The notes below the pieces were generated by a model. That model had not been told where the DNA came from and made no database searches. It saw only the letters and a program-made list of their open reading frames with translations. Positions 1-64,000 of a DNA stretch of 64,000 nucleotides are shown piece after piece (positions within the stretch are counted from its first letter, which is position 1; each line of letters opens with the position of its first letter). The DNA comes from Caldibacillus debilis DSM 16016 (GTDB taxonomy: Bacteria > Bacillota > Bacilli > Bacillales > Caldibacillaceae): positions 290,084 to 354,083 of the forward strand of contig NZ_KB912879.1 in assembly GCF_000383875.1 (NCBI RefSeq), given 5' to 3'. The translations under genes and the position numbers were made by a program.

Positions 1-103
1 CCCCTTCGAGCCATAGATTCGGTTGGTTAATCATTTCTATGCAGGTAAAATATCCATTGATTTTCTTTAATTCATTCTCTCTTAATCCTAAAATCCGCAT
101 CAT
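1..103 (-). CDS. SIS-domain sugar isomerase, 5' end only (AgaS/FrlB-like)
   Basis: This is the first 34 or so codons of a minus-strand gene that runs off the left edge. The start is ATG at 103-101 (a second ATG follows at once) and is preceded by a good AGGAAAAGGTG ribosome site. The visible protein (MMRILGLREN, then NGYFTCIEMINQPNLW) has the lead-in typical of SIS-domain sugar-phosphate isomerases of the AgaS group. It resembles the start of the complete paralogue at 5652-6827, which has HTAAEIEQQPAVW at the matching place. It lies downstream of the mannose-family PTS genes but is separated from them by an intrinsic terminator, so it may be expressed at a lower level or separately. The catalytic SIS domain is not in the window, so the function is inferred from the N-terminus and the neighbours only. 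Confidence 0.6.
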   Translation of the reverse strand, partial: MMRILGLRENELKKINGYFTCIEMINQPNLWLEG

Positions 104-216
104 TCAACACCTTTTCCTATGAAATTTTCCGTTTCGGAATGTGTCATAAAAGAAATAAAACCCGTACGGAACCTCTTTTGCGTCACAGGCCGATGAGAAA
201 TGGTTCCTTTATTTCC

Positions 217-260
217 AAAAAAAAGGCGGCCATAAACCGAATAACGAATTATGGCCCGCC
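217..260 (-). terminator. Intrinsic terminator after the PTS IIA gene
   Basis: On the minus strand a GC-rich stem (249-260 pairing with 225-235) is followed by an uninterrupted run of eight T (217-224 read as A on the plus strand). It sits between the IIA gene and the SIS-domain gene, so it would end or reduce PTS transcription before the SIS gene. Confidence 0.75.
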
Positions 261-272
261 CTCCGATCGAAT

Positions 273-710
273 TTAAATACCTTCTCCTTCCGGAACATTA
301 AAGGCACTTGCACTTCCGTTTATTTTTTTAAATACCATCGTTGATTTCTTGCTGCCTTCAACCATGCTTTCCGCAAGTTCAGACAAGGACAGCTGATCCT
401 TCATCAATACCGATTCCAGTATTCCCCCGATATTGCACCCTGCCACGAGCTCCATTTTCGGAGAAAAATTGGAGATAGCAGCTGCGACTTTAAATGGCGT
501 ACCGCCGATTATGTCGCAGACAAAAAGCACTTCGGAATCCTTATTTTCTTCCAGAATCTCCATAAATTTATTTTTTAATGTTTCATCGGTATCCTCTTCC
601 GTAAAATCCACATAAAACAGATCTTTATTTTTACCCGCAAGAAGTTCCAAAGTGCTTTGAAGCCCGGTTGCGTATCTCCCGTGGCCGCTGACGATGACAA
701 TTTTCCTCAT
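273..710 (-). CDS. agaF: PTS mannose/GalNAc-family IIA component
   Basis: Cytoplasmic IIA domain of a mannose-family phosphotransferase system. It accepts phosphate from HPr on a histidine and passes it to IIB. The protein is about 145 residues, the usual size for a free-standing EIIA-Man domain. The phosphorylated histidine is in the motif IVSGHGRYA (His10 when counted from MRKIVI), and the conserved stretch DIIGGTPFKVA lies near residue 72. The start is taken as ATG at 710, which overlaps the end of the IID gene and suggests translational coupling. The longer reading from TTG at 725 has no better ribosome site. It is the last PTS gene of the operon before a terminator. The gene symbol follows the GalNAc PTS by context; substrate specificity is not shown by IIA itself. 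Confidence 0.85.
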   Translation of the reverse strand: MRKIVIVSGHGRYATGLQSTLELLAGKNKDLFYVDFTEEDTDETLKNKFMEILEENKDSEVLFVCDIIGGTPFKVAAAISNFSPKMELVAGCNIGGILESVLMKDQLSLSELAESMVEGSKKSTMVFKKINGSASAFNVPEGEGI

Positions 711-711
711 C

Positions 712-1521
712 TTACAGCAATCCAATCAATGAGCCAAATATTGCAAATGCAAAAGTTATCAAAATCAGTACAACCGGGCTGACCTGTTTCTTTTTCAATA
801 AATAATACATTAAAAACACATAACCGAGCGGCAGAATATTCGGGAATATCTTATCGATAAAATCCGTTTGAAGGGAAACCGTCTTTTCTTTATTAATGAC
901 AATCTTCGGAGCAAGGCTGATTTTTACATATGTTGCAATCAGTCCCCCTATTACTGTAACCCCAAGAATGGTTGCAGCTTTAGATACGATTTGTGTACCC
1001 GTTTTTATTTTATCAATGGCCCTTACGCCCAGGTTATACCCTAGGTGTGTAAAAACAATGCGTAATGAGAAAACCGTCAGATAGACGAGGAAAAATATGA
1101 TCGGACCAATGATGCTTCCTTCCATCGCAAGAGAGGAGCAAATCCCCGCCACAATCGGAAGAAGCGTGAACCAAAACAAGGCGTCTCCAATCCCCGCAAG
1201 CGGTCCAAACAGGGCGACTTTCAAGCCTTTAATAAATTGTCTATCTTCCTTCTTTTCCTCAAGGGAAATGAGAAGTCCCATGAGAAAACCGACGAAGTTC
1301 GGATGGGTATTGATGAATTCAAGATTGTCTTTCATTGCCGCAGAAAGACCTTTTTTATCGTCTTTATATATCTTCTTTAACAAAGGCAGCTGGGAAACTA
1401 AAAATCCGCCCGCCTGCATCCTTTCATAGTTGAAGCTCGCTTGCAAAAAGGATGAGAAAAAACCCAACTTTGTAATATCCTTCTTTGTCAACACCCTTGC
1501 CGTTTCTTTAGATTCCGCCAC
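712..1521 (-). CDS. PTS mannose/GalNAc-family IID membrane component
   Basis: Membrane IID subunit of a mannose-family PTS, about 269 residues, ending in a run of hydrophobic segments. The family hallmarks are visible: the amphipathic N-terminal part with SFNYERMQAGGF, then NTHPNFVGFLMGL and the conserved FGPLAGIGDALFWFTLLPI. IID works with IIC as the sugar channel and interacts with IIB. The likely start is GTG at 1521 (then AESKETARV), nine bases after AAAGGAG. The upstream ATG at 1530 abuts the ribosome site and is less likely. It overlaps the last codons of IIC by about 14 bases, typical of a tightly coupled PTS operon. By content it corresponds to AgaD/AgaE-type subunits. Confidence 0.88.
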   Translation of the reverse strand: MAESKETARVLTKKDITKLGFFSSFLQASFNYERMQAGGFLVSQLPLLKKIYKDDKKGLSAAMKDNLEFINTHPNFVGFLMGLLISLEEKKEDRQFIKGLKVALFGPLAGIGDALFWFTLLPIVAGICSSLAMEGSIIGPIIFFLVYLTVFSLRIVFTHLGYNLGVRAIDKIKTGTQIVSKAATILGVTVIGGLIATYVKISLAPKIVINKEKTVSLQTDFIDKIFPNILPLGYVFLMYYLLKKKQVSPVVLILITFAFAIFGSLIGLL

Positions 1522-2299
1522 TGAAATCATCTCCTTTCGATGCAGCATTCACCAAATTAGCCTGCAATTCTTTGGATTTATAATATTCATAAAGCGCAAG
1601 CGCCGCACCGATGACAGCGATCGGCAAAAGGTTGGGAATTTCAATGAATGTCGCAATAAAGAAACCAATGATTAAATAGGGTACATAGTTCGCTTTTAAC
1701 ATGACCTTTAAAAGCATTCCGAAACCTACCGCAGGAAGAATTCCCCCTGCAATTTCAAGGCCATGGGTCAGCCAGCCGGGCATGGCATTAACAAGCGATT
1801 TCATCGCATCTTGGGCAACATATGCGCTTAAGAATACAACGATTCCGTAAGTCACGGCAACAATCAGGGTAAGCAAGACGTTAATCTTCACAATGGCTTT
1901 CGTATCCCCCAGCTCTGCGGCCTTGTCCGCTTTCCCCATAAATAATGAAAAAGACGAATAATAGAAAAGGATGATATACTGCATAAGAATACTAAAAGGC
2001 AAAGCAAGGCCAATGGCAGTCTTCGGATCCGTTCCTGTAGTAAAGGCTATAACTGTGGTCATTATGCCTGCCAAGACAGGGTTCGGCGGCTGCGTTCCCC
2101 CGGCAGGAGTCAAACCGGCAAAAGCAAGTTCAGTTAATCCCCCTGCAATCAAGCCAGTTTCTAGATCTCCCAGGATCAAACCTGTCAGCGTTCCGACAAT
2201 GATCGGTCTGAAAATGAACAACGCTTCAAGCCAAAAATCAACTCCAAGTATAATTGCCAACAGTGCCAAAGCAATTCCTTGACCCAAAGTTATATCCAT
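1508..2299 (-). CDS. PTS mannose/GalNAc-family IIC membrane component
   Basis: Membrane IIC subunit of a mannose-family PTS, 263 residues, almost entirely hydrophobic. It carries the family pattern RPIIVGTLTGLILGDLETG followed by GLTPAGGTQPPNPVLAGI, and a long C-terminal hydrophobic region ending in a polar tail (SKGDDFSGGI). ATG at 2299 follows a strong AAGGAGG. Together with IID it forms the translocation channel. The order IIB-IIC-IID-IIA and the AgaW-like pattern of the GTQPPN region fit an N-acetylgalactosamine/galactosamine transporter, in agreement with the tagatose-pathway enzymes encoded divergently. Mannose, fructose or sorbose specificity cannot be excluded from sequence alone. Confidence 0.9.
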   Translation of the reverse strand: MDITLGQGIALALLAIILGVDFWLEALFIFRPIIVGTLTGLILGDLETGLIAGGLTELAFAGLTPAGGTQPPNPVLAGIMTTVIAFTTGTDPKTAIGLALPFSILMQYIILFYYSSFSLFMGKADKAAELGDTKAIVKINVLLTLIVAVTYGIVVFLSAYVAQDAMKSLVNAMPGWLTHGLEIAGGILPAVGFGMLLKVMLKANYVPYLIIGFFIATFIEIPNLLPIAVIGAALALYEYYKSKELQANLVNAASKGDDFSGGI

Positions 2300-2311
2300 A
2301 TCTTACCCTCC

Positions 2312-2785
2312 TTAATCTAAATATTCTTTTGTATCGCCAGGAACATCCTGTATAAACACCTCAACACCCCTTGACTTTATAAACTTTAGATCTTCCAAAT
2401 CTTTATCATCCACATACACCTTTTTGCTGATCGGGCGTTTTCCCTGCGAAAAATGCATGTTTCCAACGTTGACTTGCTTTATTGGAACACCTCCTTCGAT
2501 CAAAGCTCTAACTTGTTGAGGAGTCCTGCATACTAAAAATATTTTTTGGGATGGAGAAGCTTTTCCAATAATGTTAATGGTATGCTGAATCGTAAAAAAC
2601 CTGATTCCGGCGCCGGCTGATTCAGCCACCAGGCTCATGAGCTGTTGTTGCAACGGATCTTTCGCCACTTCGTCATCGGCAACAACGATAAGATTCGCCC
2701 CTAGGGTCGTCGTCCAGGTAACGCCGACTTGTCCATGGACTAAACGATTATCTATACGGGTCAATAAAATATTGGGCGTGCCCAT
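2312..2785 (-). CDS. agaV: PTS mannose/GalNAc-family IIB component (AgaV-like)
   Basis: Cytoplasmic IIB protein of a mannose-family PTS, 157 residues. It is phosphorylated on the histidine in RIDNRLVHGQVGVTW (His17) and donates the phosphate to the incoming sugar. The stretch NVGNMHFSQGKRPI near residue 106 is closely like that of AgaV-type GalNAc-specific IIB proteins and is the best sequence clue to substrate. It is the first gene of the minus-strand PTS operon. An AGGAGG precedes ATG 2785, and about 130 bases further upstream there are palindromes suited to the GntR regulators encoded nearby. Four IIB-IIC-IID-IIA genes follow one another within 0-15 bases. Confidence 0.88.
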   Translation of the reverse strand: MGTPNILLTRIDNRLVHGQVGVTWTTTLGANLIVVADDEVAKDPLQQQLMSLVAESAGAGIRFFTIQHTINIIGKASPSQKIFLVCRTPQQVRALIEGGVPIKQVNVGNMHFSQGKRPISKKVYVDDKDLEDLKFIKSRGVEVFIQDVPGDTKEYLD

Positions 2786-2919
2786 ATATAAAAACCTCCT
2801 AGAACGTTATAAAGCGTTTTCTTTTTACCAAAGAAAAATAAGCTCGATTCTCTTTGATATTCATCCAGTCATAAAAAAGGGGATAAAGAACAGGGATAAT
2901 GTCTTATAATTTAAAACCA

Positions 2920-2963
2920 TTTGGTACCAAAATGGTTCTAACTAAATAATACCACTTTGTACC
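2920..2963. promoter_or_regulatory. Palindromic operators upstream of the PTS operon
   Basis: A perfect 12-bp palindrome TTTGGTACCAAA lies at 2920-2931 within a longer, slightly offset dyad (arms AACCAT and ATGGTT). A related imperfect element, TACCACTTTGTACC, lies at 2950-2963. Both share the TGGTA/TACCA half-sites seen in TGGTAATTACCA at 4243-4254 beside the GntR gene. HutC-subfamily GntR repressors bind short dyads of this kind. I infer that these are operators for the GntR protein of 3484-4209 controlling the PTS genes. Confidence 0.6.
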
Positions 2964-3031
2964 TTAGTTGTACATATCTTTATTTCTAGTTATTTAAAAA
3001 ATTTTTTTACGTTGCATCAAAAAACAAGAAA

Positions 3032-3098
3032 GCCATAGATAAACCGCGCAAGATTTTCGGCATCTAACCCACAATCAAACGGAGGGTTTATCTATGGC
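3032..3098. repeat. Perfect 14-bp inverted repeat with 39-bp spacer
   Basis: GCCATAGATAAACC (3032-3045) and its exact complement GGTTTATCTATGGC (3085-3098) flank 39 bases. The right arm contains an ATG, preceded by CGGAGGG, that opens a very short frame (MAESKSWKNN...) that stops after about two dozen codons. This looks like the edge of a decayed insertion (insertion sequence or small transposable element), or a stem-loop controlling a lost gene. I could not identify a family. Confidence 0.4.
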
Positions 3099-3480
3099 CG
3101 AGTCCAAGTCGTGGAAAAATAACAGCGTGTTGTCGAAAATTCCATGCAAGCGGCTCCCAATAAAATAGGCTGCCTAAAAGTACGTTTTCTCGTGAATGCC
3201 AACCTGGAATTGCCGCCGTCCGAATTAATGGATTGGCTCGCTGTCCTTTCGGGAAATTGCGGGCTATACGCCCAATAAGGGATACGGGGGATTCGTCTGG
3301 GACCCTTTGCTCAAACGGGTGAATTTCCTAAGCCCAATTCTTGGTGCAGTTTGCTTTGGAGCGTTTTTGAACGACGGCCCAAAATCAGTTTGTTGGCGGC
3401 TCCTTGCCTTTTTCAGCCGGGAGCTTCGATGGTCTTCCCCTTTTCGCATTGAATATAAACAAAAAAACACCCTATTTCTC
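3099..3480. other. Gene-free stretch with decayed coding traces
   Basis: No intact gene lies between the PTS operon leader and the GntR gene. Short broken frames occur on the plus strand, for example AGYTPNKGYGGFVWDPLLKRVNF around 3258-3330, interrupted by frameshifts. The base composition resembles coding DNA, so this may be the relic of a gene or transposase inserted behind the inverted repeat at 3032-3098. I do not recognise the family. Confidence 0.35.
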
Positions 3481-3483
3481 TCT

Positions 3484-4209
3484 TTACCGGTTCATCAGTT
3501 TGATCGTGTATTTAAATTTATCTCCCCTGGCTATGCTGATGGTATATTCGATTAGCCGATCATCGCGGTTATAAGCATATCTGCAAATTTTTAGACTCGG
3601 AGAACCGACTTCGATATCCAATTTTTCCGCTTCTTCTTCGTTGGTCAGCACCGGGGTGAATTCCTCGACCGCATATTCCACAACGGTGTTAAACCGCTTC
3701 CTGAAGATCTCATAGAGGGGCGTTTTGTTCAATTCGTCTTTGGTGATTCCCGGAAACAGGTTATAAGGTACGTAAGTTGTTTCCAACATCATCTTCTCAT
3801 TATCGGCAAGCCTGAGCCTTGAAAATTTATAAACCAGCTCTTCGCTGTCAAGATTCATTTTTTTGGCGATTTCCTTATTGGCGGTCATTATCTCAAATTT
3901 GACTACCTTTGAAGAAGGCTCTTTTCCCAGTTTTTTCATTTCTTCCGTAAAGCTGTAAAACGACTGCAGATTTTGATTAAACCGATTGGATGCCACAAAA
4001 GCGCCCTTTCCGTGTTTGATGACGATGTAGCCGCCCAATTCCAATTCTTTAAAAGCCTGCCGTACACACGTCCTGCTCACATTATATTTCTTGCACAATT
4101 CCCTTTCTGAAGGCAGTTTATCCCCTTCTTTCATATTGTTTTGAATTTCATGTATTAAAATATCCATCAGCTGGGAATATAATGGGATTCTGCTGTTTTT
4201 ATCCAGCAT
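3484..4209 (-). CDS. GntR-family (HutC subfamily) transcriptional regulator
   Basis: A 241-residue regulator with an N-terminal winged helix-turn-helix (about residues 8-75, including LPSERELCKKYNVSRTCVRQAF) and a C-terminal UTRA ligand-binding domain (about 95-235, ending in YTISIARGDKFKYTIKL). HutC-type regulators usually bind sugar phosphates or amino-sugar phosphates and release DNA. The start is ATG 4209 after GAGGTG. It is transcribed in the same direction as, and 0.7 kb upstream of, the PTS operon. A perfect palindrome lies 34 bases upstream (4243-4254), which points to autoregulation. It is closely related to the second GntR at 4769-5509, with similar length and the shared SRIPLY.QLMDI start, indicating a duplication with one copy per half of the island. 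Confidence 0.9.
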   Translation of the reverse strand: MLDKNSRIPLYSQLMDILIHEIQNNMKEGDKLPSERELCKKYNVSRTCVRQAFKELELGGYIVIKHGKGAFVASNRFNQNLQSFYSFTEEMKKLGKEPSSKVVKFEIMTANKEIAKKMNLDSEELVYKFSRLRLADNEKMMLETTYVPYNLFPGITKDELNKTPLYEIFRKRFNTVVEYAVEEFTPVLTNEEEAEKLDIEVGSPSLKICRYAYNRDDRLIEYTISIARGDKFKYTIKLMNR

Positions 4210-4242
4210 GCCATTTACACCTCATAATCCAAAATGAATAAG

Positions 4243-4254
4243 TGGTAATTACCA
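4243..4254. promoter_or_regulatory. GntR-type palindromic operator
   Basis: The perfect palindrome TGGTAATTACCA lies just upstream of the minus-strand GntR gene. Its half-site TGGTA recurs in the palindromes before the PTS operon (2920-2963), suggesting that one regulator controls both. Confidence 0.6.
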
Positions 4255-4632
4255 GTTGCCATTAAAATAATACCTTTATTATTTTTCAAAGTCAAGATGA
4301 AGCCCGAATATCGGGAATATTGAAACGGGCAGACCATAATTTATCGTTTCTGCCCAAAATTCATTTAGCCGGATTTCTGAAAGTTTGGCATGCTTGTTCA
4401 ATCTTCATTCTTGGAAATGAAAGCGGAAGTATGATAATGACTTATTTAAAGATCCCTTTTTAACGATCGGCGGATACTGGAAAATTTCGCCATTATCCTT
4501 TCCTGAGGCGGCCCATGATCCCGATGTGCATATTCCGTACCGTTTATCGATTCGCTTAAATTTCGAGTATTGTTAAAAATTATGATCACTCGAACAAACA
4601 GGAAAAAATAAAATGCGCTTTGCCCATTGAAC
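4255..4632. other. Intergenic region between divergent GntR genes
   Basis: This is the AT-rich spacer separating the two divergently read GntR genes. It holds no open frame with a ribosome site that I would call a gene. The left end belongs to the promoter region of the minus-strand GntR gene and the right end leads into the promoter of the plus-strand one. Confidence 0.5.
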
Positions 4633-4690
4633 TTTACAAACCGAATCAATTGTCTTATAATGGAATCGCCCACTGGTTATGACAACATAT
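4633..4690 (+). promoter_or_regulatory. Sigma-A promoter and operator of the second GntR gene
   Basis: TTTACA (4633-4638) and TATAAT (4656-4661) are spaced by exactly 17 bases, a near-consensus housekeeping promoter. Directly downstream, where the transcript would start, lies TGGTTATGACAACAT (from 4674). The same 15 bases occur again at 5585, in the leader of the agaS-type gene. The repeat in two promoter regions of the same island marks it as the likely operator of the GntR protein encoded here. Confidence 0.7.
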
Positions 4691-4768
4691 CCAATCTCCG
4701 GGCCAAGATCCCGGCATTTTTAATTGCACCCCAAATTCAGGGAAACCTGCCCCTTCACCATACTGGAG

Positions 4769-5509
4769 GTGAAAACAATCGAAGCCATCATAAATAAACA
4801 AAGCAGGATCCCGCTCTACATTCAATTGATGGATATTATCATCAATCAAATTGAACGCGGAGAATATAAACCGAATGACAAATTGCCCTCGGAAAGGGAA
4901 TTATGCGAAAAATACGATGTCAGCCGGATGACCGTCAGACAAGCTTTATTGGAATTGGAAAGAGACGGCTATATTTATAAAAAACACGGCTTGGGCAGTT
5001 TTGTGTCGCCCCGATCAATCAATCAAAAATTAGATAAACTTTATAGTTTTACCGAAGAAATGAAAAAACTCGGAAAACATCCGGAATCGATCATTTATCA
5101 GTTTGAAACGATTCCGGCCACAAAAAAGATTGCGGAAAAATTAAAGATAAGTGCCGATGAAGAAATGCATAAGATCATCCGCATCCGGTTGGCGGACAAA
5201 GAACCTTTGATGTATGAAACCACTTTTTTGCCCGCGGGAATTTTCCGGAACCTTACCAAAAAGCATTTGGAATCCAAACCCATGTATGACGTTTTTCGAG
5301 ATGATTATCATATCAACATTACAAAAGCCATAGAGAAATTTTCCGTTACCAAAGTTCGCGCCGAAGAAGCGAAGTGGTTAAATGTAAAAAACGGAGATCC
5401 TGCGATGCTGATCAAAAGATACTTATACTCTGGCGATATGATTTGCGAATATACAATCAGTGTGGCAAGAGGCGACAAATTCATTTATTCCGTCGAATTG
5501 TCAAATTAA
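4769..5509 (+). CDS. GntR-family (HutC subfamily) transcriptional regulator
   Basis: About 243-246 residues: winged helix-turn-helix (LPSERELCEKYDVSRMTVRQAL) followed by a UTRA effector domain ending YTISVARGDKFIYSVEL. It probably represses the agaS-kbaY-lacC genes downstream and its own promoter through the repeated operator at 4674 and 5585. The start is unclear. The strong GGAGGTG (4765-4771) is ideally spaced from an ATC codon at 4778, which also matches the ATG start of the paralogue at 3484-4209. The GTG at 4769, taken here as the first standard start, lies inside the ribosome site, and a TTG at 4724 has none. Either a rare AUC start is used or the original ATG has been lost by a G-to-C change. 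Confidence 0.85.
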   Translation: MKTIEAIINKQSRIPLYIQLMDIIINQIERGEYKPNDKLPSERELCEKYDVSRMTVRQALLELERDGYIYKKHGLGSFVSPRSINQKLDKLYSFTEEMKKLGKHPESIIYQFETIPATKKIAEKLKISADEEMHKIIRIRLADKEPLMYETTFLPAGIFRNLTKKHLESKPMYDVFRDDYHINITKAIEKFSVTKVRAEEAKWLNVKNGDPAMLIKRYLYSGDMICEYTISVARGDKFIYSVELSN

Positions 5510-5528
5510 TGTTCAAGTTCAAATAGAA

Positions 5529-5576
5529 ACTTGGTTAGTTCTATTGAATTTTTTTGAACTAATCAAGTGATTTTTT
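5529..5576 (+). terminator. Intrinsic terminator between gntR and agaS
   Basis: A near-perfect 13-bp stem, ACTTGGTTAGTTC (5529-5541) with GAACTAATCAAGT (5556-5568), is followed by GATTTTTT. It lies 20 bases after the regulator's stop codon. It separates the regulator's transcript from the enzyme genes, which have their own operator copy just downstream. Confidence 0.75.
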
Positions 5577-5584
5577 AGATGAAG

Positions 5585-5599
5585 TGGTTATGACAACAT
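5585..5599 (+). promoter_or_regulatory. Second copy of the TGGTTATGACAACAT operator
   Basis: This is an exact 15-base copy of the element at 4674-4688, located 52 bases before the agaS-type start codon. The inner GTT...AAC arms form a short dyad. It is the likely repressor site for the enzyme operon. Confidence 0.6.
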
Positions 5600-5651
5600 T
5601 ATAACTGCCTATTAAATTGCTCATTTCTTTAAACAATTAGGAGGGAGCCCC

Positions 5652-6827
5652 ATGATCTTAGACTATTCGAAGGAAGATTTGGTGAAATTGGGAGGAATTC
5701 ATACGGCGGCAGAAATCGAACAACAGCCCGCGGTTTGGGAAAAGGTCTATCGATTAATAGCAGAAAAGAAATTCGAAATAGAACGATTCCTACAACAACT
5801 GAATAAAACCTATCCCTTTGTCCGGGTCATCTTGACCGGCGCCGGCACGTCCGCCTATGTGGGGGAAACAATTCTTCCCTATTTGCAATGTTACCGGCGC
5901 TATGAACATTTTTATTTTGAAAGCATCCCGACAACGGATCTCGTTTCATCTCCTTATTTTTATTTTCAAGAGGAAATCCCTACATTACTTGTTTCTTTCG
6001 CCCGCTCCGGCAACAGTCCCGAAAGTGTCGCTGCATCCCAATTGGGCGAACAAATCGTCAAACATTTTTATCAGATCATCATCACATGCAACAAAGACGG
6101 ACATCTCGCCAAAAATGCCGCGCAGAACGAGAATTCTTTGTTATTGCTAATGCCCGAGGAAACGAATGACAAAGGATTTGCCATGACAAGCAGTTTTACA
6201 GCCATGCTCTTGGCCGCCATACTTGCATTGCAAACTGAAAATCTCGACAATATCCGCAGCTGGCTGTCTGAAATCGTCAATCAAGGAAAAAAGTTTTTAC
6301 AGGATCATTTGGAAAAGATCAACGAAATCGCCGATTGGGATTTTGGCAGGATCGTCTATCTGGGTTCAGGACCGTTAAAGGGACTCGCCAGAGAATCTGC
6401 ATTGAAAATGCTGGAACTGACCGGCGGGAAAACAGTAACTGCTTACGAGTCATCCTTGGGGTTCCGGCACGGTCCGAAATCCATCATTGATGATAAAACG
6501 GTTGTCGTAATGTATATTTCCGGCGATTCGTATACAAGAAAATACGATATTGACATGATGAAGGAAATTTACACCGGCAGGACCAATTCCAAGGTAGTAG
6601 CTTTAACACAAAACCCGGATGATGAAATCCAAAGGCATTGCCATTATTTGATCGACAGTTCCACAAAGGATTGGCCGGATATCCGGCTTGCATTCCTGTA
6701 CATTATATTTGCCCAAACATTAGCATTAAAAAAATCAATAAAGCTGGGGATCGCTCCTGATAACCCGAGTCCTGTAGGAATTGTGAACAGGGTTGTCAAA
6801 GGCGTGACAATTTATCCCTATAAATAA
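5652..6827 (+). CDS. agaS: AgaS-type galactosamine/tagatose-6-phosphate isomerase-deaminase (SIS domains)
   Basis: A 391-residue cytoplasmic enzyme with two SIS domains. AgaS proteins convert galactosamine-6-phosphate to tagatose-6-phosphate and ammonia; older annotation calls them tagatose-6-phosphate ketose/aldose isomerases. The N-terminus MILDYSKEDLVKLGGIHTAAEI is the family signature. The first SIS domain shows LTGAGTSAYVGE (about 62-71) and FARSGNSPES (117-125). The second has YLGSGPLKGLARESALKMLELT near 235 and the segment ESSLGFRHGPKS near 265. AGGAGGG precedes ATG 5652. It heads the catabolic operon with kbaY- and lacC-type genes, which supply the next steps. A second SIS gene begins at the left window edge, so the island has two paralogues. 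Confidence 0.88.
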   Translation: MILDYSKEDLVKLGGIHTAAEIEQQPAVWEKVYRLIAEKKFEIERFLQQLNKTYPFVRVILTGAGTSAYVGETILPYLQCYRRYEHFYFESIPTTDLVSSPYFYFQEEIPTLLVSFARSGNSPESVAASQLGEQIVKHFYQIIITCNKDGHLAKNAAQNENSLLLLMPEETNDKGFAMTSSFTAMLLAAILALQTENLDNIRSWLSEIVNQGKKFLQDHLEKINEIADWDFGRIVYLGSGPLKGLARESALKMLELTGGKTVTAYESSLGFRHGPKSIIDDKTVVVMYISGDSYTRKYDIDMMKEIYTGRTNSKVVALTQNPDDEIQRHCHYLIDSSTKDWPDIRLAFLYIIFAQTLALKKSIKLGIAPDNPSPVGIVNRVVKGVTIYPYK

Positions 6828-6884
6828 TGGGTTAAAAAGCATAAATTTGGATTTCATCGACTCTATGAACCGATTGATCTTTGA

Positions 6885-7790
<906 letters not shown>

Positions 7791-7802
7791 GGAGAGACGG
7801 CG

Positions 7803-8729
7803 ATGATCTTATCCATTACGCCAAACCCGTCGGTTGATATTTCCTATCGGCTCGCTTCTTTCCGGCTGAACACGGTCAACCGGTGCTCCCATGTCCATAA
7901 ATCTGCGGGCGGGAAAGGTTTAAACGTCGCCCGAGTCATCCATCTTGCCGGCCGGAAAGTATGTGCGACGGGTTTCATCGGCGGCGCAAACGGCCAATTT
8001 ATTAAAGAGGAACTGGACCGGCTCCAAATCCGGCACCAATTCGTCGAACTTGACGGAAATACAAGGAACTGTATTGCCATATTGCACGACGAGGGAATGC
8101 AGACGGAAATTTTAGAAGAAGGGCCGCGGTTGACAAAGCGGGACGAGGAGAATTTTTTAAGCCAATACTGCAAACTTCTTGACTCCGCCGTCGTCGTTAC
8201 CGCGTCCGGCAGTCTCCCGAAAGGATTGGATGCCACTTTTTACACGAAATTAATAACGATCGCCAAAGAGAAAGGAAAAATATTTATCCTCGATACGAGC
8301 GGCAATCCGTTGAAAGAAGGAATAAAAGCTTCTCCGTTCCTGATCAAACCCAACTTGCAGGAGCTGTCCGGACTGGCCGGCAAGAAATTGCAGACCATGG
8401 ATGAAGTAAAAAAGGCCGTTCTTTCCCTCGCCCGTTGGAATATCCCCTGCATCGTCGTCTCTTTAGGAAAAGATGGGGCGCTGGGATACTTTGGGGGAAA
8501 GTTCTATCAAATTATTCCTCCCAAAGTACAGGCCGTCAATCCGGTGGGTTCCGGTGACTCCATGGTCGCCGGGATGGCCATCGCCCTTTCAGAAGGGCTC
8601 CCCGACCAACTGGTCCTGGTTTACGGATGTGCTTTCGGGACTTTAAATGCCATCGAAGAAAAAACGGGATTTATTCGAAGAGAATTATTAAATGAGTTTA
8701 TCGGCAAGACGGAAGTGATCCCAATATAA
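7803..8729 (+). CDS. lacC: Tagatose-6-phosphate kinase (LacC, PfkB family)
   Basis: A 308-residue PfkB/ribokinase-family sugar-phosphate kinase that uses ATP to form tagatose 1,6-bisphosphate. The N-terminus MILSITPNPSVDISYRL, the motif KSAGGKGLNVARV near 36-48, ETRNCIAILH-like TRNCIAILHDEGMQTEILEEGP, and the C-terminal PfkB signature NPVGSGDSMVAG with its catalytic Asp (near 248) follow LacC closely. GGAGAG precedes ATG 7803, 12 bases after the aldolase stop, so it is co-transcribed. It completes the agaS-lacC-kbaY pathway. 1-Phosphofructokinase is the nearest alternative, but the context favours tagatose-6-phosphate. Confidence 0.88.
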   Translation: MILSITPNPSVDISYRLASFRLNTVNRCSHVHKSAGGKGLNVARVIHLAGRKVCATGFIGGANGQFIKEELDRLQIRHQFVELDGNTRNCIAILHDEGMQTEILEEGPRLTKRDEENFLSQYCKLLDSAVVVTASGSLPKGLDATFYTKLITIAKEKGKIFILDTSGNPLKEGIKASPFLIKPNLQELSGLAGKKLQTMDEVKKAVLSLARWNIPCIVVSLGKDGALGYFGGKFYQIIPPKVQAVNPVGSGDSMVAGMAIALSEGLPDQLVLVYGCAFGTLNAIEEKTGFIRRELLNEFIGKTEVIPI

Positions 8730-8926
8730 ATTAAATTTTGCGCTTCAGCCGGCGATGAGGCGCTCAACATCCGCCGTCCCTTCTTCCCCATTTCCCCAGC
8801 CCTTCTTTCCGACGTCTACGGCCGTTTTCGGAGGAAGGGCCTGTTCTTTTTTCTTATTCATCATTCTCCACATTCTTACATGAAAAAAATCTTTCGTTTT
8901 TTGCTTAAAATTAGAAAAAAACAGTA
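8730..8926. other. Spacer between lacC and the iron-uptake operon
   Basis: No convincing gene. A minus-strand frame of 62 codons (8745-8933) is open but has no ribosome site and no familiar sequence. The last part leads into the Fur-controlled promoter. Confidence 0.4.
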
Positions 8927-8980
8927 TTGACAACGTGATAGCGGGATAATATCATTAAATGAGAATGGTTATCATTATTA
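8927..8980 (+). promoter_or_regulatory. Promoter with Fur box upstream of the siderophore importer
   Basis: TTGACA (8927-8932) and TATCAT (8950-8955) are 17 bases apart. Immediately downstream, 8961-8979 reads GAGAATGGTTATCATTATT, matching 16 of 19 positions of the standard Fur box GATAATGATTATCATTATC. Iron-loaded Fur bound here would block transcription of the operon that follows. Confidence 0.8.
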
Positions 8981-9004
8981 ACGGTTTCGAGGGGAGATGG
9001 CGAC

Positions 9005-9823
9005 TTGGATCGGCTGTCTGCGATAAATCTCACGGTTGGTTACGGCAATACGGCAATTGTATCCCAATTGCATTTAAATATTCCCGACGGAAAAATTACG
9101 ACGATTATCGGCCCGAACGGCTGCGGAAAATCCACCTTGTTAAAGACCTTATCCAGGATTCTGAAGCCGAAATCCGGCACGGTTTACCTGGACGGAAAAG
9201 AGATTGAAAAGCAACCGACAAAAACCGTCGCCAAAAAGCTGGCGATCCTGCCCCAGGCCGCTTATGCTCCGGAAGGTTTGACGGTCCGGGAACTCGTTTC
9301 CTACGGGCGTTACCCCCATCAAAAAGGAACGGGAAGACTGAAGCCTTCCGATTGGGAAAAGATCGACTGGGCGATCCATGTGACCGGATTAACGGCCCTT
9401 CAAGACCGGGAAATCGATTCCTTATCCGGCGGGCAAAGACAAAAGGTGTGGATCGCGATGGCCCTCGCCCAGGAAACCGACCTGATTTTGCTGGACGAAC
9501 CGACCACCTATTTGGATATGTCCCACCAACTGGAAGTATTGGAGCTTCTCCAATATTTAAATCAAACGGAAAACCGGACCATCGTCATGGTGCTGCACGA
9601 TCTGAACCACGCGGCCAGGTTTTCCCATTATATGGTCGCCATGAAAAACGGGATCATCGTCAAGGACGGGACGCCGGAAGAAGTGCTGACGCCGGAGGTC
9701 CTAAGGGAAGTCTTTCAAATCGATGCGGTCATCGGGAAGGATCCGAGAACGAAAAGACCGATTTGTTTAACCTATCACGCCCTTCAACCCTCTCCGTTTT
9801 TTCAACAGTCTTCGGCCGTATGA
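9005..9823 (+). CDS. fhuC: Iron-siderophore ABC transporter ATP-binding protein (FhuC/FecE type)
   Basis: A 272-residue ATPase of the iron-chelate uptake family, which powers import from the cytoplasmic face of the membrane permeases encoded at 10854-12883. The Walker A motif GPNGCGKST (about 36-44), the Q-loop at LPQAAYAPEGLTV, the signature LSGGQRQ near 140 and Walker B LILLDEPTTYLD are all intact. The start is TTG at 9005, 6 bases after GGGGAGA. It is the first gene behind the Fur-box promoter and is separated from the binding-protein gene by a second Fur box. The C-terminal tail with FQIDAVIGKDPRTKRPICLTYH is usual for FecE-type proteins. Confidence 0.92.
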   Translation: MDRLSAINLTVGYGNTAIVSQLHLNIPDGKITTIIGPNGCGKSTLLKTLSRILKPKSGTVYLDGKEIEKQPTKTVAKKLAILPQAAYAPEGLTVRELVSYGRYPHQKGTGRLKPSDWEKIDWAIHVTGLTALQDREIDSLSGGQRQKVWIAMALAQETDLILLDEPTTYLDMSHQLEVLELLQYLNQTENRTIVMVLHDLNHAARFSHYMVAMKNGIIVKDGTPEEVLTPEVLREVFQIDAVIGKDPRTKRPICLTYHALQPSPFFQQSSAV

Positions 9824-9842
9824 TTTTTTTTTGAAATTTACT

Positions 9843-9861
9843 GAGAATGATTATTAACTTC
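9843..9861 (+). promoter_or_regulatory. Second Fur box
   Basis: GAGAATGATTATTAACTTC matches 14 of 19 Fur-box positions, mainly in the left half. It lies between the ATPase and the binding-protein gene, so the binding protein may also be transcribed from its own iron-regulated start. Confidence 0.6.
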
Positions 9862-9891
9862 ATAGCAGATCTGAAAGGAGATTGGTCATCG

Positions 9892-10830
9892 ATGAAAAAG
9901 CTCTTATCCGTTCTGATCGTTCTGATCTTGACCGTTGCCTTGGCCGCTTGCGGAAAATCCGATAATCATAAGGAGTCGGCCGGCGATAAAACGTCGGAAA
10001 ATAACGAAACGAGGATTTATCACTCCGAAACCGGCGACGTGAAAGTGCCCGCCAACCCGAAACGGGTGGTCGTCCTCGCTTCCTCCTACACCGGCCACTT
10101 TTTAAAGCTGGGAATCAAGCCCGTCGGCATCACCCAATGGGAGACCCAAAACAAATTTTTTGAGGGCAAATTGGACGGCGCGGAAGTCGTCACCTCCGAT
10201 TCCTTGGACAAAATATTGGAACTGAAACCCGATTTGATCGTCGCTTTCTCTCACGAAAAAAACATCGACAAATTGTCCAAAATCGCGCCAACTGTTGTTT
10301 ACACCTATGACAAATACGGTTATTTGGACATTTTCCGGGAAATCGGAAAACTGGTCGGCAAGGAAAAAGAAGCCGAAAAATGGATTGACGAATGGAACAA
10401 AAAGACGAAAGAAGCCGCCGAAAAAGTGAAGGAAGCCATCGGCGAAGATGCGACCGTCACCGTTTTGGAACCGTACGGAAAAGACTTATATATTTATGGA
10501 AACAATTGGGGCCGGGGCACGGAAATCCTTTATCAGGCCCTCGGCTTGAAAGCCCCGGAGAAAGTGGAAAAAGACGCTTTTGGAACGGGATATAAAGCCA
10601 TTTCCGCGGAGGTCATCCCGGAATACGCGGGCGATTTCATCTTCCTGGGGGACGGCGGAAATAATCCGGATACCTCCTTCATGGAATCCGACGTATGGAA
10701 AAACATCCCCGCCGTCAAAGAAAACCGGGTGATCCCCTTCGATTCCAAGTCCTTTTACTTCAACGATCCGATCTCCCTTGAAAAGGAACTGGACTATATC
10801 GTCGAACAGCTGACCAAATATAAGAAATAA
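9892..10830 (+). CDS. fhuD: Ferric-hydroxamate-binding lipoprotein (FhuD-like)
   Basis: A 312-residue substrate-binding lipoprotein. A short basic N-terminus and hydrophobic stretch end in the lipobox LAAC (Cys20), anchoring it to the outer face of the membrane. The body is a class III periplasmic-binding fold: IYHSETGDVKVPANPKRVVVLASSYTG, then ILELKPDLIVAF, and the C-terminal YFNDPISLEKELDYIVEQLTKY. The stretch around NWGRGTEILYQALGLKAP and the SFYFNDPIS end resemble Bacillus FhuD more than FeuA, pointing to hydroxamate siderophores. AAAGGAGA lies 8 bases upstream of ATG 9892. The exact ligand is inferred. Confidence 0.88.
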   Translation: MKKLLSVLIVLILTVALAACGKSDNHKESAGDKTSENNETRIYHSETGDVKVPANPKRVVVLASSYTGHFLKLGIKPVGITQWETQNKFFEGKLDGAEVVTSDSLDKILELKPDLIVAFSHEKNIDKLSKIAPTVVYTYDKYGYLDIFREIGKLVGKEKEAEKWIDEWNKKTKEAAEKVKEAIGEDATVTVLEPYGKDLYIYGNNWGRGTEILYQALGLKAPEKVEKDAFGTGYKAISAEVIPEYAGDFIFLGDGGNNPDTSFMESDVWKNIPAVKENRVIPFDSKSFYFNDPISLEKELDYIVEQLTKYKK

Positions 10831-10853
10831 CCGGAGGATTTAAGGTAACCAAG

Positions 10854-11876
10854 ATGAAACAGGGACATTCAGCGACGCCTTCCAAGGCGAAAAAAGGATG
10901 GTTTTTGCTCATCAGCCTCTTGGCCCTCGTCCTCAGCCTCGCCGCAGGAATTTCCCTCGGGGCGGCGGATATTGGCTGGGCCACCGCCTGGAAGGCCGTA
11001 TTCCGATATGAAGGCATCAGCGAGGGAGAACGCATCATCCGCGAACTGCGACTCCCCCGGGAATTGGGCGCCGCGATCGTCGGCGCCTCCTTTGCCGTCA
11101 GCGGGGCCATTATGCAAGGGATGACAAAAAACCCCCTCGCCGATTCCGGACTTTTGGGATTGAATGCGGGGGCAAGTTTCGCCATCGCCGCTTTTTATGC
11201 GGCCTTTTCCGATTTTTCCTATTGGGCGGTCATGCTTGTTTCCTTCGCCGGCGCAGGGATCGGCGCCTTTTTGGTCTTCGGGATCGGCGCCTTATCAAAG
11301 AACGGGCTTTCCCCGATCCGCATGACCTTGGCCGGGGCGGCCGTATCCGCCCTGCTGACCGCCCTCGGGGAAGGAATCGCCCTGTATTATCAGCTTTCCC
11401 AAGACCTTGCCTTTTGGATTGCCGGCGGGGTCTCGGGCACGACTTGGACCCAGCTAAAAATCCTTTTCCCCGTGATGACGGGCGCTTTGCTTCTCGCCTT
11501 TTCCCTCGCCCGGCCGCTGACGATCCTCCATTTGGGGGATGAAGCGGCGAAGGGGCTGGGACTGAACACCTTTTTTATAAAAACCGTTCTTATCCTTATC
11601 GTTTTTGTTCTCGCCGGCATTGCCGTATCCGTCGTCGGTCCCGTCGCCTTCGTCGGGCTGATGATCCCCCACATCGCCCGCTTTTTCATCGGACAGGATT
11701 ACCGCTGGGTGCTTCCCGGTTCCGCCATCCTCGGGGGAACATTCATGGTTCTGGCGGACACGGCGGCCCGGCTGATCAACGCCCCCTATGAAACGCCGAT
11801 CGGTGCGGTCGTGTCCTTTATCGGGGTTCCCTTCTTCCTGTACTTGGCCAGGAAGGGAGGAAGGGAATTCGCATGA
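10854..11876 (+). CDS. fhuB: Iron-siderophore ABC permease (FhuB/FecCD family)
   Basis: A 340-residue polytopic membrane protein of the FecCD/BtuC family, with about nine or ten hydrophobic segments. Family motifs include RELRLPRELGAAIVGASFAVSGAIMQGMTKNPLADSGLLGLNAGASF and, near the C-terminus, VVGPVAFVGLMIPHIARFFIGQDYR, the ATPase-contacting loop. It pairs with the product of the next gene to form the channel for the ferric siderophore. It starts 23 bases after the fhuD-type stop and its stop codon overlaps the start of the next permease by 4 bases (ATGA), so the two are translationally coupled. Confidence 0.92.
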   Translation: MKQGHSATPSKAKKGWFLLISLLALVLSLAAGISLGAADIGWATAWKAVFRYEGISEGERIIRELRLPRELGAAIVGASFAVSGAIMQGMTKNPLADSGLLGLNAGASFAIAAFYAAFSDFSYWAVMLVSFAGAGIGAFLVFGIGALSKNGLSPIRMTLAGAAVSALLTALGEGIALYYQLSQDLAFWIAGGVSGTTWTQLKILFPVMTGALLLAFSLARPLTILHLGDEAAKGLGLNTFFIKTVLILIVFVLAGIAVSVVGPVAFVGLMIPHIARFFIGQDYRWVLPGSAILGGTFMVLADTAARLINAPYETPIGAVVSFIGVPFFLYLARKGGREFA

Positions 11877-12883
11877 AAGGCTTTCCGGGATCTGTGAAAA
11901 ATTGGGCCATTTTCGGTGCGGCCCTGGTTTTATTGTTCCTCGTTTTTCTCATCAGCATGGCGGCGGGATATATTTCCCTTACCCCGGCCCAGCTGCTTCG
12001 CACGATCGCCGGATCGGGAACGGAGCGGGAAAATTTGATCCTGTTCGATTTCCGCCTGCCCCGGATCCTGATCACCGTCCTGGCCGGAATGGCCTTTGCC
12101 GTAGCGGGCGGCGTCTTGCAAAGCATCACAAAAAATCCCCTGGCGGATCCGGGCATTTTGGGCATCCATTCCGGCGCCGGGGTAATGGTGGTTCTCTATA
12201 TTTCCTTTTTTTCCGTCGAACCGGGCAGCTTCGTATATATCCTTCCCCTTTTCGCCTTTTTGGGCGGCATGATCACGGCCGCGATCATCTATGTTTTGTC
12301 CTACAAAAGGGGAGAAGGCATCCATCCTTTCCGCCTTGTGCTGAACGGCGTCGGATTGGCGACCGCCTGGTCGGGGGCCGTACTGATGATTTCCATCCGC
12401 CTGGAACGGAGCGACTACCAATTTATGGCCAATTGGCTGGCGGGAAATATTTGGGGGGACGATTGGCCTTTCGTTTTCGCCTTTCTCCCCTGGCTCGTTC
12501 TTTTCTTCCTGATCATCTTTGCCCGCCTGCAGGCCTTGAATCTTTTGAATGTGGATGAGCAGGCGGCGATCGGTTTGGGGGTCCGGGTGGAAAAGGAAAG
12601 ATGGATCCTTCTTTTCAGCGCGGTCGCCTTGGCATCCGCAGCCGTCTCGGTGACCGGGGGCATCTCCTTCATCGGCCTGATTGCCCCCCATATGGCAAGA
12701 AGGCTCGTCGGGCCGCGCCACCAGGTTTTTTTGCCGCTCAGCGCGTTGATCGGCGCGATCCTGCTCTTGTCCGCGGACACCATCGGGAGGGTCATCCTCG
12801 ATCCGAAAGGGATCCCCGCCGGCGTCATCGTTGCCGTGATCGGCGCCCCCTACTTTTTGTATTTATTGTCCAGGCAGAAATGA
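11873..12883 (+). CDS. fhuG: Iron-siderophore ABC permease (FhuG/FecCD family)
   Basis: A 336-residue FecCD-family permease, partner of the preceding gene. It has the same layout: DFRLPRILITVLAGMAFAVAGGVLQSITKNPLADPGILGIHSGAG in the N-terminal half and VSVTGGISFIGLIAPHMARRLVGPRHQ for ATPase contact. ATG 11873 overlaps the upstream TGA. The two permeases are diverged (FhuB- and FhuG-like), as in Bacillus ferrichrome-type systems, not a recent duplication. The next gene begins 13 bases downstream after a strong AAGGAGGA, so the reductase is in the same transcript. Confidence 0.92.
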   Translation: MKGFPGSVKNWAIFGAALVLLFLVFLISMAAGYISLTPAQLLRTIAGSGTERENLILFDFRLPRILITVLAGMAFAVAGGVLQSITKNPLADPGILGIHSGAGVMVVLYISFFSVEPGSFVYILPLFAFLGGMITAAIIYVLSYKRGEGIHPFRLVLNGVGLATAWSGAVLMISIRLERSDYQFMANWLAGNIWGDDWPFVFAFLPWLVLFFLIIFARLQALNLLNVDEQAAIGLGVRVEKERWILLFSAVALASAAVSVTGGISFIGLIAPHMARRLVGPRHQVFLPLSALIGAILLLSADTIGRVILDPKGIPAGVIVAVIGAPYFLYLLSRQK

Positions 12884-12896
12884 AGGAGGAGTTCCG

Positions 12897-13883
12897 GTGA
12901 AAGAAGTTTATGACGTGACGATAATCGGAGGCGGTCCGATCGGCCTGTTCACGGCCTTCTATTGCGGAATGCGAAAGCTGAAGACGAAAATCATCGAAGC
13001 GAGCCTCCAATTGGGGGGAAAAATCTCCCTCTTTTATCCGGAAAAAATCATCCGGGATATCGGAGGAATTCCCCAAATTAAAGGGGAGCTACTGGTGAAA
13101 CAGCTGATCGAGCAGGCCAAAACCTTTGATCCGACGGTCGTGTGCGGGGAACGTGCGGACCTTCTGGAAAGGTCGGCCGACGGCACCTTCGTGATCACGT
13201 GCACCAACGGGAACAAGCATTACACAAAAACGATCATCTTGGCCGTGGGCCACGGCCTGTTCAAACCGAAAAAATTGAAGATTGACGGCGCCGAGCAATA
13301 TCTCGGGACCTGTTTGCATTACACGGTGGACCGGCTGTCCATTTTTGAAGGGAAGGACGTGGTCATTTCCGGCGGAGGAAACACCGCCGTCGACTGGGCC
13401 AATGAATTATCTTCCATCGCCAAAAGCGTGACGATCGTCCACCGGAAAGACGAATTCTCCGCCCACGAGCAGCAGGTGGAAAGGATCAAGCTGCAGGCGC
13501 GGATTTGCGCACTTTGCCAAATTAAAGCGATCCATGGAAAGGAAAATCAACTGGATATCTCCGTGGAAAACTTGCGGACGAAACAAACGGACCGGTTAAA
13601 AGCCGACCACCTCCTCATCTGCCACGGCATCGAATCGGATTTCGGGAATTTGGTGAATTGGGGATTGAAGATGGCCGAAAATCGATTTGTCGTAAACAAC
13701 CGGATGGAAACGAATATCCCCGGCATCTTTGCCGTGGGCGATGCGGTGATCTACCCGAACAAATTGAAACTGATCGCTGGCGGTTTCATGGAAGGCCCGG
13801 TCGCCGTAAACAGCGCCACCCAATTCCTCCATCCGGACAAACCCCTCGTCGACCTGTATTCCACCCATTACGATTTTTCATGA
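12897..13883 (+). CDS. Ferredoxin/flavodoxin-NADP reductase-like flavoprotein, probable siderophore reductase
   Basis: A 328-residue thioredoxin-reductase-like FAD protein without the redox-active CxxC pair, the layout of YumC/YcgT-type ferredoxin-NADP reductases. The FAD site is TIIGGGPIGLFTAF (about 8-21), the NAD(P)H site VISGGGNTAVDWANEL near 153, and the FAD-closing segment GIFAVGDAVIYPNKLKLIAGG near 277. GTG 12897 follows AAGGAGGA. Being the last gene of a Fur-controlled siderophore operon suggests that it reduces the imported Fe(III)-siderophore to release iron, as reported for the related staphylococcal IruO. That role is inferred from context. General ferredoxin reduction is the alternative. 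Confidence 0.85.
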   Translation: MKEVYDVTIIGGGPIGLFTAFYCGMRKLKTKIIEASLQLGGKISLFYPEKIIRDIGGIPQIKGELLVKQLIEQAKTFDPTVVCGERADLLERSADGTFVITCTNGNKHYTKTIILAVGHGLFKPKKLKIDGAEQYLGTCLHYTVDRLSIFEGKDVVISGGGNTAVDWANELSSIAKSVTIVHRKDEFSAHEQQVERIKLQARICALCQIKAIHGKENQLDISVENLRTKQTDRLKADHLLICHGIESDFGNLVNWGLKMAENRFVVNNRMETNIPGIFAVGDAVIYPNKLKLIAGGFMEGPVAVNSATQFLHPDKPLVDLYSTHYDFS

Positions 13884-13950
13884 AAAAGGATGTCCCCAAG
13901 GGACATTTCCTCGAAGAAGGGAAAACCGATCCGCCTTGAATAAAAGGCAA

Positions 13951-14005
13951 GGGGCGCTCCCGCCGGCCCATTTCAATTGGGAATGGAGGGAGCGCCCCGT
14001 TTTTA
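13951..14005 (+). terminator. Strong intrinsic terminator of the siderophore operon
   Basis: An 11-bp perfect stem, GGGGCGCTCCC (13951-13961) with GGGAGCGCCCC (13988-13998), is followed by GTTTTT. In the other direction the stem is followed by TTGCCTTTTATT, so it may also serve the minus-strand operon that ends at 14083. A smaller hairpin (TGTCCCcaaGGGACA) lies just after the reductase stop. Confidence 0.85.
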
Positions 14006-14082
14006 ATTCCGTTTTGATGTTTGTTTGAAAAAGAAGCTTCCGGACTCCATCACGGATTATATCATCGGTTTTCAAGACAGGT

Positions 14083-14856
14083 TTAAATTAATCCCAATTT
14101 GCTTAGCGCATACGGTATCCCGTCATCGTCTGCGGATCTCGTGATCATATCGGCATAAGGAAGAAGATCTTGATGGGAGTTGCCCATGGCGATACCCATG
14201 CCGACAAACGATAACATCTCTTTATCATTTAATCCGTCGCCAAAAGCGATGGCTTCCTCGGGCTTTATGCCGAGATATTCCAACATGGCTTTTATTCCGG
14301 TCGCTTTTGACAAAGTCGCCGGAATGACATCCAGCACCAGAGGATGCCAGCGGACGAAGGAAAATTCGGGAAATAATTTTTTATACGGCTCCTCCTCATT
14401 GGCCTTACAATAGAGCATCACCTCATAAATTTCTTCCTTATGCCAAAAATCCGGCTGATATTCAGGCGTATAATTCAGATTCAGAGAATCGAAGGATTCG
14501 ATAACCTCCGGATGATTCATCACATTACTTACCGTTTTTTCCAGGTTGGAAAAAACAAGCGGGTGATTCTTTTTCCCGGCATATTGAATGAATTTCCCTA
14601 GAAGCGTTTTATTAAAGGGTACGGCTTGGATCGTCTTCCCTTTGTAGCTTGCATAAGCGCCATTAAAGGATATAAAAGCATTTACTCCCAGCTGTTCACT
14701 TACGGCAGTTAAATGATGCGGGGCCCTGCCGGTTGCTAAAACAACCTCCAAACCATTTTGTTTTAACTGCAGCACAGCCTTTAATGTATTGGACGGGATT
14801 ATTTTTTCTTGATTAAGCAAAGTTCCATCGATATCAAAAAATACAATTTTGAACAT
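14083..14856 (-). CDS. Cof-type HAD phosphatase
   Basis: A 257-residue HAD-superfamily hydrolase of the Cof/YbiV class. Motif I is FFDIDGTLLN (nucleophile Asp8, acid Asp10), motif II VLATGRAPHH, and motif III/IV AIAFGDGLNDKEML near 208, with a Cof-type cap domain between. Such enzymes remove phosphate from sugar phosphates or flavin precursors. It is the last gene of the sgc-like operon, 12 bases after the M42 peptidase gene, so it probably acts on a phosphorylated intermediate of that pathway or limits its accumulation. It has no counterpart in the E. coli sgc set. The substrate is unknown. Confidence 0.88.
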   Translation of the reverse strand: MFKIVFFDIDGTLLNQEKIIPSNTLKAVLQLKQNGLEVVLATGRAPHHLTAVSEQLGVNAFISFNGAYASYKGKTIQAVPFNKTLLGKFIQYAGKKNHPLVFSNLEKTVSNVMNHPEVIESFDSLNLNYTPEYQPDFWHKEEIYEVMLYCKANEEEPYKKLFPEFSFVRWHPLVLDVIPATLSKATGIKAMLEYLGIKPEEAIAFGDGLNDKEMLSFVGMGIAMGNSHQDLLPYADMITRSADDDGIPYALSKLGLI

Positions 14857-14867
14857 GGAGATTTCCC

Positions 14868-15977
14868 TTATTTTGCAAATTTATAATTTTTGCCGAAACC
14901 GGTGTTCTTTTCCAACCCAATAATAAAGCTGTATAAAAGTTTTTCCGCCCATTCGACATCCTTCATGCTTATTGTTTCTATCGGCGTATGCGTATATCTG
15001 GCAGGAATCGATATGTTTGCGACAGCTGCGCCCAATTCATCGAAAACAATAAAAGCATTTTCTGTAATTACGCCAACGGCGATTTCCCTTTGGAAGGGTA
15101 TGGATTCCCGGCTACATATTTTCTCTAATTCTTCAATTAATCCCGTGTCCGGCAAAACGCCCGCCAACGTTCCTTTCCCATGAAAATTTAGATAAGTCAG
15201 CGCCGGCCCCCCGTCCAGTTTTACGTCGGTATAGCCATACAAATCTGGCGTATCACATGCAGGTGTCACATCTAATCCGATCGATACATTTGGTTTAATT
15301 TTCTTTACCGCAGGCAATATGCCCCGAATATTGAATTCTTCCTGGACACATGCGACCAGATAAACATCCCAATTCAATTGATCTTTATTTTTGGCCAGGT
15401 GTTCACCAAGCTGCAATAAAATTGCACAAGCAACACGGTCATCAAGCGCCTTACTTGTAATCCAGCCGTTATCCCTTTCGATAAAATCCGCATGAAAACA
15501 AATCCAGCTCCCAATCTTTACGCCTAACTTTTCCGCTTCTTCTTTCGATTTTACGCCAATGTCAATATATAGTTTATCCTGCGAGGGAAACGATCCTTTT
15601 TCCTCCGGTTTAAGAAAATGATAGGATTTTGTTCCTGCGACTCCCGGGACAACCCCTTTTTCTCCGATTACATCAAGCCGCAACCCCGGAAGTACGTTTA
15701 CATTCGCACCGCCGATTCTTTCTACATAGAGATATCCATTTTTATCAATATTTCTTACGATAAAACCGACTTCATCCATATGCCCAAAAACCATTATTTT
15801 TTTTGCATTCGGTGCCCCGGAAGAGATGCGGCAAATCACATTGCCGATCACATCCACTTCAACTTCGTCACTAAATTCCAGAAAATGGTTTCTCATGTAC
15901 TCAATTACCGGATCCTCTTTGGAACTGACCGCATGAATAGCCGTTAATTCTTTTAAATATTCTTTCATCGTTTTCAA
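14868..15977 (-). CDS. sgcX: M42-family metallo-aminopeptidase-like protein (SgcX/FrvX type)
   Basis: A 369-residue M42 dinuclear metalloenzyme. The metal-binding pattern is present: VFGHMDEVGF (His66, Asp68), SKALDDRVACAIL (Asp near 181), the catalytic pair in ACVQEEFNIRG, and GLDVTPACD further on. Members are glutamyl/aminopeptidases or were once called endoglucanases; in sgc and frv operons their job is unknown. The start is TTG 15977, 6 bases after GAGGTGA; ATG 15968 is the alternative. Sitting between a PTS and a phosphatase, it may trim an amino-acyl or peptide group from an imported sugar conjugate. That is an inference. Confidence 0.85.
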   Translation of the reverse strand: MKTMKEYLKELTAIHAVSSKEDPVIEYMRNHFLEFSDEVEVDVIGNVICRISSGAPNAKKIMVFGHMDEVGFIVRNIDKNGYLYVERIGGANVNVLPGLRLDVIGEKGVVPGVAGTKSYHFLKPEEKGSFPSQDKLYIDIGVKSKEEAEKLGVKIGSWICFHADFIERDNGWITSKALDDRVACAILLQLGEHLAKNKDQLNWDVYLVACVQEEFNIRGILPAVKKIKPNVSIGLDVTPACDTPDLYGYTDVKLDGGPALTYLNFHGKGTLAGVLPDTGLIEELEKICSRESIPFQREIAVGVITENAFIVFDELGAAVANISIPARYTHTPIETISMKDVEWAEKLLYSFIIGLEKNTGFGKNYKFAK

Positions 15978-16011
15978 AACGGATCACCTCAAGGCTGATT
16001 TCTGATTAACT

Positions 16012-16683
16012 CTAGATCGCACATAATGCCTCCCTGATTGTTTCCACAGCCCGTTTTTTATCGTCAAAAGCTTTATTTTTAAAAATGTATGAACCTACAA
16101 CGAAAACGTTCGCACCTGCATCCGCACACATTTTCGCTTCGGCCGGGGTGATCCCCCCGTCCACTTCAATATCTACTTTGGCGTTCTTTTTTTCTATCAG
16201 TTCCTTCAATTCCGATATCTTGGGCAGGACATTCGGAATAAAGGGCTGCCCCCCGAATCCCGGATTTACCGTCATCACCAGTACCATATCCAAATCATTG
16301 ATCAAATATTGGATGGCGGATATCGGTGTCGCAGGGTTTAAGGCGACACCGGCCTTCTTATTGTAACTTTTGATTTGATGCACAAGGCGGTGCAAATGGT
16401 AGTTACCTTCCGCATGTATCGTTATAATATCGGCGCCCGCATTGACAAAATCGGGGATATATTTTCCGGGTTCATGAATCATCAAATGGACATCAAATAC
16501 TAAATGGCAATGCTTTCTGATCGATTCGATGACGGTTGGACCGAAAGAAATGCTCGGCGCAAACTGACCATCAATCACATCCAAATGCAAAAAATCAGCC
16601 CCTCCACATTGAACGGCCTTTATCTCTTTTTCTAAATTCCAGAAATCCGCGTTTAATATGGAAGGGGCTATTTTATAATTCAT
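16012..16683 (-). CDS. sgcE: Ribulose-phosphate 3-epimerase family protein (SgcE type)
   Basis: A 223-residue TIM-barrel epimerase of the Rpe family, which moves the C3 hydroxyl of a ketopentose (or ketohexose) phosphate. Visible motifs are APSILNADFW at the N-terminus, HLDVIDGQFAPSISFG, FDVHLMIHEPGKYI, HAEGNYHLHRLV, VNPGFGGQPFIPNVL and VDGGITPAEA, which include the metal-binding His and Asp residues. ATG 16683 is placed well after AGAGGTG; the GTG nine bases earlier lies inside the ribosome site. Within an sgc-like operon it is more likely a pathway-specific epimerase than the housekeeping enzyme. Confidence 0.9.
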   Translation of the reverse strand: MNYKIAPSILNADFWNLEKEIKAVQCGGADFLHLDVIDGQFAPSISFGPTVIESIRKHCHLVFDVHLMIHEPGKYIPDFVNAGADIITIHAEGNYHLHRLVHQIKSYNKKAGVALNPATPISAIQYLINDLDMVLVMTVNPGFGGQPFIPNVLPKISELKELIEKKNAKVDIEVDGGITPAEAKMCADAGANVFVVGSYIFKNKAFDDKKRAVETIREALCAI

Positions 16684-16723
16684 TTCTAACACCTCTTGCT
16701 TGAAAAAGTCGCTTCATCTTATC

Positions 16724-17218
16724 TTATTTTTCCAACAGGTCTCCAAAAAAAGAATCTATAACCATCATTACCCCGCTTTTATTTTTGGCGTTCTTTATAT
16801 CTAACAAAGCCTGCTCATCGCGTATAAGTTCCATAATCTTCTGAAGCGTTTTCAGCTGTGAAGCAGGATGGGTAATGGCAAGCATGAAAATGATGCTGAC
16901 CGGAACATCTTTTTTTGTATCCATTGCCTGAAAAGTAACCGGATTTTTCAGGATCCCGATGCCCAAACTTCCTTTGATGACATGTTTAGGATCGGTATGG
17001 GGAATGGCAATCCCTAAACGGTTTGTTTCCAATCCTGTCGGAAACGTCTTTTCCCTCTCGATCAATGCGTCAGGAAAAGTCCTTTTTACATAGTTTTTTC
17101 TTAAAAAGTTTCGGCTCAACACAGTAATGGCTTCTGCAAAATCATCCGCATCAATATTTCGTTCAATCAAATCTTCCTCTATAATGAGTCTGCCATTGTC
17201 TTTTGCTTCATTTTTCAT
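16724..17218 (-). CDS. sgcA: PTS IIA component, galactitol/fructose type (SgcA)
   Basis: A 164-residue IIA protein of the fructose/nitrogen-regulatory superfamily (PTS_EIIA_2). The phosphorylated His is in RLGIAIPHTDPKHV (His74). An upstream TGLETNR and downstream IIFMLAITHPASQLKTL are typical of GatA-like IIA domains. It passes phosphate to the separate IIB at 18619-18900. The gene lies 22 bases after IIC in the same operon. The N-terminal 20 residues (KNEAKDNGRL) are more polar than usual, otherwise length and motifs are ordinary. Confidence 0.87.
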   Translation of the reverse strand: MKNEAKDNGRLIIEEDLIERNIDADDFAEAITVLSRNFLRKNYVKRTFPDALIEREKTFPTGLETNRLGIAIPHTDPKHVIKGSLGIGILKNPVTFQAMDTKKDVPVSIIFMLAITHPASQLKTLQKIMELIRDEQALLDIKNAKNKSGVMMVIDSFFGDLLEK

Positions 17219-17239
17219 CGCTGTACATCCTTCTCTTCT

Positions 17240-18583
17240 TCAGCCTTTTATTGTTTCATTTTGCTGATCCTTGAACGATATTTTTTTAATGTAAAAATAG
17301 ATGGGTACGGCGGCAAGCACAACTAACGCGATGATTCCTGCTACGCCCAAACGCATGAACAGCGTTACGACAAAGTCGTAAACGTTTCCAACATACAATG
17401 CAGAAACATTTGTTCCTTCCTTTGCAAAACCGCCTTTCACCGCCAGTTCCGTATAATAGGGGGTAAACCAAGTAGAAATATATAACACGAGGGCCATATT
17501 AATCGTTGAACTGATCAATGTACGGATCACATCACCCTTATGAAGAATGGTAGCCATACAGATAAAGAATGGTGCAAAAGCTAAGTCTGCAAGCGGAAGC
17601 ACACGGTTTCCAGGCAAAATCGCAGCCAACAACAAGGTAATGGGTATAATGAGAATCCCTACCGTAATAGTGGTCGGATGGCCTAAAGTGACAGCAGAGT
17701 CAAGGCCAATATAGAGTTCTTTTCCGCCGAAACGTTCATTGAAGAATTTTTTCGCCGCATCCGAAATCGGCAATAACCCTTCCACAATAATGCGAATAAC
17801 GCGAGGGAATAGAATCATGATGCCTGCGACAACGATTACCAATGTAGCCCCTTCTTTGAATCCCGTCCCCGCCAGCAAACTGATGATGATTCCTAAAATT
17901 ACACCAATAATGACAGGATCGCCGAACATCCCGAATTTCTTTTGGATAAACTGGGTATCGACATTTCTGTTTTTCATGAAAGGCAATTTTTCATAAATCG
18001 CTTCCAACAATGCATATAATGGAACTGTCGATGAAGCATAGCCTTGGGGAATGGATATCCCCTCTATCCCAATGACCTTCTGTACCCGTTTTGCCGTAAA
18101 ATCTGCTGCAATCAATGAAAAAATGCAGTGCATCATGGCGGCAATCAAGCCATAGATTAAACTGTCCGTGATTAACGCAACAATGGAACCGGTTAAAGCG
18201 TAATGGGAATAATTAAAGATATCGATATTCATTGTTCTAGTCAGTCTGAGGAGAAGCAATACAACGTTGAGGGCAAATATAATGGGAATGATCAAAGCGC
18301 CGACTGTCGTAGAGAAAGCAATGCCTGCGGAAGTTCCCGAACCCAGATCCATTACTTGCAATTGAAATCCGAATCGATCAACCATTGCATTGACTGCAGG
18401 AGATAAATACTCGCCTATCAATGTTGTAACTAAGTTGAGTCCTAAGAAGCCAACCCCGACAGTCACTGCGGATTTCAATGATTTTAAAAAACTCAACCGG
18501 AAAAGCAGACCGACTAAAATGAGGACTAACGGTACAAAGACATAGCCGCCGAGGGACAATACATAATCGATGACTTTTTGCAT
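17240..18583 (-). CDS. sgcC: PTS IIC component, galactitol family (SgcC)
   Basis: A membrane permease of the galactitol PTS family (EIIC-GAT), about 447 residues, with some ten hydrophobic segments. Characteristic stretches are FKSLKSAVTVGVGFLGLNL-like SFLKSLKSAVTVGVGFLGLNLV near the start, FALNVVLLLLRLTRTMNIDIFNYSH, GDPVIIGVILGIIISLLAG, GLDSAVTLGHPTTITVGILIIPI and LPLADLAFAPFFICM. It carries the sugar while IIB phosphorylates it. ATG 18583 fits GGAGGTG; the GTG at 18592 overlaps the ribosome site. The sugar is not known for SgcC homologues; galactitol, arabitol or another polyol or ketose is possible. Confidence 0.9.
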   Translation of the reverse strand: MQKVIDYVLSLGGYVFVPLVLILVGLLFRLSFLKSLKSAVTVGVGFLGLNLVTTLIGEYLSPAVNAMVDRFGFQLQVMDLGSGTSAGIAFSTTVGALIIPIIFALNVVLLLLRLTRTMNIDIFNYSHYALTGSIVALITDSLIYGLIAAMMHCIFSLIAADFTAKRVQKVIGIEGISIPQGYASSTVPLYALLEAIYEKLPFMKNRNVDTQFIQKKFGMFGDPVIIGVILGIIISLLAGTGFKEGATLVIVVAGIMILFPRVIRIIVEGLLPISDAAKKFFNERFGGKELYIGLDSAVTLGHPTTITVGILIIPITLLLAAILPGNRVLPLADLAFAPFFICMATILHKGDVIRTLISSTINMALVLYISTWFTPYYTELAVKGGFAKEGTNVSALYVGNVYDFVVTLFMRLGVAGIIALVVLAAVPIYFYIKKISFKDQQNETIKG

Positions 18584-18618
18584 GGCATCCACACCTCCTG
18601 GAGAAATGCGTGAATCTT

Positions 18619-18900
18619 TTACTTCGAAAGAATTTCAATGATTTTCTTTTTCGTTTCCTCTTCACCGATTCCGGTTAATAAGGGAGTGCCTAAAACGTTG
18701 GGAACGCCAAAATCATTCTCGACTTTCATGCTGGTCACGATTAAGTCTGCATTGCTCGCTTCATAAGTAAGTTCCGATAAGGTCCTTTGAGTCACATTCG
18801 CGTCGATATTGGCTTGGGCCAATAATTCCCGAACCTTGTCGGCTATGATTGTTGATGTTGCGATCCCACCGCCACATGCCACAATGACGTTTTTTTTCAT
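18619..18900 (-). CDS. sgcB: PTS IIB component, galactitol type (SgcB)
   Basis: A 93-residue IIB protein of the galactitol/lactose-like class. The phosphocysteine is in MKKNVIVACGGGIATSTII (Cys9), where IIA places the phosphate before it is passed to the sugar. The rest (ADLIVTSMKVENDFGVPNVLGTPLLTGIGEE) follows GatB/SgcB. AAGGAGG precedes ATG 18900. The gene order IIB, IIC, IIA after the BtpA-like gene and regulator is a rearranged version of the sgc operon of E. coli. Confidence 0.88.
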   Translation of the reverse strand: MKKNVIVACGGGIATSTIIADKVRELLAQANIDANVTQRTLSELTYEASNADLIVTSMKVENDFGVPNVLGTPLLTGIGEEETKKKIIEILSK

Positions 18901-18985
18901 TTTTGATCCCTCCTTTTAAAATTTTTTTCTCCGTCGGAAAATTTATTTTATGCTTGAGATAAAGTCCCCAAGCAAAAATAACAAG

Positions 18986-19804
18986 TTACTTAACCGCAAG
19001 GGAACGAAAAGCCCGTACTTTCCTCATAAATTCTTCCACTCGATTTTGGTCTACATGATTTTCAAATTTTCCTTCATATTTGAATGCCGTTCCGACAACA
19101 GCTCCATCTGCAATTGACAATTGCTCTTCCAAATTATTGAGTTTGACGCCCGTATTTGCCAGGACAACAACATTTGGCACCGCATCCTTAACCTTTTTCA
19201 AAATTTGCGAATCAGTGCTTGCTCCGGCCGTCAATCCTGAAACGCAAAGGGCGTCAGGACGATTGTTAAAAACAGTAGATTTTGCGATTTCCTCAATATC
19301 CCGATCCGCCAAATATTTCGCGGCCTCCGGCACAATATTGAAAAGCAGCTTGACATTTTTGGCGCCAATGCGATGTTGATGTCTGACCGTTTCACCGACA
19401 TCCGTGTCCCAAAGGCCGAAATCGCTTGCATAGACCCCAGTAAATATTTCCCGAACAAATTTTGCTCCTGTCGCTGCCGCCAAATCCAGCGATAACTTCG
19501 CATCCCACAAAACATTAACGCCAAAGGGAACTTTGATATCATGCATTAGTTCTCCGATAACTCTAGCCATCGCTGCCACTGTTTCAGGTTTCACTTTCGT
19601 CAAATAAGGCATGCTGAATTCATTTGAAAACATAACCGCGTCTACCCCGCCGTTTTGCAAGGCCATTAAATCCTTTCTGGCCATCTCTACGACGTAATCC
19701 ATTCCTTTTTTTTCATCATAGTAAGGATCTCCAGGCAGAGGTCTTAAATGACACATCGCAATGATCGCCTTTTCTGTACCAATAACATCTTTTAACCAAG
19801 TCAA
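18986..19804 (-). CDS. sgcQ: BtpA-family TIM-barrel protein (SgcQ type)
   Basis: A 272-residue member of the BtpA/SgcQ family (PF03437): MCHLRPLPGDPYYDEKKGMDYVV, LQNGGVDAVMFSNEFSMPYL, VPFGVNVLWDAKLSLDLAAATGAKFVREIFTGVYASDFG, ALCVSGLTAGASTD and LANTGVKLNN. Members are thought to be phosphate-binding TIM barrels. BtpA itself affects photosystem I stability, but the reaction of SgcQ is unknown. Here it sits between the DeoR regulator and the PTS genes, so it probably acts on the imported sugar phosphate, perhaps as an aldolase or epimerase. TTG 19804 is 7 bases after AAGGAGTG. Confidence 0.87.
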   Translation of the reverse strand: MTWLKDVIGTEKAIIAMCHLRPLPGDPYYDEKKGMDYVVEMARKDLMALQNGGVDAVMFSNEFSMPYLTKVKPETVAAMARVIGELMHDIKVPFGVNVLWDAKLSLDLAAATGAKFVREIFTGVYASDFGLWDTDVGETVRHQHRIGAKNVKLLFNIVPEAAKYLADRDIEEIAKSTVFNNRPDALCVSGLTAGASTDSQILKKVKDAVPNVVVLANTGVKLNNLEEQLSIADGAVVGTAFKYEGKFENHVDQNRVEEFMRKVRAFRSLAVK

Positions 19805-19833
19805 TGTCGTTCACTCCTTCAATCATCGATGGT

Positions 19834-20619
19834 TTAATCTTCATTTTCAATTGGCGATATTTCTATGGCAATTCCCAAATCTTCGAACATTTTTATGTCC
19901 TCTTCCGGTAAATTCGCATCCGTGATGATCCGATCGATCACATGAATATCCGAGATCTTCGCAAAAGCCACTTTATGAAATTTACTGCTATCTGCCAGCA
20001 AAATTTTTTCCTTCGCGATTTCAATCATCGTTTTCTTAATATTTAACTCTTCAATATTGGAGTTTGTTAAACCCGATTTAATATCTATCGCATCCGTTCC
20101 CAAGAAAACTTTGTCAACATTTAACTGTTTCAATAAATTTTCTGCAAAGGGTCCGATTAAGCTGTAAACCCCTTTTCTTTTTTGGCCGCCGATCACGACC
20201 AGTTCTATATTGTCATTATCACTAAGGGTCATTGCTATTTTGATGTCATTCGTAATGACCGTCACATTTTTGATCGAAGATAATTTCTTTGCCAACATGA
20301 GGCTTGTGGATCCGGAATCCAATAATATGGTTTCTCCGGGACATATATGTTTGACCGCGAGCTCCGCGATCGCTTGTTTTTCCTTGACCGCCTGTTTTTC
20401 TTTTACAGAATATTTAGGCTCAAAATTCGTTCCTTTGTTCCTTTTACTCACTGCGCCGCCATGAACACGCACGATCAAATCTTGTTCGTCAAGTTTTTTC
20501 AGATCCCTTAACACCGTCGTTTTCGACACTTTAAAAAAATCGACGAGTTCCGGAATATTGACCGTGCCTTTTTCATTGATATATTCCAGTATCTTTTCCA
20601 ACCTTTCCACTTGAAGCAT
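19834..20619 (-). CDS. sgcR: DeoR-family transcriptional repressor (SgcR type)
   Basis: A 261-residue DeoR-family regulator: N-terminal helix-turn-helix (about 5-58, RLEKILEYINEKGTVNIPELVDFFKVSKTTVLRDLKKLDEQ) and a C-terminal sugar-phosphate sensor domain with LLDSGSTSLMLAKKL, VVIGGQKRKGVYSLIGP, VFLGTDAID and LLADSSKFHKVAF. It is the first gene of the sgc-like operon. Inverted copies of an ATTATCAAAAT element upstream (20654-20715) are the likely binding sites. Induction by an accumulating phosphosugar is the usual DeoR behaviour. Confidence 0.9.
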   Translation of the reverse strand: MLQVERLEKILEYINEKGTVNIPELVDFFKVSKTTVLRDLKKLDEQDLIVRVHGGAVSKRNKGTNFEPKYSVKEKQAVKEKQAIAELAVKHICPGETILLDSGSTSLMLAKKLSSIKNVTVITNDIKIAMTLSDNDNIELVVIGGQKRKGVYSLIGPFAENLLKQLNVDKVFLGTDAIDIKSGLTNSNIEELNIKKTMIEIAKEKILLADSSKFHKVAFAKISDIHVIDRIITDANLPEEDIKMFEDLGIAIEISPIENED

Positions 20620-20650
20620 AAGATCACCTTTTAAATTTTAATTTTCACGA

Positions 20651-20715
20651 ATATTATCAAAATGAACTTTTTTGATCTTTTTTGCTGTTTTATGGTCTAT
20701 TTTGATATTATCACG
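20651..20715. promoter_or_regulatory. Inverted DeoR-type operator elements
   Basis: ATATTATCAAAAT (20651-20663) and, in the opposite sense, ATTTTGATATTATC (about 20699-20712) lie 32-93 bases before the DeoR start codon in very AT-rich DNA. TTATCAAAA-like boxes in inverted or direct pairs are common DeoR-family sites, so these probably control the sgc-like operon. Confidence 0.55.
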
Positions 20716-20938
20716 ACTTTTTTATTGGCGCAATATGAATTTTTAGATACTTAAAGTAATTTTTTCTGTTAAATATATGGCGTGAAATGATATTAATTTG
20801 AATTTTAATGGATTTTTTTGATGCCTTTTGGCCCGATCGTATAAATTGAATTTACGTTTTCATCAACTTAAAATTGAGATTAGAATTCCGAAATAATCTG
20901 GCAGAACGCGTTAAATTTAACATTTCCAATATTCGGGG
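20716..20938. other. Divergent promoter region
   Basis: AT-rich spacer between the DeoR-led minus-strand operon and the plus-strand DJ-1-like gene. No frame with a ribosome site was found. It presumably holds the promoters of both units. Confidence 0.45.
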
Positions 20939-21610
20939 GTGGGAAAATTGGCGGAAAAAAGGGTGTTGATGCTGGTAACCAATACCGGTCAAATTGAAGG
21001 GGGGCCAAAAACCGGGTTATGGCTGGAAGAATTCGCCGTTCCCTATGAAAAATTCACGGAACGGGGATATCAAGTCCAAGTGGCAAGCATAAAGGGCGGC
21101 AAAGCCCCCATTGATGAACGGAGCTTGCCGAAGGACGGCCGGTGGGAAGAGGCAATCAAACGGCTGGAGGATACCGTGCCGCTCCATGCCCTTTCGGCCG
21201 AAGCCTTCGACGCCCTGTTTTTGCCCGGCGGCCACGGAACCATGTTCGATCTGCCGGGGAATCCGGATTTGGAAAAGGTAATCCGGGCGATGTATGAATC
21301 GGGGAAGGTGGTCGCCGCCGTCTGTCACGGGCCGGCGGGGTTCGTGGATATGCGGTTGTCGGACGGCCAATATCTCGTGAAAGGGAAAAAATTGACCTCC
21401 TTTACCAACGAGGAGGAACGGGCCGGGAAGCTCGAACGGTATATGCCGTTTCTTCTGGAAAGCCGGCTCCGCGAACAGGGAGCCATCTTCGAGAAAAAAC
21501 CCCTTTGGTCGGATCACGTGGTGATTGACGGAAACCTGATCACCGGGCAAAATCCCCAATCGAGCAAGAGCATCGCCGAAGCGGTGATCGATGCACTCGA
21601 AAACAAATAA
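20939..21610 (+). CDS. DJ-1/PfpI family protein (Hsp31-like)
   Basis: A 223-residue protein of the class I glutamine amidotransferase-like fold, closest in layout to Hsp31/YDR533C glyoxalase III and chaperone proteins. The catalytic triad residues are visible: Glu30 in GLWLEEFAVPY, Cys129 and His130 in AAVCHGPAGF. The loop FLPGGHGTMFDL is also typical. It likely detoxifies methylglyoxal or repairs glycated protein. The start is GTG 20939 or TTG 20948; the GGGGGTGGG stretch favours the latter. It is monocistronic, with its own terminator 10 bases after the stop. Confidence 0.88.
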   Translation: MGKLAEKRVLMLVTNTGQIEGGPKTGLWLEEFAVPYEKFTERGYQVQVASIKGGKAPIDERSLPKDGRWEEAIKRLEDTVPLHALSAEAFDALFLPGGHGTMFDLPGNPDLEKVIRAMYESGKVVAAVCHGPAGFVDMRLSDGQYLVKGKKLTSFTNEEERAGKLERYMPFLLESRLREQGAIFEKKPLWSDHVVIDGNLITGQNPQSSKSIAEAVIDALENK

Positions 21611-21617
21611 AAACCGG

Positions 21618-21648
21618 AAAAGGGGGAACCGCAAGGTTTCCCCTTTTT
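21618..21648 (+). terminator. Intrinsic terminator of the DJ-1-like gene
   Basis: The stem AAAGGGGGAACC / GGTTTCCCCTTT with a GCAA tetraloop (about 21619-21645) runs directly into TTTTT. Confidence 0.8.
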
Positions 21649-21682
21649 CTGATCATAACGATTCGCCCCGCACTTTTTCTTC

Positions 21683-21845
21683 CTAGATCACCTGACGAAT
21701 CCGTCTCACACCATCTTTATCCGGCGAATTCGTCGGCTCATTGAGCATCATGAACTTCTCCTTTTCCATAATCGCCTGTGCCATCCGGGAAACGGTCATG
21801 GACGGATTTTTTTGAAACATTTCCAGACTTGCCGAATGCCGTTAC
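21683..21845 (-). pseudogene. Remnant of an ABC-transporter ATPase gene
   Basis: On the minus strand the stretch reads ...VSRMAQAIMEKEKFMMLNEPTNSPDKDGVRRIRQVI before a stop. This is recognisable as the region from just after the ABC signature through a degraded Walker B and D-loop (expected QAIMExPxLLLLDEPTNALDxxG). The Walker B Asp is Asn here, and neither Walker A nor an intact signature is present. It is a decayed fragment, about 50 codons, of an antibiotic- or bacteriocin-type ABC ATPase. Confidence 0.6.
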
Positions 21846-22000
21846 TATATTGTCAGTCTCCCGTCGGTTCTGTCGTTCAGGACAAACGGAATCCCTATTG
21901 AAAAGTAACTTCGTAACCTGCCCGTCTCAGGGGAGATGTTTCCCGTTTACGCTTGATGAACCCTTCGAATGAGCGCTTTCCTGCTCAAAAAAGACATCTC
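21846..22000. other. Gene-free stretch beside the ATPase remnant
   Basis: No gene is recognised. The sequence is probably part of the same decayed locus as the ATPase fragment, but no further homology is visible to me. Confidence 0.35.
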
Positions 22001-22047
22001 AAAAAAATTGAGCGACCCGCTTGTCATGTCTTGACAAGGGACCGCTC
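22001..22047 (-). terminator. Long-stem intrinsic terminator on the minus strand
   Basis: On the minus strand a stem of about 16 bp with minor mismatches (GAGCG...CTTGTCA / TTGACAAG...CGCTC, 22010-22047) is followed by A and a run of seven T. It is placed to end transcription coming from the acetate-symporter operon, whose last stop codon is at 22427. Confidence 0.75.
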
Positions 22048-22426
22048 CCTCATTTGGGCGAGTACGCCTAAGGAAAGGAACTATACCTCCCCGCCCACGC
22101 CCCGATACCGCTTATAATGCAGCAGGTTCCGCCTCGGGCATTAAATCCTCTTTACACAATCCCTTCAGAATATCATCCAGGATTTTCCCACCACATCCAG
22201 TTCCCGTTTGATCCTGATACAAAATCCCCACGTATTCTCCTCGACCCGTTTCCGTTCTTCATCTTCTTTAAAACGGGTTCCCCTTCTCCCCCGATTTATT
22301 GTAACTTTTCGAAACATCCTTCCACAGACTGCGATCGTTTCTTATCCGAATCCGAACCCGGAGACGGAAAAGGTTTGACATTCGGTTGATATGATCTCCG
22401 TTTTTTTCTCCGCAAAAAACTGTCAT
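22048..22426. other. 380-bp stretch downstream of the symporter, broken minus-strand frame
   Basis: No intact gene. On the minus strand (22260 to 22110) there is a charged stretch, EERKRVEENTWGFCIRIKRELDVVGK, that continues only after a frameshift into ILDDILKGLCKEDLMPEAEPAAL and a stop. The pieces look like a former coding sequence that I cannot assign. It lies between the symporter stop and the terminator at 22001-22047. Confidence 0.35.
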
Positions 22427-23974
22427 TTACGGCCCTGCTGATTTGGTTCCCCGATAGCCCGTATGGGCGCGAACCGAAACCTCAGCATAGCGCCTCAGAT
22501 CTTGTTCCTTCGAGAAAATGGTTCCAAGAAAACCGCCAAGAAATCCTAACGGAACACTAACCAACGCCGGATTGTCCAGCGGGAAAATCGGCTCGCCGAC
22601 AAACAGCGCCGCTCCTTCAACCGGGGAGAACACGCTCGGACTGATCGAAACAAGTACCAGCGCGGAGATTAAGCCGGAAAGGGAGGCCCAAACAGCCCCG
22701 GACGTATTAAAGCGCTTCCAATAGACCGTATATAAAATAACCGGCAAGTTGGCGCTGGCTGCGATGCAAAAGGCCAAGGAAACAAGGAAAGCCACATTTA
22801 AATACTGCGCACCGAGCGAGATGAGGATCGAAAGGACCGATACGCCCAATGCCGCATAGCGGGCGGCCAGCATTTGCTGGCGATCGGAGATGTTTCCTTT
22901 TTTGATGATCTGGCCATAAATGTCATGGGCAAAGGCCGAAGCGCCGGATAATACAAGCCCGGCCACGACCGCCAAAATTGTGGCAAAGGCGACGGCGGAA
23001 ATAAAGGCAAACAGGAGATTTCCGCCAATGGCTTCGGCAAGCAGCGGCGCAGCCATGTTTCCGCCCGGATTCGCTTCGAGAATCTTGCTTTCGCCGACGA
23101 AAATAGCCGCTCCAAAGCCGAGAAACAATGTCAAAATATAGAAAATCCCGATCGTCCACGTTGCGGTGATAACCGAGCGACGGGCGGTTCTTGCATCCTT
23201 TACCGTAAAAAAGCGCATCAAAATATGCGGCAGACCGGACGTTCCCAGCACCAGGGCCAGCATCAATGAAAGCGTTCCCAACGGATCTTTGTATTTAATG
23301 CCCGGATTCAAGTAATCCGCGCCATGGCTTGTCGCCGTTTTCACTTCCGTAAACATGGCCCCGATATTAAAGTGAAATTTCAAGAGAACGATAAAGGAGA
23401 CGATGATCATTCCCGCCATCAGGAGGACGGCCTTGATAATTTGGACCCAGCTGGTGGCAAACATGCCGCCAAAAAGGACATAAATCGTCATCATGACGCC
23501 GACAATCAATACGGCAATCCAATACGGGATATCAAACAACAGCTGGATGAGCGCGCCGGCGCCGACCATTTGGGCAATCATGTAAAAAAGGACAATCGTA
23601 ATCGTGCTTATCGCGGCGACTCCACGGACCTTTCTCGCGTCAAAACGGGAATTGATCATATCCGCCAATGTGTACTTCCCCAAGTTTCTTAGCGGCTCGG
23701 CAACTAAAAACAGGACCACTAAATAGGCGATAAGAAAGCCGATACTGTAGAAAAAGCCGTCAAACCCTTGTAATGCGATCATCCCGGCGATTCCCAAGAA
23801 GGAGGCCGCCGATAGATAATCGCCGGCGATGGCGAGCCCGTTTTGCCATCCGGTCAGTCCCCCACCCGCCGTATAAAAATCGCCGGCGGATTTTGTCCGT
23901 TTTGCGGCAATGTATGTGACAATCAGCGTCAGAATTACGATCGCCAAAAAAAGAACGACGACAATCGGATTCAT
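22427..23974 (-). CDS. actP: Sodium:solute symporter, acetate type (ActP/YwcA)
   Basis: A 515-residue SSS-family transporter with about 13 hydrophobic segments. It has the acetate-permease-type N-terminus (YIAAKRTKSAGDFYTAGGGLTGWQNGLAIAGDYLSAASFLGIAGMIA), the sodium-site region and GTSGLPHILMRFFTVKDARTARRS. It likely imports acetate or another short-chain monocarboxylate with sodium or protons. It starts 4 bases after the DUF485 gene stop, with AAAGGGGG as ribosome site. It is a paralogue of the symporter at 27071-28633. The pairing with DUF485 is the usual actP-yjcH arrangement. Pyruvate or propionate are alternative substrates. Confidence 0.9.
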   Translation of the reverse strand: MNPIVVVLFLAIVILTLIVTYIAAKRTKSAGDFYTAGGGLTGWQNGLAIAGDYLSAASFLGIAGMIALQGFDGFFYSIGFLIAYLVVLFLVAEPLRNLGKYTLADMINSRFDARKVRGVAAISTITIVLFYMIAQMVGAGALIQLLFDIPYWIAVLIVGVMMTIYVLFGGMFATSWVQIIKAVLLMAGMIIVSFIVLLKFHFNIGAMFTEVKTATSHGADYLNPGIKYKDPLGTLSLMLALVLGTSGLPHILMRFFTVKDARTARRSVITATWTIGIFYILTLFLGFGAAIFVGESKILEANPGGNMAAPLLAEAIGGNLLFAFISAVAFATILAVVAGLVLSGASAFAHDIYGQIIKKGNISDRQQMLAARYAALGVSVLSILISLGAQYLNVAFLVSLAFCIAASANLPVILYTVYWKRFNTSGAVWASLSGLISALVLVSISPSVFSPVEGAALFVGEPIFPLDNPALVSVPLGFLGGFLGTIFSKEQDLRRYAEVSVRAHTGYRGTKSAGP

Positions 23975-23977
23975 GAA

Positions 23978-24313
23978 TCATTCCCCCTTTAGCTGGTCCC
24001 GGATGATTTGCTCCGCCTCTTCATCAAAGGAATTTGCCTTTCGCACATAGATGGCGCTTAACACCCATACCATGACAAACTGGGAGAAGGCAAATATCCA
24101 TGTCCAGGAAATATCGCCAATTGCGGGGGTGTTTAGAAATTTGGTGTAGGAAGTGCAAATCGGCAATAGAAAGTAAAAAACCATGAAGAAAATGGTCATC
24201 GGCACCAAAAATTTCCTTTTTCTTTTTAAAAACTGTCGAAATTGATCACTATCTGCCACTTGTTCAAAATCAATCCGGGACGCTCCGGAGGGGATCCATT
24301 CTTTTTGCGCCAA
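23978..24313 (-). CDS. DUF485 membrane protein (YjcH/YwcB type)
   Basis: A 111-residue protein with two predicted membrane segments (about 38-58 and 75-97) and the DUF485 pattern DFEQVADSDQFRQFLKRKRKFLVPMTIFFMVFYFLLPI. Such proteins are almost always encoded directly upstream of acetate-type SSS symporters and are believed to assist them. It is the first gene of a two-gene unit (DUF485-symporter). The stop at 23978 is 4 bases from the symporter start. Its exact function is unknown. Confidence 0.88.
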   Translation of the reverse strand: MAQKEWIPSGASRIDFEQVADSDQFRQFLKRKRKFLVPMTIFFMVFYFLLPICTSYTKFLNTPAIGDISWTWIFAFSQFVMVWVLSAIYVRKANSFDEEAEQIIRDQLKGE

Positions 24314-24437
24314 CGATCTTAACCCCTTTCTTTTTTATTTACCTTCTATTATATAAATTCAGAATATTAAGGAACAGATAATCGCTCTAAACGGCGGATT
24401 TTGGGGGATTAATGGTTTAATTGGGAGGATGAACGGT

Positions 24438-24560
24438 ATGGAAAATGAATCCTGGCTTGCCTTGCCCATCTTCCCCGGCCAATCAAGCGGGACAATATTC
24501 AAATGGGGGCATTCCGCCATCCTCTTCCATTTTGATGCTTTCTTTTTTTCCTTCGATTAA
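24438..24560 (+). CDS. Possible 40-residue ORF, antisense to the regulator promoter region
   Basis: An ATG at 24438, seven bases after GGGAGGATG, opens a 40-codon frame ending TAA at 24560 (MENESWLALPIFPGQSSG..., then hydrophobic FHFDAFFFSFD). It lies in the 243-bp gap between the LytTR regulator and the DUF485 gene and overlaps the regulator's last bases on the other strand. No homology is recognised. It may be chance, or the gap may serve only as a promoter and activator-binding region. Confidence 0.2.
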   Translation: MENESWLALPIFPGQSSGTIFKWGHSAILFHFDAFFFSFD

Positions 24561-25309
24561 CGCCCTTGGAAAAACGCCCGGATCATTTTGTTTGCCTGAC
24601 GGCTGACCGGAATTTTCGTCCGATTTTTATCGCCCAGCGTCAAATTGCTCGTTCCGTTAAACCACGGGGTGATCTCTATAACATGGTTGAGATTCACCAA
24701 ATAACTCCTGTGCGGACGGAAAAATGGATGACCTTTTAATTGTTCCTCCAATTCCCGCAACGTCATTCGGCTTTGCAGAACCTTTTCCTCGGTATGGATC
24801 TCCAAAATCTTCCGGTTCGGTACGGCATAGTAAATCGATTCGGGCGAAACGACAACCATCCGCTCCCCGTCATCAATTAACAGCTTCGATACCGCCTGGG
24901 TTTCCCGAATCTCTTCAGGAGAATTTTTCTTTTTCCGATGATCCAAACTTTTACGAATCCGTCCCAATGTCCGCTGAAATCTCGCTTCATCATACGGCTT
25001 CAGCAAATAATCGACCGCTTCCACATCAAAGGCGTCGAGGGCGTACTCATCATAGGCCGTCGTAAAAACAAACAACGGCTTCGGACCTTCCCGTTTTAAT
25101 ATTGATCGGGCCGCATCAACACCGGACAGACCGGGCATTTCCACATCAAGGAATATGACGTCCGGATGATGTTTATGATACAGTTCGATCAGCTGTTCAC
25201 CAGTCTCCGCGTGGGGCGTCAGAATAATATCCTTTTCTGCCTTTAATAGATACATCAATTCTTTTCTCGCCATCAATTCATCTTCGGCGATCATGGCCCG
25301 AATTTTCAT
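24557..25309 (-). CDS. LytTR-family response regulator
   Basis: A 250-residue two-component regulator. The receiver domain (about 1-120) has acidic pocket residues in MIAEDE and the phosphorylated Asp55 in VIFLDVEMPGLSG, with a conserved TAYDEYALDAF and LKPYD. The LytTR DNA-binding domain (about 145-247) includes LEIHTEEKVLQSRMTLRELEEQLKGHPFFRPHRSYLVNLNHVIEI and the end NLTLGDKNRTKIPVSR. ATG 25309 overlaps the kinase stop by 4 bases, so the two are translated together. It probably activates the DUF485-symporter unit at 22427-24313, whose promoter lies directly downstream. Confidence 0.92.
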   Translation of the reverse strand: MKIRAMIAEDELMARKELMYLLKAEKDIILTPHAETGEQLIELYHKHHPDVIFLDVEMPGLSGVDAARSILKREGPKPLFVFTTAYDEYALDAFDVEAVDYLLKPYDEARFQRTLGRIRKSLDHRKKKNSPEEIRETQAVSKLLIDDGERMVVVSPESIYYAVPNRKILEIHTEEKVLQSRMTLRELEEQLKGHPFFRPHRSYLVNLNHVIEITPWFNGTSNLTLGDKNRTKIPVSRQANKMIRAFFQGR

Positions 25310-27093
25310 GCCATCACCCTCTTTTTCTTCTCCGGAATGGAATCCGGTATCGAAAATTTCACTTCGCTTCCCCCGTCCGAAAAGTTCCGAATTCGGAGTC
25401 TGGAAGACTCACCCAATAATTGGACCAAACGCTGATTGACATTATAGATGCCGGTTCCCCCGTTTTGCTGGTGCCGCAATGGCTGATTCCCCACAATCGG
25501 CAAAATCTCTGTCGGAAAACCGCAGCCATTATCGCGGACGGATATCTCCACCCTCCCGTTCTTTTTTTCGACCAGGATTTCAATTTTGGCATGACCGGTG
25601 ATATTTTTTAATCCATGTTGAACCGAATTTTCAACCAACGGCTGAATGGTCGACGGCGGAATATAAATATTCGTAAGATCATCCGGTCGGACTAATGAAA
25701 TTTCCAGTCTTTCTTTAAACCGCTCTTGAATGATCGCCGTATAAGCCTCCACATGTTCGCACTCTTTCTCCAGTTCCACCAGGGATTTGGATACCAAGCG
25801 CAAATTAAACCGCATATAATTGGCGAGCTGTAGGGTAAGCTGACGGGCCTTGGCCGGATCTTCCCGAAACAGCCCGGCGATCAATTGCAAAGTGTTAAAC
25901 AGAAAGTGGGGATTGATTTGGGCTTGCAGGTTCCTTAACTCGGTATCGCGAATATGGGCCTTCATCTTTTCCGCCGCCAACCTGTTCAATTGATCGGAAA
26001 TCAGTGGACCCAAACCTTGCGCCATCATAACATCTACAGGTGAAATATGTTCCGGTTTCCGGAAATAAAACGTAATCAGGAAGGCGACTTCATTATCTTC
26101 GATAATCGGAATATAAATCGCCGCTTCGAGCGGGCAATTTTTGTTGAAACATTGCAAATCGGACTTTCCCCTGGCAATTTCCACCTTTTTTTGCATAATC
26201 GACCGCAAGGCTGCCGGGGATCCGATCTTGTCGCCAAAGCGGTGGTGGTCGTCCCCCATCCCTTTATGGGCCAATACTCCCTTTTGGTTCGTCACAGATA
26301 CGGCGGCCAATCTCAAACGGCTATATAATAAATCCGCCAAACCTTCGGCAACTTCAAGGGGAGAATCGTTTTTCAAAAAGGGAAGGGCTTCCTTCGCAAT
26401 GGTTAATGCCTGCTTTGACGCCAAGGCCGCTTCATTTTCCTGTTCGCGTAAAACAATGCCGATCATTGCGGTAAAAATGGCGACGGCCATGCTATTGGAT
26501 AACACCAGGGGAATGCCGATGATGTTTACCGCTTCGATGATATCCGAACGACCCGGGTAGAAAATCAGCAGAAACTGCATGTACAAAACGGGCGGAAAAA
26601 CCCCGATAAACAAAGCCTTTAACGGGGAAATCACCCGTTCGTTGGAAAAAAATCTGGCCGTCAGCCCTGCCAAGAAGCCTGTAATCGGATTGACAATCGC
26701 ATTGGCCAGCGCACCGATTCCACCAAGGAAAAGAAAATGGACGCAGGTAATCAGCCCGGCACCCAATCCCAGCGCGGGGCCGCCTAATAACCCGACGATC
26801 ACTATGGCCACAAGACTAAGGCTGACAATAATATCCCCCTCTCCCACCGGTAACAGGATCAATCCGTGACGAATTTCGCCATCCGCTTGAATAACAATTC
26901 CCATTACCGTGCTGGCAATTCCAAACAAGCCAAATACGCAGGCATGAACGAACGACATCGGCAAATTGTACTTCCGATACAACAGCGCCTTAAACGCACG
27001 GGTTCGGGTCGTGACAAAGGCAATGATGAGAATGAGACCCAACCGTTCAAACAACGTAATCGTCAAGTTTTCAATTCCCATCAAATTTTTCAT
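25306..27093 (-). CDS. LytS/YpdA-type sensor histidine kinase
   Basis: About 595 residues. The N-terminal half has the 5TM-5TMR LYT membrane sensor (six or so hydrophobic segments, with GGPALGLGAGLITCVHFLF and NPITGFLAGL), followed by a GAF-like region (about 220-365) with LADLLYSRLRLAAVSVTNQKGVLAHKG. The kinase core has the His_kinase family motif LQAQINPHFLFNTLQLIAG (phosphorylated His near 396) and an HATPase domain with PLVENSVQHGL and SVRDNGCGFP. It is like the pyruvate-sensing BtsS/YpdA and LytS kinases. Its start overlaps the symporter gene by some 20 bases. ATG 27093 is preferred over 27099, which is too close to GGGGAGAG. Confidence 0.9.
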   Translation of the reverse strand: MKNLMGIENLTITLFERLGLILIIAFVTTRTRAFKALLYRKYNLPMSFVHACVFGLFGIASTVMGIVIQADGEIRHGLILLPVGEGDIIVSLSLVAIVIVGLLGGPALGLGAGLITCVHFLFLGGIGALANAIVNPITGFLAGLTARFFSNERVISPLKALFIGVFPPVLYMQFLLIFYPGRSDIIEAVNIIGIPLVLSNSMAVAIFTAMIGIVLREQENEAALASKQALTIAKEALPFLKNDSPLEVAEGLADLLYSRLRLAAVSVTNQKGVLAHKGMGDDHHRFGDKIGSPAALRSIMQKKVEIARGKSDLQCFNKNCPLEAAIYIPIIEDNEVAFLITFYFRKPEHISPVDVMMAQGLGPLISDQLNRLAAEKMKAHIRDTELRNLQAQINPHFLFNTLQLIAGLFREDPAKARQLTLQLANYMRFNLRLVSKSLVELEKECEHVEAYTAIIQERFKERLEISLVRPDDLTNIYIPPSTIQPLVENSVQHGLKNITGHAKIEILVEKKNGRVEISVRDNGCGFPTEILPIVGNQPLRHQQNGGTGIYNVNQRLVQLLGESSRLRIRNFSDGGSEVKFSIPDSIPEKKKRVMA

Positions 27094-28633
27094 TCCCATC
27101 TCTCCCCGAATGGATTCCGGTCTGCGCTTGAATCGAAAACTTTTGGAATTCTTTCAAGGATTGGGACTGCCTGCGGAAAATAAATGATCCTCCGATCGCG
27201 CCCATAAATCCGATGGGAATCGTAAGAATTCCCGGATTGTAAAGGGAAACGACCGCTTCCCTCCGGATCCATCCGTCGACCGGATTCATAATATGCGGCC
27301 CGAGGGCGACAGCAAATAGCGAAGCAAAAAGCCCCATCATCATTCCTGTAAAGGCACCTCCGGGAGTAAAGCGTTTCCAATAGATCGTTAAAAAAAGAAC
27401 GGGAAAAATACTGGAAGCTGCCACAATAAAGGTCATCGAAACGAGAAAGGTGACATTCAACCTTTCCAAACGCAAAGCGAGTAACGTGGAAATGAGCCCG
27501 ATGGCCACGGCTGACAATCGTGCCGCACGCAACTGATCCTTTTCCGTGGATTTCCCCTTTTTCAAAATATGATGGTAAATATCATGGGAAAAAGCGGTCG
27601 TCGCGGAAATTACAAGACCCGCGACAACGGCGATGATCGTTGTAAAAGCGATCGCCGAAACAAAAGCCAACAGAAAATCGCCGCCGACGGCCTGTGCAAG
27701 AAGCGGCGCCGCCAAATTCCCGGTCGAATCCCGTTCGAGAAGGGCGTCCGTTCCGAGGAGCGCAACGGCCCCCAGGCCGAGAATCAAGGTCATGATGTAA
27801 AAAATTCCGATGATCCAGGTCGAACTGATCAACGAACGACGAACCTCAAAGGTATTCCGGACAGTAAATAGGCGAATTAAAATATGGGGCAAGCCTGCCG
27901 TCCCGAGGACAAGGGCTAGCTGGAGTGAAAGAAATTCCAAGGGATGGTCGTATAAATGTCCCGGAAGGAAGAAATCCTTTCCCAGCGGTGTCCCTCCCTT
28001 TACATCCTCGATGAGCGTTGCAATGTTCCAATTAAAATGGGAAAAAACGATCAATGTCAAAAGAAAGGTGCCCGACATCAGAAGAACCGTTTTGACAATT
28101 TGTACCCAGGAAGTGGAGATCATCCCGCCCGTTATAACATACAGCGTCATTAATGCCCCGATGACCATCACGGAAACGGAATAATCGAGATTTAGGAGGA
28201 GACGAAGAAGAAAACCGGAGGCCACAAGCTGGGGAATCATATATAATATAGAGATGATGAACGTACTAAACGCCATCAAAAAACGCATTTGCCTACTCGG
28301 AAAACGGGAACAGATGACATCACCGAGGGAATAGTTTCCCAACCGATGAACCGGTTCAGCGATTAAAAATAGAACGACCACATAGGACACTAAAAAGCCG
28401 ATGGAATATAAAAATCCGTCATAGCCGCGGAACGCCACCATTCCGATGATCCCCAGAAAGGATGCGGCGCTGATGAAATCGCCGGCAATGGCCATGCCAT
28501 TTTGAAACCCGGTTAATTTCCTCGAGGCGACATAAAACCGGAGCGTCGTTTTACTGCGTTTCGCCGCCCAATAAGTAATGATTAACGTGCTAACGACTAT
28601 ATAAATGAGGAACAAAAAATACGTCGGATTCAA
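27071..28633 (-). CDS. Sodium:solute symporter (acetate/monocarboxylate type)
   Basis: A 520-residue SSS-family transporter, paralogue of the one at 22427-23974. Similar landmarks are YWAAKRSKTTLRFYVASRKLTGFQNGMAIAGDFISAASFLGIIGMVAFRGYDGFLYSIGFLVSY and LVLGTAGLPHILIRLFTVRNTFEVRRS. It starts at TTG 28633, which overlaps the TGA of the DUF485 gene (TTGA) and follows GGAGGGAGGT. A much longer frame upstream is only the antisense and overlapping reading of DUF485. It overlaps the kinase start, so DUF485, symporter, kinase and regulator form one coupled operon. The transporter may act as co-sensor for its substrate. Confidence 0.88.
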   Translation of the reverse strand: MNPTYFLFLIYIVVSTLIITYWAAKRSKTTLRFYVASRKLTGFQNGMAIAGDFISAASFLGIIGMVAFRGYDGFLYSIGFLVSYVVVLFLIAEPVHRLGNYSLGDVICSRFPSRQMRFLMAFSTFIISILYMIPQLVASGFLLRLLLNLDYSVSVMVIGALMTLYVITGGMISTSWVQIVKTVLLMSGTFLLTLIVFSHFNWNIATLIEDVKGGTPLGKDFFLPGHLYDHPLEFLSLQLALVLGTAGLPHILIRLFTVRNTFEVRRSLISSTWIIGIFYIMTLILGLGAVALLGTDALLERDSTGNLAAPLLAQAVGGDFLLAFVSAIAFTTIIAVVAGLVISATTAFSHDIYHHILKKGKSTEKDQLRAARLSAVAIGLISTLLALRLERLNVTFLVSMTFIVAASSIFPVLFLTIYWKRFTPGGAFTGMMMGLFASLFAVALGPHIMNPVDGWIRREAVVSLYNPGILTIPIGFMGAIGGSFIFRRQSQSLKEFQKFSIQAQTGIHSGRDGNEKFDGN

Positions 28634-28905
28634 GGACCTCCCTCCTTCTCCATCCCTTCCAGTTTCTCTTCCATGCTTTTCGCCTGAGCATGGTAAACGC
28701 CGCAAAAAAACCATGTTAACGGAATTTGCAGGAATGCCAATAGCCATGCCCAAGGAATCCCGTAAAAGAAACTCGGTCGATTCACGACATCCGCTATGAA
28801 CATAAGGGATAGAGGAATCAGAAAATATAACGATAAAGCAATCGTTAAAAAAATCCCTGCCCTGCGATTTTTTTTCCGAATGATTGGCAATACCTGCTTT
28901 TCCAT
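28630..28905 (-). CDS. DUF485 membrane protein
   Basis: A 91-residue protein with two membrane segments (about 17-38 and 49-70), equivalent to the DUF485 gene at 23978-24313 but shorter at the N-terminus. The polar tail (AQAKSMEEKLEGMEKEGGP) ends in the stop codon that overlaps the symporter's TTG start. It is the first gene of the DUF485-symporter-kinase-regulator operon. ATG 28905 is preceded only by GTGGCAGAGG, a moderate ribosome site. Confidence 0.8.
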   Translation of the reverse strand: MEKQVLPIIRKKNRRAGIFLTIALSLYFLIPLSLMFIADVVNRPSFFYGIPWAWLLAFLQIPLTWFFCGVYHAQAKSMEEKLEGMEKEGGP

Positions 28906-29120
28906 CCTCTGCCACCCATTTAATAACAGAATTATCAGTATAATCTTATATTTCGAATATTACATGATGATTTCCTGCTTGTAAAGTTCCTTCCATCCCC
29001 TTCGTTCAGAAAGGCGAAATGAATGAGATTGCAGACGTCGTCCTACCCTCAACCGGCCTTTCCATCGGCACATCCGAATCCTCCGGCGAGTCCGTCTCAA
29101 AGACGGAACATGGAACTGTT
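28906..29120. other. Upstream region of the symporter-kinase operon
   Basis: The first 75 bases are AT-rich and presumably contain the operon promoter. The remainder has no gene that I can support. Confidence 0.4.
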
Positions 29121-29150
29121 GAAAGCTTTTTCCTGAAAAAGAAAAAGCCC
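29121..29150 (-). terminator. Intrinsic terminator for a decayed minus-strand gene
   Basis: On the minus strand GCTTTTTC, a short loop, and GGAAAAAGC form a stem just downstream of the stop codon of the broken frame at 29152-29430. The T-run is short and the stem is AT-rich, so the terminator is weak. Confidence 0.45.
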
Positions 29151-29151
29151 C

Positions 29152-29430
29152 TATGAATCTTCATCCTGCAGCATCCCCAACGTTCCCGCAAGGCCTTGCA
29201 AAACCATCTTGAACTTAAGTTTCGATGTTTCTTCGATATGAATCGGCGTTTTTGTTTCAAAAGCGAATTCCGCCAAACTTAATAAATACTTTACGAACTA
29301 ATTCAATCGGGATTTCATATTTCAACTTTTCGGGTTTGGGAAAAACCGCCTCGGTATATTTTTTGCAATTTTGTCTGAAAGAAGGAATAATTCGTTTTAA
29401 GAAGAAACTACAGTAATTTTTTATTTTCAT
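29152..29430 (-). pseudogene. Frameshifted small ORF of unknown family
   Basis: On the minus strand ATG at 29430 opens MKIKNYCSFFLKRIIPSFRQNCKKYTEAVFPKPEKL...KFGGIRF and stops near 29257. A shift of one base near 29270 continues in a coding-like frame: AFETKTPIHIEETSKLKFK, then MVLQGLAGTLGMLQDEDS and TAG at about 29152, followed by a hairpin. The AT-rich composition contrasts with the GC-rich surroundings. The C-terminal part looks protein-like but I do not recognise the family. It could also be two separate small frames. Confidence 0.35.
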
Positions 29431-29464
29431 CCTCAAATCCTCCCGTTCCATCCGCCGGCCAAGC

Positions 29465-29495
29465 AAATAAAAAGGACGGCCTGACCGGACCGTCC
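29465..29495 (-). terminator. Intrinsic terminator downstream of the PBP gene
   Basis: On the minus strand the stem GGACGG / CCGTCC (29490-29495 with 29474-29479) is followed by TTTTTATTT. Confidence 0.65.
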
Positions 29496-29535
29496 CGAAC
29501 ATTTTTCCTTCTTCGGCTTTGGCATAAAACAAATA

Positions 29536-29559
29536 GGGGAGAAGCGGAACCTTCTCCCC
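29536..29559 (-). terminator. Perfect 9-bp hairpin downstream of the PBP gene
   Basis: GGGGAGAAG (29536-29544) and CTTCTCCCC (29551-29559) form a perfect stem with a 6-base loop. In the minus direction it is followed by a T-rich stretch (TATTTGTTTTATG). With the hairpin at 29465-29495 it makes a tandem terminator for the PBP transcript. Confidence 0.65.
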
Positions 29560-29676
29560 GCAGAACATTCCTGATCAGCCCCCATGCCGCACCCCCGCAC
29601 CCTCCGGACGAAAAAATGGAAGGCCGAAGGGATTTCCATCCCGCAAAAACAGGGGTTCGTCCTTGCGGCCGGCCGC

Positions 29677-31707
29677 TCATTGCCTTTCCTTGAAAATCTC
29701 CGCCACTTTGTTGACCACGTAACTGCTGCCGCCGTCCTTTTCCACGTTTTCAATCATCATGGCGATCAACAGATCGGGATTTTCCGCAGGATAGGCGACG
29801 AAGAAGCCGTTCTCCTGCCCTTTTTCATCTTTTTTCGCCTTCAGCTCGGCCGTTCCCGTTTTCCCGGCCAGGACCAAATCTTTCATATACGCCCCGCGGG
29901 CGGTCCCATACGGGCTCGCCACCACTTCCTTCATCATATCGGCAACGGCGTCGGCCGTTTCCTTTGAAATCACCTTTTCTTTCCAAACGGTATTCGCTTT
30001 CGCCTGTTCAATGACGGGCAGGATCATGTTCCCGTCGTTGATGAACGGCGTATAGACCGCGGCCAGATGCAGGATGCTCATCAGCATTTCCCCCTGGCCG
30101 TAACCCGTATCGGCCAGCTGCGGACCCTTTTTCAATGTTCCGCTGTTCGAAATTTGCGAATCTTGTACCGGATAGCCGAATTTCAACTCTTCCCCGAACC
30201 CGAATTTTTTCAAGCCGTCCGCCAGCTGATCCGGGCCCATCTCAAGGGCGGACATGGCGAAATAAATATTATCCGAAGTAATCAGGGCATCCTTCAAATC
30301 CACTTCGCTCAAACGGGTGCTGACCCGGGTAACGGAATAATTTCCCCAGGAAGGATCATCGGGGCGCCAAGTCTTCCCGGAGATCTTCTTTTTCTTCTTT
30401 GGATCGATGGTTCCCGTCTCCAAGCCGATGGCCGCCACTACGGGCTTGATCGTGGAGCCGGGCGCATAGGCCGAAGCGAACCGGTTGATCAGCGGCGTAT
30501 TTTTATCTTCCTGCAATTGTTTCAATTTTTCCGAAGAAATGCCCAACACAAACGCATTGGGATCGAAGGCGGGGGTGCTCACCAGCGCCAAAATTTCCCC
30601 GGTTTTCGGATGGATCGCGGCGGCAGACCCCTTCCTTCCCTTCATTTTTTCATAAATCTTTTTCTGGAGTTCCGCATCGATCGTCAACGTAATCGACTCG
30701 CCTTTTTCCGGCGCTTTTTCCGCCAGAACCACATCCGAGCCGTCGGTTTTTTCAATGTAAATTTTTGCTCCGTTCTTCCCCCTCAACCGGTCTTCGAAGA
30801 GTTCCTCCAACCCCCGTTTTCCGATCCGGTCCCCCGCGGAATAACCCTTTTCCTTATTTTTTTCCAATTCTTCCGCGGTGATTTCGCCGATGTAGCCGAT
30901 CAAGTGAGCGGCCGCTTCCCCGTAAGGATATTCCCTTTCGCTGACCTCCCGGACGGAAACCCCCTGGATTTCCTTTGCCTTATCGATGAGCGCCGTTTCG
31001 GTTCGCGCCACTTTTTTGATCGGGACGAAAAAATGGGGTTGAACCCAGGAAGCGTTTAACGCCTGGTCGATTTTCTCCACGGAGACATCCAGCAGTTCCG
31101 CAAGCTCTCCTTTGATCTTTGCCTCATTCCCTTGCATTTGTTCGGGCACGAGCCCGATTTCAAAGGCGCTGCCGTTGACGGCAAGGGGCAAACCGTTCCG
31201 GTCGAAGATTTCCCCCCGCTCCCCTTTGGATGTGGTGATGCGCACCTTGTCCCCTTCCTGCAAATTCGGGAAAATATACGTGGTATTCCATTGGATATAC
31301 CAGTCTTCCTTGTCATCCCGTTTCTCTTTCACGAGGGAGGCCTCATGTTCGAAGGAAATCTCTCCGGCCAATGTGTCCATTTTTACGGAAAAGGGAAGTT
31401 TGACCGATTTTTCTTCCTTTTTCCCATCCTTTTCTTCCACTTTCACGGGCTTCACTTGCAAATCTTTCACTTCGAGATCTTTATAAATCTTTTTATACCT
31501 TTCCACAAAATCTTCCTTAAAGATGCTTTTCCTGCTGGATTCGGAAAGCATCTCATACATATCCCCAAATTTTTGTTCGGACCAAAGCTTTGTGAATCTT
31601 TCCAATCTTTCTTCGGGAGTCGGTTTGTCTTTGCAACCGGAAAGGAGAATGACGGCTCCCGCGATGATCACGAAGAAAATAAAGGGAAAACCTCTCTTCC
31701 GCTTCAT
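29677..31707 (-). CDS. pbpC: Class B penicillin-binding protein, lipoprotein (PbpC/PBP3-like)
   Basis: A 676-residue transpeptidase that cross-links peptidoglycan outside the membrane. It has a lipoprotein signal ending LLSGC (Cys25), an N-terminal MecA/NTF2-like domain (about 30-150), a PBP dimerisation domain, then the transpeptidase with the serine motif STIK (about 418), SDN (about 477) and KTGT (about 616). This is the layout of Bacillus PbpC and staphylococcal MecA-type low-affinity PBPs. ATG 31707 follows GGAGGGCG; a 150-codon upstream extension of the open frame has no coding character. It is monocistronic, with tandem terminators downstream. Reduced beta-lactam affinity is possible but not shown. 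Confidence 0.9.
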   Translation of the reverse strand: MKRKRGFPFIFFVIIAGAVILLSGCKDKPTPEERLERFTKLWSEQKFGDMYEMLSESSRKSIFKEDFVERYKKIYKDLEVKDLQVKPVKVEEKDGKKEEKSVKLPFSVKMDTLAGEISFEHEASLVKEKRDDKEDWYIQWNTTYIFPNLQEGDKVRITTSKGERGEIFDRNGLPLAVNGSAFEIGLVPEQMQGNEAKIKGELAELLDVSVEKIDQALNASWVQPHFFVPIKKVARTETALIDKAKEIQGVSVREVSEREYPYGEAAAHLIGYIGEITAEELEKNKEKGYSAGDRIGKRGLEELFEDRLRGKNGAKIYIEKTDGSDVVLAEKAPEKGESITLTIDAELQKKIYEKMKGRKGSAAAIHPKTGEILALVSTPAFDPNAFVLGISSEKLKQLQEDKNTPLINRFASAYAPGSTIKPVVAAIGLETGTIDPKKKKKISGKTWRPDDPSWGNYSVTRVSTRLSEVDLKDALITSDNIYFAMSALEMGPDQLADGLKKFGFGEELKFGYPVQDSQISNSGTLKKGPQLADTGYGQGEMLMSILHLAAVYTPFINDGNMILPVIEQAKANTVWKEKVISKETADAVADMMKEVVASPYGTARGAYMKDLVLAGKTGTAELKAKKDEKGQENGFFVAYPAENPDLLIAMMIENVEKDGGSSYVVNKVAEIFKERQ

Positions 31708-32047
31708 ATGACGCCCTCCGTCTTTTGGATATCCGACCGGGTTTGCAAAAACGGTCTTGAATCGTCCGCACCGAAACCTTCCGCAACGGAAATTCCGATC
31801 CGAATGATGTGAAAAACCGGAAAATCTGTCGGGTTTCATTTTGGAGACAAAAAGCAGGTTCCTATCCGACGATGGCAAAAACGGTCTCTCGTTCTTATTC
31901 ATTGTACCATAGTTGCCTGAAACCAATCTATGCAATCTTTCCCTCCATTCCTTCGGCAGCCCCGGCTCCGGTGAAAGCTCTAACGGGCGCATCCCGAAAG
32001 GGATTTTGGCCTGCAAAAATTTTACGCATCCTTTGCCATTCCCATGT
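31708..32047. other. Upstream region of the PBP gene
   Basis: Contains the presumed PBP promoter and no gene that I can support. Open frames here have no ribosome sites and are continuations or shadows of the PBP frame. Confidence 0.4.
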
Positions 32048-32050
32048 GCC

Positions 32051-32106
32051 AAAAAAACAAAACCCGGGCGGTCAGCGCAGCGAAAAGCCGGGGCCGGCAC
32101 CGGGTT
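32051..32106 (-). terminator. Intrinsic terminator downstream of the 21-bp repeat array
   Basis: On the minus strand AACCCGG (32100-32106) pairs with CCGGGTT (32061-32067) around a GC-rich loop and is followed by TTGTTTTTTT. It would end a minus-strand transcript that begins in or before the AbrB-family gene and reads through the whole repeat array. Confidence 0.65.
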
Positions 32107-32156
32107 CTCCCGGCGGATGTCCGCCAACGGGCAATGATTTTCGGACACAGGGAGCA

Positions 32157-32710
32157 ATGATGGACATTTTTCACGCGATGATGGACGTTTTTTTCGCGAT
32201 GATGGTTATTTTTTCTTTGATGTCGGACAAATGTCTTCCCATGTTGAACATAAATTTTAAAATGTTGAACCAATCTTTGAAAATGTTGGACAGTCTCTTG
32301 CGATGTTGGACGATTTTTTGCCGATGTCGGACCATCCGGAGGAAATGTTGGACATTCCGCCGATCCGGCCGAAACCGATGTTGAACGTACAGTCCGGAAT
32401 ATTGGACAAACGGATTTTTTCTTGGACGTTTTTCCAAAAATGTTGAACATTTTTCCTTCGATGTGGAACCATCCGATCGGAAAAAAATGAAAATGTTGGA
32501 CATTCCGTCGTTAAAGCCGAACCCAATGTTGAACGTTCAACTCAAGAGATTGGACAAACGGGTTGTTTATTGGACATTTTCCAAGTAATGTTGAACATTT
32601 TATCCCGGATGTCGGGCCATCCGGCCGCGAAGAAAGCTGAGATGTCGGACATTCCGGCCCGGCAAAAATGAACGCGGACGTTCCTGTTCGAAGTTGTTCA
32701 AACATGGAAC
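32157..32710. repeat. 21-bp-period degenerate repeat array with ~148-bp higher-order unit
   Basis: About 23 copies of a 9-base core, ATGTTGGAC or ATGTTGAAC (general form ATGTYGRAC), recur mostly 21 bases apart. Core starts are 32157, 32178, 32199, 32220, 32241, 32262, 32283, 32303, 32324, 32345, 32378, 32399, 32419, 32440, 32461, 32493, 32526, 32547, 32567, 32588, 32609, 32642 and a relic near 32702. The 12 bases between cores vary but are often T-rich or of the form ATTCCGnCG. The block 32345-32492 is repeated at 32493-32640 with the same irregular spacing and about three-quarters identity by eye. Steps of 20, 32 and 33 bases break any reading frame. The array lies between the AbrB-family stop (32857, minus) and a minus-strand terminator (32051-32106), so it would be transcribed as 3' untranslated RNA. 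Confidence 0.85.
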
Positions 32711-32856
32711 AATCCGTCCAGACAGGCGGGCAAGGGGTGCCGCGCAATCCCCGGTGCAAGCGGACCCGCCATGATCCATGTTCGTCCCTTCCCGCCCTTT
32801 ATGCAGCCGAAAAAATTGCGGATAAGCATCCGTATAAGCTGCCGCGCCGCCTTTCC

Positions 32857-33936
32857 TTAAGCGTTTTTGGCCCCTTCGTTTTTCCGTTTTAAAAGTTTCA
32901 CGGTAAGGGGAGTGGCGATGAATAGGATGACGAAAATGCGGAACAGGTGAAAGCTCGTTACGAATGACACATCCAGTTTGAGGGCCATCGCCGTAATTGC
33001 CATTTCCGCGATTCCTCCCGGGGCGACGCCGAGGAAAATTTCCCCCACCGGATAGCCGAAAAGGGCGTGGAACAGGAAAGCGAGCAAAAAACAGAACAGG
33101 ATCAACGCGGCGTTTGATAAAACGGTAATGAAAACGAGGCTCGCGCTGAATTGGTTTCGGCTGATTTTCATTTGCCGGCCCAAATGGGCGCCGATCGCCA
33201 CTTGGGAGGCGGCCAGGACGGGATCGGGAAGGACAAGGTTCGGCAGTTCTGCCGCGTTCAGGCAAATGCCCGCCAGCATCGGCCCCAACAAATAAGGGAT
33301 CGGCATTTTTATTTTTTTCCCGGCATATATAAAGAGAACGGCAAGGGCGAACAGCAGGAACCCGTGAAAAACGGTAAATGCCCCGGCGGCATCCTGCCCA
33401 CGGCCTCCCGCTGCGCCGGCATGTTCCGAGATCAAGAAATGGGTCGTCAAATAGGGGACGGCGGATATGACAAAAATGATCCGAAAGGTTTGCATGAAGG
33501 TGACGACCGCTTCATCCGCATCTTCGATCTCCTCGCTTAAGACGACCATCTGGGAAAGGCCGCCCGGGAAGCTGCCGATCGCGGCAGAAGAAAGGGTGAT
33601 GTTTGCATATTTGCAGAGCAAATGGGCGGCCAGCACCGTGAAGCCGATGACCGCCGCCGACGTAAACCCCATAAGGGGCAAATGCCGGATCATGCCGCCG
33701 AGGACCTCTTTCGTAAACGTGCTTCCCAGCTGAAGGCCCAGGCAAATCAGACCGGCGTTCCTTAACGCGGCAGGCCAAAAGACGGACGGGAGGAAAGCTT
33801 TGGCCAGAAGGACGGCAAACATCGGCCCCAGCAGCCAAGGGAGAATGATATGCAGCTGTGAAAAAAGAATTCCTCCGGAGAGGGCGATGACAAGCGACAA
33901 AGCAAAAGGAAAGATCTTCTTCTTCACCAATTCCAA
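32857..33936 (-). CDS. AbrB-family membrane transporter (PF05145)
   Basis: A 359-residue integral membrane protein with about ten hydrophobic segments and two similar halves, as expected for the duplicated AbrB-type family often misnamed ammonia monooxygenase. Repeated motifs are PWLLGPMFAVLLAKA (about 32) and PYLLGPMLAGICLNA (about 213), each starting a half, plus SFPGGLSQMVVLSEE and GVAPGGIAEMAITAMAL. It is not the AbrB DNA-binding protein. A transport role for small organic acids or amines has been suggested; the substrate is unknown. It is followed on its own strand by a ~750-base untranslated stretch with the 21-bp repeat array. Confidence 0.87.
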   Translation of the reverse strand: MELVKKKIFPFALSLVIALSGGILFSQLHIILPWLLGPMFAVLLAKAFLPSVFWPAALRNAGLICLGLQLGSTFTKEVLGGMIRHLPLMGFTSAAVIGFTVLAAHLLCKYANITLSSAAIGSFPGGLSQMVVLSEEIEDADEAVVTFMQTFRIIFVISAVPYLTTHFLISEHAGAAGGRGQDAAGAFTVFHGFLLFALAVLFIYAGKKIKMPIPYLLGPMLAGICLNAAELPNLVLPDPVLAASQVAIGAHLGRQMKISRNQFSASLVFITVLSNAALILFCFLLAFLFHALFGYPVGEIFLGVAPGGIAEMAITAMALKLDVSFVTSFHLFRIFVILFIATPLTVKLLKRKNEGAKNA

Positions 33937-34191
33937 TCATCATCCTGCAAGTTTCAGTTTTTGACATTCTGGCATCTTGCACTGCCGGATCGCCGGTTCC
34001 GTTGCCGCGGACCGGAGGCGTTCCTTGGCCCGGCGGATCCCCCGCACCGGTTGCCGGTTTTCCTGCCGGGCTCTGCGTCCCAATCCTGTCCCCGCTCCCC
34101 GACCAAGCAGCGGAACGGCTTGATTTATTCCCCCGCTTCCACGGATAATAGAATACAAGAGCAAAACAAAACATTAGAAAGGGATCAGCCA
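33937..34191. other. Divergent promoter region
   Basis: GC-rich spacer between the AbrB-family gene (minus) and the HAD gene (plus). Only its last 80 bases are AT-rich enough to suggest a promoter. No gene is seen. Confidence 0.4.
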
Positions 34192-34860
34192 ATGGAGATT
34201 CGCTTTTCAAAACCCGATGCCATGATCTTCGACATCGACGGAACGCTTTTTAAGACGGAATCGGTTCTCGAACGGGCCTATTACAAAACCTTCGCCTATT
34301 TACAAGAAAACGGCCTGTATCGCAAGCAAGTCCCGCCGATTGAAAAATTTTACGGCACCCTCGGAAAATTGCTGGATGAAATTTGGGCGGAAGTCTTGCC
34401 CGGCGAAACGGAGGCCGTGCGACAAATCGCCTCGGAAAAATTGCATGAATACGAATTGGAAGGGCTTCTTCAAGGAAAGGGCGAACTTTACGGCGGCGTT
34501 GCCGAAACATTGAAGGCTTTGCATCAGCAAGGCATCCGGCTGTTCGTCGCAAGCAACGGGCTGGAAGAATACGTGAAGGAAGTCGTGCGTTCCTGCGGCA
34601 TCGCCCCGTATTTTCAAAAAGTGTACAGCGCCGGAGAATACAAAACCCCGTCCAAGGTCCGCCTGGTGGAAATGATCATGGAAGAAAACCGTTTGAAGAA
34701 TGCGTGGATGATCGGGGACCGCTCCTCGGACGTGGAAGCCGGAAAAGCCAACGGCCTGGTCGTCATCGGCTGCGACTATGCCGATTTCAAATCGGACGGG
34801 GAGCTGGACCATGCCGATGCGGTGATTACCGATTTCCGCCAATTATTGACGTTGTTTTGA
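34192..34860 (+). CDS. HAD-superfamily phosphatase (Gph-like)
   Basis: A 222-residue HAD hydrolase with a helical cap, resembling phosphoglycolate phosphatase and related enzymes. Motif I is MIFDIDGTLFKTE (Asp14, Asp16), motif II LFVASNG near 121, and motif III/IV KTPSKVRLVEMI and MIGDRSSDVEAGKANGL near 178. ATG 34192 is 7 bases after AAAGGGA; the open frame extends upstream without a ribosome site. It stands alone, divergent from the AbrB-family gene and convergent with the MFS gene. The substrate cannot be read from the sequence. Confidence 0.85.
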   Translation: MEIRFSKPDAMIFDIDGTLFKTESVLERAYYKTFAYLQENGLYRKQVPPIEKFYGTLGKLLDEIWAEVLPGETEAVRQIASEKLHEYELEGLLQGKGELYGGVAETLKALHQQGIRLFVASNGLEEYVKEVVRSCGIAPYFQKVYSAGEYKTPSKVRLVEMIMEENRLKNAWMIGDRSSDVEAGKANGLVVIGCDYADFKSDGELDHADAVITDFRQLLTLF

Positions 34861-35226
34861 GACCGGCGGAAAAATCCGGCGGTTACTCTATCCACACGTT
34901 TAAATGCCTTCACCGGCGCGGGCGGAACGGAGAAAAATTCAGCAGTTGCTATGCTCATTTTTTTACAAACCAGTGAGGGAATTTTGTCCGAAGGTCCTCC
35001 CGTTTCCATCCCGAGCCCAGCCGGATGTCCTTCCACCTTTTTTCCGCAGCTTCGAACATCATGGAAAGATCCTTCCCTTCCCTCCTCCCCCGCGGAGAAG
35101 GCGGGTCTTGCCACCGGGGACGGCCGCCCCTGCCTTGCCAAAGGGGAATCGGCCGCAAGCGGCGCACCCTATCCGAAAAACGGCGGGGGATCTTCCGGCC
35201 GAACGGGATCCCGAAACATTCCCCCC
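34861..35226. other. Convergent intergenic region, possible 34-residue minus-strand ORF
   Basis: Between the HAD gene (plus) and the MFS gene (minus). The only item of note is a minus-strand frame at about 35059-34955, which starts ATGATG after GGAAGG. It reads MMFEAAEKRWKDIRLGSGWK and then REDLRTKFPHWFVKK before its stop. It is basic and protein-like but unrecognised, and it could be chance. Confidence 0.3.
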
Positions 35227-36456
35227 TTATTTTTCCTGCGCGTAAAACTGTTTGACCGCCTCGTCGTCGGGCAAGGCAAGGGCCAGCGTGCCGACGGCCG
35301 GCAAAAAACTGCAGAGGATCATGACGGTGCGGATGCTCGTAAAATCCGCCAAACTTCCCAAAAGCACCGAACCGATCGCCCCCATGCCGAAGGCCAAGCC
35401 GACGATCAGCCCCGAAGCCACGCCGACTTGATTCGGGATCAATTCCTGGGCGTAAACGACGGCGACGCTGAAACTGGACATGATAATAAAACCGGTCGCG
35501 GCGAAAAACGGAATGACGAGGGAAAGGGGCAGATAGGGCAGCAGCACGGCGAAAGGTGCGGCCCCCAGCATGGAAAAGGCAAGGATATTTTTGCGCCCGA
35601 ACCGGTCCGCCAACGGGCCGCCGAAGAATGTCCCGAGCACCCCGGAAATCATGAACACGAGCAGATAGACCTGGGCTTCCTTCACCGTCAACCCGTAATC
35701 GTGGATCAAATAAAATTGGTAAAAGTTCGATATCCCCGCATGATACCAGGAACGGGCGAAGACAAACAAGACGAGCAGGATGAGGGCGGCCTTCACTTTT
35801 TTCTCCAATCGGAAGTTTTTCGTTTTCCCCTTTTCCCCGGTCTTTTTGGCCGGCGGCATCTGCCGCAGCCGCAATTGATACCATTTGGAGACATGGAAAA
35901 GAACGGCCATCCCGAGGCAGGTAAGCAGGGTAAACAAAAGGGCGGCCCTTTGTCCGAAGGGAACGAACAGATAATAGGTAAACAACGGGAACAGGGCCTG
36001 TCCCAAGTTTCCCCCGACCTGGTAAATGGATTGGGACAGGCCGCGCCTGCTTCCCGCGGCCATATAGGCGACCCGGGAACCTTCCGGATGGAACAGGGCC
36101 GAACCCAGGCCGATCAATAAGACCGCCAATAAAAGAAGGGCATAATTTTGCGCCAGGGCAAGCCCCGCCAATCCGGCCGTGCTCATGAGCATTCCGGTCG
36201 GCAGGAAAAACGGGGCCGGCCGTTTGTCGGCGATGTATCCGAATACCGGCTGCATGACCGACGAAGTCATGTTCAGCATAAAAGTCATCAAACCGATTTG
36301 AAAATAGGAAAGATGCAACGTATCTTGCAAAATCGGAAAAAGTGCCGGGACGACCGACTGGGCGGTATCATTGATCAAGTGTCCGGCACTTATCGCAAAC
36401 AATATACCGTAAACCGTATTCAACGGCACGGAAGTTTCCCGCAAAGGATTTGCCAT
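35227..36456 (-). CDS. MFS transporter, Fsr (fosmidomycin resistance) type
   Basis: A 409-residue major-facilitator exporter with 12 hydrophobic segments. The N-terminal pattern SAGHLINDTAQSVVPALFPILQDTLHLSYFQIGLMTFMLNMTSSVMQPVFGYIADKRP and GLGSALFHPEGSRVAYMAAGSRRGLSQSIYQVGGNLGQALFPL are characteristic of the Fsr family, which exports fosmidomycin and possibly other small molecules. A basic central loop (about 195-220) joins the two halves. ATG 36456 follows GGAAGG-type bases. It is monocistronic. Drug resistance is the family's known activity; the natural substrate here is unknown. Confidence 0.88.
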   Translation of the reverse strand: MANPLRETSVPLNTVYGILFAISAGHLINDTAQSVVPALFPILQDTLHLSYFQIGLMTFMLNMTSSVMQPVFGYIADKRPAPFFLPTGMLMSTAGLAGLALAQNYALLLLAVLLIGLGSALFHPEGSRVAYMAAGSRRGLSQSIYQVGGNLGQALFPLFTYYLFVPFGQRAALLFTLLTCLGMAVLFHVSKWYQLRLRQMPPAKKTGEKGKTKNFRLEKKVKAALILLVLFVFARSWYHAGISNFYQFYLIHDYGLTVKEAQVYLLVFMISGVLGTFFGGPLADRFGRKNILAFSMLGAAPFAVLLPYLPLSLVIPFFAATGFIIMSSFSVAVVYAQELIPNQVGVASGLIVGLAFGMGAIGSVLLGSLADFTSIRTVMILCSFLPAVGTLALALPDDEAVKQFYAQEK

Positions 36457-36927
36457 GATGAACCTTCCTTCCGATCTTCACATCAACTACATCTTATCAT
36501 AAAATTCGCAAAATGAACCCAAAAAAGTTTTGTAAGCCGTTTCAGGGGGCGGCCCCGCTGTTTTTTCCGCCAAACGCCGTTCCGGGAAAACCTTGCGCTT
36601 TCCGGCAATGACCGGTCCGGGAAAAAGCCCCGGGCTTGTCCGCACACCGGGGCTGACCGCAATCACCGGTTCCGGTAAAGATCCGCTTATTTGCAACCAC
36701 CGATGCCGGGAAGGAATGCGCGATTTAGTCATTTCCGATACCGGAAAAGGCCGACTAGGGCCGCACCGAAAAATGCCGGGGCGCAACACTTCCATGCCCG
36801 GCATGGACGAAGTTGCCCAAGCCCAAGAAATCTTGGCGACGATGGCGCAACGCCTCTATGTCCGGCATGGACCCGCAGATGCCTTGGCGGAAAGCGGCGG
36901 GTTGAAGTCCCGGACATCTTTTTTCGC
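36457..36927. repeat. Gene-free CCGG-rich stretch with short direct repeats
   Basis: No gene is recognised. Near-identical stretches starting GCAATGACCGGTCCGGGAAA (36605) recur at 36659 and, more degraded, at 36693. A second family, GCGCAAC followed by CATGCCCGGCATGGAC, occurs at 36781 and 36845, 64 bases apart. Open frames here are chance results of the GC-rich composition. Confidence 0.5.
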
Positions 36928-36957
36928 CGATAAAAAACCCGCCGGGTGTCCCGGCAG
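36925..36957 (-). terminator. Minus-strand terminator after the app-type operon
   Basis: In the minus direction GCCGGGACACCCGGC is followed by GGGTTTTTTATCGG (about 36955 to 36928). It is the first good terminator after the appC-type stop at 37257. Confidence 0.6.
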
Positions 36958-37235
36958 GTATTCCGACTGCCATATTCGCACCTTCCGGATCAGTTGGTCA
37001 AAATCGACTTCCTTGCCCCGGCAGGTAATCCGTCTGCCATTTTCTCCTTCCCATGGCAAGAAAGGCGGTCCCCAAACCGCCGTTCCGGCGGTTGTCTCCC
37101 CCGCTCCTTCCAAGCATCACATCCTGCCTCGCATGGCGCTTGAAAGAGCAACCCTTCCCTTTTTGCCGCACCGGGTAATGTATTTGCATCCGGCTTCGCA
37201 TGGCGCTTGAAGAGGGGAACGAAGGTTCCCCTTTC
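36950..37235. repeat. Pairs of direct repeats 67 bp apart, and hairpins
   Basis: CCCGGCAGGTA(A/T)TCCG followed by CTGCCAT occurs at 36950 and 37017; TCGCATGGCGCTTGAA occurs exactly at 37129 and 37196. Both pairs are 67 bases apart. Two hairpins are also present: AACCGCCgttccGGCGGTT (37075-37094) and AGGGGAACgaaGGTTCCCCT (about 37212-37231), the latter right behind the appC-type gene. No coding sequence is seen. Confidence 0.55.
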
Positions 37236-37256
37236 CGCCCTCGCACGAGGCAGGAC

Positions 37257-38180
37257 TCACATCCTTTTGCTGCTTTTCGGATCGAAGGCGTCGCGCAGGC
37301 CGTCGCCGATGAAATTGATGCTCAGCACGGTGAGGAAGATCGCCAGCCCGGGCGGAATCCAGGCCTCGGGATGAAACGCCAGGATCCGGTAACTTCTCGC
37401 CTCCTGGATCATATTTCCCCAGGTCGGCGTCGGCTGCGGGATCCCGAATCCGATGAAACTCAAGCCGGATTCGACAATGATGTAAGTCGCCACCATCAGC
37501 GTCGCATTCACGATGATCGGGCCGATCGCGTTCGGAATCAAATGTTTAAAAATGATGCGGAAACTCCCCGCACCGATCGCCTTTGCGCCCAATACGAATT
37601 CCTGCTCCCTCAGGGACAAAAACGTGCCGCGGACGATCCGGGCCAGACTCGGCCAGGACGTGAGGGCGATAATGGAAACGAAGATGCCGATCGTCACTTT
37701 CTCCAGGAGGGCGACGACGGTCAGCACCAAGACCAAAAAGGGCAGCATCAAAACCAAGTCCGCGAGGCGCAGGATGATATTTTCCACAATCCCCCCGTAA
37801 TAGCCCGCGACGGCCCCCAGGGTCACACCGATCAGGAGGGTGAAAAACATGGCGCTGAAACCGACGGTCAAAGACACCCTTCCCCCGTACAACAGCCGGG
37901 ACAGGTTATCCCTGCCGGAACTGTCCGTTCCGAGGGGATGGTCTTTGGAAGGCGGATGTTCGACCATCGCCATATTCGGCTCCGTAGGATCCTGATCGGT
38001 CAAAAGGGGCGCGCAAAGGACGGCCAATACGATGAACAGCAAAATAAAAACCGATAGGACGGCCAGCTTGTTTTTCATGAACCGGCGCATGGCCATTTGC
38101 CAAGGGCTCGTCCCTTTTTTGATCTTTCCTTTTTCCTTTAATGTCATCTCCGGCCGTACCGGTTCGGGACTCATCGTCAT
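37257..38180 (-). CDS. appC: Oligopeptide ABC permease (OppC/AppC)
   Basis: A 307-residue inner-membrane permease of the peptide/nickel family. It has an N-terminal cytoplasmic tail and membrane segment (KNKLAVLSVFILLFIVLAVLCAPLL), the OppC-type HPLGTDSSGRDNLSRLLYGGRVSL, and the ATPase-contact loop with LREQEFVLGAKAIGAGSFRIIFKHLIPNAIGPI. ATG 38180 is preferred, 8 bases after GAGGTG; GTG 38189 overlaps that site. It forms the channel with the appB-type product. It is the last gene of an operon in the order appD-appF-appA-appB-appC, as in Bacillus subtilis. Confidence 0.9.
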   Translation of the reverse strand: MTMSPEPVRPEMTLKEKGKIKKGTSPWQMAMRRFMKNKLAVLSVFILLFIVLAVLCAPLLTDQDPTEPNMAMVEHPPSKDHPLGTDSSGRDNLSRLLYGGRVSLTVGFSAMFFTLLIGVTLGAVAGYYGGIVENIILRLADLVLMLPFLVLVLTVVALLEKVTIGIFVSIIALTSWPSLARIVRGTFLSLREQEFVLGAKAIGAGSFRIIFKHLIPNAIGPIIVNATLMVATYIIVESGLSFIGFGIPQPTPTWGNMIQEARSYRILAFHPEAWIPPGLAIFLTVLSINFIGDGLRDAFDPKSSKRM

Positions 38181-38192
38181 TTGCCGCACACC

Positions 38193-39161
38193 TCACTCAT
38201 ATCGGATTCGCGGGTCGACAATGGCATAGAAGATGTCGGCCAGCAAATTCCCCAGCAGGATAAAAAAACCCAGCAACAAATTGATGGCCATGATCGTCGG
38301 ATAGTCGCGGTTTCCGATCGCCTGCAAAAACAGCATCCCCAGACCGGGATATTGGAAAACGCCCTCCGTTATTACCGCTCCGCTGAGGATCGTGCCCAGT
38401 TCAAAACCGAGCAGGGTGATAATCGGAATCAACGCATTCCTTAACGTATGTTTGTACAAAACCGTGCGTTCCGACATCCCCTTCGCCCTGGCCGTCCGTA
38501 TATAATCGCTGGTCAACACGTCCAGAACCTCCGACCGCATATATCTCATATAGGCTGCGGTCCCCGACAGCCCCAAGGTGATTCCCGGCAGAACGAGATG
38601 GTGCAACCGGTCAAAGAACAGTTCGAAACCGGACAGGCCCGGCTCGCTGACGGAGCCTTGGGAAGGAAACCAGCCGAGGGCGATGGAAAAAATGTAAATG
38701 GCGATCAGCCCGAAAAAGAAGTTGGGAATGGCCAGACCGAAAAAGCTGAAGGCCGTCGCCCCGTAATCGAGAAGCGAATAAGGCTTTCTCGCCGAGTACA
38801 TCCCGATCGGTATGGAGATGATAATGGTAATAAACAAGGAAAACACGCCCAACTGGATGGTGTTGGTGATGCGGCTGGCGATTAAATCGGTGACTTCCCT
38901 TCCTTTGTAGACGATCGATTCGCCGAAATCCCCCTGCAAAACTTGGGACAGCCAGCGCCAATATTGGACCGGGACCGGATCGTTCAAACCGAGGGCTTCC
39001 CGCTGTTTTTCGTAAACTTCCGGATCGATTTTCGGATCCATCAGACGGGCCGTAAAGGGATCCCCCGGAGCCGCCCGGACCAATGCGAACACGATCACCG
39101 TCAATATGAAAAGCATCGGGATAAAAACAAGGAGCCTGCGGATAATATATTTGTACATCAT
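38193..39161 (-). CDS. appB: Oligopeptide ABC permease (OppB/AppB)
   Basis: A 322-residue permease with six membrane segments: YIIRRLLVFIPMLFILTVIVFALVRAAPGDP at the N-terminus, the large external loop usual for OppB, and the EAA-type loop LTSDYIRTARAKGMSERTVLYKHTLRNALIPIITLLG near 215. ATG 39161 (or the adjacent 39158) follows GGGGGTGG. It is separated from the binding-protein gene upstream by 243 bases that include a stable hairpin (39356-39387), so permease expression may be lower than that of the binding protein. Confidence 0.9.
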   Translation of the reverse strand: MMYKYIIRRLLVFIPMLFILTVIVFALVRAAPGDPFTARLMDPKIDPEVYEKQREALGLNDPVPVQYWRWLSQVLQGDFGESIVYKGREVTDLIASRITNTIQLGVFSLFITIIISIPIGMYSARKPYSLLDYGATAFSFFGLAIPNFFFGLIAIYIFSIALGWFPSQGSVSEPGLSGFELFFDRLHHLVLPGITLGLSGTAAYMRYMRSEVLDVLTSDYIRTARAKGMSERTVLYKHTLRNALIPIITLLGFELGTILSGAVITEGVFQYPGLGMLFLQAIGNRDYPTIMAINLLLGFFILLGNLLADIFYAIVDPRIRYE

Positions 39162-39355
39162 TCCACCCCCGTCTGCCTGCAATGTTCCGCAAATGGCAAA
39201 TAAACGTATGTAAAAGGACAGCCGAACCGGCGGGCTGCGGATGAAAAAATTTGCCCCCGATCAGGGAAATGCTTTTTCATCCGTGCCTTCCCGAAGCACG
39301 GCGGTTCAATGCTTTCATCGGCGGCACCCTCCCGCAATAAGCGATCTTTAAGGGA

Positions 39356-39387
39356 AAGAGCATGCGGCGCAAAAACCGCACGCTCTT
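39356..39387 (-). terminator. Intercistronic hairpin after the appA-type gene
   Basis: AAGAGCATGCGG and CCGCACGCTCTT (39356-39367 and 39376-39387) pair with one mismatch around an 8-base loop. Such hairpins behind binding-protein genes usually stabilise the upstream mRNA or partly end transcription, giving excess binding protein over permease. Confidence 0.6.
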
Positions 39388-39404
39388 CTTTTCGCCCCCT
39401 ATTC

Positions 39405-41135
39405 CTATTGATCCACCCACCATTTATGGGGATCGTTGATGAATACGTAGGGCAGCGGATCGACATTATGGAGCCGCTTATTGAAAGCGTAAATTTTGTT
39501 TTGGGCGTAGAGCAGCAATGCCGGCAGATCTTCCTGGAACTTCACTTGCCAATCGCTGTAGATTTGCTTCCGGTAGTCCTGTTCAAAAGCTTCCGGCGGT
39601 TTCAAGGCATCCTTCAACAGCTGATCGGCTTCCGGATTGTTCCAGCGGCCGAAGTTATACGCCGCCCTCGCCGACCAGAGACCGGTCGGATCGGGATCCG
39701 TGCTTGACAGGCTCCAGCCCAGCAGATAAAGGTCCCAATCTTCGTCCGCGTTCGTTAACGCATCGACATAGGCGGACATTTCCATCGGCTGTTTCAAATC
39801 GATGTTGATGCCGACTTTCTCCAGATCCTTTTCGATAATCGGCGCGGATCTTTCACGAATTTGGTTTCCCGACGGATAATGGAGGGAAAGCACCCATTTG
39901 TTTCCGTTCGGATCTTCCCTGAATCCGTCGCCGTCCACATCCTTATATCCGGCTTCGTCCAACAGTTGTTTTGCCTTTTCCGGATCATAGGGATATTGGT
40001 TCGGTTTTTCCCCGTCATAGGCAAAGAATTGGGGAGCGATCGGCGAGTTGATCACCGAGCCTTTGCCGTGGAGCAGGCCGTCGATCAATCCCTGACGGTT
40101 CACCGCATAGGCGATGGCTTGGCGGACCTTTTGATCCTTCAATTTTTCGTTCGGAATCCAATTATCCGGATTGATGGATTTATCCCCCGGTTTCCGGTAG
40201 TTGTGAATGAATCCCATGATTTGGTAACCGAAATCCTGCTGCTCGATGACTTTCACATGCTTCATTTCGGAGACCAATTGGAAATCGGCGGCGGGCACCC
40301 CGTTCGGATCGGCGACAAAATCAATTTCCTTGTTCTTCAAAGCGCCGAGGATGACCGACTGATCCATGACCTTCCAGACAATTTTGTCCAGGTACGGCTC
40401 CCCTTGCCAGTAATCCGGATTCTTCTCCAATACATATTGTTCGCCTTCCACCATTTCGGTGAATTTGAACGGCCCGGTGCCGATGACCTTTCCGGGTTCC
40501 TTGGATTCGGGGGCCGAAGGCATCTTATCGATCGGGATATCTTTAAACACATGTTCCGGGATGATCGGGAAGCTGGCGTCCGACAACGCGATGACGTTCG
40601 GTTCGGAGAAGCGGAATTTCACGGTGTGGTCGTCGATTTTTTCCACGCCTTTGAATTCTTTCGTTTTGCCGGTGCTGAACTCCTCGTAGCCGAGCAGTCT
40701 TTCCACGTAATCCGTCCTCACGCCGCCGGCTTCCACATACCCGGGGCTGGAAATCATCTTATAGGTAAACACGACATCGTCGGCGGTAAACGGTTCGCCG
40801 TCATGCCACTTTACATTTTCCTGCAGATGGAAAGTCAGCTCCGTATGATCCGCATTGAACTCCCAATCTTTCGCCAGGTTGGGGATGAATTCCAGCTTGT
40901 TATTTTGCGAAACAAGCCCCTCATGGGTAAAATCGAGAATGTTCGCTTCATAGGCCTCCTGGTAAAAGATCGGATTAAATTGCCCGGTCGGCGCGGTATC
41001 CATGGCGCCGGTCAGCGTGCCGCCCTTTTGCGGCTCGGTGTTTTTGTTTTCGGAGGAAGATTCTTCATCTCCCCCGCATGCCGCCAGGATGCTTAGCGCG
41101 AAAACCACAACCAACAACAACCATCGTTTTTTCAT
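39405..41135 (-). CDS. appA: Oligopeptide-binding lipoprotein (OppA/AppA family)
   Basis: A 576-residue solute-binding protein of family 5 (SBP_bac_5). The signal ends in ILAAC (Cys20). The family signature is FHLQENVKWHDGEPFTADDVVFTYK near 108, and PEKAKQLLDEAGYKDVDGDGFREDPNG occurs in the second domain. ATG 41135 is the start used here: MKKRW and a hydrophobic stretch begin there, with GGGGTGG 11 bases upstream. The open frame runs further upstream without a signal. It binds peptides outside the membrane and delivers them to AppB-AppC. The specificity (length of peptide) cannot be read from sequence. Confidence 0.9.
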   Translation of the reverse strand: MKKRWLLLVVVFALSILAACGGDEESSSENKNTEPQKGGTLTGAMDTAPTGQFNPIFYQEAYEANILDFTHEGLVSQNNKLEFIPNLAKDWEFNADHTELTFHLQENVKWHDGEPFTADDVVFTYKMISSPGYVEAGGVRTDYVERLLGYEEFSTGKTKEFKGVEKIDDHTVKFRFSEPNVIALSDASFPIIPEHVFKDIPIDKMPSAPESKEPGKVIGTGPFKFTEMVEGEQYVLEKNPDYWQGEPYLDKIVWKVMDQSVILGALKNKEIDFVADPNGVPAADFQLVSEMKHVKVIEQQDFGYQIMGFIHNYRKPGDKSINPDNWIPNEKLKDQKVRQAIAYAVNRQGLIDGLLHGKGSVINSPIAPQFFAYDGEKPNQYPYDPEKAKQLLDEAGYKDVDGDGFREDPNGNKWVLSLHYPSGNQIRERSAPIIEKDLEKVGINIDLKQPMEMSAYVDALTNADEDWDLYLLGWSLSSTDPDPTGLWSARAAYNFGRWNNPEADQLLKDALKPPEAFEQDYRKQIYSDWQVKFQEDLPALLLYAQNKIYAFNKRLHNVDPLPYVFINDPHKWWVDQ

Positions 41136-41236
41136 TCGAGTTTTGATCCACCCCTTTTTGAATTTGTCCGTACCGCCAAAGCCCTTCGTCAAACTGTCCC
41201 GGAGAACGGATATCCCCCCTTTCCCTCCTCATGTAT

Positions 41237-42250
41237 TTATTTCTCATCATAAAGATGACAAGCCACATAATGATCATCGGCCTTCGGAAGCAGTTCCGGC
41301 CGCTCGGAAGCGCATCGGTCATGGGCAAAGGGACAGCGGGTCCGGAAGGCGCAGCCGCTCGGCGGGTTGGCGGGACTGGGCAAATCGCCCTGCAAGATGA
41401 TCTTCTCCCGCCGCTTCCGGGAATGGATGGATGGGACGGAGGAAAGCAAGGCCCGGGTATACGGATGCAGCGGGTTTTCATACAGTTCCTTTTTCGGCGC
41501 GATTTCCACAAGCCTTCCCAAATACATGACCGCGATCCGGTCGCTGATATGCTTGACGACGCTTAAGTCGTGGGCGATAAACAGGTAGGTTAAATGGAAT
41601 TCCTCTTGGAGATCCGCCATCAAATTCAACACCTGGGCCTGGATCGACACATCCAGGGCGGAAACGGGCTCATCGCAAATGACAAGCTTCGGGTTCAAGA
41701 CAAGGGCCCGGGCGATGCCGATCCTTTGCCTTTGGCCGCCGGAAAATTCATGGGGGTATTTCAAACGGTCCTCCGGATTCAACCCGACTTTTTCCAGCAT
41801 TTCGACGACCCGATCTTCCCTTTCCCTTTTCGATAAACCGGTTTGCACGATCAGCGGCTCTTCAATCAGTTCCTTCACGCTCATGCGGGAATTCAGCGAA
41901 CCGTAAGGATCTTGGAACACCATCTGCATATCCTTGCGGATCGGCCTGAGCTTGCGGTCGCTCCAATGGGAAATGTCCAATCCTTGGAATTTGATCGTTC
42001 CTTCCGTCGGTTCGAGGAGGCGCAGCAGCACCCGCCCCAATGTGGATTTTCCCGATCCCGATTCGCCGACGATGCCGAGGGTCTCCCCTTCCTTCACGGT
42101 GAACGAAACGTCATCCACCGCCTTCACATGGCCGACCGCCCGCTTGAAAATTCCGCCTTTGATCGGAAAATATTTCTTGATATGTTCCGCCTGAAGTATC
42201 CATGTCTCCTGTCCGGTATGTATCTTCTTTTCTTCCACTGCCTGCGCCAC
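41237..42250 (-). CDS. appF: Oligopeptide ABC ATPase (OppF/AppF)
   Basis: A 337-residue ATPase of the OppF class: Walker A GESGSGKSTLGR, signature FSGGQRQRIGIARAL, Walker B LVICDEPVSALDVS, and the C-terminal oligopeptide domain with PSPANPPSGCAFRTRCPFAHDRC, whose cysteines are the iron-sulfur cluster ligands found in this family. It is typically OppF-like in the extended N-terminus (YFPIKGGIFKRAVGHVKAVDDVSF). GTG 42250 is 7 bases after GGAGG. It is encoded 12 bases after the appD-type gene. Confidence 0.92.
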   Translation of the reverse strand: MAQAVEEKKIHTGQETWILQAEHIKKYFPIKGGIFKRAVGHVKAVDDVSFTVKEGETLGIVGESGSGKSTLGRVLLRLLEPTEGTIKFQGLDISHWSDRKLRPIRKDMQMVFQDPYGSLNSRMSVKELIEEPLIVQTGLSKREREDRVVEMLEKVGLNPEDRLKYPHEFSGGQRQRIGIARALVLNPKLVICDEPVSALDVSIQAQVLNLMADLQEEFHLTYLFIAHDLSVVKHISDRIAVMYLGRLVEIAPKKELYENPLHPYTRALLSSVPSIHSRKRREKIILQGDLPSPANPPSGCAFRTRCPFAHDRCASERPELLPKADDHYVACHLYDEK

Positions 42251-42262
42251 ATCATGTCCTCC

Positions 42263-43234
42263 TTATCCGTAGAGATAGCAACGGACCAGATGGCCGTTTC
42301 CGGTTTCCTGGAACCCGGGGGCCGACTGTCTGCATTTTTCCATCACGAAGGGGCAGCGGTCGGCAAAACGGCAGCCCGAAGGGTAGTTGTATGCGGGAGG
42401 GACGGTCCCTTTGATCGATCCCAGCCGTTCCACATCCTTATCCAGGCTCGGCAGGCTTTCAATCAGCCCTTTCGTATAAGGATGTTTCGGATCGTCAAAG
42501 AGCTCGTCCACATCGGCATCCTCCACAATTTGCCCGCCGTACATGACCAAAACCCGGTCGGCGTGCTCCGCCACGATTCCCAAATCGTGGGTGATCAATA
42601 AAATGGACATGTGAAATTTTTCTTTCATTTCGTCGAGCAAATTCAAAATTTGGGCCTGGATGGTGACATCCAGGGCGGTCGTCGGCTCATCGGCGATCAA
42701 TAGTTTCGGTTCGCAGGATATGGCGATGGCGATCATCGCCCTTTGCCGCATCCCGCCCGAAAGCTGGTGGGGATACTCTTTCATCGTATCCTCCGCCCGG
42801 GGAAACCCGCACATTTTTAAAATTTGCACGGCCTTCCGGTAAGCCGCCTTTCTCGGAATCTTTTTATGCTTGACGATCGTTTCCACAATCTGCTCGCCGA
42901 TGGTGTACACCGGATTCAAGGCCGTCATCGGCTCCTGAAAGATCATCGCGATCTCTTTTCCCCGGATATCCGCCATCTGTTTATTGGTTAAGGGCAGGAG
43001 GTCGCGCCCGTGAAATTCAATTTTCCCTTCCACAATTCTTCCGGGCTTATCCACCAGCTTCAAGATGGAAAGGGAAGTTATGCTCTTCCCGCACCCGGAT
43101 TCACCGACGAGGGCAACCGTCTCCCCCGGCCGGATCGAGAAGGAAATCCCGTCCACGGCCTTTGCCACTTTTTGGCCGTCCAGGAAAAAATACGTTTTTA
43201 ACTGTTCCACTTTTAATAAGACCGACTCAGCCAT
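42263..43234 (-). CDS. appD: Oligopeptide ABC ATPase (OppD/AppD)
   Basis: A 323-residue ATPase of the OppD class: Walker A GESGCGKS, FQEPMTALNPVYTIGEQ, signature LSGGMRQRAMIAIAI, Walker B LLIADEPTTALDVT, and the C-terminal YPSGCRFADRCPFVMEKC cluster region. ATG 43234 is 6 bases after GAGGTG; an upstream GTG at 43243 is inside that site. It is the first gene of the operon. The upstream region is AT-rich and carries the likely promoter. Confidence 0.92.
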   Translation of the reverse strand: MAESVLLKVEQLKTYFFLDGQKVAKAVDGISFSIRPGETVALVGESGCGKSITSLSILKLVDKPGRIVEGKIEFHGRDLLPLTNKQMADIRGKEIAMIFQEPMTALNPVYTIGEQIVETIVKHKKIPRKAAYRKAVQILKMCGFPRAEDTMKEYPHQLSGGMRQRAMIAIAISCEPKLLIADEPTTALDVTIQAQILNLLDEMKEKFHMSILLITHDLGIVAEHADRVLVMYGGQIVEDADVDELFDDPKHPYTKGLIESLPSLDKDVERLGSIKGTVPPAYNYPSGCRFADRCPFVMEKCRQSAPGFQETGNGHLVRCYLYG

Positions 43235-43612
43235 GAACGTCACCTCGGCGCAAAAAATGTTTGTCTTTTTTACAAGTTAAAAACTTATTTTTTAAGAAGT
43301 ATAATGATTTTGTAATAATTGTTCAAGTGTAAATATTCTGTCTATTTTTCCCGAAACATGTCCAAGTTCGTCAGAACTCCGTCGAATTTTCTCTAATCTG
43401 CGCGCAAATGTTCGCTTTCTGTCATAAAAAAATCTATAAAACTTGTTAAAAATCCGGGGAAAAATCTTCTTTTTTAGGGGGGAATGCGGAAAAAACCGGC
43501 CGGCAGGAAAGGAAATTTTTATTTCATCGGATATTTATTGCATATTTTTCGTATCCCTTATATGATGAAAGCAAAATTTTCCAATGAAATCGAAAAGGAG
43601 GGGGAGCATAGG
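43235..43612. other. Divergent promoter region
   Basis: 378 bases between the appD-type gene (minus) and a small gene (plus). It is AT-rich, with an AAGTTAAAAACTT dyad near 43275 and several TATAAT-like stretches, but no operator that I can name. No gene is seen. Confidence 0.45.
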
Positions 43613-43795
43613 ATGGACGGCGGCAAGCGGAAGAAAAAAATCACGGATGCGGCCGCGTTCCAAGCGCCCGTGAAGGATTTTTCCGAATTGGACAGGATGC
43701 GCCTGATCGGGGAAGCTTTGCTTCTCGAATTTCTCATGGCGGAATTTTTCCGGGAAACCCATGAACCGAAAAAAATCCATTTTCGCTGCAAATAA
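43613..43795 (+). CDS. Small hypothetical protein, 60 residues
   Basis: ATG 43613 is well placed after AAGGAGGGGGA. The product begins MDGGKRKKKITDAAAFQAP and ends in FLMAEFFRETHEPKKIHFRCK, with a hydrophobic-acidic helix (LDRMRLIGEALLLEFLMAEFF) in the second half. There is no signal or membrane segment, only one cysteine near the end, and no family that I recognise. The good ribosome site and the codon usage support a real gene. It lies alone between two minus-strand operons. Confidence 0.55.
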   Translation: MDGGKRKKKITDAAAFQAPVKDFSELDRMRLIGEALLLEFLMAEFFRETHEPKKIHFRCK

Positions 43796-43851
43796 CGGGC
43801 CGAATGTTTCAGATAGAGGCAAGCCGTTCGGGACCTGCTTCCCGATACCGG

Positions 43852-43883
43852 AAAAAGGGAAAGGGCCGGCGGGCCTTTTCCCC
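43852..43883 (-). terminator. Terminator of the mannoside operon
   Basis: In the minus direction a stem GGGAAAAGGCCC / GGGCCCTTTCCC-like (43871-43882 with 43857-43867) is followed by TTTTT. It lies 108 bases past the stop of the DUF1861 gene. Confidence 0.65.
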
Positions 43884-43990
43884 TTTCATAAAAAAGGGCG
43901 AAGCGGCAGAGTCCCGGAAGCCCGTCGTTTCCCGTCGCGGGGGAAAAGTTCCGGAAACCCTTTATTGCTTCGCCCGAAAATCCATGTTTT

Positions 43991-44941
43991 TTACCTCTTT
44001 TCCCTTTCAAATTTGCCGAAGGGGTCGGCCATCGTAATCTTTTGCGCTTCCGCATCGCTGGTGCCCGCATACAGTTCGGCGGTGCCGTCGGGTTTGCGGA
44101 TGAGCCCGCCGCTGAACACCACATCGACGAGATCGCTCCGCTTCGCCGGTCCGGCAAGAAAATCGGATCTCGTCGCGATGATCTCCATCTCGGAAAACTC
44201 CAGCGTGTCCGGATTGAAGACGAAAACCATCGGATAATAATGGCGGTTGCCCTCCCCGTCGAAACAGGCGATATGGCCGAGGACGCCGATCCAGCCGTTG
44301 GCCAGCCGGTGCAATTCGTTGACACCGCCCCACTCTTCATCGGAAAACTGGCCCTCCAATATCGGCGCCTGTTCGATGGCTTCAACGGTCAAATCCTGAA
44401 GGGAAGGGATGCGGGTAAAACCGATTTTACCCCTTCCGCCCCGTTCTCCCTGGGGACGGGTGAAGACCCCTACCGAGCCGTCCTCCAGACCGATGAGGCG
44501 GATATCCTTCATCCCGTCGGGGCCCTTGGCAAATTCCTTCAAATCGGCGATTCTTTCTCCCCGATAAAAAACCGTCCGCCAGCTGAGGGAATCTTTCTTT
44601 TCCGGATGGGGAAAGATTTGCACCCCGCCGAAAACCAATTCCTTCCCGATCCTCGTGTAAAAGGGGTCCTGCAGCTGAAAGACGGGGGCGCCTTCCCGAG
44701 GCACCCATTCCCCGCCCCGGTTCACGAAAAAATACACTTCCGAATGTTCCTGATCCCGGGCTTCCACCCGGCCGGCGATCACCAATTCCCCTTCGTCCTC
44801 AAAAGGGGCGGTAATGTTGTAGACATCCCGGTTTCCGACCCCGCTGAAGACCATCTTTTCCGGCTGAAAAGGTTTCGGGGAAAGGCGATATTTTTCCAGC
44901 AGGCGGGCGCATGTGTTCACCCCGGTGTTTTTCGTAAACAT
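43991..44941 (-). CDS. DUF1861 family protein (five-bladed propeller, mannoside operon)
   Basis: A 316-residue protein of the DUF1861 family (PF08950), which is related in fold to GH43/GH130-type five-bladed propellers. Visible features are GNRDVYNITAPFEDEGELVIAGRVEARDQEHSEVYFF, FGGVQIFPHPE, KDIRLIGLEDGSVGVFTRPQG and FSGGLIRKPDGTAELYAGTSDAEAQKI. ATG 44941 follows AAAGGAGG; the longer frame from 44968 lacks a site. It is the last gene of the mannoside operon, so it may act on mannosyl sugars like the GH130 phosphorylase at 52534-53598. Its activity is not established. Confidence 0.8.
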   Translation of the reverse strand: MFTKNTGVNTCARLLEKYRLSPKPFQPEKMVFSGVGNRDVYNITAPFEDEGELVIAGRVEARDQEHSEVYFFVNRGGEWVPREGAPVFQLQDPFYTRIGKELVFGGVQIFPHPEKKDSLSWRTVFYRGERIADLKEFAKGPDGMKDIRLIGLEDGSVGVFTRPQGERGGRGKIGFTRIPSLQDLTVEAIEQAPILEGQFSDEEWGGVNELHRLANGWIGVLGHIACFDGEGNRHYYPMVFVFNPDTLEFSEMEIIATRSDFLAGPAKRSDLVDVVFSGGLIRKPDGTAELYAGTSDAEAQKITMADPFGKFEREKR

Positions 44942-45050
44942 CCGAAGCCTCCTTTTTCCGAAAAGCATTTATTAAAGATTATATTTAAAAATCTTATGTT
45001 CACAAGATCCGGGGAAGATTCCGTTTTTCCGCGGCTTTCAAGATCATCAA

Positions 45051-46667
45051 TCAGATTTTCACGATCACCCCTTCGAAGGGGGCGAGCTTCAGGGGTTCAT
45101 CCGGTCGGATGCGGCGCCTTTCGCCGGGAAACAGCCATTCGGATCCTTCCGAGAGGAAATCGCCGGCGGGAAAGGAGACGCTCCTTCCGTTAAAATTCAA
45201 CACGACCAAAATCTTTTCTTCCTGATGGGAGCGGATGTAAAAAATGACGCCGTCCCTTTCCCGCAAAACCCGGTAACGGCCGGCATGCAAAGCGGGAAAC
45301 GCCTTTCTCAGCCGGATGAGCCGCCGGTAATGGTTGAACAGGGAATCGGGATCCTTCCGTTGTCCTTCCACATGGACCGATTGGTCCGAAAGGGGAAGCC
45401 ACGGGGACGCGACGGAAAATCCCGCAAATTCGGAGCCGTCCCACTGCATCGGCGAACGGGATTTGTCCCTCCCCCTTTCGTTGGCGATCTTTAAAGCTTC
45501 TCCTTCCGTTTTCCCGCTCGCTATCGCCATTTCATAGGCGGCAATCCCCTGAACATCTTTCATTTTCTTTACATCATCCAAATACAAATCCCGCATGCCG
45601 ATCTCATCGCCGTAATAGATGAAGGGAATCCCCCTTGCCGTCAGCATCAGCGTGGCGATCAATTTGGCCGTCTCCACCTCATGGGGAGGCCGCCCGAAAC
45701 GGGAGATATGCCTGGACATATCGTGGCTGCTGAAAAACAACGTGGGAGTCTGTTCGTCCGTATAGGCTTCCTCCATCCTCTTCAATTCGGCAAAGATCCG
45801 CTTCACCGAAAACTTTTCCATGCTGCCCAAGTTAAAATTGAAAACCGCATCCAGAAGCCCCTTCCCGGAATACCTTTTTAAAATTTGCAAATCCTCCGAG
45901 CCGACTTCCCCGACCAAAAACGGTTCCGGACGGCGCCGGCATTCGGCGCAAATTTCCTGGACCGTCTCCAATATCCCTTCCTGATCCTTGTCGAAGCGGT
46001 GGATCTGCTCCCCCTTTTCATCATAAGGATTGTCGGGAAATTTTCCGCTCGTCTTCAAAAAATTGATCACATCGAACCGGAAACCGTCGACCCCTTTCGC
46101 CTGCCAAAAATCGATGACGGCAAACATCGCTTTTTTTACTTCCGGATTCGTCCAATTGAGATCCGCCTGATTTTTTGAAAAGGCGTGGTAATAATACTGT
46201 CCCGTCTTTTCATCATATTCCCAGGCGGATCCGCCGAAAAAGGATTCCCAATTGTTCGGCGGCGCGCCGCCGGCCGGATCTTTCCATATATACCAGTCCC
46301 TTTTCGGATGGTCTTTGGCGGATCTCGCTTCCTGGAACCAAGGGTGGCTCGTGGAAGTGTGGTTAAGCACGAGGTCGGCGATCACTCGGATGCCCCGGCG
46401 ATGGGCTTCCGCGATCAGCCGTTCGAAATCCGCCATCGTGCCGTAATCCCGATCGACGGCGAAATAATCGGAAATGTCGTAGCCGTTGTCAACCTTCGGC
46501 GACCGATAAAAAGGGGTAAGCCATATGCCGTCGATCCCCAGCTCCCGCAAATAATCGAGTTTGGAAATGATCCCTTGGATATCCCCGATCCCGTCGTTAT
46601 TGCCGTCGCAAAAACTCGGCACATAAATTTCGTAAAATACCGCCTTTTTCCACCAGGGCAAGCTCAT
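45051..46667 (-). CDS. GH13 alpha-glucosidase / oligo-1,6-glucosidase type
   Basis: A 538-residue cytoplasmic alpha-amylase-superfamily enzyme (no signal). Typical elements are WWKKAVFYEIYVPSFCDGNNDGIGDIQGIISKLDYLRELGIDGIWLTPFY, VIADLVLNHTS, GFRFDVINF (nucleophile Asp199), FLVGEVG (acid/base Glu254) and SSHD (Asp316). The last motif is usually NHD, so the SSHD variant is unusual. Oligo-1,6-glucosidase, alpha-glucosidase and trehalose-6-phosphate hydrolase share this layout. The GH13 enzyme sits between DUF1861 and a beta-mannosidase, an unusual partner for mannan enzymes, and may process glucose-containing oligosaccharides taken up by the same importer. ATG 46667 follows AAGGAGC. Confidence 0.85.
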   Translation of the reverse strand: MSLPWWKKAVFYEIYVPSFCDGNNDGIGDIQGIISKLDYLRELGIDGIWLTPFYRSPKVDNGYDISDYFAVDRDYGTMADFERLIAEAHRRGIRVIADLVLNHTSTSHPWFQEARSAKDHPKRDWYIWKDPAGGAPPNNWESFFGGSAWEYDEKTGQYYYHAFSKNQADLNWTNPEVKKAMFAVIDFWQAKGVDGFRFDVINFLKTSGKFPDNPYDEKGEQIHRFDKDQEGILETVQEICAECRRRPEPFLVGEVGSEDLQILKRYSGKGLLDAVFNFNLGSMEKFSVKRIFAELKRMEEAYTDEQTPTLFFSSHDMSRHISRFGRPPHEVETAKLIATLMLTARGIPFIYYGDEIGMRDLYLDDVKKMKDVQGIAAYEMAIASGKTEGEALKIANERGRDKSRSPMQWDGSEFAGFSVASPWLPLSDQSVHVEGQRKDPDSLFNHYRRLIRLRKAFPALHAGRYRVLRERDGVIFYIRSHQEEKILVVLNFNGRSVSFPAGDFLSEGSEWLFPGERRRIRPDEPLKLAPFEGVIVKI

Positions 46668-46744
46668 GGTCCAGCTCCTTTTCCACAAGGATTGTCCTTT
46701 TTGCGTTCACCCCGCCGGCCGTTCCCGGAGGCGTCCGGCGCTTT

Positions 46745-49267
46745 TCATCCTTCCTCCCCGTCCGTTCCGTTTACCGCGGAAACGGTCAAATATTCCAAAG
46801 CGACCGCTCCCCCGTCCAAAGACGCGATTTTTACCCGTTTTTCTTCCCCCGGAAGCAGATCGAAGAAATTGTCGGAAAAGAGGATGCCTTCCCCGGGGAC
46901 ATCCAGATGGACAAAGCGGGCGAAGCGGTCGGTGCGGACCGTGATTTCGCCTTTTTCCGGATCCTTCCGGACGTCCAATTTTGCCTTCGGCAAGTCCAAC
47001 TCCTTATGGTTCCGGAGATAGTGGAAATTGTCTTCCGCCCTTTGTCCGAGGGATTTCAAACGGATGACGGCCCGTTCCGCCGGGCATCCTCGCAAAATCT
47101 CCGCCTCCGCCAATTCGGCAATGAAGGCGGACCGCCCGGCTTCCGCGGACACGGGAAAGGTCTTCGCGAAGATCCGCCCGCCGTAAAAATCATGGACTTC
47201 CAAAAGGAGGGTGTCTTCGATTTTCTCCCGGCTGTCATTCGTCACCCAGATTTTCAAATTTTCCCCCGGGTCATGCTCCACGGAGTAGTGGAAAGGGGCG
47301 AAAAATTTTTTGCTGTAGTAGTAGGAAGCCTTCGGCAGCAGGCAATAATCGATCATCGACCAGCTCGTTCCCGGCCAGCAATCGTTGAGCTGCCAGATCA
47401 GCGCCCCGCTCGTTTCCGGCATGTTGCGCCGGTAATGCTCCACCCCGTATTTCAGCCCTTCCGCCTGGGTCATCATGGAAAAATAGAAATATTCCCGGAA
47501 ATCCTTCGGGATTCCCGTGAAGCCTTCCATCAGCAGGAATCCCTTTTCCTGGTGGAAGTCCTTGTTCCGGTAGGAAAGCTCCCCGCTTCCCAAATGCAGG
47601 CTGCCGGGCGGGAGGTATTTTTCCAAGGTGTGCCGGTTGGCCGAGGCGTGGATGCCGAATTCGCTGGAGAAACGGGTCCGGTCCTTCCGGAAATTGCGGA
47701 AGGAAACCCCTTCAGGGGTCAAGTTTTGCCCCAAATTCTCGCCGAACTTCCGCGGCTCGACGTTTCCGTGCCAAACTTGCCAATTGTGCCGGTCGCCTTC
47801 CTCCTGGGAATTGTGGTCGTTCCCTCCGTAGGGGGAGCTGGGCCAGTATGGGCGGGAAGGATCCAGCCGCGCCAACAATTCCGGAATCAGCTCATGATAA
47901 ATTTTTTCCCCGTAAAAGGGGGTCCGGATCTCCCCGGCGGAGACGCCGACCTCATACAGCCAATCGTTTTCGTTGTTCCCGCACCACAGGGCGAGGCACG
48001 GGTGGTTTCGGAGCCGGCGGATCACGGCGGCTACTTCTTTCCGGACGTTTTCCATAAAATTCCGGTTGTAATCGGGATACAGGGCGCAGGCGAACATGAA
48101 ATCCTGCCAAACGAGTATCCCCTGGCGGTCGCACTCCCGGTAAAAGACTTCCTTTTCGTAAATGCCTCCGCCCCAGACGCGGAGCATGTTCATGTTCGCT
48201 TCCTTCGCCAGCCGGATCAAATGCTTGTACCGGGATTCGGGCGCGGATCCCAAAAGGAGATCCACCGGTATCCAGTTGGCGCCTTTGGCGAACAGTTCCT
48301 TCCCGTTCAGAACGAAGGTAAACCGCGGTTTTCCCTTTTCGTCTTCCCTTTTCAGCCCGATCGTCCGGATCCCGATCTCCGTTTCCCGCCGGTCGACGGT
48401 TTCCCCGTCCGCCATCAAACGGACGGTCAAACGGTAAAGATGGGGTTCGCCCAGATCGTGGGTCCACCAGAGTTTCGGATTTCGGATTTGAAGGGTGGCC
48501 TCCATCCGGTCTCCGTCCATGGCGGACGTTCTTGCGGTCACTTCTTCCCCGCCTTTTTCCAGGCTGATTTCCGCGGCCAACGGCAGCCCGTTCACGAATG
48601 TTTTTACCTGAATTTCGACGTTTACTTCCGCCGAATGGGCGTCGGCCTTTAACGTCCGGGCATAGACGCTTTCAATCTTCGCCCGTTTTCTTCTCTCCAG
48701 CCGCACCGCTTGCCATATTCCGGCGGAAACGAGCGGCGGGCACCAGTCCCAGCCGAATTGGTACTGGGCCTTGCGAACCCAGATCCGGTCCTTCGAAAAA
48801 CCGGACCAATAGTTTTTTTCCTTCCCCTTCACCCGGTCCGCCACGGGAGAAAATTTGACCGCCAAGACGTTTCTTCCCTTCCGGATTTCCCTCGTCACAT
48901 CGAAGATGTGGGGGATGAACATATTTTCGGCGGTCCCCAGTTCCTTCCCGTTCAAATAGACGGTGGCGAAGGTGTCCAAACCTTCAAAAATCAGTTCGAG
49001 CCTTTCATCCTTTGCCGGTTCTTTCCCGTCAAAGGCAAATTCCGTCCGGTACCACCATACCTTCCTTTCCACCCACCGGCATTTCTGGTCGTTATGGCCG
49101 AAATAGGGGTGATCGATGAGGCCGTTTTCCAACAAGGTGGAATGGACATCGCCGGGGACTTTTGCCGGCAGCCAAAAATGGTCGGTGTAATCGGGGTCGG
49201 CGACCGCAAGGTCCGGCACCTCCCCTTCGTCAAACCAGCGGATCTTCCAGTTGTCATGGATGAGCAA
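46745..49267 (-). CDS. Beta-mannosidase, glycoside hydrolase family 2
   Basis: An 840-residue cytoplasmic GH2 enzyme that removes mannose from beta-linked mannosides. The beta-mannosidase-type start NWKIRWFDEGEVPD, AKVPGDVHSTLLENGLIDHPYFGHND and the sugar-binding domain are followed by a TIM barrel with WCGNNENDWLYE (acid/base Glu433) and RFSSEFGIHAS (nucleophile Glu536), then TSGALIWQLNDCWPGTSWSMIDY. The start is TTG 49267, 7 bases after AAAGGGAGG; codons upstream in the same frame lack a site. It is encoded directly behind the importer permeases and works with the GH130 phosphorylase on mannooligosaccharides. Confidence 0.92.
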   Translation of the reverse strand: MLIHDNWKIRWFDEGEVPDLAVADPDYTDHFWLPAKVPGDVHSTLLENGLIDHPYFGHNDQKCRWVERKVWWYRTEFAFDGKEPAKDERLELIFEGLDTFATVYLNGKELGTAENMFIPHIFDVTREIRKGRNVLAVKFSPVADRVKGKEKNYWSGFSKDRIWVRKAQYQFGWDWCPPLVSAGIWQAVRLERRKRAKIESVYARTLKADAHSAEVNVEIQVKTFVNGLPLAAEISLEKGGEEVTARTSAMDGDRMEATLQIRNPKLWWTHDLGEPHLYRLTVRLMADGETVDRRETEIGIRTIGLKREDEKGKPRFTFVLNGKELFAKGANWIPVDLLLGSAPESRYKHLIRLAKEANMNMLRVWGGGIYEKEVFYRECDRQGILVWQDFMFACALYPDYNRNFMENVRKEVAAVIRRLRNHPCLALWCGNNENDWLYEVGVSAGEIRTPFYGEKIYHELIPELLARLDPSRPYWPSSPYGGNDHNSQEEGDRHNWQVWHGNVEPRKFGENLGQNLTPEGVSFRNFRKDRTRFSSEFGIHASANRHTLEKYLPPGSLHLGSGELSYRNKDFHQEKGFLLMEGFTGIPKDFREYFYFSMMTQAEGLKYGVEHYRRNMPETSGALIWQLNDCWPGTSWSMIDYCLLPKASYYYSKKFFAPFHYSVEHDPGENLKIWVTNDSREKIEDTLLLEVHDFYGGRIFAKTFPVSAEAGRSAFIAELAEAEILRGCPAERAVIRLKSLGQRAEDNFHYLRNHKELDLPKAKLDVRKDPEKGEITVRTDRFARFVHLDVPGEGILFSDNFFDLLPGEEKRVKIASLDGGAVALEYLTVSAVNGTDGEEG

Positions 49268-49357
49268 ATCGCATTCCTCCCTTTCCAAAAAAGCGGACTG
49301 TTCCCTCCGACGGAAGCCGGCGCCCTCGGCAGAACCCGAACCCGTGGGCAAAAAGGT

Positions 49358-50188
49358 TCACTTCAAGACAAAATCCATGCCCTTCTTGAAGTTTCTGCTG
49401 AAGATGATGAACAGGATCAAGATCGGCAGCGTGAGGAGCACCGATGCCGCGTACATCGGACCCGGATAAGCGCCGTACGGCCCGAACATCTGCGCCAGAA
49501 GCACGTTTAACGTCTTCAGATTTTCATCGTTGACGACCAGCATGTCCCACAACAATTCCACCCATCTTTCCATGAACAAAAACAGGAAAATGATCGTCGT
49601 AATCGACTTGGACATGGGCAGAATGATGCTGATGATGATCCTGAACGTGCCGGCGCCGTCGATCTTCGCCGCCTCGATCACCTCATTGGGGATGCTCCGG
49701 AAATAGTTCGTGTACATGAAGATGGCCCATAAACTGACCGCCTTCGGCAGGATCATCGCCCAATAGGTGTCGTACAGCCCGAAATGGCGGATGATCAAAA
49801 ACAGCGGGATCAACAGGATGACCGCCGGATAAAACATTTGGAACAGGATGACGTTGTTGATAAAACCGCTTCCTTTAAACTTTATCTTCGTCAAGGAGTA
49901 ACCGACCAGCACCGCCGTAGCCATCATCAAAAAGGTCGACGACAGGGTGACGATGATGCTGTTGAAAAAGGCGCGCAGCCACGGCCGGGGCAAAACGGTA
50001 TCCCCTCCGCCGAACAGCCATTCATAGGACCGCAAAGTCAGCCTGGAAGGGATGATCTTTTTGTCCACCTCATCCCAAGGCGCAAGGGATCCCAGCACCA
50101 TGTAAACATACGGAAAAACCATGATGATCAGGATCGCAAAAGCCAAAACATACAGCAGGAAGGTTTTCAATTTTTTACTCCCAGCCAT
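49358..50188 (-). CDS. Sugar ABC permease, MalG/GanQ type
   Basis: A 276-residue CUT1-family permease with six membrane segments: FLLYVLAFAILIIMVFPYVYMVLGS at the N-terminus, SIIVTLSSTFLMMATAVLVGYSL, and the EAA loop PNEVIEAAKIDGAGTFRIIISIILPMSK near 175. ATG 50188 is preferred over GTG 50197. It overlaps the preceding permease by 14 bases. It lacks a partner ATPase in the cluster, so a shared MsmX-like ATPase encoded elsewhere would be needed. Confidence 0.9.
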   Translation of the reverse strand: MAGSKKLKTFLLYVLAFAILIIMVFPYVYMVLGSLAPWDEVDKKIIPSRLTLRSYEWLFGGGDTVLPRPWLRAFFNSIIVTLSSTFLMMATAVLVGYSLTKIKFKGSGFINNVILFQMFYPAVILLIPLFLIIRHFGLYDTYWAMILPKAVSLWAIFMYTNYFRSIPNEVIEAAKIDGAGTFRIIISIILPMSKSITTIIFLFLFMERWVELLWDMLVVNDENLKTLNVLLAQMFGPYGAYPGPMYAASVLLTLPILILFIIFSRNFKKGMDFVLK

Positions 50189-51050
50189 GCCGTTCACCCC
50201 ACTTTTCCAGCACCTTTTTGAACACGAAGATGGACAGGAAGGTCACGACGGAGTTGATGACGGCAATTGCGGTACCGTATCCGGCGTTCAATTTTTCAAA
50301 GGCCTGGTTGTAAATTTCCAGCTGCCACGTGTGGGTGGCGTTGTCCGGCCCGCCGCCCGTCAAGACATAGGGTTCGGTGAAGATGCCGAACATCAGCCCC
50401 ACCGCCAGGATCGTGACCGTGTAAAAGGAAGGGTACAGCATCGGAATCGTGATGTACCAAAACCTTTTCCAGCCGACGGCCCCGTCGATGGCGGCGGATT
50501 CGTAAATTTCCTTCGGGATGCTTTCCAGGCCGGATAAAAACAAAAGGGCATAATACCCGACAAATTTCCACGCCATCATAAGGGAGATCACGAGGGGAGC
50601 CAATACCGGGGAACCGAGCCAGTCGACATCCAGCCCGAATTCCCGCAACTTTTCGTTAAATGGGCTGTTGTAGGACAAAATCCCGTTGATGACGACGGAG
50701 GCGGCAACCCCCGAAGCCAGGTAGGGCAAGAAATAGCCGACGGAAAACAGGCCTTTCAGCCGCGGCAGCGAATGGATGAGATAGGCCAAAAAGAGGGAGC
50801 CGGCGATGACGATCGGCACAAACATCAGCATGAACTTGTACGTCACGAAGAATGCGGCCTTCACGGTATCGCTCGTCAGGGCCTCCATAAAATTGCGGAA
50901 GCCGACGAATTCGTATTCCGGGGAGATGATGTTCCAGTTGGTAAAGGCCAAAAAGGCCGCCCACACCATCGGGATGACAAAAAAGATCAGCGTATAGATG
51001 AGGTATGGGCTGGCGAAAAGCCAACCCAGCCTCGCTGCTTTTTTATTCAT
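50175..51050 (-). CDS. Sugar ABC permease, MalF/UgpA type
   Basis: A 291-residue CUT1-family permease with six membrane segments. Landmarks are GWLFASPYLIYTLIFFVIPMVWAAFLAFTNW near the N-terminus and the EAA loop PKEIYESAAIDGAVGWKRFWYITIPMLYPS near 195, followed by FTEPYVLTGGGPDNATHTWQLEIYNQAF. ATG 51050 comes one base after the binding-protein stop, so the genes are coupled. It pairs with the next permease to import the mannoside. Confidence 0.9.
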   Translation of the reverse strand: MNKKAARLGWLFASPYLIYTLIFFVIPMVWAAFLAFTNWNIISPEYEFVGFRNFMEALTSDTVKAAFFVTYKFMLMFVPIVIAGSLFLAYLIHSLPRLKGLFSVGYFLPYLASGVAASVVINGILSYNSPFNEKLREFGLDVDWLGSPVLAPLVISLMMAWKFVGYYALLFLSGLESIPKEIYESAAIDGAVGWKRFWYITIPMLYPSFYTVTILAVGLMFGIFTEPYVLTGGGPDNATHTWQLEIYNQAFEKLNAGYGTAIAVINSVVTFLSIFVFKKVLEKWGERHGWE

Positions 51051-52370
51051 TTATTTCAACACCCCGTTGATGGCGTTCACCATGTCGTCCCATGCTTTTT
51101 CGGGGTCCTTGCCGCTCTTGATGACCGGATTCAAAGCGGCCTTTCCGATTTGTTCCTGAATTTCCACCATCTTTTCGTTGTCGATCGGAGGAATGGCGTT
51201 CGGAATGTTTTCCGCATACATTTTCAGCTGCGGATTCTCATTCAGATAGGAAACAAAGGCATCGTTGGTCGACAGGTCATCCCGGGCAGGCGGCAGGTTG
51301 GTGTCTTTGAACCAGGCCAAATCGTTCTCGGGATTCGAAAAGACCCACTTCACGAAATCGAAGGCGGCCTGCTGCTGTTCTTTGGAAGCCTGGGCATAGA
51401 TGACAAGCCCTTTCGTATCGGCAAAAGTTTTCGCATTGGCCGGGTCGGCATCGTCCGGAACCGGCGGCAATGACAGGGCGTAGGTTTCATTGTATTTCAT
51501 CTTCGGGAATTTTTCCGCCCAATAGGGGAAGGTCCAGGGACCGAGATCCACCATGATGGCCGTTCCGGTTTCAAAGGGATCCTTCGCGGCCTTTGTCAGC
51601 AAGAGATCATTTTCCTGCAAATCCTTGAAAAATTGCAAGGTTTTCACGCCGGCATCCTTATCGGCGACGAAGTTGTTGCCTTCCATGAAGTTTCCGCCGC
51701 CGGAAGCCGCATTGTAGAGCATGAAGAAGTCAAACCATCTGGCCCACCAGGTCGGCTGGACCAAATCGGGACGGGCCCATAAGAATTTCTTCGGATATTT
51801 TTCTTTCAATTTTTTGCCCACTTCCAGGACTTGGCTGTACGTTTTCGGCGGTTCATTGTAGCCCAATTCCTTCAAAATGTCGAGCCGCCAGCCGAACAGC
51901 ATGGCATTGGAATAGATCGGCAAAACATATTGATGGCCGTCGGCAAATTTCCAGGTGGAAATCGTTTTTTCCATCTTTCTTTCGCTGATTAATTCGTCAT
52001 AGCCCTCGAATTCTTCCAATGGCACAATCGCTTTGCTGGCCGCCAGCTGGGCAGCGAACCCCCGGGAGATGTTTTCGGAGATGGCAGGGGCGCTACCCGA
52101 AGCGATGGCCGTTTGGATTCCCGCCTCGGAAGACGGACTTTCGGGCATCGGCGAGACCTTGATCTTCACGTTTTTATTTTCTTTCATATAGGCATCGGCC
52201 ATCTTTTTCCAAAACGCTTCCTGGGTCGGGTTCGGAGCCGCCCAAAACTCAAACTCGACGACACCTTTCTTTTTGGAAGTACCGGTTTCCTTGCTCCCCT
52301 TTCCGCTGCATCCCGCAAGCAAAAGCAAGAGCGCAAGCATCAAGGCGAACCATTTTCGACAGGCTTTCAT
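51051..52370 (-). CDS. Sugar-binding lipoprotein (SBP family 1)
   Basis: A 439-residue extracellular solute-binding lipoprotein: basic MKACRKWF, hydrophobic core, lipobox LLAGC (Cys21). The ligand-binding region shows EFEFWAAPNPTQEAFWKKMADAYMKENKNVKIKV and AIMVDLGPWTFPYWAEKFPKMKYN, typical of CUT1 oligosaccharide-binding proteins. It is preceded by GGGAGAAAAGG and followed at once by the first permease. It likely binds mannooligosaccharides or mannosyl-glucose, judging only from the enzymes in the operon. Confidence 0.9.
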   Translation of the reverse strand: MKACRKWFALMLALLLLLAGCSGKGSKETGTSKKKGVVEFEFWAAPNPTQEAFWKKMADAYMKENKNVKIKVSPMPESPSSEAGIQTAIASGSAPAISENISRGFAAQLAASKAIVPLEEFEGYDELISERKMEKTISTWKFADGHQYVLPIYSNAMLFGWRLDILKELGYNEPPKTYSQVLEVGKKLKEKYPKKFLWARPDLVQPTWWARWFDFFMLYNAASGGGNFMEGNNFVADKDAGVKTLQFFKDLQENDLLLTKAAKDPFETGTAIMVDLGPWTFPYWAEKFPKMKYNETYALSLPPVPDDADPANAKTFADTKGLVIYAQASKEQQQAAFDFVKWVFSNPENDLAWFKDTNLPPARDDLSTNDAFVSYLNENPQLKMYAENIPNAIPPIDNEKMVEIQEQIGKAALNPVIKSGKDPEKAWDDMVNAINGVLK

Positions 52371-52477
52371 TTCCTTTTCTCCCCCTATCTTTTAAATTTT
52401 TTATTTTACAGCCGTCAAAGCTTTCAGCCGCGCCCGGCCAGAACTTTGGCGGCTGCCGCAAACGCATTCAAATTCCC

Positions 52478-52517
52478 GGAAAGGGGCTTCCCGCCAGGCG
52501 GGAAGCGGATTTCCGGA
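52478..52517 (-). terminator. Long stem-loop between GH130 and binding-protein genes
   Basis: A perfect 10-bp inner stem, GCTTCCCGCC / GGCGGGAAGC (52487-52496 and 52498-52507), is extended by outer arms CCGGAAA (52478-52484) and TTTCCGG (about 52511-52517). With no T-run, it is an intercistronic processing or stabilising structure between the phosphorylase and the highly needed binding protein. Confidence 0.6.
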
Positions 52518-52533
52518 AAGGGATGCGGGCCGG

Positions 52534-53598
52534 TTACCGGTAAGGTTTCAGCTTGGCCATGATCTCGGACAGAGGCATTTCCGCGCCGGCCACGCATTCG
52601 TCCGCGGCGCCGTAATAGACGGTGATCCGCCCGGCCTCATGGAGCACGCCGCAGGTGAAGACGACATTACCGAAAAACCCATTTTTCTCGTAATCGGCTT
52701 CCGGCTGGAAGATCGGCTCCTCCGTTTTTGCCAAAATCTTCGCCGGATCGTTCAAATCCAATAACAAGGCGCCCAAACAATACCGTTGGTTTTTGTCGGC
52801 CGCATGGTAAATTTCCAGCCAGCCTTCATCCGTCCGGATCGGGACCGCTCCCGCCCCGATGCGGCCGCCTTCCCAGCCGTCGCCGCTGACTCCCAGCAAA
52901 TGCCGATGATTTCCCCAATGGATCAAATCCTCCGATTCCGCCAGCCATATATCCGGCGAACCGATTCCTTTCGGAACCGGGCGGTGCAAGGCATAATATT
53001 TCCCGTTGATTTTTTCCGGAAAAATGGCGACATCCTTGTTTTCCGGGTGAAAGATCAACCCGTGCCTCCGATAATGTCGAAAATCTTTGGTCGAGATCAA
53101 TCCGACGCCGATTCCTTCCGGCGACACGGACGTGTACTGGATGTAGTAAGTATCGCCGATTTGGGTGACCCGGGGGTCTTCAATCCCCCACGCCTCCCTT
53201 TCCGTTTCCGGATAGATGCACGGCCGATCGTCTATGGTAAAATTTCTTCCGTCTCGGCTCCGGGCGATGCGGATGTAGGAAAGGGACGTCAAATAGGCCG
53301 CAGTGTCCGTACCTTTCCAAAGAACGGTCCGCGCATCGGAAAAATCGTAGCGCTCGTCCTTCTTGTTCAGCGCGACCGTCTTCAGCTTCCCCTTTCCCCC
53401 GGAAAAATCGATAAAACTGGTTTTCACCGTATCCGGATCGCCGCTTTTCGGGCGTTCGGCAACCCGCATAAGCAACAGGATCTCATCCTGAAATTTGGCC
53501 ACTCCCGCGTTAAAAACGCCGATCACCTCATGATCCGGGTGAAAAGGTTTGACTTGTTCCGGAGTTATCAGCGGGTTTTCTTGAAAGCGCTTAACCAT
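52534..53598 (-). CDS. GH130 beta-mannoside phosphorylase
   Basis: A 354-residue GH130 enzyme, the five-bladed propeller family that phosphorolyses beta-mannosides to mannose-1-phosphate (mannosylglucose phosphorylase or beta-1,4-mannooligosaccharide phosphorylase). Family motifs are VKRFQENPLITPEQVKP, GVFNAGVAKFQDEILLLMRVAER, WGIEDPRVTQIGDTYYIQYTS (proton-donor Asp about 141), EKINGKYYALHRP, IGAGAVPIRTDEGWLEIYHA and FTCGVLHEAGRITVYYGAADE. ATG 53598 is the better start after GAGGGA. It is the first gene of the LacI-controlled operon. Confidence 0.92.
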   Translation of the reverse strand: MVKRFQENPLITPEQVKPFHPDHEVIGVFNAGVAKFQDEILLLMRVAERPKSGDPDTVKTSFIDFSGGKGKLKTVALNKKDERYDFSDARTVLWKGTDTAAYLTSLSYIRIARSRDGRNFTIDDRPCIYPETEREAWGIEDPRVTQIGDTYYIQYTSVSPEGIGVGLISTKDFRHYRRHGLIFHPENKDVAIFPEKINGKYYALHRPVPKGIGSPDIWLAESEDLIHWGNHRHLLGVSGDGWEGGRIGAGAVPIRTDEGWLEIYHAADKNQRYCLGALLLDLNDPAKILAKTEEPIFQPEADYEKNGFFGNVVFTCGVLHEAGRITVYYGAADECVAGAEMPLSEIMAKLKPYR

Positions 53599-54100
53599 CA
53601 AAAACATCCCTCGATTCTCTGAAGAATTGGCAATGGGTCACATCAACGGGTTCATGAAAGGCCTTTCAAAAATCACCGTTTTCCGAACTTCATTCCCTTT
53701 CCAACCCCATAGGATGATATCATCCCTTGTGCGGGACAGTGATTGTAACGTTACAATCTGCTAAATATATAATTACAAAATTAAATTGTAATCCTAACTA
53801 TATTATTTCACCGGCCGCTTTATCCGTCAATATTTATTTTTTTATAAAAGAATTTTACAGAACTTTACCTTGATAAATCCCAGTATTATTAGTATATTAC
53901 TTATAAACATTATTTTATTTTTGTAATGTTGTTTGTAATGGAAGGTTTTTTGCGGACCCGGCATTCTTTCGGATATTTCCCCGGAAGAATAATGTTATAA
54001 TTGACTTAGGAAATAAATCGCCTCTTCCTTTTCCGAACCATTCCGCTATCATCTCTTTCAGATGGACATCCAAGAAAATATCTGTCAAGCGAGGTAGCCT
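53599..54100. promoter_or_regulatory. Divergent promoter region with LacI-type operators
   Basis: 500 AT-rich bases between the mannoside operon (minus) and the LacI gene (plus). A perfect 18-bp palindrome, GATTGTAACGTTACAATC, lies at 53741-53758. ATTACAA and TTGTAAT arms recur at 53772-53792, and two direct TTGTAAT half-sites at 53921-53939, close to the LacI gene. The CG-centred palindrome is a typical LacI-family operator, so the regulator probably controls both units. An imperfect catabolite-response-like TGAAAGCGCTTAAC (about 53586-53599) overlaps the first GH130 codons. Confidence 0.75.
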
Positions 54101-55135
54101 ATGAGAAAAAAAGTGACGATGCAAGATATCGCGGACCGGCTGAACATTTCCAAAAACTCCGTATCCCAGGCCCTGCGAGGAAAAGACGGCGTCAGCGAAG
54201 AAACGAGGAACATGGTGATCAATGCCGCCAAAGAAATGGGGTACGAATATCCCGGGAAACGCAGGCAAAACAAGCGGGGAAAAACCGGGAATATCGGATT
54301 GATCGCCTCCGATATGACGTTTTCCTTCAAATTCTTTTGGGAAATTTATTTGAGCATCGAAAAGGAAGTCATCGCCCGGGGCATGCGCCTCCATATCCAA
54401 TCGGTCAATGACGAGCAAAAGGACCGGTTGGTTCTGCCTTCCTTTATCGAACAGAAAACGGTGGACGGCATCCTGATCCTTTCCCATATCAGCAACGAAT
54501 ACATCCAAAAGGTGATCGAGACCGGAATCCCGACGGTTTTGGTCGACCATCACCATCCGAATATCAAGGCCGACGCCGTCTTGACCAACAACCGCTTCGG
54601 CGCCTATCTGGCCGTGCAGCATCTGATCGAGCTCGGGCACCGGGATATTGCCTTCCTTGGCAATATCGACTACTCGCCCAGCTACGAAGAGCGCTACGAA
54701 GGGTATCTGCTCGCGCTTCGGGAGCACGGAATAAAACCGACCGAAGATTTTATTTTCACGAGCGCCGTCGAGGAAGAAAAGGCGCTTTCCGAATACATCC
54801 GCAGGCTCAAAAAACAGCCGACCGCCTGGTTTTGCGCCAACGACGGTTTGGGTTTCTTCATCACCTCGGCGTTAAAACAACAAGGGTTCCAAATTCCGAA
54901 ACAAGTTTCCGTCTGCAGTTTCGACAACGGCCAGCTGGCGAAAATCGCCACCCCCAAAACCTCCGCCGTCGACATCGATCTCAAGCTGTACGGAAGAAAA
55001 GCCGTGGAAACCCTGTTTTGGCGGATGGAAAACCCGGATGAACCCCATCAGGAAATCCTGCTCTCTTCCAAACTGATCAAGCGGGAATCCACCGGCGCGG
55101 CGCCGAAAAGCGACGATTCGCCGGGAAGCCGGTGA
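54101..55135 (+). CDS. LacI-family transcriptional regulator of the mannoside operon
   Basis: A 344-residue regulator: helix-turn-helix VTMQDIADRLNISKNSVSQALRGKDGVSEETRNMVINAAKEMGY (about 5-50), hinge, and the periplasmic-binding-like effector domain with IGLIASDMTFSFKFFW, DGILILSHIS, TVLVDHHHPNIKADAVLTNNRFGAYLAVQHLIELGHRDIAFLG and FCANDGLGFFITSALKQQGFQIPKQVSVCSFDN. It reads divergently from the operon; palindromes between them fit. ATG 54101 is preceded by GCGAGGTAGCC, a moderate site. The effector is likely a mannosyl sugar. Confidence 0.9.
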   Translation: MRKKVTMQDIADRLNISKNSVSQALRGKDGVSEETRNMVINAAKEMGYEYPGKRRQNKRGKTGNIGLIASDMTFSFKFFWEIYLSIEKEVIARGMRLHIQSVNDEQKDRLVLPSFIEQKTVDGILILSHISNEYIQKVIETGIPTVLVDHHHPNIKADAVLTNNRFGAYLAVQHLIELGHRDIAFLGNIDYSPSYEERYEGYLLALREHGIKPTEDFIFTSAVEEEKALSEYIRRLKKQPTAWFCANDGLGFFITSALKQQGFQIPKQVSVCSFDNGQLAKIATPKTSAVDIDLKLYGRKAVETLFWRMENPDEPHQEILLSSKLIKRESTGAAPKSDDSPGSR

Positions 55136-56366
55136 GGGCACGCGGACCGTGCAAGGACCAAGTCCTCCTTTGGGTAAAATCCCGCACCCGGCCGGAGGAA
55201 CAAAGCCTTCCGGAAAAGGAACGGTTTTGTCCTCGCTTCTTTTTACGCAAATTCTTTAACTTCATCCGTGCAAGGCACGCCGGCCGCACCGGAAGACGTC
55301 CCCGCATCCCGCCCCATGGGAAAATGCCGCCTTCGGCCGGCGCCGGAAAACCGCAAGATGGATGAAGGGGCAAAAAAGGCGCGGCTTCCCCTTGCCCCGG
55401 AAAGACCTGTCTCTCCATTACACGGTGCCTCAGGCATCGTGCCGATGGAGATTTTTTTCTTTACGGCCGGATTTTCATCCGGTCAAAAAATTCCTCCGCC
55501 CCGCTCCCGGCGCGGCACCGCGGGAATCCGCGACATGCCGGGACAAACTCCTGCCGTTTTTTAAGGACCGTTCAAGATTTTCCGGAAAACCTGTCCCTTC
55601 GCCGGAAAATATCCCTGACGGCCGCACCCGAAGATGAAGCAGGAAAACGGCGGATTTCGGCGGAAGCGAAGGCGCGCATGCCGGGAATGCCTCCGGACAA
55701 AACTTTTTGCGGGTGTATATTGGTTCCGGAAGGCCATCAGGAAAAAAGATAGATCGTGACGCAAGGGGTGAACCGGACGGAAAAAACGGCTTTCCGGGGT
55801 TTTGGTTTGCACGCCGCCCCGTCGGCCGCTTCAGATCCCCGGGAACCCCGCCAGTCATTAGGAGGAAGTCTGTCCGGAGATGGATCGTTTTTCAAGCGAT
55901 AATTTTATTACCGGATTTTTCTTTGCCAAAAAGGAGGACGGAACGGTCCGCCCCTCCCTGACAAAGGAAAAACGAACCGCACGAACGCAGGGATTCACGG
56001 CCCATCCCGAATCAAAGCCGGAACCGGGCAAAATCCCCGGCTGGCGGCAAGGGAATTGTAAAAAAATTATTATACTAATATATTTTTTAACGGATAATCG
56101 AAAGACGATCGAAATCCAAAAAGTAAGGGGTTACATGATGATCTCGGCCGGAATGTATCCTCTTTCATCCACCGGCCTTCGGAACGGGACGAAAAATTTT
56201 ATTTTAATAATTATTGTCAGAAATATTAAATTTTTTTCAAAAAACATACTTTACTTTTAAATTTTTTGTGGTATTATTATTAATAAAATTTTACAAATAT
56301 CAAATAATTTTAGGAATACTGTAATTTTGTTCAATCCATCTTCACGCTGTTCAGGTGATTGTGATT
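55136..56366. other. 1.2-kb stretch without a supported gene
   Basis: GC-rich up to about 56050, with several recurrences of CCGGAAAA-type words, then abruptly AT-rich (56050-56350), probably the promoter region of the next operon. A plus-strand frame of 126 codons (55880-56260) with AGGAGGAA upstream at a poor distance, and a 127-codon minus-strand frame (55475-55858), show no familiar sequence. I do not call either a gene. Confidence 0.5.
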
Positions 56367-56909
56367 ATGGAAGACATCGGTTTAAAAATTAAAGAATTGC
56401 GTTTGATGAAAGGTCTGACGCTCAAACAATTGAGCGAAAAGACAAGCCTGTCCGTCAGTTTTCTGTCGCAAATTGAAAGGGGGACCACCTCGCTCGCCAT
56501 CCAATCCTTAAGAAAGATCTCCGATGCGTTGGATGTCGATATCGTCTACTTTTTCGACAGCAAAAAAAAGGAAAAATACGTGGTCCGAAAGGAGGAGCAA
56601 AAACCTTTTGAAATCAAGCATTTGAAGTCCAAATACGTCCGCTTGAACGGCGAATTCCCCAACCGCTCCCTGGCGCCGTTTCTCGTCACCTTAAGGCCGA
56701 ACCAGAAAAAAACGAGCACCTTCAGCTTTTTCGGCGAAGAATTTTATTACGTGCTGAAAGGGGCGGTCTTGTTCTACGTCGGGGAAGAAAAATACCTGCT
56801 CCGGGAGGGCGATGCCATCCATTTCCCTTCCAAGCTTCCCCATTACGGAGAAAATCCGTTGAATGAAGAAACCGTGCTTCTTTGCTGCATTACGCCCGTC
56901 ATCTTTTAA
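56367..56909 (+). CDS. XRE-family regulator with cupin domain
   Basis: A 180-residue protein: XRE helix-turn-helix (about 4-60: IKELRLMKGLTLKQLSEKTSLSVSFLSQIERGTTSLAIQSLRKISDALDV) and a C-terminal cupin effector domain (about 105-178, EEFYYVLKGAVLFYVGEEKYLLREGDAIHFPSKLPHYGENP). This combination, as in PuuR-type regulators, senses small metabolites. ATG 56367 is 8 bases after AGGTGA. It is the first gene before the peptide-uptake operon (30 bases to the next start), so it probably controls it. Confidence 0.88.
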   Translation: MEDIGLKIKELRLMKGLTLKQLSEKTSLSVSFLSQIERGTTSLAIQSLRKISDALDVDIVYFFDSKKKEKYVVRKEEQKPFEIKHLKSKYVRLNGEFPNRSLAPFLVTLRPNQKKTSTFSFFGEEFYYVLKGAVLFYVGEEKYLLREGDAIHFPSKLPHYGENPLNEETVLLCCITPVIF

Positions 56910-56938
56910 CTTCCGGACTTGGAAAGGAGGTGTAGCCG

Positions 56939-58969
56939 ATGGAACCATTGTTACAAGTGAAAAACTTCACAGCTGGGTTCCTGACTGACAACGGCATTTT
57001 AAAAGCGGTGGACAATATTTCCTTCTCCGTCGGACGCGGCGAAACCGTCTGCATCGTGGGCGAATCGGGAAGCGGGAAAAGCGTGACTTCCCTCTCGCTC
57101 CTGCGCCTGTTGGAATATGAAAACGGAAAAGTCCTGGACGGGGAGATCATTTTCGACGGCAAAAATCTCTTGGAATGCAAAAAGGAAGAACTGCTGCGAA
57201 TCCGGGGAAAAGAAATCGCGATGATCTTCCAGGAGCCGATGACCGCCCTGAATCCCGTATTCACCATCGGCCGACAAATAACGGAAGCGATCCTGCTGCA
57301 TACGGATTGTTCAAAAGCCGAGGCGGCGGAAAGGGCAAAGGAACTTTTAACATTGGTGGGCATTTCCGATCCGGACATGCGTTTGAAACAGTATCCGCAT
57401 GAATTGAGCGGCGGCATGAGGCAGCGCGTGATGATCGCCATGGCCCTCGCCTGCAATCCGAAATTGCTGATCGCCGACGAACCGACGACCGCCTTGGACA
57501 TGACGATCCAGGTGCAGATCCTCAGCCTCCTGAAAGAGATAAAGGAAAAGCTAAATATGGGCATCGTGCTGATCACCCATGATATCAGCGTGGCCGCGGA
57601 AATGGCGGATCAAATTGTCGTCATGTATGCGGGAAAAGTGATGGAAGCCGGGAGCGCTTTGGAAATTTTAACCGAACCCCGGCACCCGTACACCATTGGG
57701 CTGTTGGCCTCCGTGCCGACCGCTTCCACCGATAAAACCAAGCGCCTGAAATCCATCGGCGGCAGCATCCCGAGCTTGTTCGAAATGCCGAAGGGCTGCC
57801 GTTTTCATACCCGATGCCCCTTCCGTACGGAAAGATGCATGCGGGAAGAACCGCCCTTCCATACCGCCGGCCAACGAAGGATCGCCTGTTGGCATTGGGA
57901 CAAAATCCAAAAAGAAACCGGATCGGAAACGGCTGCCGCCGCAATGGCGATCCTGCGGACGGCCCCCGCCGGCGCGGGGAAACCGGAAGAAAACGCCGCC
58001 CTTCCCCTCGTCGAAGTGAAAAATCTGAAAAAATATTTTCCTGTCAAAAAAGGACTTTTCAAGTCTTCTTCCGCATTCGTCAGGGCGGTGGACGACGTCA
58101 GCTTCTCCATCCGGGAGGGCGAAACCTTCGGTCTCGTAGGCGAATCGGGATCGGGAAAATCGACGCTCGGAAGGACGATCCTGAAACTCCATGAACCGAC
58201 AGCCGGCGAAATTTATTTCCAGGGAAAAAATCTGTCGGAACAAAAGGGAAAGGCGCTCCGCAGGATCCGGAAAGATATGCAGCTCATTTTCCAGGATCCC
58301 TTCGGCTCCCTGAATCCGCGGCTGACCGTCGGGGAAATTATCGCGGAGATGTTCCGCATCCATCAAGCGGCCGAGAAACGGGAGATCGATGCCGAAGTGT
58401 GCCGGCTTTTGGAAATGGTCGGCATTGACCCGAACCGGCGCCATCTGTATCCCCATGAATTCTCCGGCGGTCAAAGGCAAAGGATCGGGATCGCGCGGGC
58501 GATCGCCTTAAACCCGAAATTTATCGTCGCCGATGAAGCCGTATCGGCTCTCGATGTTTCCGTACAGGCACAGATCCTTAATCTGTTGAAAGATTTGCAG
58601 GAAAAGATGGGGTTGACCTATCTGTTTATCGCCCACGGGCTGAATGTGGTCCGATATATTTCCGACCGGGTCGGCGTCATGTATTTGGGCAGCCTGGTGG
58701 AAATCGCGGAAACGGAAGAACTGTTCAGCCACCCGGCCCACCCGTACACAAAGGCGCTGATATCGGCCAATCTGGAACCCGATCCGCGGAAAAAAAGCAG
58801 CCCCATCATTTTAAAAGGGGAGATCCCATCCCCGAGCGATCCGCCGAAAGGATGCAAATTCCATACAAGATGTCCGTTTGCCACGGAAAAGTGCAAAAGG
58901 GAAGCTCCCGAATTCAAGCCATTGGCGGCCGGCCATTCGGTCGCATGCCATTATCCGCTTTCATCCTAA
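56939..58969 (+). CDS. Fused DppD-DppF peptide ABC ATPase
   Basis: A 676-residue protein with two complete ABC ATPase modules in one chain. Module 1 (DppD-like, 1-325) has GESGSGKSVTSL (41-52), LSGGMRQRVMIAMALA, LLIADEPTTALDMT and PKGCRFHTRCPFRTERC. Module 2 (DppF-like, about 355-676) has YFPVKKGLF, GESGSGKSTLGR (about 401-412), FSGGQRQRIGIARAIA, FIVADEAVSALDVS and GCKFHTRCPFATEKC. The D and F subunits are normally separate; here a linker of about 30 residues (Ala/Pro-rich) joins them, as in GsiA/YejF-like proteins. In module 2, DEAVSALD has Ala where Pro is usual, and the H-loop His is shifted (IAHGLN). AAGGAGGTG precedes ATG 56939. It drives the permeases at 62166-64000. Confidence 0.93.
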   Translation: MEPLLQVKNFTAGFLTDNGILKAVDNISFSVGRGETVCIVGESGSGKSVTSLSLLRLLEYENGKVLDGEIIFDGKNLLECKKEELLRIRGKEIAMIFQEPMTALNPVFTIGRQITEAILLHTDCSKAEAAERAKELLTLVGISDPDMRLKQYPHELSGGMRQRVMIAMALACNPKLLIADEPTTALDMTIQVQILSLLKEIKEKLNMGIVLITHDISVAAEMADQIVVMYAGKVMEAGSALEILTEPRHPYTIGLLASVPTASTDKTKRLKSIGGSIPSLFEMPKGCRFHTRCPFRTERCMREEPPFHTAGQRRIACWHWDKIQKETGSETAAAAMAILRTAPAGAGKPEENAALPLVEVKNLKKYFPVKKGLFKSSSAFVRAVDDVSFSIREGETFGLVGESGSGKSTLGRTILKLHEPTAGEIYFQGKNLSEQKGKALRRIRKDMQLIFQDPFGSLNPRLTVGEIIAEMFRIHQAAEKREIDAEVCRLLEMVGIDPNRRHLYPHEFSGGQRQRIGIARAIALNPKFIVADEAVSALDVSVQAQILNLLKDLQEKMGLTYLFIAHGLNVVRYISDRVGVMYLGSLVEIAETEELFSHPAHPYTKALISANLEPDPRKKSSPIILKGEIPSPSDPPKGCKFHTRCPFATEKCKREAPEFKPLAAGHSVACHYPLSS

Positions 58970-59016
58970 TTGCCTGATAACAATCGGGAAAATGAAGAAT
59001 GACAGGAGGAATGGAT

Positions 59017-60246
59017 ATGTCTGAAACCGCGGGAAAACCAAAAACGAAAACAAAACCCTATAACGGCTACAAATCATTCAGCTATCTGGAACCCGGAGTC
59101 GATTACAAACCCTTCAAACTGGCGAAGGAAATCGGCAGGGTCGAACCGTTCACCTATCCGGTGAGCGAAGAAGAGGAAGCATTGGTGCAGACGATTTTGG
59201 AAGAAGAGATGATCATCTCCTTGCATGAACATACCTTCGTCTGCCCCGAAAACGTCTATGAAATCTTCGAATTCCGCCGGCAGGGAAGGGATTGGACGGG
59301 GTATGAGGGCCTCAGCGTGTCCGGTCTGGATGTCGTGTTTGAAAACTTCATGGACGGGACGGCCTTAATCACGTCCAACGCCGGCTGGAAATGGACCGAC
59401 ATCATCCATGACCTGGGAATCCGCTACAGCGATTTCGCCCATCAGGACTTGATCATCCGCGCGGAAACCGTCGATGATCTGTACCGGGCAAAGAGGGAAG
59501 GAAAGATCGCACTGGTGTCATGCCTGGAGGCCGCGACTCCGATCGAAAACGAGATCGACCGGGTGGACGTGCTGTACGGATTCGGCGTGCGGGTGATGGG
59601 AATCGCCTATTCGGAAGCCAATGCCCTCGGTTCCGGCCTGAAGGAAAAGAATGACGGAGGGCTGACGGATTTCGGCCATAAAGTCGTGAAGCGAATGAAC
59701 AAATTGGGAATGACCATCGATGTCTCCCACTGCGGGGATAAAACCGCCCACGATGTCATCCTGGCCAGCGAAAAACCGGTTTTCATCACCCATGTCGGCG
59801 CCCGGGCATTGTGGAATACAAACCGGATGAAGCCCGACTACGTTTTAAAAGCCTGCGCGGAAAGGGGCGGCGTGATCGGCATCGAAGCGGCGCCCCACAC
59901 GACGCTGACGAAAAACCATCCGAAACATTCCATCGAATCGGTCATGGAGCACTTTGAATATGTGGTGGATTTAGTCGGAATCGATCATGTCGCCTTCGGA
60001 TTGGACACGCTGTTCGGCGACCACGTCGGCTTGCACCACGCCTTCGCCAACCAGCTGTCCATCGGGGAATCCCATAAGGGACCGGAATTCCAGGAAGTCA
60101 GTTATGTAAAAGGGCTGGAAAACCCGGCGGAAAGCTACCCGAACGTGGTGCGCTGGCTGGTCAAACACGGATACAGCCGCGACGAGATCCGTAAAGTGAT
60201 GGGAGAAAACATCATCCGCGTGCTGAAAGAAACATGGGTGAAATAA
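59017..60246 (+). CDS. M19-type membrane dipeptidase-like amidohydrolase
   Basis: A 409-residue zinc peptidase of the M19/renal-dipeptidase group, of amidohydrolase fold. The metal motif is MIISLHEHTFVCP (His70, His72; the family usually has HxD). Further landmarks are the bridging Glu region ALVSCLEAATPIENEIDRVDVLYGFGVRVMGIAYSEANALGSGL, TIDVSHCGDKTAHDVI, VFITHVGARALWNTNRMKPD and DLVGIDHVAFGLDTLFGDHVG. The start is ATG 59017, 7 bases after AGGAGGA; earlier ATGs abut the site. A cytoplasmic location follows from the lack of a signal. It probably splits dipeptides (perhaps D-amino-acid-containing) brought in by the transporter around it. Confidence 0.85.
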   Translation: MSETAGKPKTKTKPYNGYKSFSYLEPGVDYKPFKLAKEIGRVEPFTYPVSEEEEALVQTILEEEMIISLHEHTFVCPENVYEIFEFRRQGRDWTGYEGLSVSGLDVVFENFMDGTALITSNAGWKWTDIIHDLGIRYSDFAHQDLIIRAETVDDLYRAKREGKIALVSCLEAATPIENEIDRVDVLYGFGVRVMGIAYSEANALGSGLKEKNDGGLTDFGHKVVKRMNKLGMTIDVSHCGDKTAHDVILASEKPVFITHVGARALWNTNRMKPDYVLKACAERGGVIGIEAAPHTTLTKNHPKHSIESVMEHFEYVVDLVGIDHVAFGLDTLFGDHVGLHHAFANQLSIGESHKGPEFQEVSYVKGLENPAESYPNVVRWLVKHGYSRDEIRKVMGENIIRVLKETWVK

Positions 60247-60307
60247 AAATCATGTCTGCCGTTCGAAAAAAACATGATTCGAAAAACAATAGAGGGTGAT
60301 GATTGAA

Positions 60308-61924
60308 ATGGACGTTAAGCCGCTGAAGAGATATTTCCTGATGTTCGCAGTACTGATTCTCCTTTTATCCGGTTGTTCTTCCGGCAGCAAAGAATCGGGG
60401 AACAATGAAAGTTCCGGGCCGAAAAAGGGAGGGACGGTAACGATCCCGATCGTCGGCGACCCGATATTTAACCCTTGGCATCCGAACGCCTACGCGGAGT
60501 CGAACCTGGTCAACCGGGTCATCTTCTCCGGATTGACAAAGCCGGGCAAAGATTTGACGCCCGCTCCCAACCTGGCAAAGGAATGGTCCGTTTCCAAAGA
60601 CGGGCTGGTGTGGACCTTCAAGCTCCGCGATGACGTAAAATGGCACGACGGCGAACCGTTCACCGCGGAGGACGTGGCTTTTACCTTCAACGAAATCGTT
60701 CTGAAAAAGGAACTGGGATCCAACGGCGCTTCCAACTATAAAGCCTTGGATCATGTGGAGGCCGTGGACGACTATACCGTGGAATTCCATTTGAAAAATC
60801 CTTGGGCGGCTCTTCCCGCCTATCTCGGATTCAACTCGGGGATTTTGCCGAAACATATTTTCGAAGGAAAGGATCCATGGAATTTAACTTCCTTTAATAA
60901 GGAAAAACCGATCGGAACCGGTCCGTTCAAAATCGGGAAATACGTTTCCGGACAAAGCGTGGAACTGGTTCCCAACCCGGATTATTTTGACGGCGAGCCG
61001 TATTTGGACAAGGTGGTGTATAAGATCCTGCCGGACGCCAACACCCAGGTGGTACAGGCTTTGAGCGGCGAACTGGACATCTTCGTGCTGGAAGATATGG
61101 CGTCCCTTGAGCGCATCAAAAAAGCCGGCCATTTGACGGTCATTCCTTCGGACATCACCAGATATTTTTGGATCGCACTCAATCAAAAGCATGAAAAGTT
61201 CCAGGATGTAAAAGTGCGCCAGGCATTCCTGCATGCCATCGACCGCCAAGCTATCATCGACACCGTTTTGAAAGGCTACGGGAAAATCGCCCATTCGGCG
61301 ATCACGCCAAACTTGAAGGCTTACTACACCGATGAGGTGACCAAGTATGAATATGATCCGGAGAAGGCGAAACAGCTGCTCGCCGAGGCCGGATGGCGGG
61401 ATACGGACGGAGACGGAATCCTCGATAAGGACGGGAAACCCTTTACGGTAGCCTTCGAAGTCGCCAAACAAGGGAATTTGGAACAGATCGCCCAAATGGT
61501 CCAACAATATTTGAAGGATATCGGCGTGGATATCAAACTAAGCACGCTGGAATGGAACGCCATGATCGAAAAACACGTGATCAAACGGGATTTCGAAATG
61601 ACTTTAAACTGGTGGTCCTACCCGGACGATCCGGATGTTTTCGCCCAATACCATTCTTCCAACGCGGAAACGGGGAACAACATCCCCGGCTATAAAGACG
61701 AAAAACTGGATGAATTGCTCGTCCGCGGCCAAAAAACAAGCGACCAGGCCGGACGGGTGGAAGTGTATAAAGAACTTCAGCAATATCTTTCGGACACATT
61801 GCCTTATCTGTACCTATGGTATCCGCAGGAAATCCAAGTAAGGAACAAGAAGCTGAAAGGGGTGCCGGAGATGTATTTCGGCGGGACTTTGCACTACATC
61901 CATGAATGGTGGGTCGGAAATTAA
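60308..61924 (+). CDS. Peptide-binding lipoprotein (SBP family 5)
   Basis: A 538-residue family 5 binding protein: signal with lipobox LLSGC (Cys23), GGTVTIPIVGDPIFNPWHPNAYAES, the signature LRDDVKWHDGEPFTAEDVAFTF near 110, and PEKAKQLLAEAGWRDTDGDGILDKDGKPF in the second domain. ATG 60308 follows GAGGGTGATG. Earlier GTG/ATG codons at 60296 and 60299 overlap the site. It is paired with the dipeptidase and permeases. It is a paralogue of the appA-type protein but not a close one. Confidence 0.9.
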   Translation: MDVKPLKRYFLMFAVLILLLSGCSSGSKESGNNESSGPKKGGTVTIPIVGDPIFNPWHPNAYAESNLVNRVIFSGLTKPGKDLTPAPNLAKEWSVSKDGLVWTFKLRDDVKWHDGEPFTAEDVAFTFNEIVLKKELGSNGASNYKALDHVEAVDDYTVEFHLKNPWAALPAYLGFNSGILPKHIFEGKDPWNLTSFNKEKPIGTGPFKIGKYVSGQSVELVPNPDYFDGEPYLDKVVYKILPDANTQVVQALSGELDIFVLEDMASLERIKKAGHLTVIPSDITRYFWIALNQKHEKFQDVKVRQAFLHAIDRQAIIDTVLKGYGKIAHSAITPNLKAYYTDEVTKYEYDPEKAKQLLAEAGWRDTDGDGILDKDGKPFTVAFEVAKQGNLEQIAQMVQQYLKDIGVDIKLSTLEWNAMIEKHVIKRDFEMTLNWWSYPDDPDVFAQYHSSNAETGNNIPGYKDEKLDELLVRGQKTSDQAGRVEVYKELQQYLSDTLPYLYLWYPQEIQVRNKKLKGVPEMYFGGTLHYIHEWWVGN

Positions 61925-62016
61925 ACGCCGCAGGGGAACCTGACCGGCAAAGAAAATCCGTTCATCCGCCACCATCGGCCGGAGATGCCGCGGCAGGGAT
62001 GCCGGTTCTTTCCGGA

Positions 62017-62041
62017 CGGCCGCCTTTTTCGCCGGCGGCCG
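62017..62041 (+). terminator. Intercistronic hairpin behind the binding-protein gene
   Basis: CGGCCGCC (62017-62024) and GGCGGCCG (62034-62041) form a perfect 8-bp stem in the 241-base gap between the binding-protein and permease genes. No T-run follows, so it is more likely to protect the upstream mRNA than to end transcription. Confidence 0.5.
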
Positions 62042-62165
62042 ATCTTTTCCCCGCCCCGGCAAAATATCCGGCTCCCGAAGACGAACGGTTTTTGCCTGGA
62101 ACAGAAAATCCTTATCCCGTTGAATCCGCCCTCCATCACCCTACGCAGGCAAAGGAAGTGAACTT

Positions 62166-63101
62166 ATGCTTCGTTATGTCTTGAACCGTTTTTGGCAAAG
62201 CATCATTCTCATTTTTATCGTCACCGTTTTAACCTTTTTCCTGATCAACCTGGCTCCCGGCGGTCCGAGTTCATTGATGCGGATGGATGCGACGGAGGAA
62301 GAAAGGCAGGCGCTGATTGAAAGGATGGGGCTGGATAAACCCGTCCATGTTAGATACGGGGAGTGGCTTGCCAAAGCCATACAGGGTGATTTGGGCGTTT
62401 CCCTTACCAGCGGGCAACCTGTCATGCAGCGGATTGCGGAACGTTTTCCCCATACTTTGGAGCTTGCCGTTTACACTTTAATTTTCTCCGTTATATTGGG
62501 CGTTCTTTTGGGGACCGTTTCCGCGGTCCGCCGGAACAGGTTCGCCGATTATTCGATCAATTTCTTCAGTTCCTTGGGCTTATCCGTGCCTCCCTTTTGG
62601 CTGGCCGTCATGTTTATGTACTTGTTTTCCGTTGTTCTCCAATGGCTTCCCGCTTCCGGCGTCGGCTCCGGGGGATTGACGGACAGGTGGAAGCACCTGA
62701 TCATGCCGGTTCTCATCCTTTCCACAACCACCTTGCCGACGATCATCCGTTTTACAAGGTCATCCATTTTGGAAGTCATTTCGCAAAACTATATCCGAAC
62801 CGCCAGAGCCAAAGGAGCACCGGAACGAACCGTAATTGCCGTACACGCCCTGCGGAATGCCCTCATTCCGGTGGTCTCGGTCATCGGCGTATTAATCCCC
62901 CGCTTGCTGGGAGGGGCGGTCATTACGGAAACCGTCTTCGGCTGGCCCGGAATGGGACGCCTGATCATTGAAGCCGCCGAGGGGAGAGATTACAACCTGA
63001 TCATGGGGGTTACGGTGGTCGTGACCGTCATCGTGGTTGTGACCAACTTCCTCGTGGACATCCTATATTCCAGAATCGATCCCCGGGTAAAAAATTATTG
63101 A
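62166..63101 (+). CDS. Peptide ABC permease (DppB/OppB)
   Basis: A 311-residue permease with six membrane segments: VLNRFWQSIILIFIVTVLTFFLINLAPGGP at the N-terminus, PPFWLAVMFMYLFSVVLQWLPASG, and the ATPase-contact loop SQNYIRTARAKGAPERTVIAVHALRNALIPVVSVIG near 205. It is DppB-like. AAAGGAAG precedes ATG 62166. It pairs with the incomplete DppC-type gene that follows 152 bases later. Confidence 0.9.
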   Translation: MLRYVLNRFWQSIILIFIVTVLTFFLINLAPGGPSSLMRMDATEEERQALIERMGLDKPVHVRYGEWLAKAIQGDLGVSLTSGQPVMQRIAERFPHTLELAVYTLIFSVILGVLLGTVSAVRRNRFADYSINFFSSLGLSVPPFWLAVMFMYLFSVVLQWLPASGVGSGGLTDRWKHLIMPVLILSTTTLPTIIRFTRSSILEVISQNYIRTARAKGAPERTVIAVHALRNALIPVVSVIGVLIPRLLGGAVITETVFGWPGMGRLIIEAAEGRDYNLIMGVTVVVTVIVVVTNFLVDILYSRIDPRVKNY

Positions 63102-63252
63102 TCCGGGAAACAGGGCATCGCCGCATGATCCTGCCGGTGATGCGCCCGGACGGCGAGAAAAACATGTTCCTCGCGGTCACCGGAGCGAAAAAACAGACGG
63201 GTACTTCCCTTTTTCCATGATGAATTTTCCGCCGCTAGCGGGAGGTGAAAAT

Positions 63253-64000
63253 ATGACAGCCATCGCGTTAAAGAAAAAGGAAGAACCGGAAAGGGCGGGC
63301 GGGAAGACAAGGTTGAAAAACCATTTCGCTCTCCGCCTTTTCAAAAACAAAATCGCATTCATTTCCCTCCTTTTTCTCGTCTTCGTGCACATCGCCGTTT
63401 TCATCGGACCCTTTTTTTGGACCATTCATCCGGAAAAAATCGATCCTCAACATGTATTGGCCGGATTTTCCGCCAAACACCCCCTCGGGACGGATGAACT
63501 CGGCCGGGACGTCCTCAGCCGGTTGCTGCACGGGGGCAGGATCACGCTTTTGGTCGGATTTTTTGCCATGCTTTGCACGATTTTTGTCGGATCGTTCATC
63601 GGAGCGGTGGCCGGCTACTTCGGCGGCTGGCTGGAGGCTTTGCTCATGCGAATCATTGAAGCGATGATGGCCATCCCGAACTTTTTCCTGGCATTGATCG
63701 CTTTAACCGTGCTCGGCAATAGCCCCGTCATGGTCGTGCTCGTCATCGCGCTCACTTCGTGGATGGAGATCGCCAGGATCGTTTACGGGGAAACCCTCAA
63801 ATGGAAGGCCCAAGAATTTGTCGAGGCTTCCGTCGTGGCGGGGGCATCTTCCTTTTGGACGCTGTTTCGGCACATACTCCCGCAAATTTATCCGACGATC
63901 ATCGTGTCCGGCACCTTATCGATTGCCGGTTCCATCTTGACGGAAAGCGCGATCAGCTACTTGGGACTGGGCATACAGCCCCCGACGCCCACGTGGGGAA
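63253..64000 (+). CDS. Peptide ABC permease (DppC/OppC), 3' end outside the window
   Basis: A gene open to the right edge; 249 codons are visible of about 300 expected. ATG 63253 follows GGAGGTGA. The protein starts MTAIALKKKEEPERAGGK with a membrane segment IAFISLLFLVFVHIAVFIGPFFW, then the DppC-type HPLGTDELGRDVLSRLLHGGRITLLVGFFAM, the contact loop WKAQEFVEASVVAGASSFWTLFRHILPQIYPT, and ESAISYLGLGIQPPTPTWG at the edge. It is the partner of the DppB-type gene in the operon that begins with the XRE-cupin regulator. Confidence 0.9.
   Translation, partial: MTAIALKKKEEPERAGGKTRLKNHFALRLFKNKIAFISLLFLVFVHIAVFIGPFFWTIHPEKIDPQHVLAGFSAKHPLGTDELGRDVLSRLLHGGRITLLVGFFAMLCTIFVGSFIGAVAGYFGGWLEALLMRIIEAMMAIPNFFLALIALTVLGNSPVMVVLVIALTSWMEIARIVYGETLKWKAQEFVEASVVAGASSFWTLFRHILPQIYPTIIVSGTLSIAGSILTESAISYLGLGIQPPTPTWG

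Follow-up and report, generated by a model that had tools for sequence, protein, structure and literature searches.

What kind of sequence is the array of short direct repeats that lies between two minus-strand genes of Caldibacillus debilis DSM 16016, and does it act through a peptide, through an RNA or as DNA? The array is part of the window, the whole stretch of 64,000 nucleotides analysed here. An earlier note on this DNA had counted about 23 copies of the word ATGTYGRAC from position 32051 onward, had placed them in the 3' untranslated stretch of an AbrB-family gene, and had offered three roles for them: phased protein binding, a sponge RNA, or a fast-evolving satellite.

Structure of the array in the window

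The repeat array and its duplicated 148-bp block, both reported before, were recovered by TRF, which detects periods of 21, 20 and 148 bp (Table 1). Eighteen words within one mismatch of ATGWYGRAC lie at 32157-32650, far above the level of 500 Markov shuffles (mean 1.3, maximum 5). The exact word ATGTYGRAC occurs 13 times inside 32157-32662 and once more on the plus strand in the rest of the window; the figure of about 23 copies is thus reached when decayed words are counted, but not with exact or one-mismatch words. The start had also been set about 100 bp too early, as the first word is found at 32157. From word to word, the array advances in steps of 21, 42, 21, 21, 21, 20, 21, 21, 33, 21, 41, 21, 32, 33, 62, 21 and 33 bp. 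The 148-bp block is an internal duplication, in the window copy, of the second half of a dispersed element, and blastn reports this copy in two rows (C1:322226-322588 and C1:322576-322742).

Table 1. Positions of the repeat array, its parts and its neighbours in the window.
Feature	Position	Strand	Basis
Array	32157 to about 32662	+	Recount of words and TRF periods
Whole copy of the dispersed element	32116-32704	+	Family-profile nhmmer matches 32116-32507 (E 9e-118) and 32490-32704 (E 5e-47)
Regular part: 8 detectable 20/21-bp units and one decayed unit (ATGATGGTT at 32199)	32157-32344	+	Motif positions and steps
148-bp block, about 1.9 copies	32343-32623	+	TRF period 148, 79% matches; two overlapping profile hits
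Last clear array unit (ATGTCGGAC and spacer)	32642-32662	+	Motif positions
PBP gene with MecA_N domain	29677-31713	-	Closest NCBIfam model PBP4(5), score below its cut-off
Strong terminator-like hairpin, then TTGTTTTTTT	32059-32109	-	Minimum-energy fold, AACCCGG paired with CCGGGTT
Weak terminator-like hairpin and T-run	32809-32832	-	Hairpin scan, 5 pairs; also in the minimum-energy fold
AbrB-family membrane protein gene (PF05145, TIGR03082)	32857-33936	-	Domain and family models

The AbrB label of the neighbouring gene holds in the sense of the membrane protein family, and not in that of the DNA-binding AbrB regulator. The PBP gene on the other side starts at an ATG at about 31711, inside an ORF of 826 amino acids.

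A dispersed element with a common rhythm

The earlier note had proposed a search for arrays of the same period elsewhere in the genome. By pattern scan and blastn, about 39 homologous loci were found in the 3.06-Mb assembly, with 70-92% identity to one full copy, and a family-profile search of the fetched loci recovers the dispersed copies. The window array is one of these diverged copies of a dispersed non-coding element of about 450-540 bp. Since the copies have one irregular rhythm in common (82, 21, 42, 20, 21, 21, 33, 21, 42, 21, 33), the internal layout must be older than the dispersal. The 5' boundary is sharp: in about 18 copies, homology starts at the first core (GATNTTGGACAAACCGC) and the upstream sequence is unrelated. 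The 3' end fades across copies, and inspection of the flanks by eye revealed neither a terminal inverted repeat nor a target duplication.

The 37 copies with callable neighbours, as assessed with a simple codon-scored gene-calling script, lie in 13 divergent, 18 co-directional and 6 convergent settings, so that a location in 3' untranslated stretches does not describe the family as a whole. Orientation is mixed, with 6 sense and 12 antisense copies among the 18 co-directional settings, and shows no bias relative to local GC skew, which led us to reject a replication-strand polarity of the KOPS or Chi kind. Ten flanking proteins were scanned, including UvrC, FecCD, a bifunctional PBP, CNNM/CorC proteins, MscS, an MFS transporter, DeoR and a NERD protein. 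They are housekeeping or unnamed proteins without a common theme; none is a Cas protein, and as none is a transposase, a transposon origin was set aside. At one locus (L138:4606-6847), two element copies of the same orientation enclose one gene, which encodes a nuclease-related protein of the NERD-domain type.

Core words are constrained relative to spacers

The core TGWYGRAC, with its centre GTYSRAC, is a near-palindrome that varies mostly at W (fourth base of ATGWYGRAC), Y (fifth) and R (seventh). Across 40 aligned hits, conservation reaches 0.87 in core columns and 0.74 in spacers, a contrast that is partly built in because the core columns were picked from the consensus; the copy-to-copy rates are less affected. 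Between copies, identity is 0.79 in cores and 0.62 in spacers, and the ratio of core to spacer substitution stays at about 0.5 in copy pairs across most of the divergence range. When different units of the consensus are compared with one another, cores reach an identity of 0.86 and spacers 0.34, the latter near background. Given that spacers are more alike from copy to copy than from unit to unit, it was the spacers, and not the cores, that diverged between units before dispersal.

Substitution falling alike on cores and spacers, which the earlier note had named among the marks of a neutral satellite, is therefore not what we observe, and the constraint on the cores disfavours neutral decay, although arrays do turn over between species (see below). 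Part of the core conservation could come from short-tract homogenisation between units.

Related arrays in the order and beyond

A three-unit pattern search of 397 members of the order matched only the source genome and genomes G286 and G124; the reversed pattern gave zero matches. G286, from a different family of the order, carries GTCGGAC arrays with a 21-bp period at many scattered places, and G124 has an array of ATGTCGAACGTGCGCAAAAAC; the spacers of both differ from those of the source genome. The G286 arrays (contigs C1, C3, C4, C9, C12, C16, C19, C21 and C25; L229-L240) keep a strict 21-bp period with two alternating spacer types, and several of them directly adjoin terminator-like hairpins.

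Turnover is visible in the genus of G286. The gap after upp holds GTCGGAC arrays in G286, G091 and G762. In G171 and G367, a 21-bp array of the GTTAAAC type stands there, and G307 has a different repeat, with longer units of about 51 bp that contain GAGGAGCGTTTCAATGACG, in place of the 21-bp arrays of its sisters (C23, L274). Orthologous arrays of G091 and G762 keep their cores but vary in the number of units, with whole-unit gaps of 63, 22 and 41 bp; they run on into a second array with the core TTACCGAATA at 20-21 bp. Further intergenic 20-21-bp arrays carry the cores TTTCGCTGTAT, TATCGGCGCC, GTTAAAC and GAGTCGCTC in G171 (C5, L347-L355) and GAGCGCCA, GAGCGCTGATAA and ATTCGGTA in G091 (C1, L307-L326). 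At one locus of these sister species, the core of one is swapped for another core in the other.

Outside the order, TTGGAC-type arrays at 19-21 bp occur, several in each, in Arthrobacter beigongshangensis (L054) and a Spirochaetaceae MAG (L091). The Arthrobacter genome contains several families of 19-21-bp arrays (AGTGTSCAAC, GTAGTCSAGTT, TTACAGTTT, TTATCAATCAATT; L054, L242, L243, L356-L366) and one array with a period of 39 bp (L362).

Unrelated cores on a two-turn ruler

In a survey in which the motif was not chosen beforehand, intergenic DNA was scanned for any lag from 9 to 60 in parts of four array-bearing genomes. Lags of 20, 21 or 39-42 bp account for 7 of the 11 matches in the source genome (400 kb), 18 of 20 in Arthrobacter (220 kb), and, in two genomes of one genus that are not mutually independent, 21 of 23 in G091 (400 kb) and 13 of 13 in G171 (180 kb). 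A uniform spread would place about 11% at these lags, and shuffled intergenic DNA gave no match there. The same-family genome G001 (400 kb) yielded three matches, one of them at lag 42 and none at 20-21, and none at 20 or 21 was found in 20 other members of the order, covered by stretches of up to 20 kb (299 kb in all, with some N runs).

The cores of the surveyed arrays are unrelated (GAGCGCCA, GAGCGCTGATAA, ATTCGGTA, TGAGCYTCTYG, TTTCGCTGTAT, GTTAAAC, AGTGTSCAAC, GTAGTCSAGTT, TTACAGTTT and others), and at least six different cores occur within one genome of the genus of G091; a single binding protein would thus not suffice for all of them. What the arrays have in common is a ruler of about two helical turns, while the core word differs.

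Weighing the explanations

A decayed repetitive protein built of seven-codon repeats (MLDxxxx heptads) would account for the period of 21 bp, and the plus-strand core does read ATG TTG GAC. The frame is not kept, however: steps of 20, 32, 33, 19, 31 and 41 bp break it, lags of 20, 40 and 41 bp are frequent in other genomes, and variation within the core falls on the first and second positions of codons, with no frame in which all of it would be synonymous. The earlier argument against a peptide repeat is upheld, and we regard coding as most improbable. An untranslated RNA that carries the word GUYCRACAU many times over and serves as a sponge or as a regulator in the 3' UTR is also improbable. 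It would fit the position of the window array, downstream of a minus-strand gene and followed by the strong hairpin with its T-run, and some G091 arrays likewise sit between a stop codon and a terminator. Yet in the minus-strand reading the array separates this hairpin, which exceeds the loop limit of the hairpin scan and comes from the minimum-energy fold, from the AbrB-family gene, and the weak hairpin stands just past the stop codon, ahead of the array, where it may halt transcription. Read-through into the array, and with it the long untranslated RNA proposed before, is therefore not implied, although the scan for such weak hairpins with a T-run found 3 sites against 2.8 expected by chance. 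Only 3 promoter-like matches, all weak, turned up where 1.0 is expected, copies of the element are frequent between divergent genes and their strand is mixed, folding of the array is no better than shuffles on either strand (z -1.2 and -1.5), and an Rfam scan of the window gave no match. Intrinsic curvature from phased T-tracts, in place of protein sites, draws on T5-T7 runs that recur at a fixed place in several units with a conservation of about 0.8; it is likewise improbable, as many units of the element and the arrays of G286 and Arthrobacter keep ruler and cores without A- or T-tracts, and the most constrained positions are the cores and not the tracts.

The strongest competitor is an interspersed satellite, selfish or near-neutral, spread by a copying process and enlarged or shortened by slippage, whose cores would be homogenised or recognised by the copying or slippage itself (for example, by a transposase encoded elsewhere). 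This is quite possible, if doubtful. It accounts for dispersal and turnover: the sharp 5' edge, the non-homologous places, the whole-unit gains and losses between species, the exchange of cores at the same locus in sister species and the lack of the arrays in the 400 kb surveyed of the same-family genome G001 all fit. It does not account for the common ruler, because slippage alone does not explain why almost all arrays, whatever their core, have a period of 20-21 bp. Two further points speak against it: among dispersed copies the cores change at about half the rate of the spacers, and no transposase was seen among the ten flanking proteins, nor any terminal inverted repeat or target duplication.

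Rows of helically phased protein-binding sites acting at the DNA level are the best explanation, one that we hold tentatively. Phased binding ranks first among the three roles offered earlier because it joins the 20-21-bp ruler across unrelated cores and genomes, the conserved and constrained 8-10-bp words with free spacers between them, and a placement indifferent to orientation and transcription; counted against it are the 33-bp steps, which amount only roughly to three turns. Each row would comprise about 20 near-palindromic sites (TGWYGRAC) two helical turns apart, which would bring bound proteins onto the same side of the helix. Cooperative binding of these rows by a sequence-specific DNA-binding protein, or by a few related ones whose specificity changes fast, may form a local nucleoprotein stretch between genes. 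Such a stretch might mark the chromosome architecturally or topologically, or act on transcription as a roadblock or insulator, like BIME/REP clusters in role and not in sequence. That unrelated bacteria have the same layout, each with words of their own, points to rows of docking sites for a putative protein. It is rather unlikely that these rows form a polyphyletic class of elements of bacterial chromosomes that has so far gone unrecognised, in which two-turn intergenic direct repeats keep their ruler, rapidly replace their core words and are bound by fast-evolving DNA-binding proteins that organise or insulate the chromosome between genes.

If the ruler does reflect protein binding, phased protein arrays would take up a sizeable share of intergenic DNA in some bacteria; from one sister species to the next, they would keep their place and spacing but exchange their recognition words. 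This would be a bacterial parallel to the evolution of satellites and centromere proteins. As each genome offers many copies and several core types as bait, this would open a testable route to chromosome-organising proteins.

Relation to described repeats

BIME/REP clusters of enterobacteria are intergenic, interspersed and mosaic, and bind gyrase and IHF at the ends of transcription units; their REP units are palindromes of 30-37 bp. The likeness in habit is a functional analogy only, as the units here are direct repeats of short cores, fold no better than shuffles into hairpins and have no 3'-end preference in the source genome. Plasmid iterons of 17-22 bp, and the boxes of LytTR regulators, which are paired 9-bp direct repeats with gaps of about 12 bp, place proteins on one face of the DNA. 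Such repeats are few in number and occur at one regulatory site or origin, in contrast to about 39 dispersed chromosomal arrays of about 20 units each. CRISPR arrays, with long and nearly identical repeats and unique spacers of one length, differ as well, since the cores here are degenerate 9-bp words and the 12-bp spacers are conserved between copies (0.62 identity). Two further candidates were rejected: a CsrA sponge requires GGA, yet the core reads GAAC in about a third of cases, and attC sites match in the GTTRRRY box but not in the TCG variants or the same-strand layout of the array.

The closest described kind is that of STAR-like interspersed direct repeats. STAR elements of staphylococci have a 14-bp core, T(G/A/T)TGTTG(G/T)GGCCC(C/A), and spacers of at least 40 bp (PMC3532100). 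Like the present arrays, they are made of short, conserved cores that are directly repeated with spacers between them, form intergenic arrays at numerous loci, vary between species in loci and abundance, and change by whole units (PMC3532100). Here, the about 39 intergenic loci are species-specific and, by pattern, missing from relatives in the order except G286 and G124. The differences lie in an 8-9-bp TGWYGRAC core, whose consensus ATGWYGRAC lacks the GGCCC block, in spacers of 11-12 bp, in the two-turn period and in a defined element of about 450 bp. The arrays also resemble the broad class of clustered close direct repeats, pattern 8n4g24, in which one octamer is present four or more times with gaps of up to 24 nt. 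According to the accessible part of their description, these are over-represented in the genomes of about half of the mesophiles and psychrophiles, and a 20-21-bp ruler or core constraint is not among the features reported in that part (PMC4060949). A search of the accessible literature returned no description of 20-21-bp intergenic arrays, and a two-turn ruler common to unrelated cores appears to be undescribed there.

Other repeats matched by the pattern

Pattern matches in Desulfobacterota and Verrucomicrobia belong to a different repeat, ATTCGATGTTGGACGTTCGATGTTCGATGTTGGACGTTCATC, with units of 7 bp, which matched only because 21 is three times 7. This repeat is intergenic in many contigs of many MAGs, mostly of Desulfobacterota and Nitrospinota (L020-L136), where other repeats with periods of 7 or 14 bp accompany it. 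The G505 match, made of near-identical ATGTTGAACAAAGATTAGAGA units, was set aside as a probable in-frame coding repeat, and those in G023, G037 and G007 are lone pairs that resemble coding sequence and form no array. In a Prevotellaceae MAG, one 8-kb locus (L090) carries two separate arrays, one of ATGTYGGAC at 21 bp and the other of the near-palindromic word TTCTCTTCGCGATGAGA at 22 bp.
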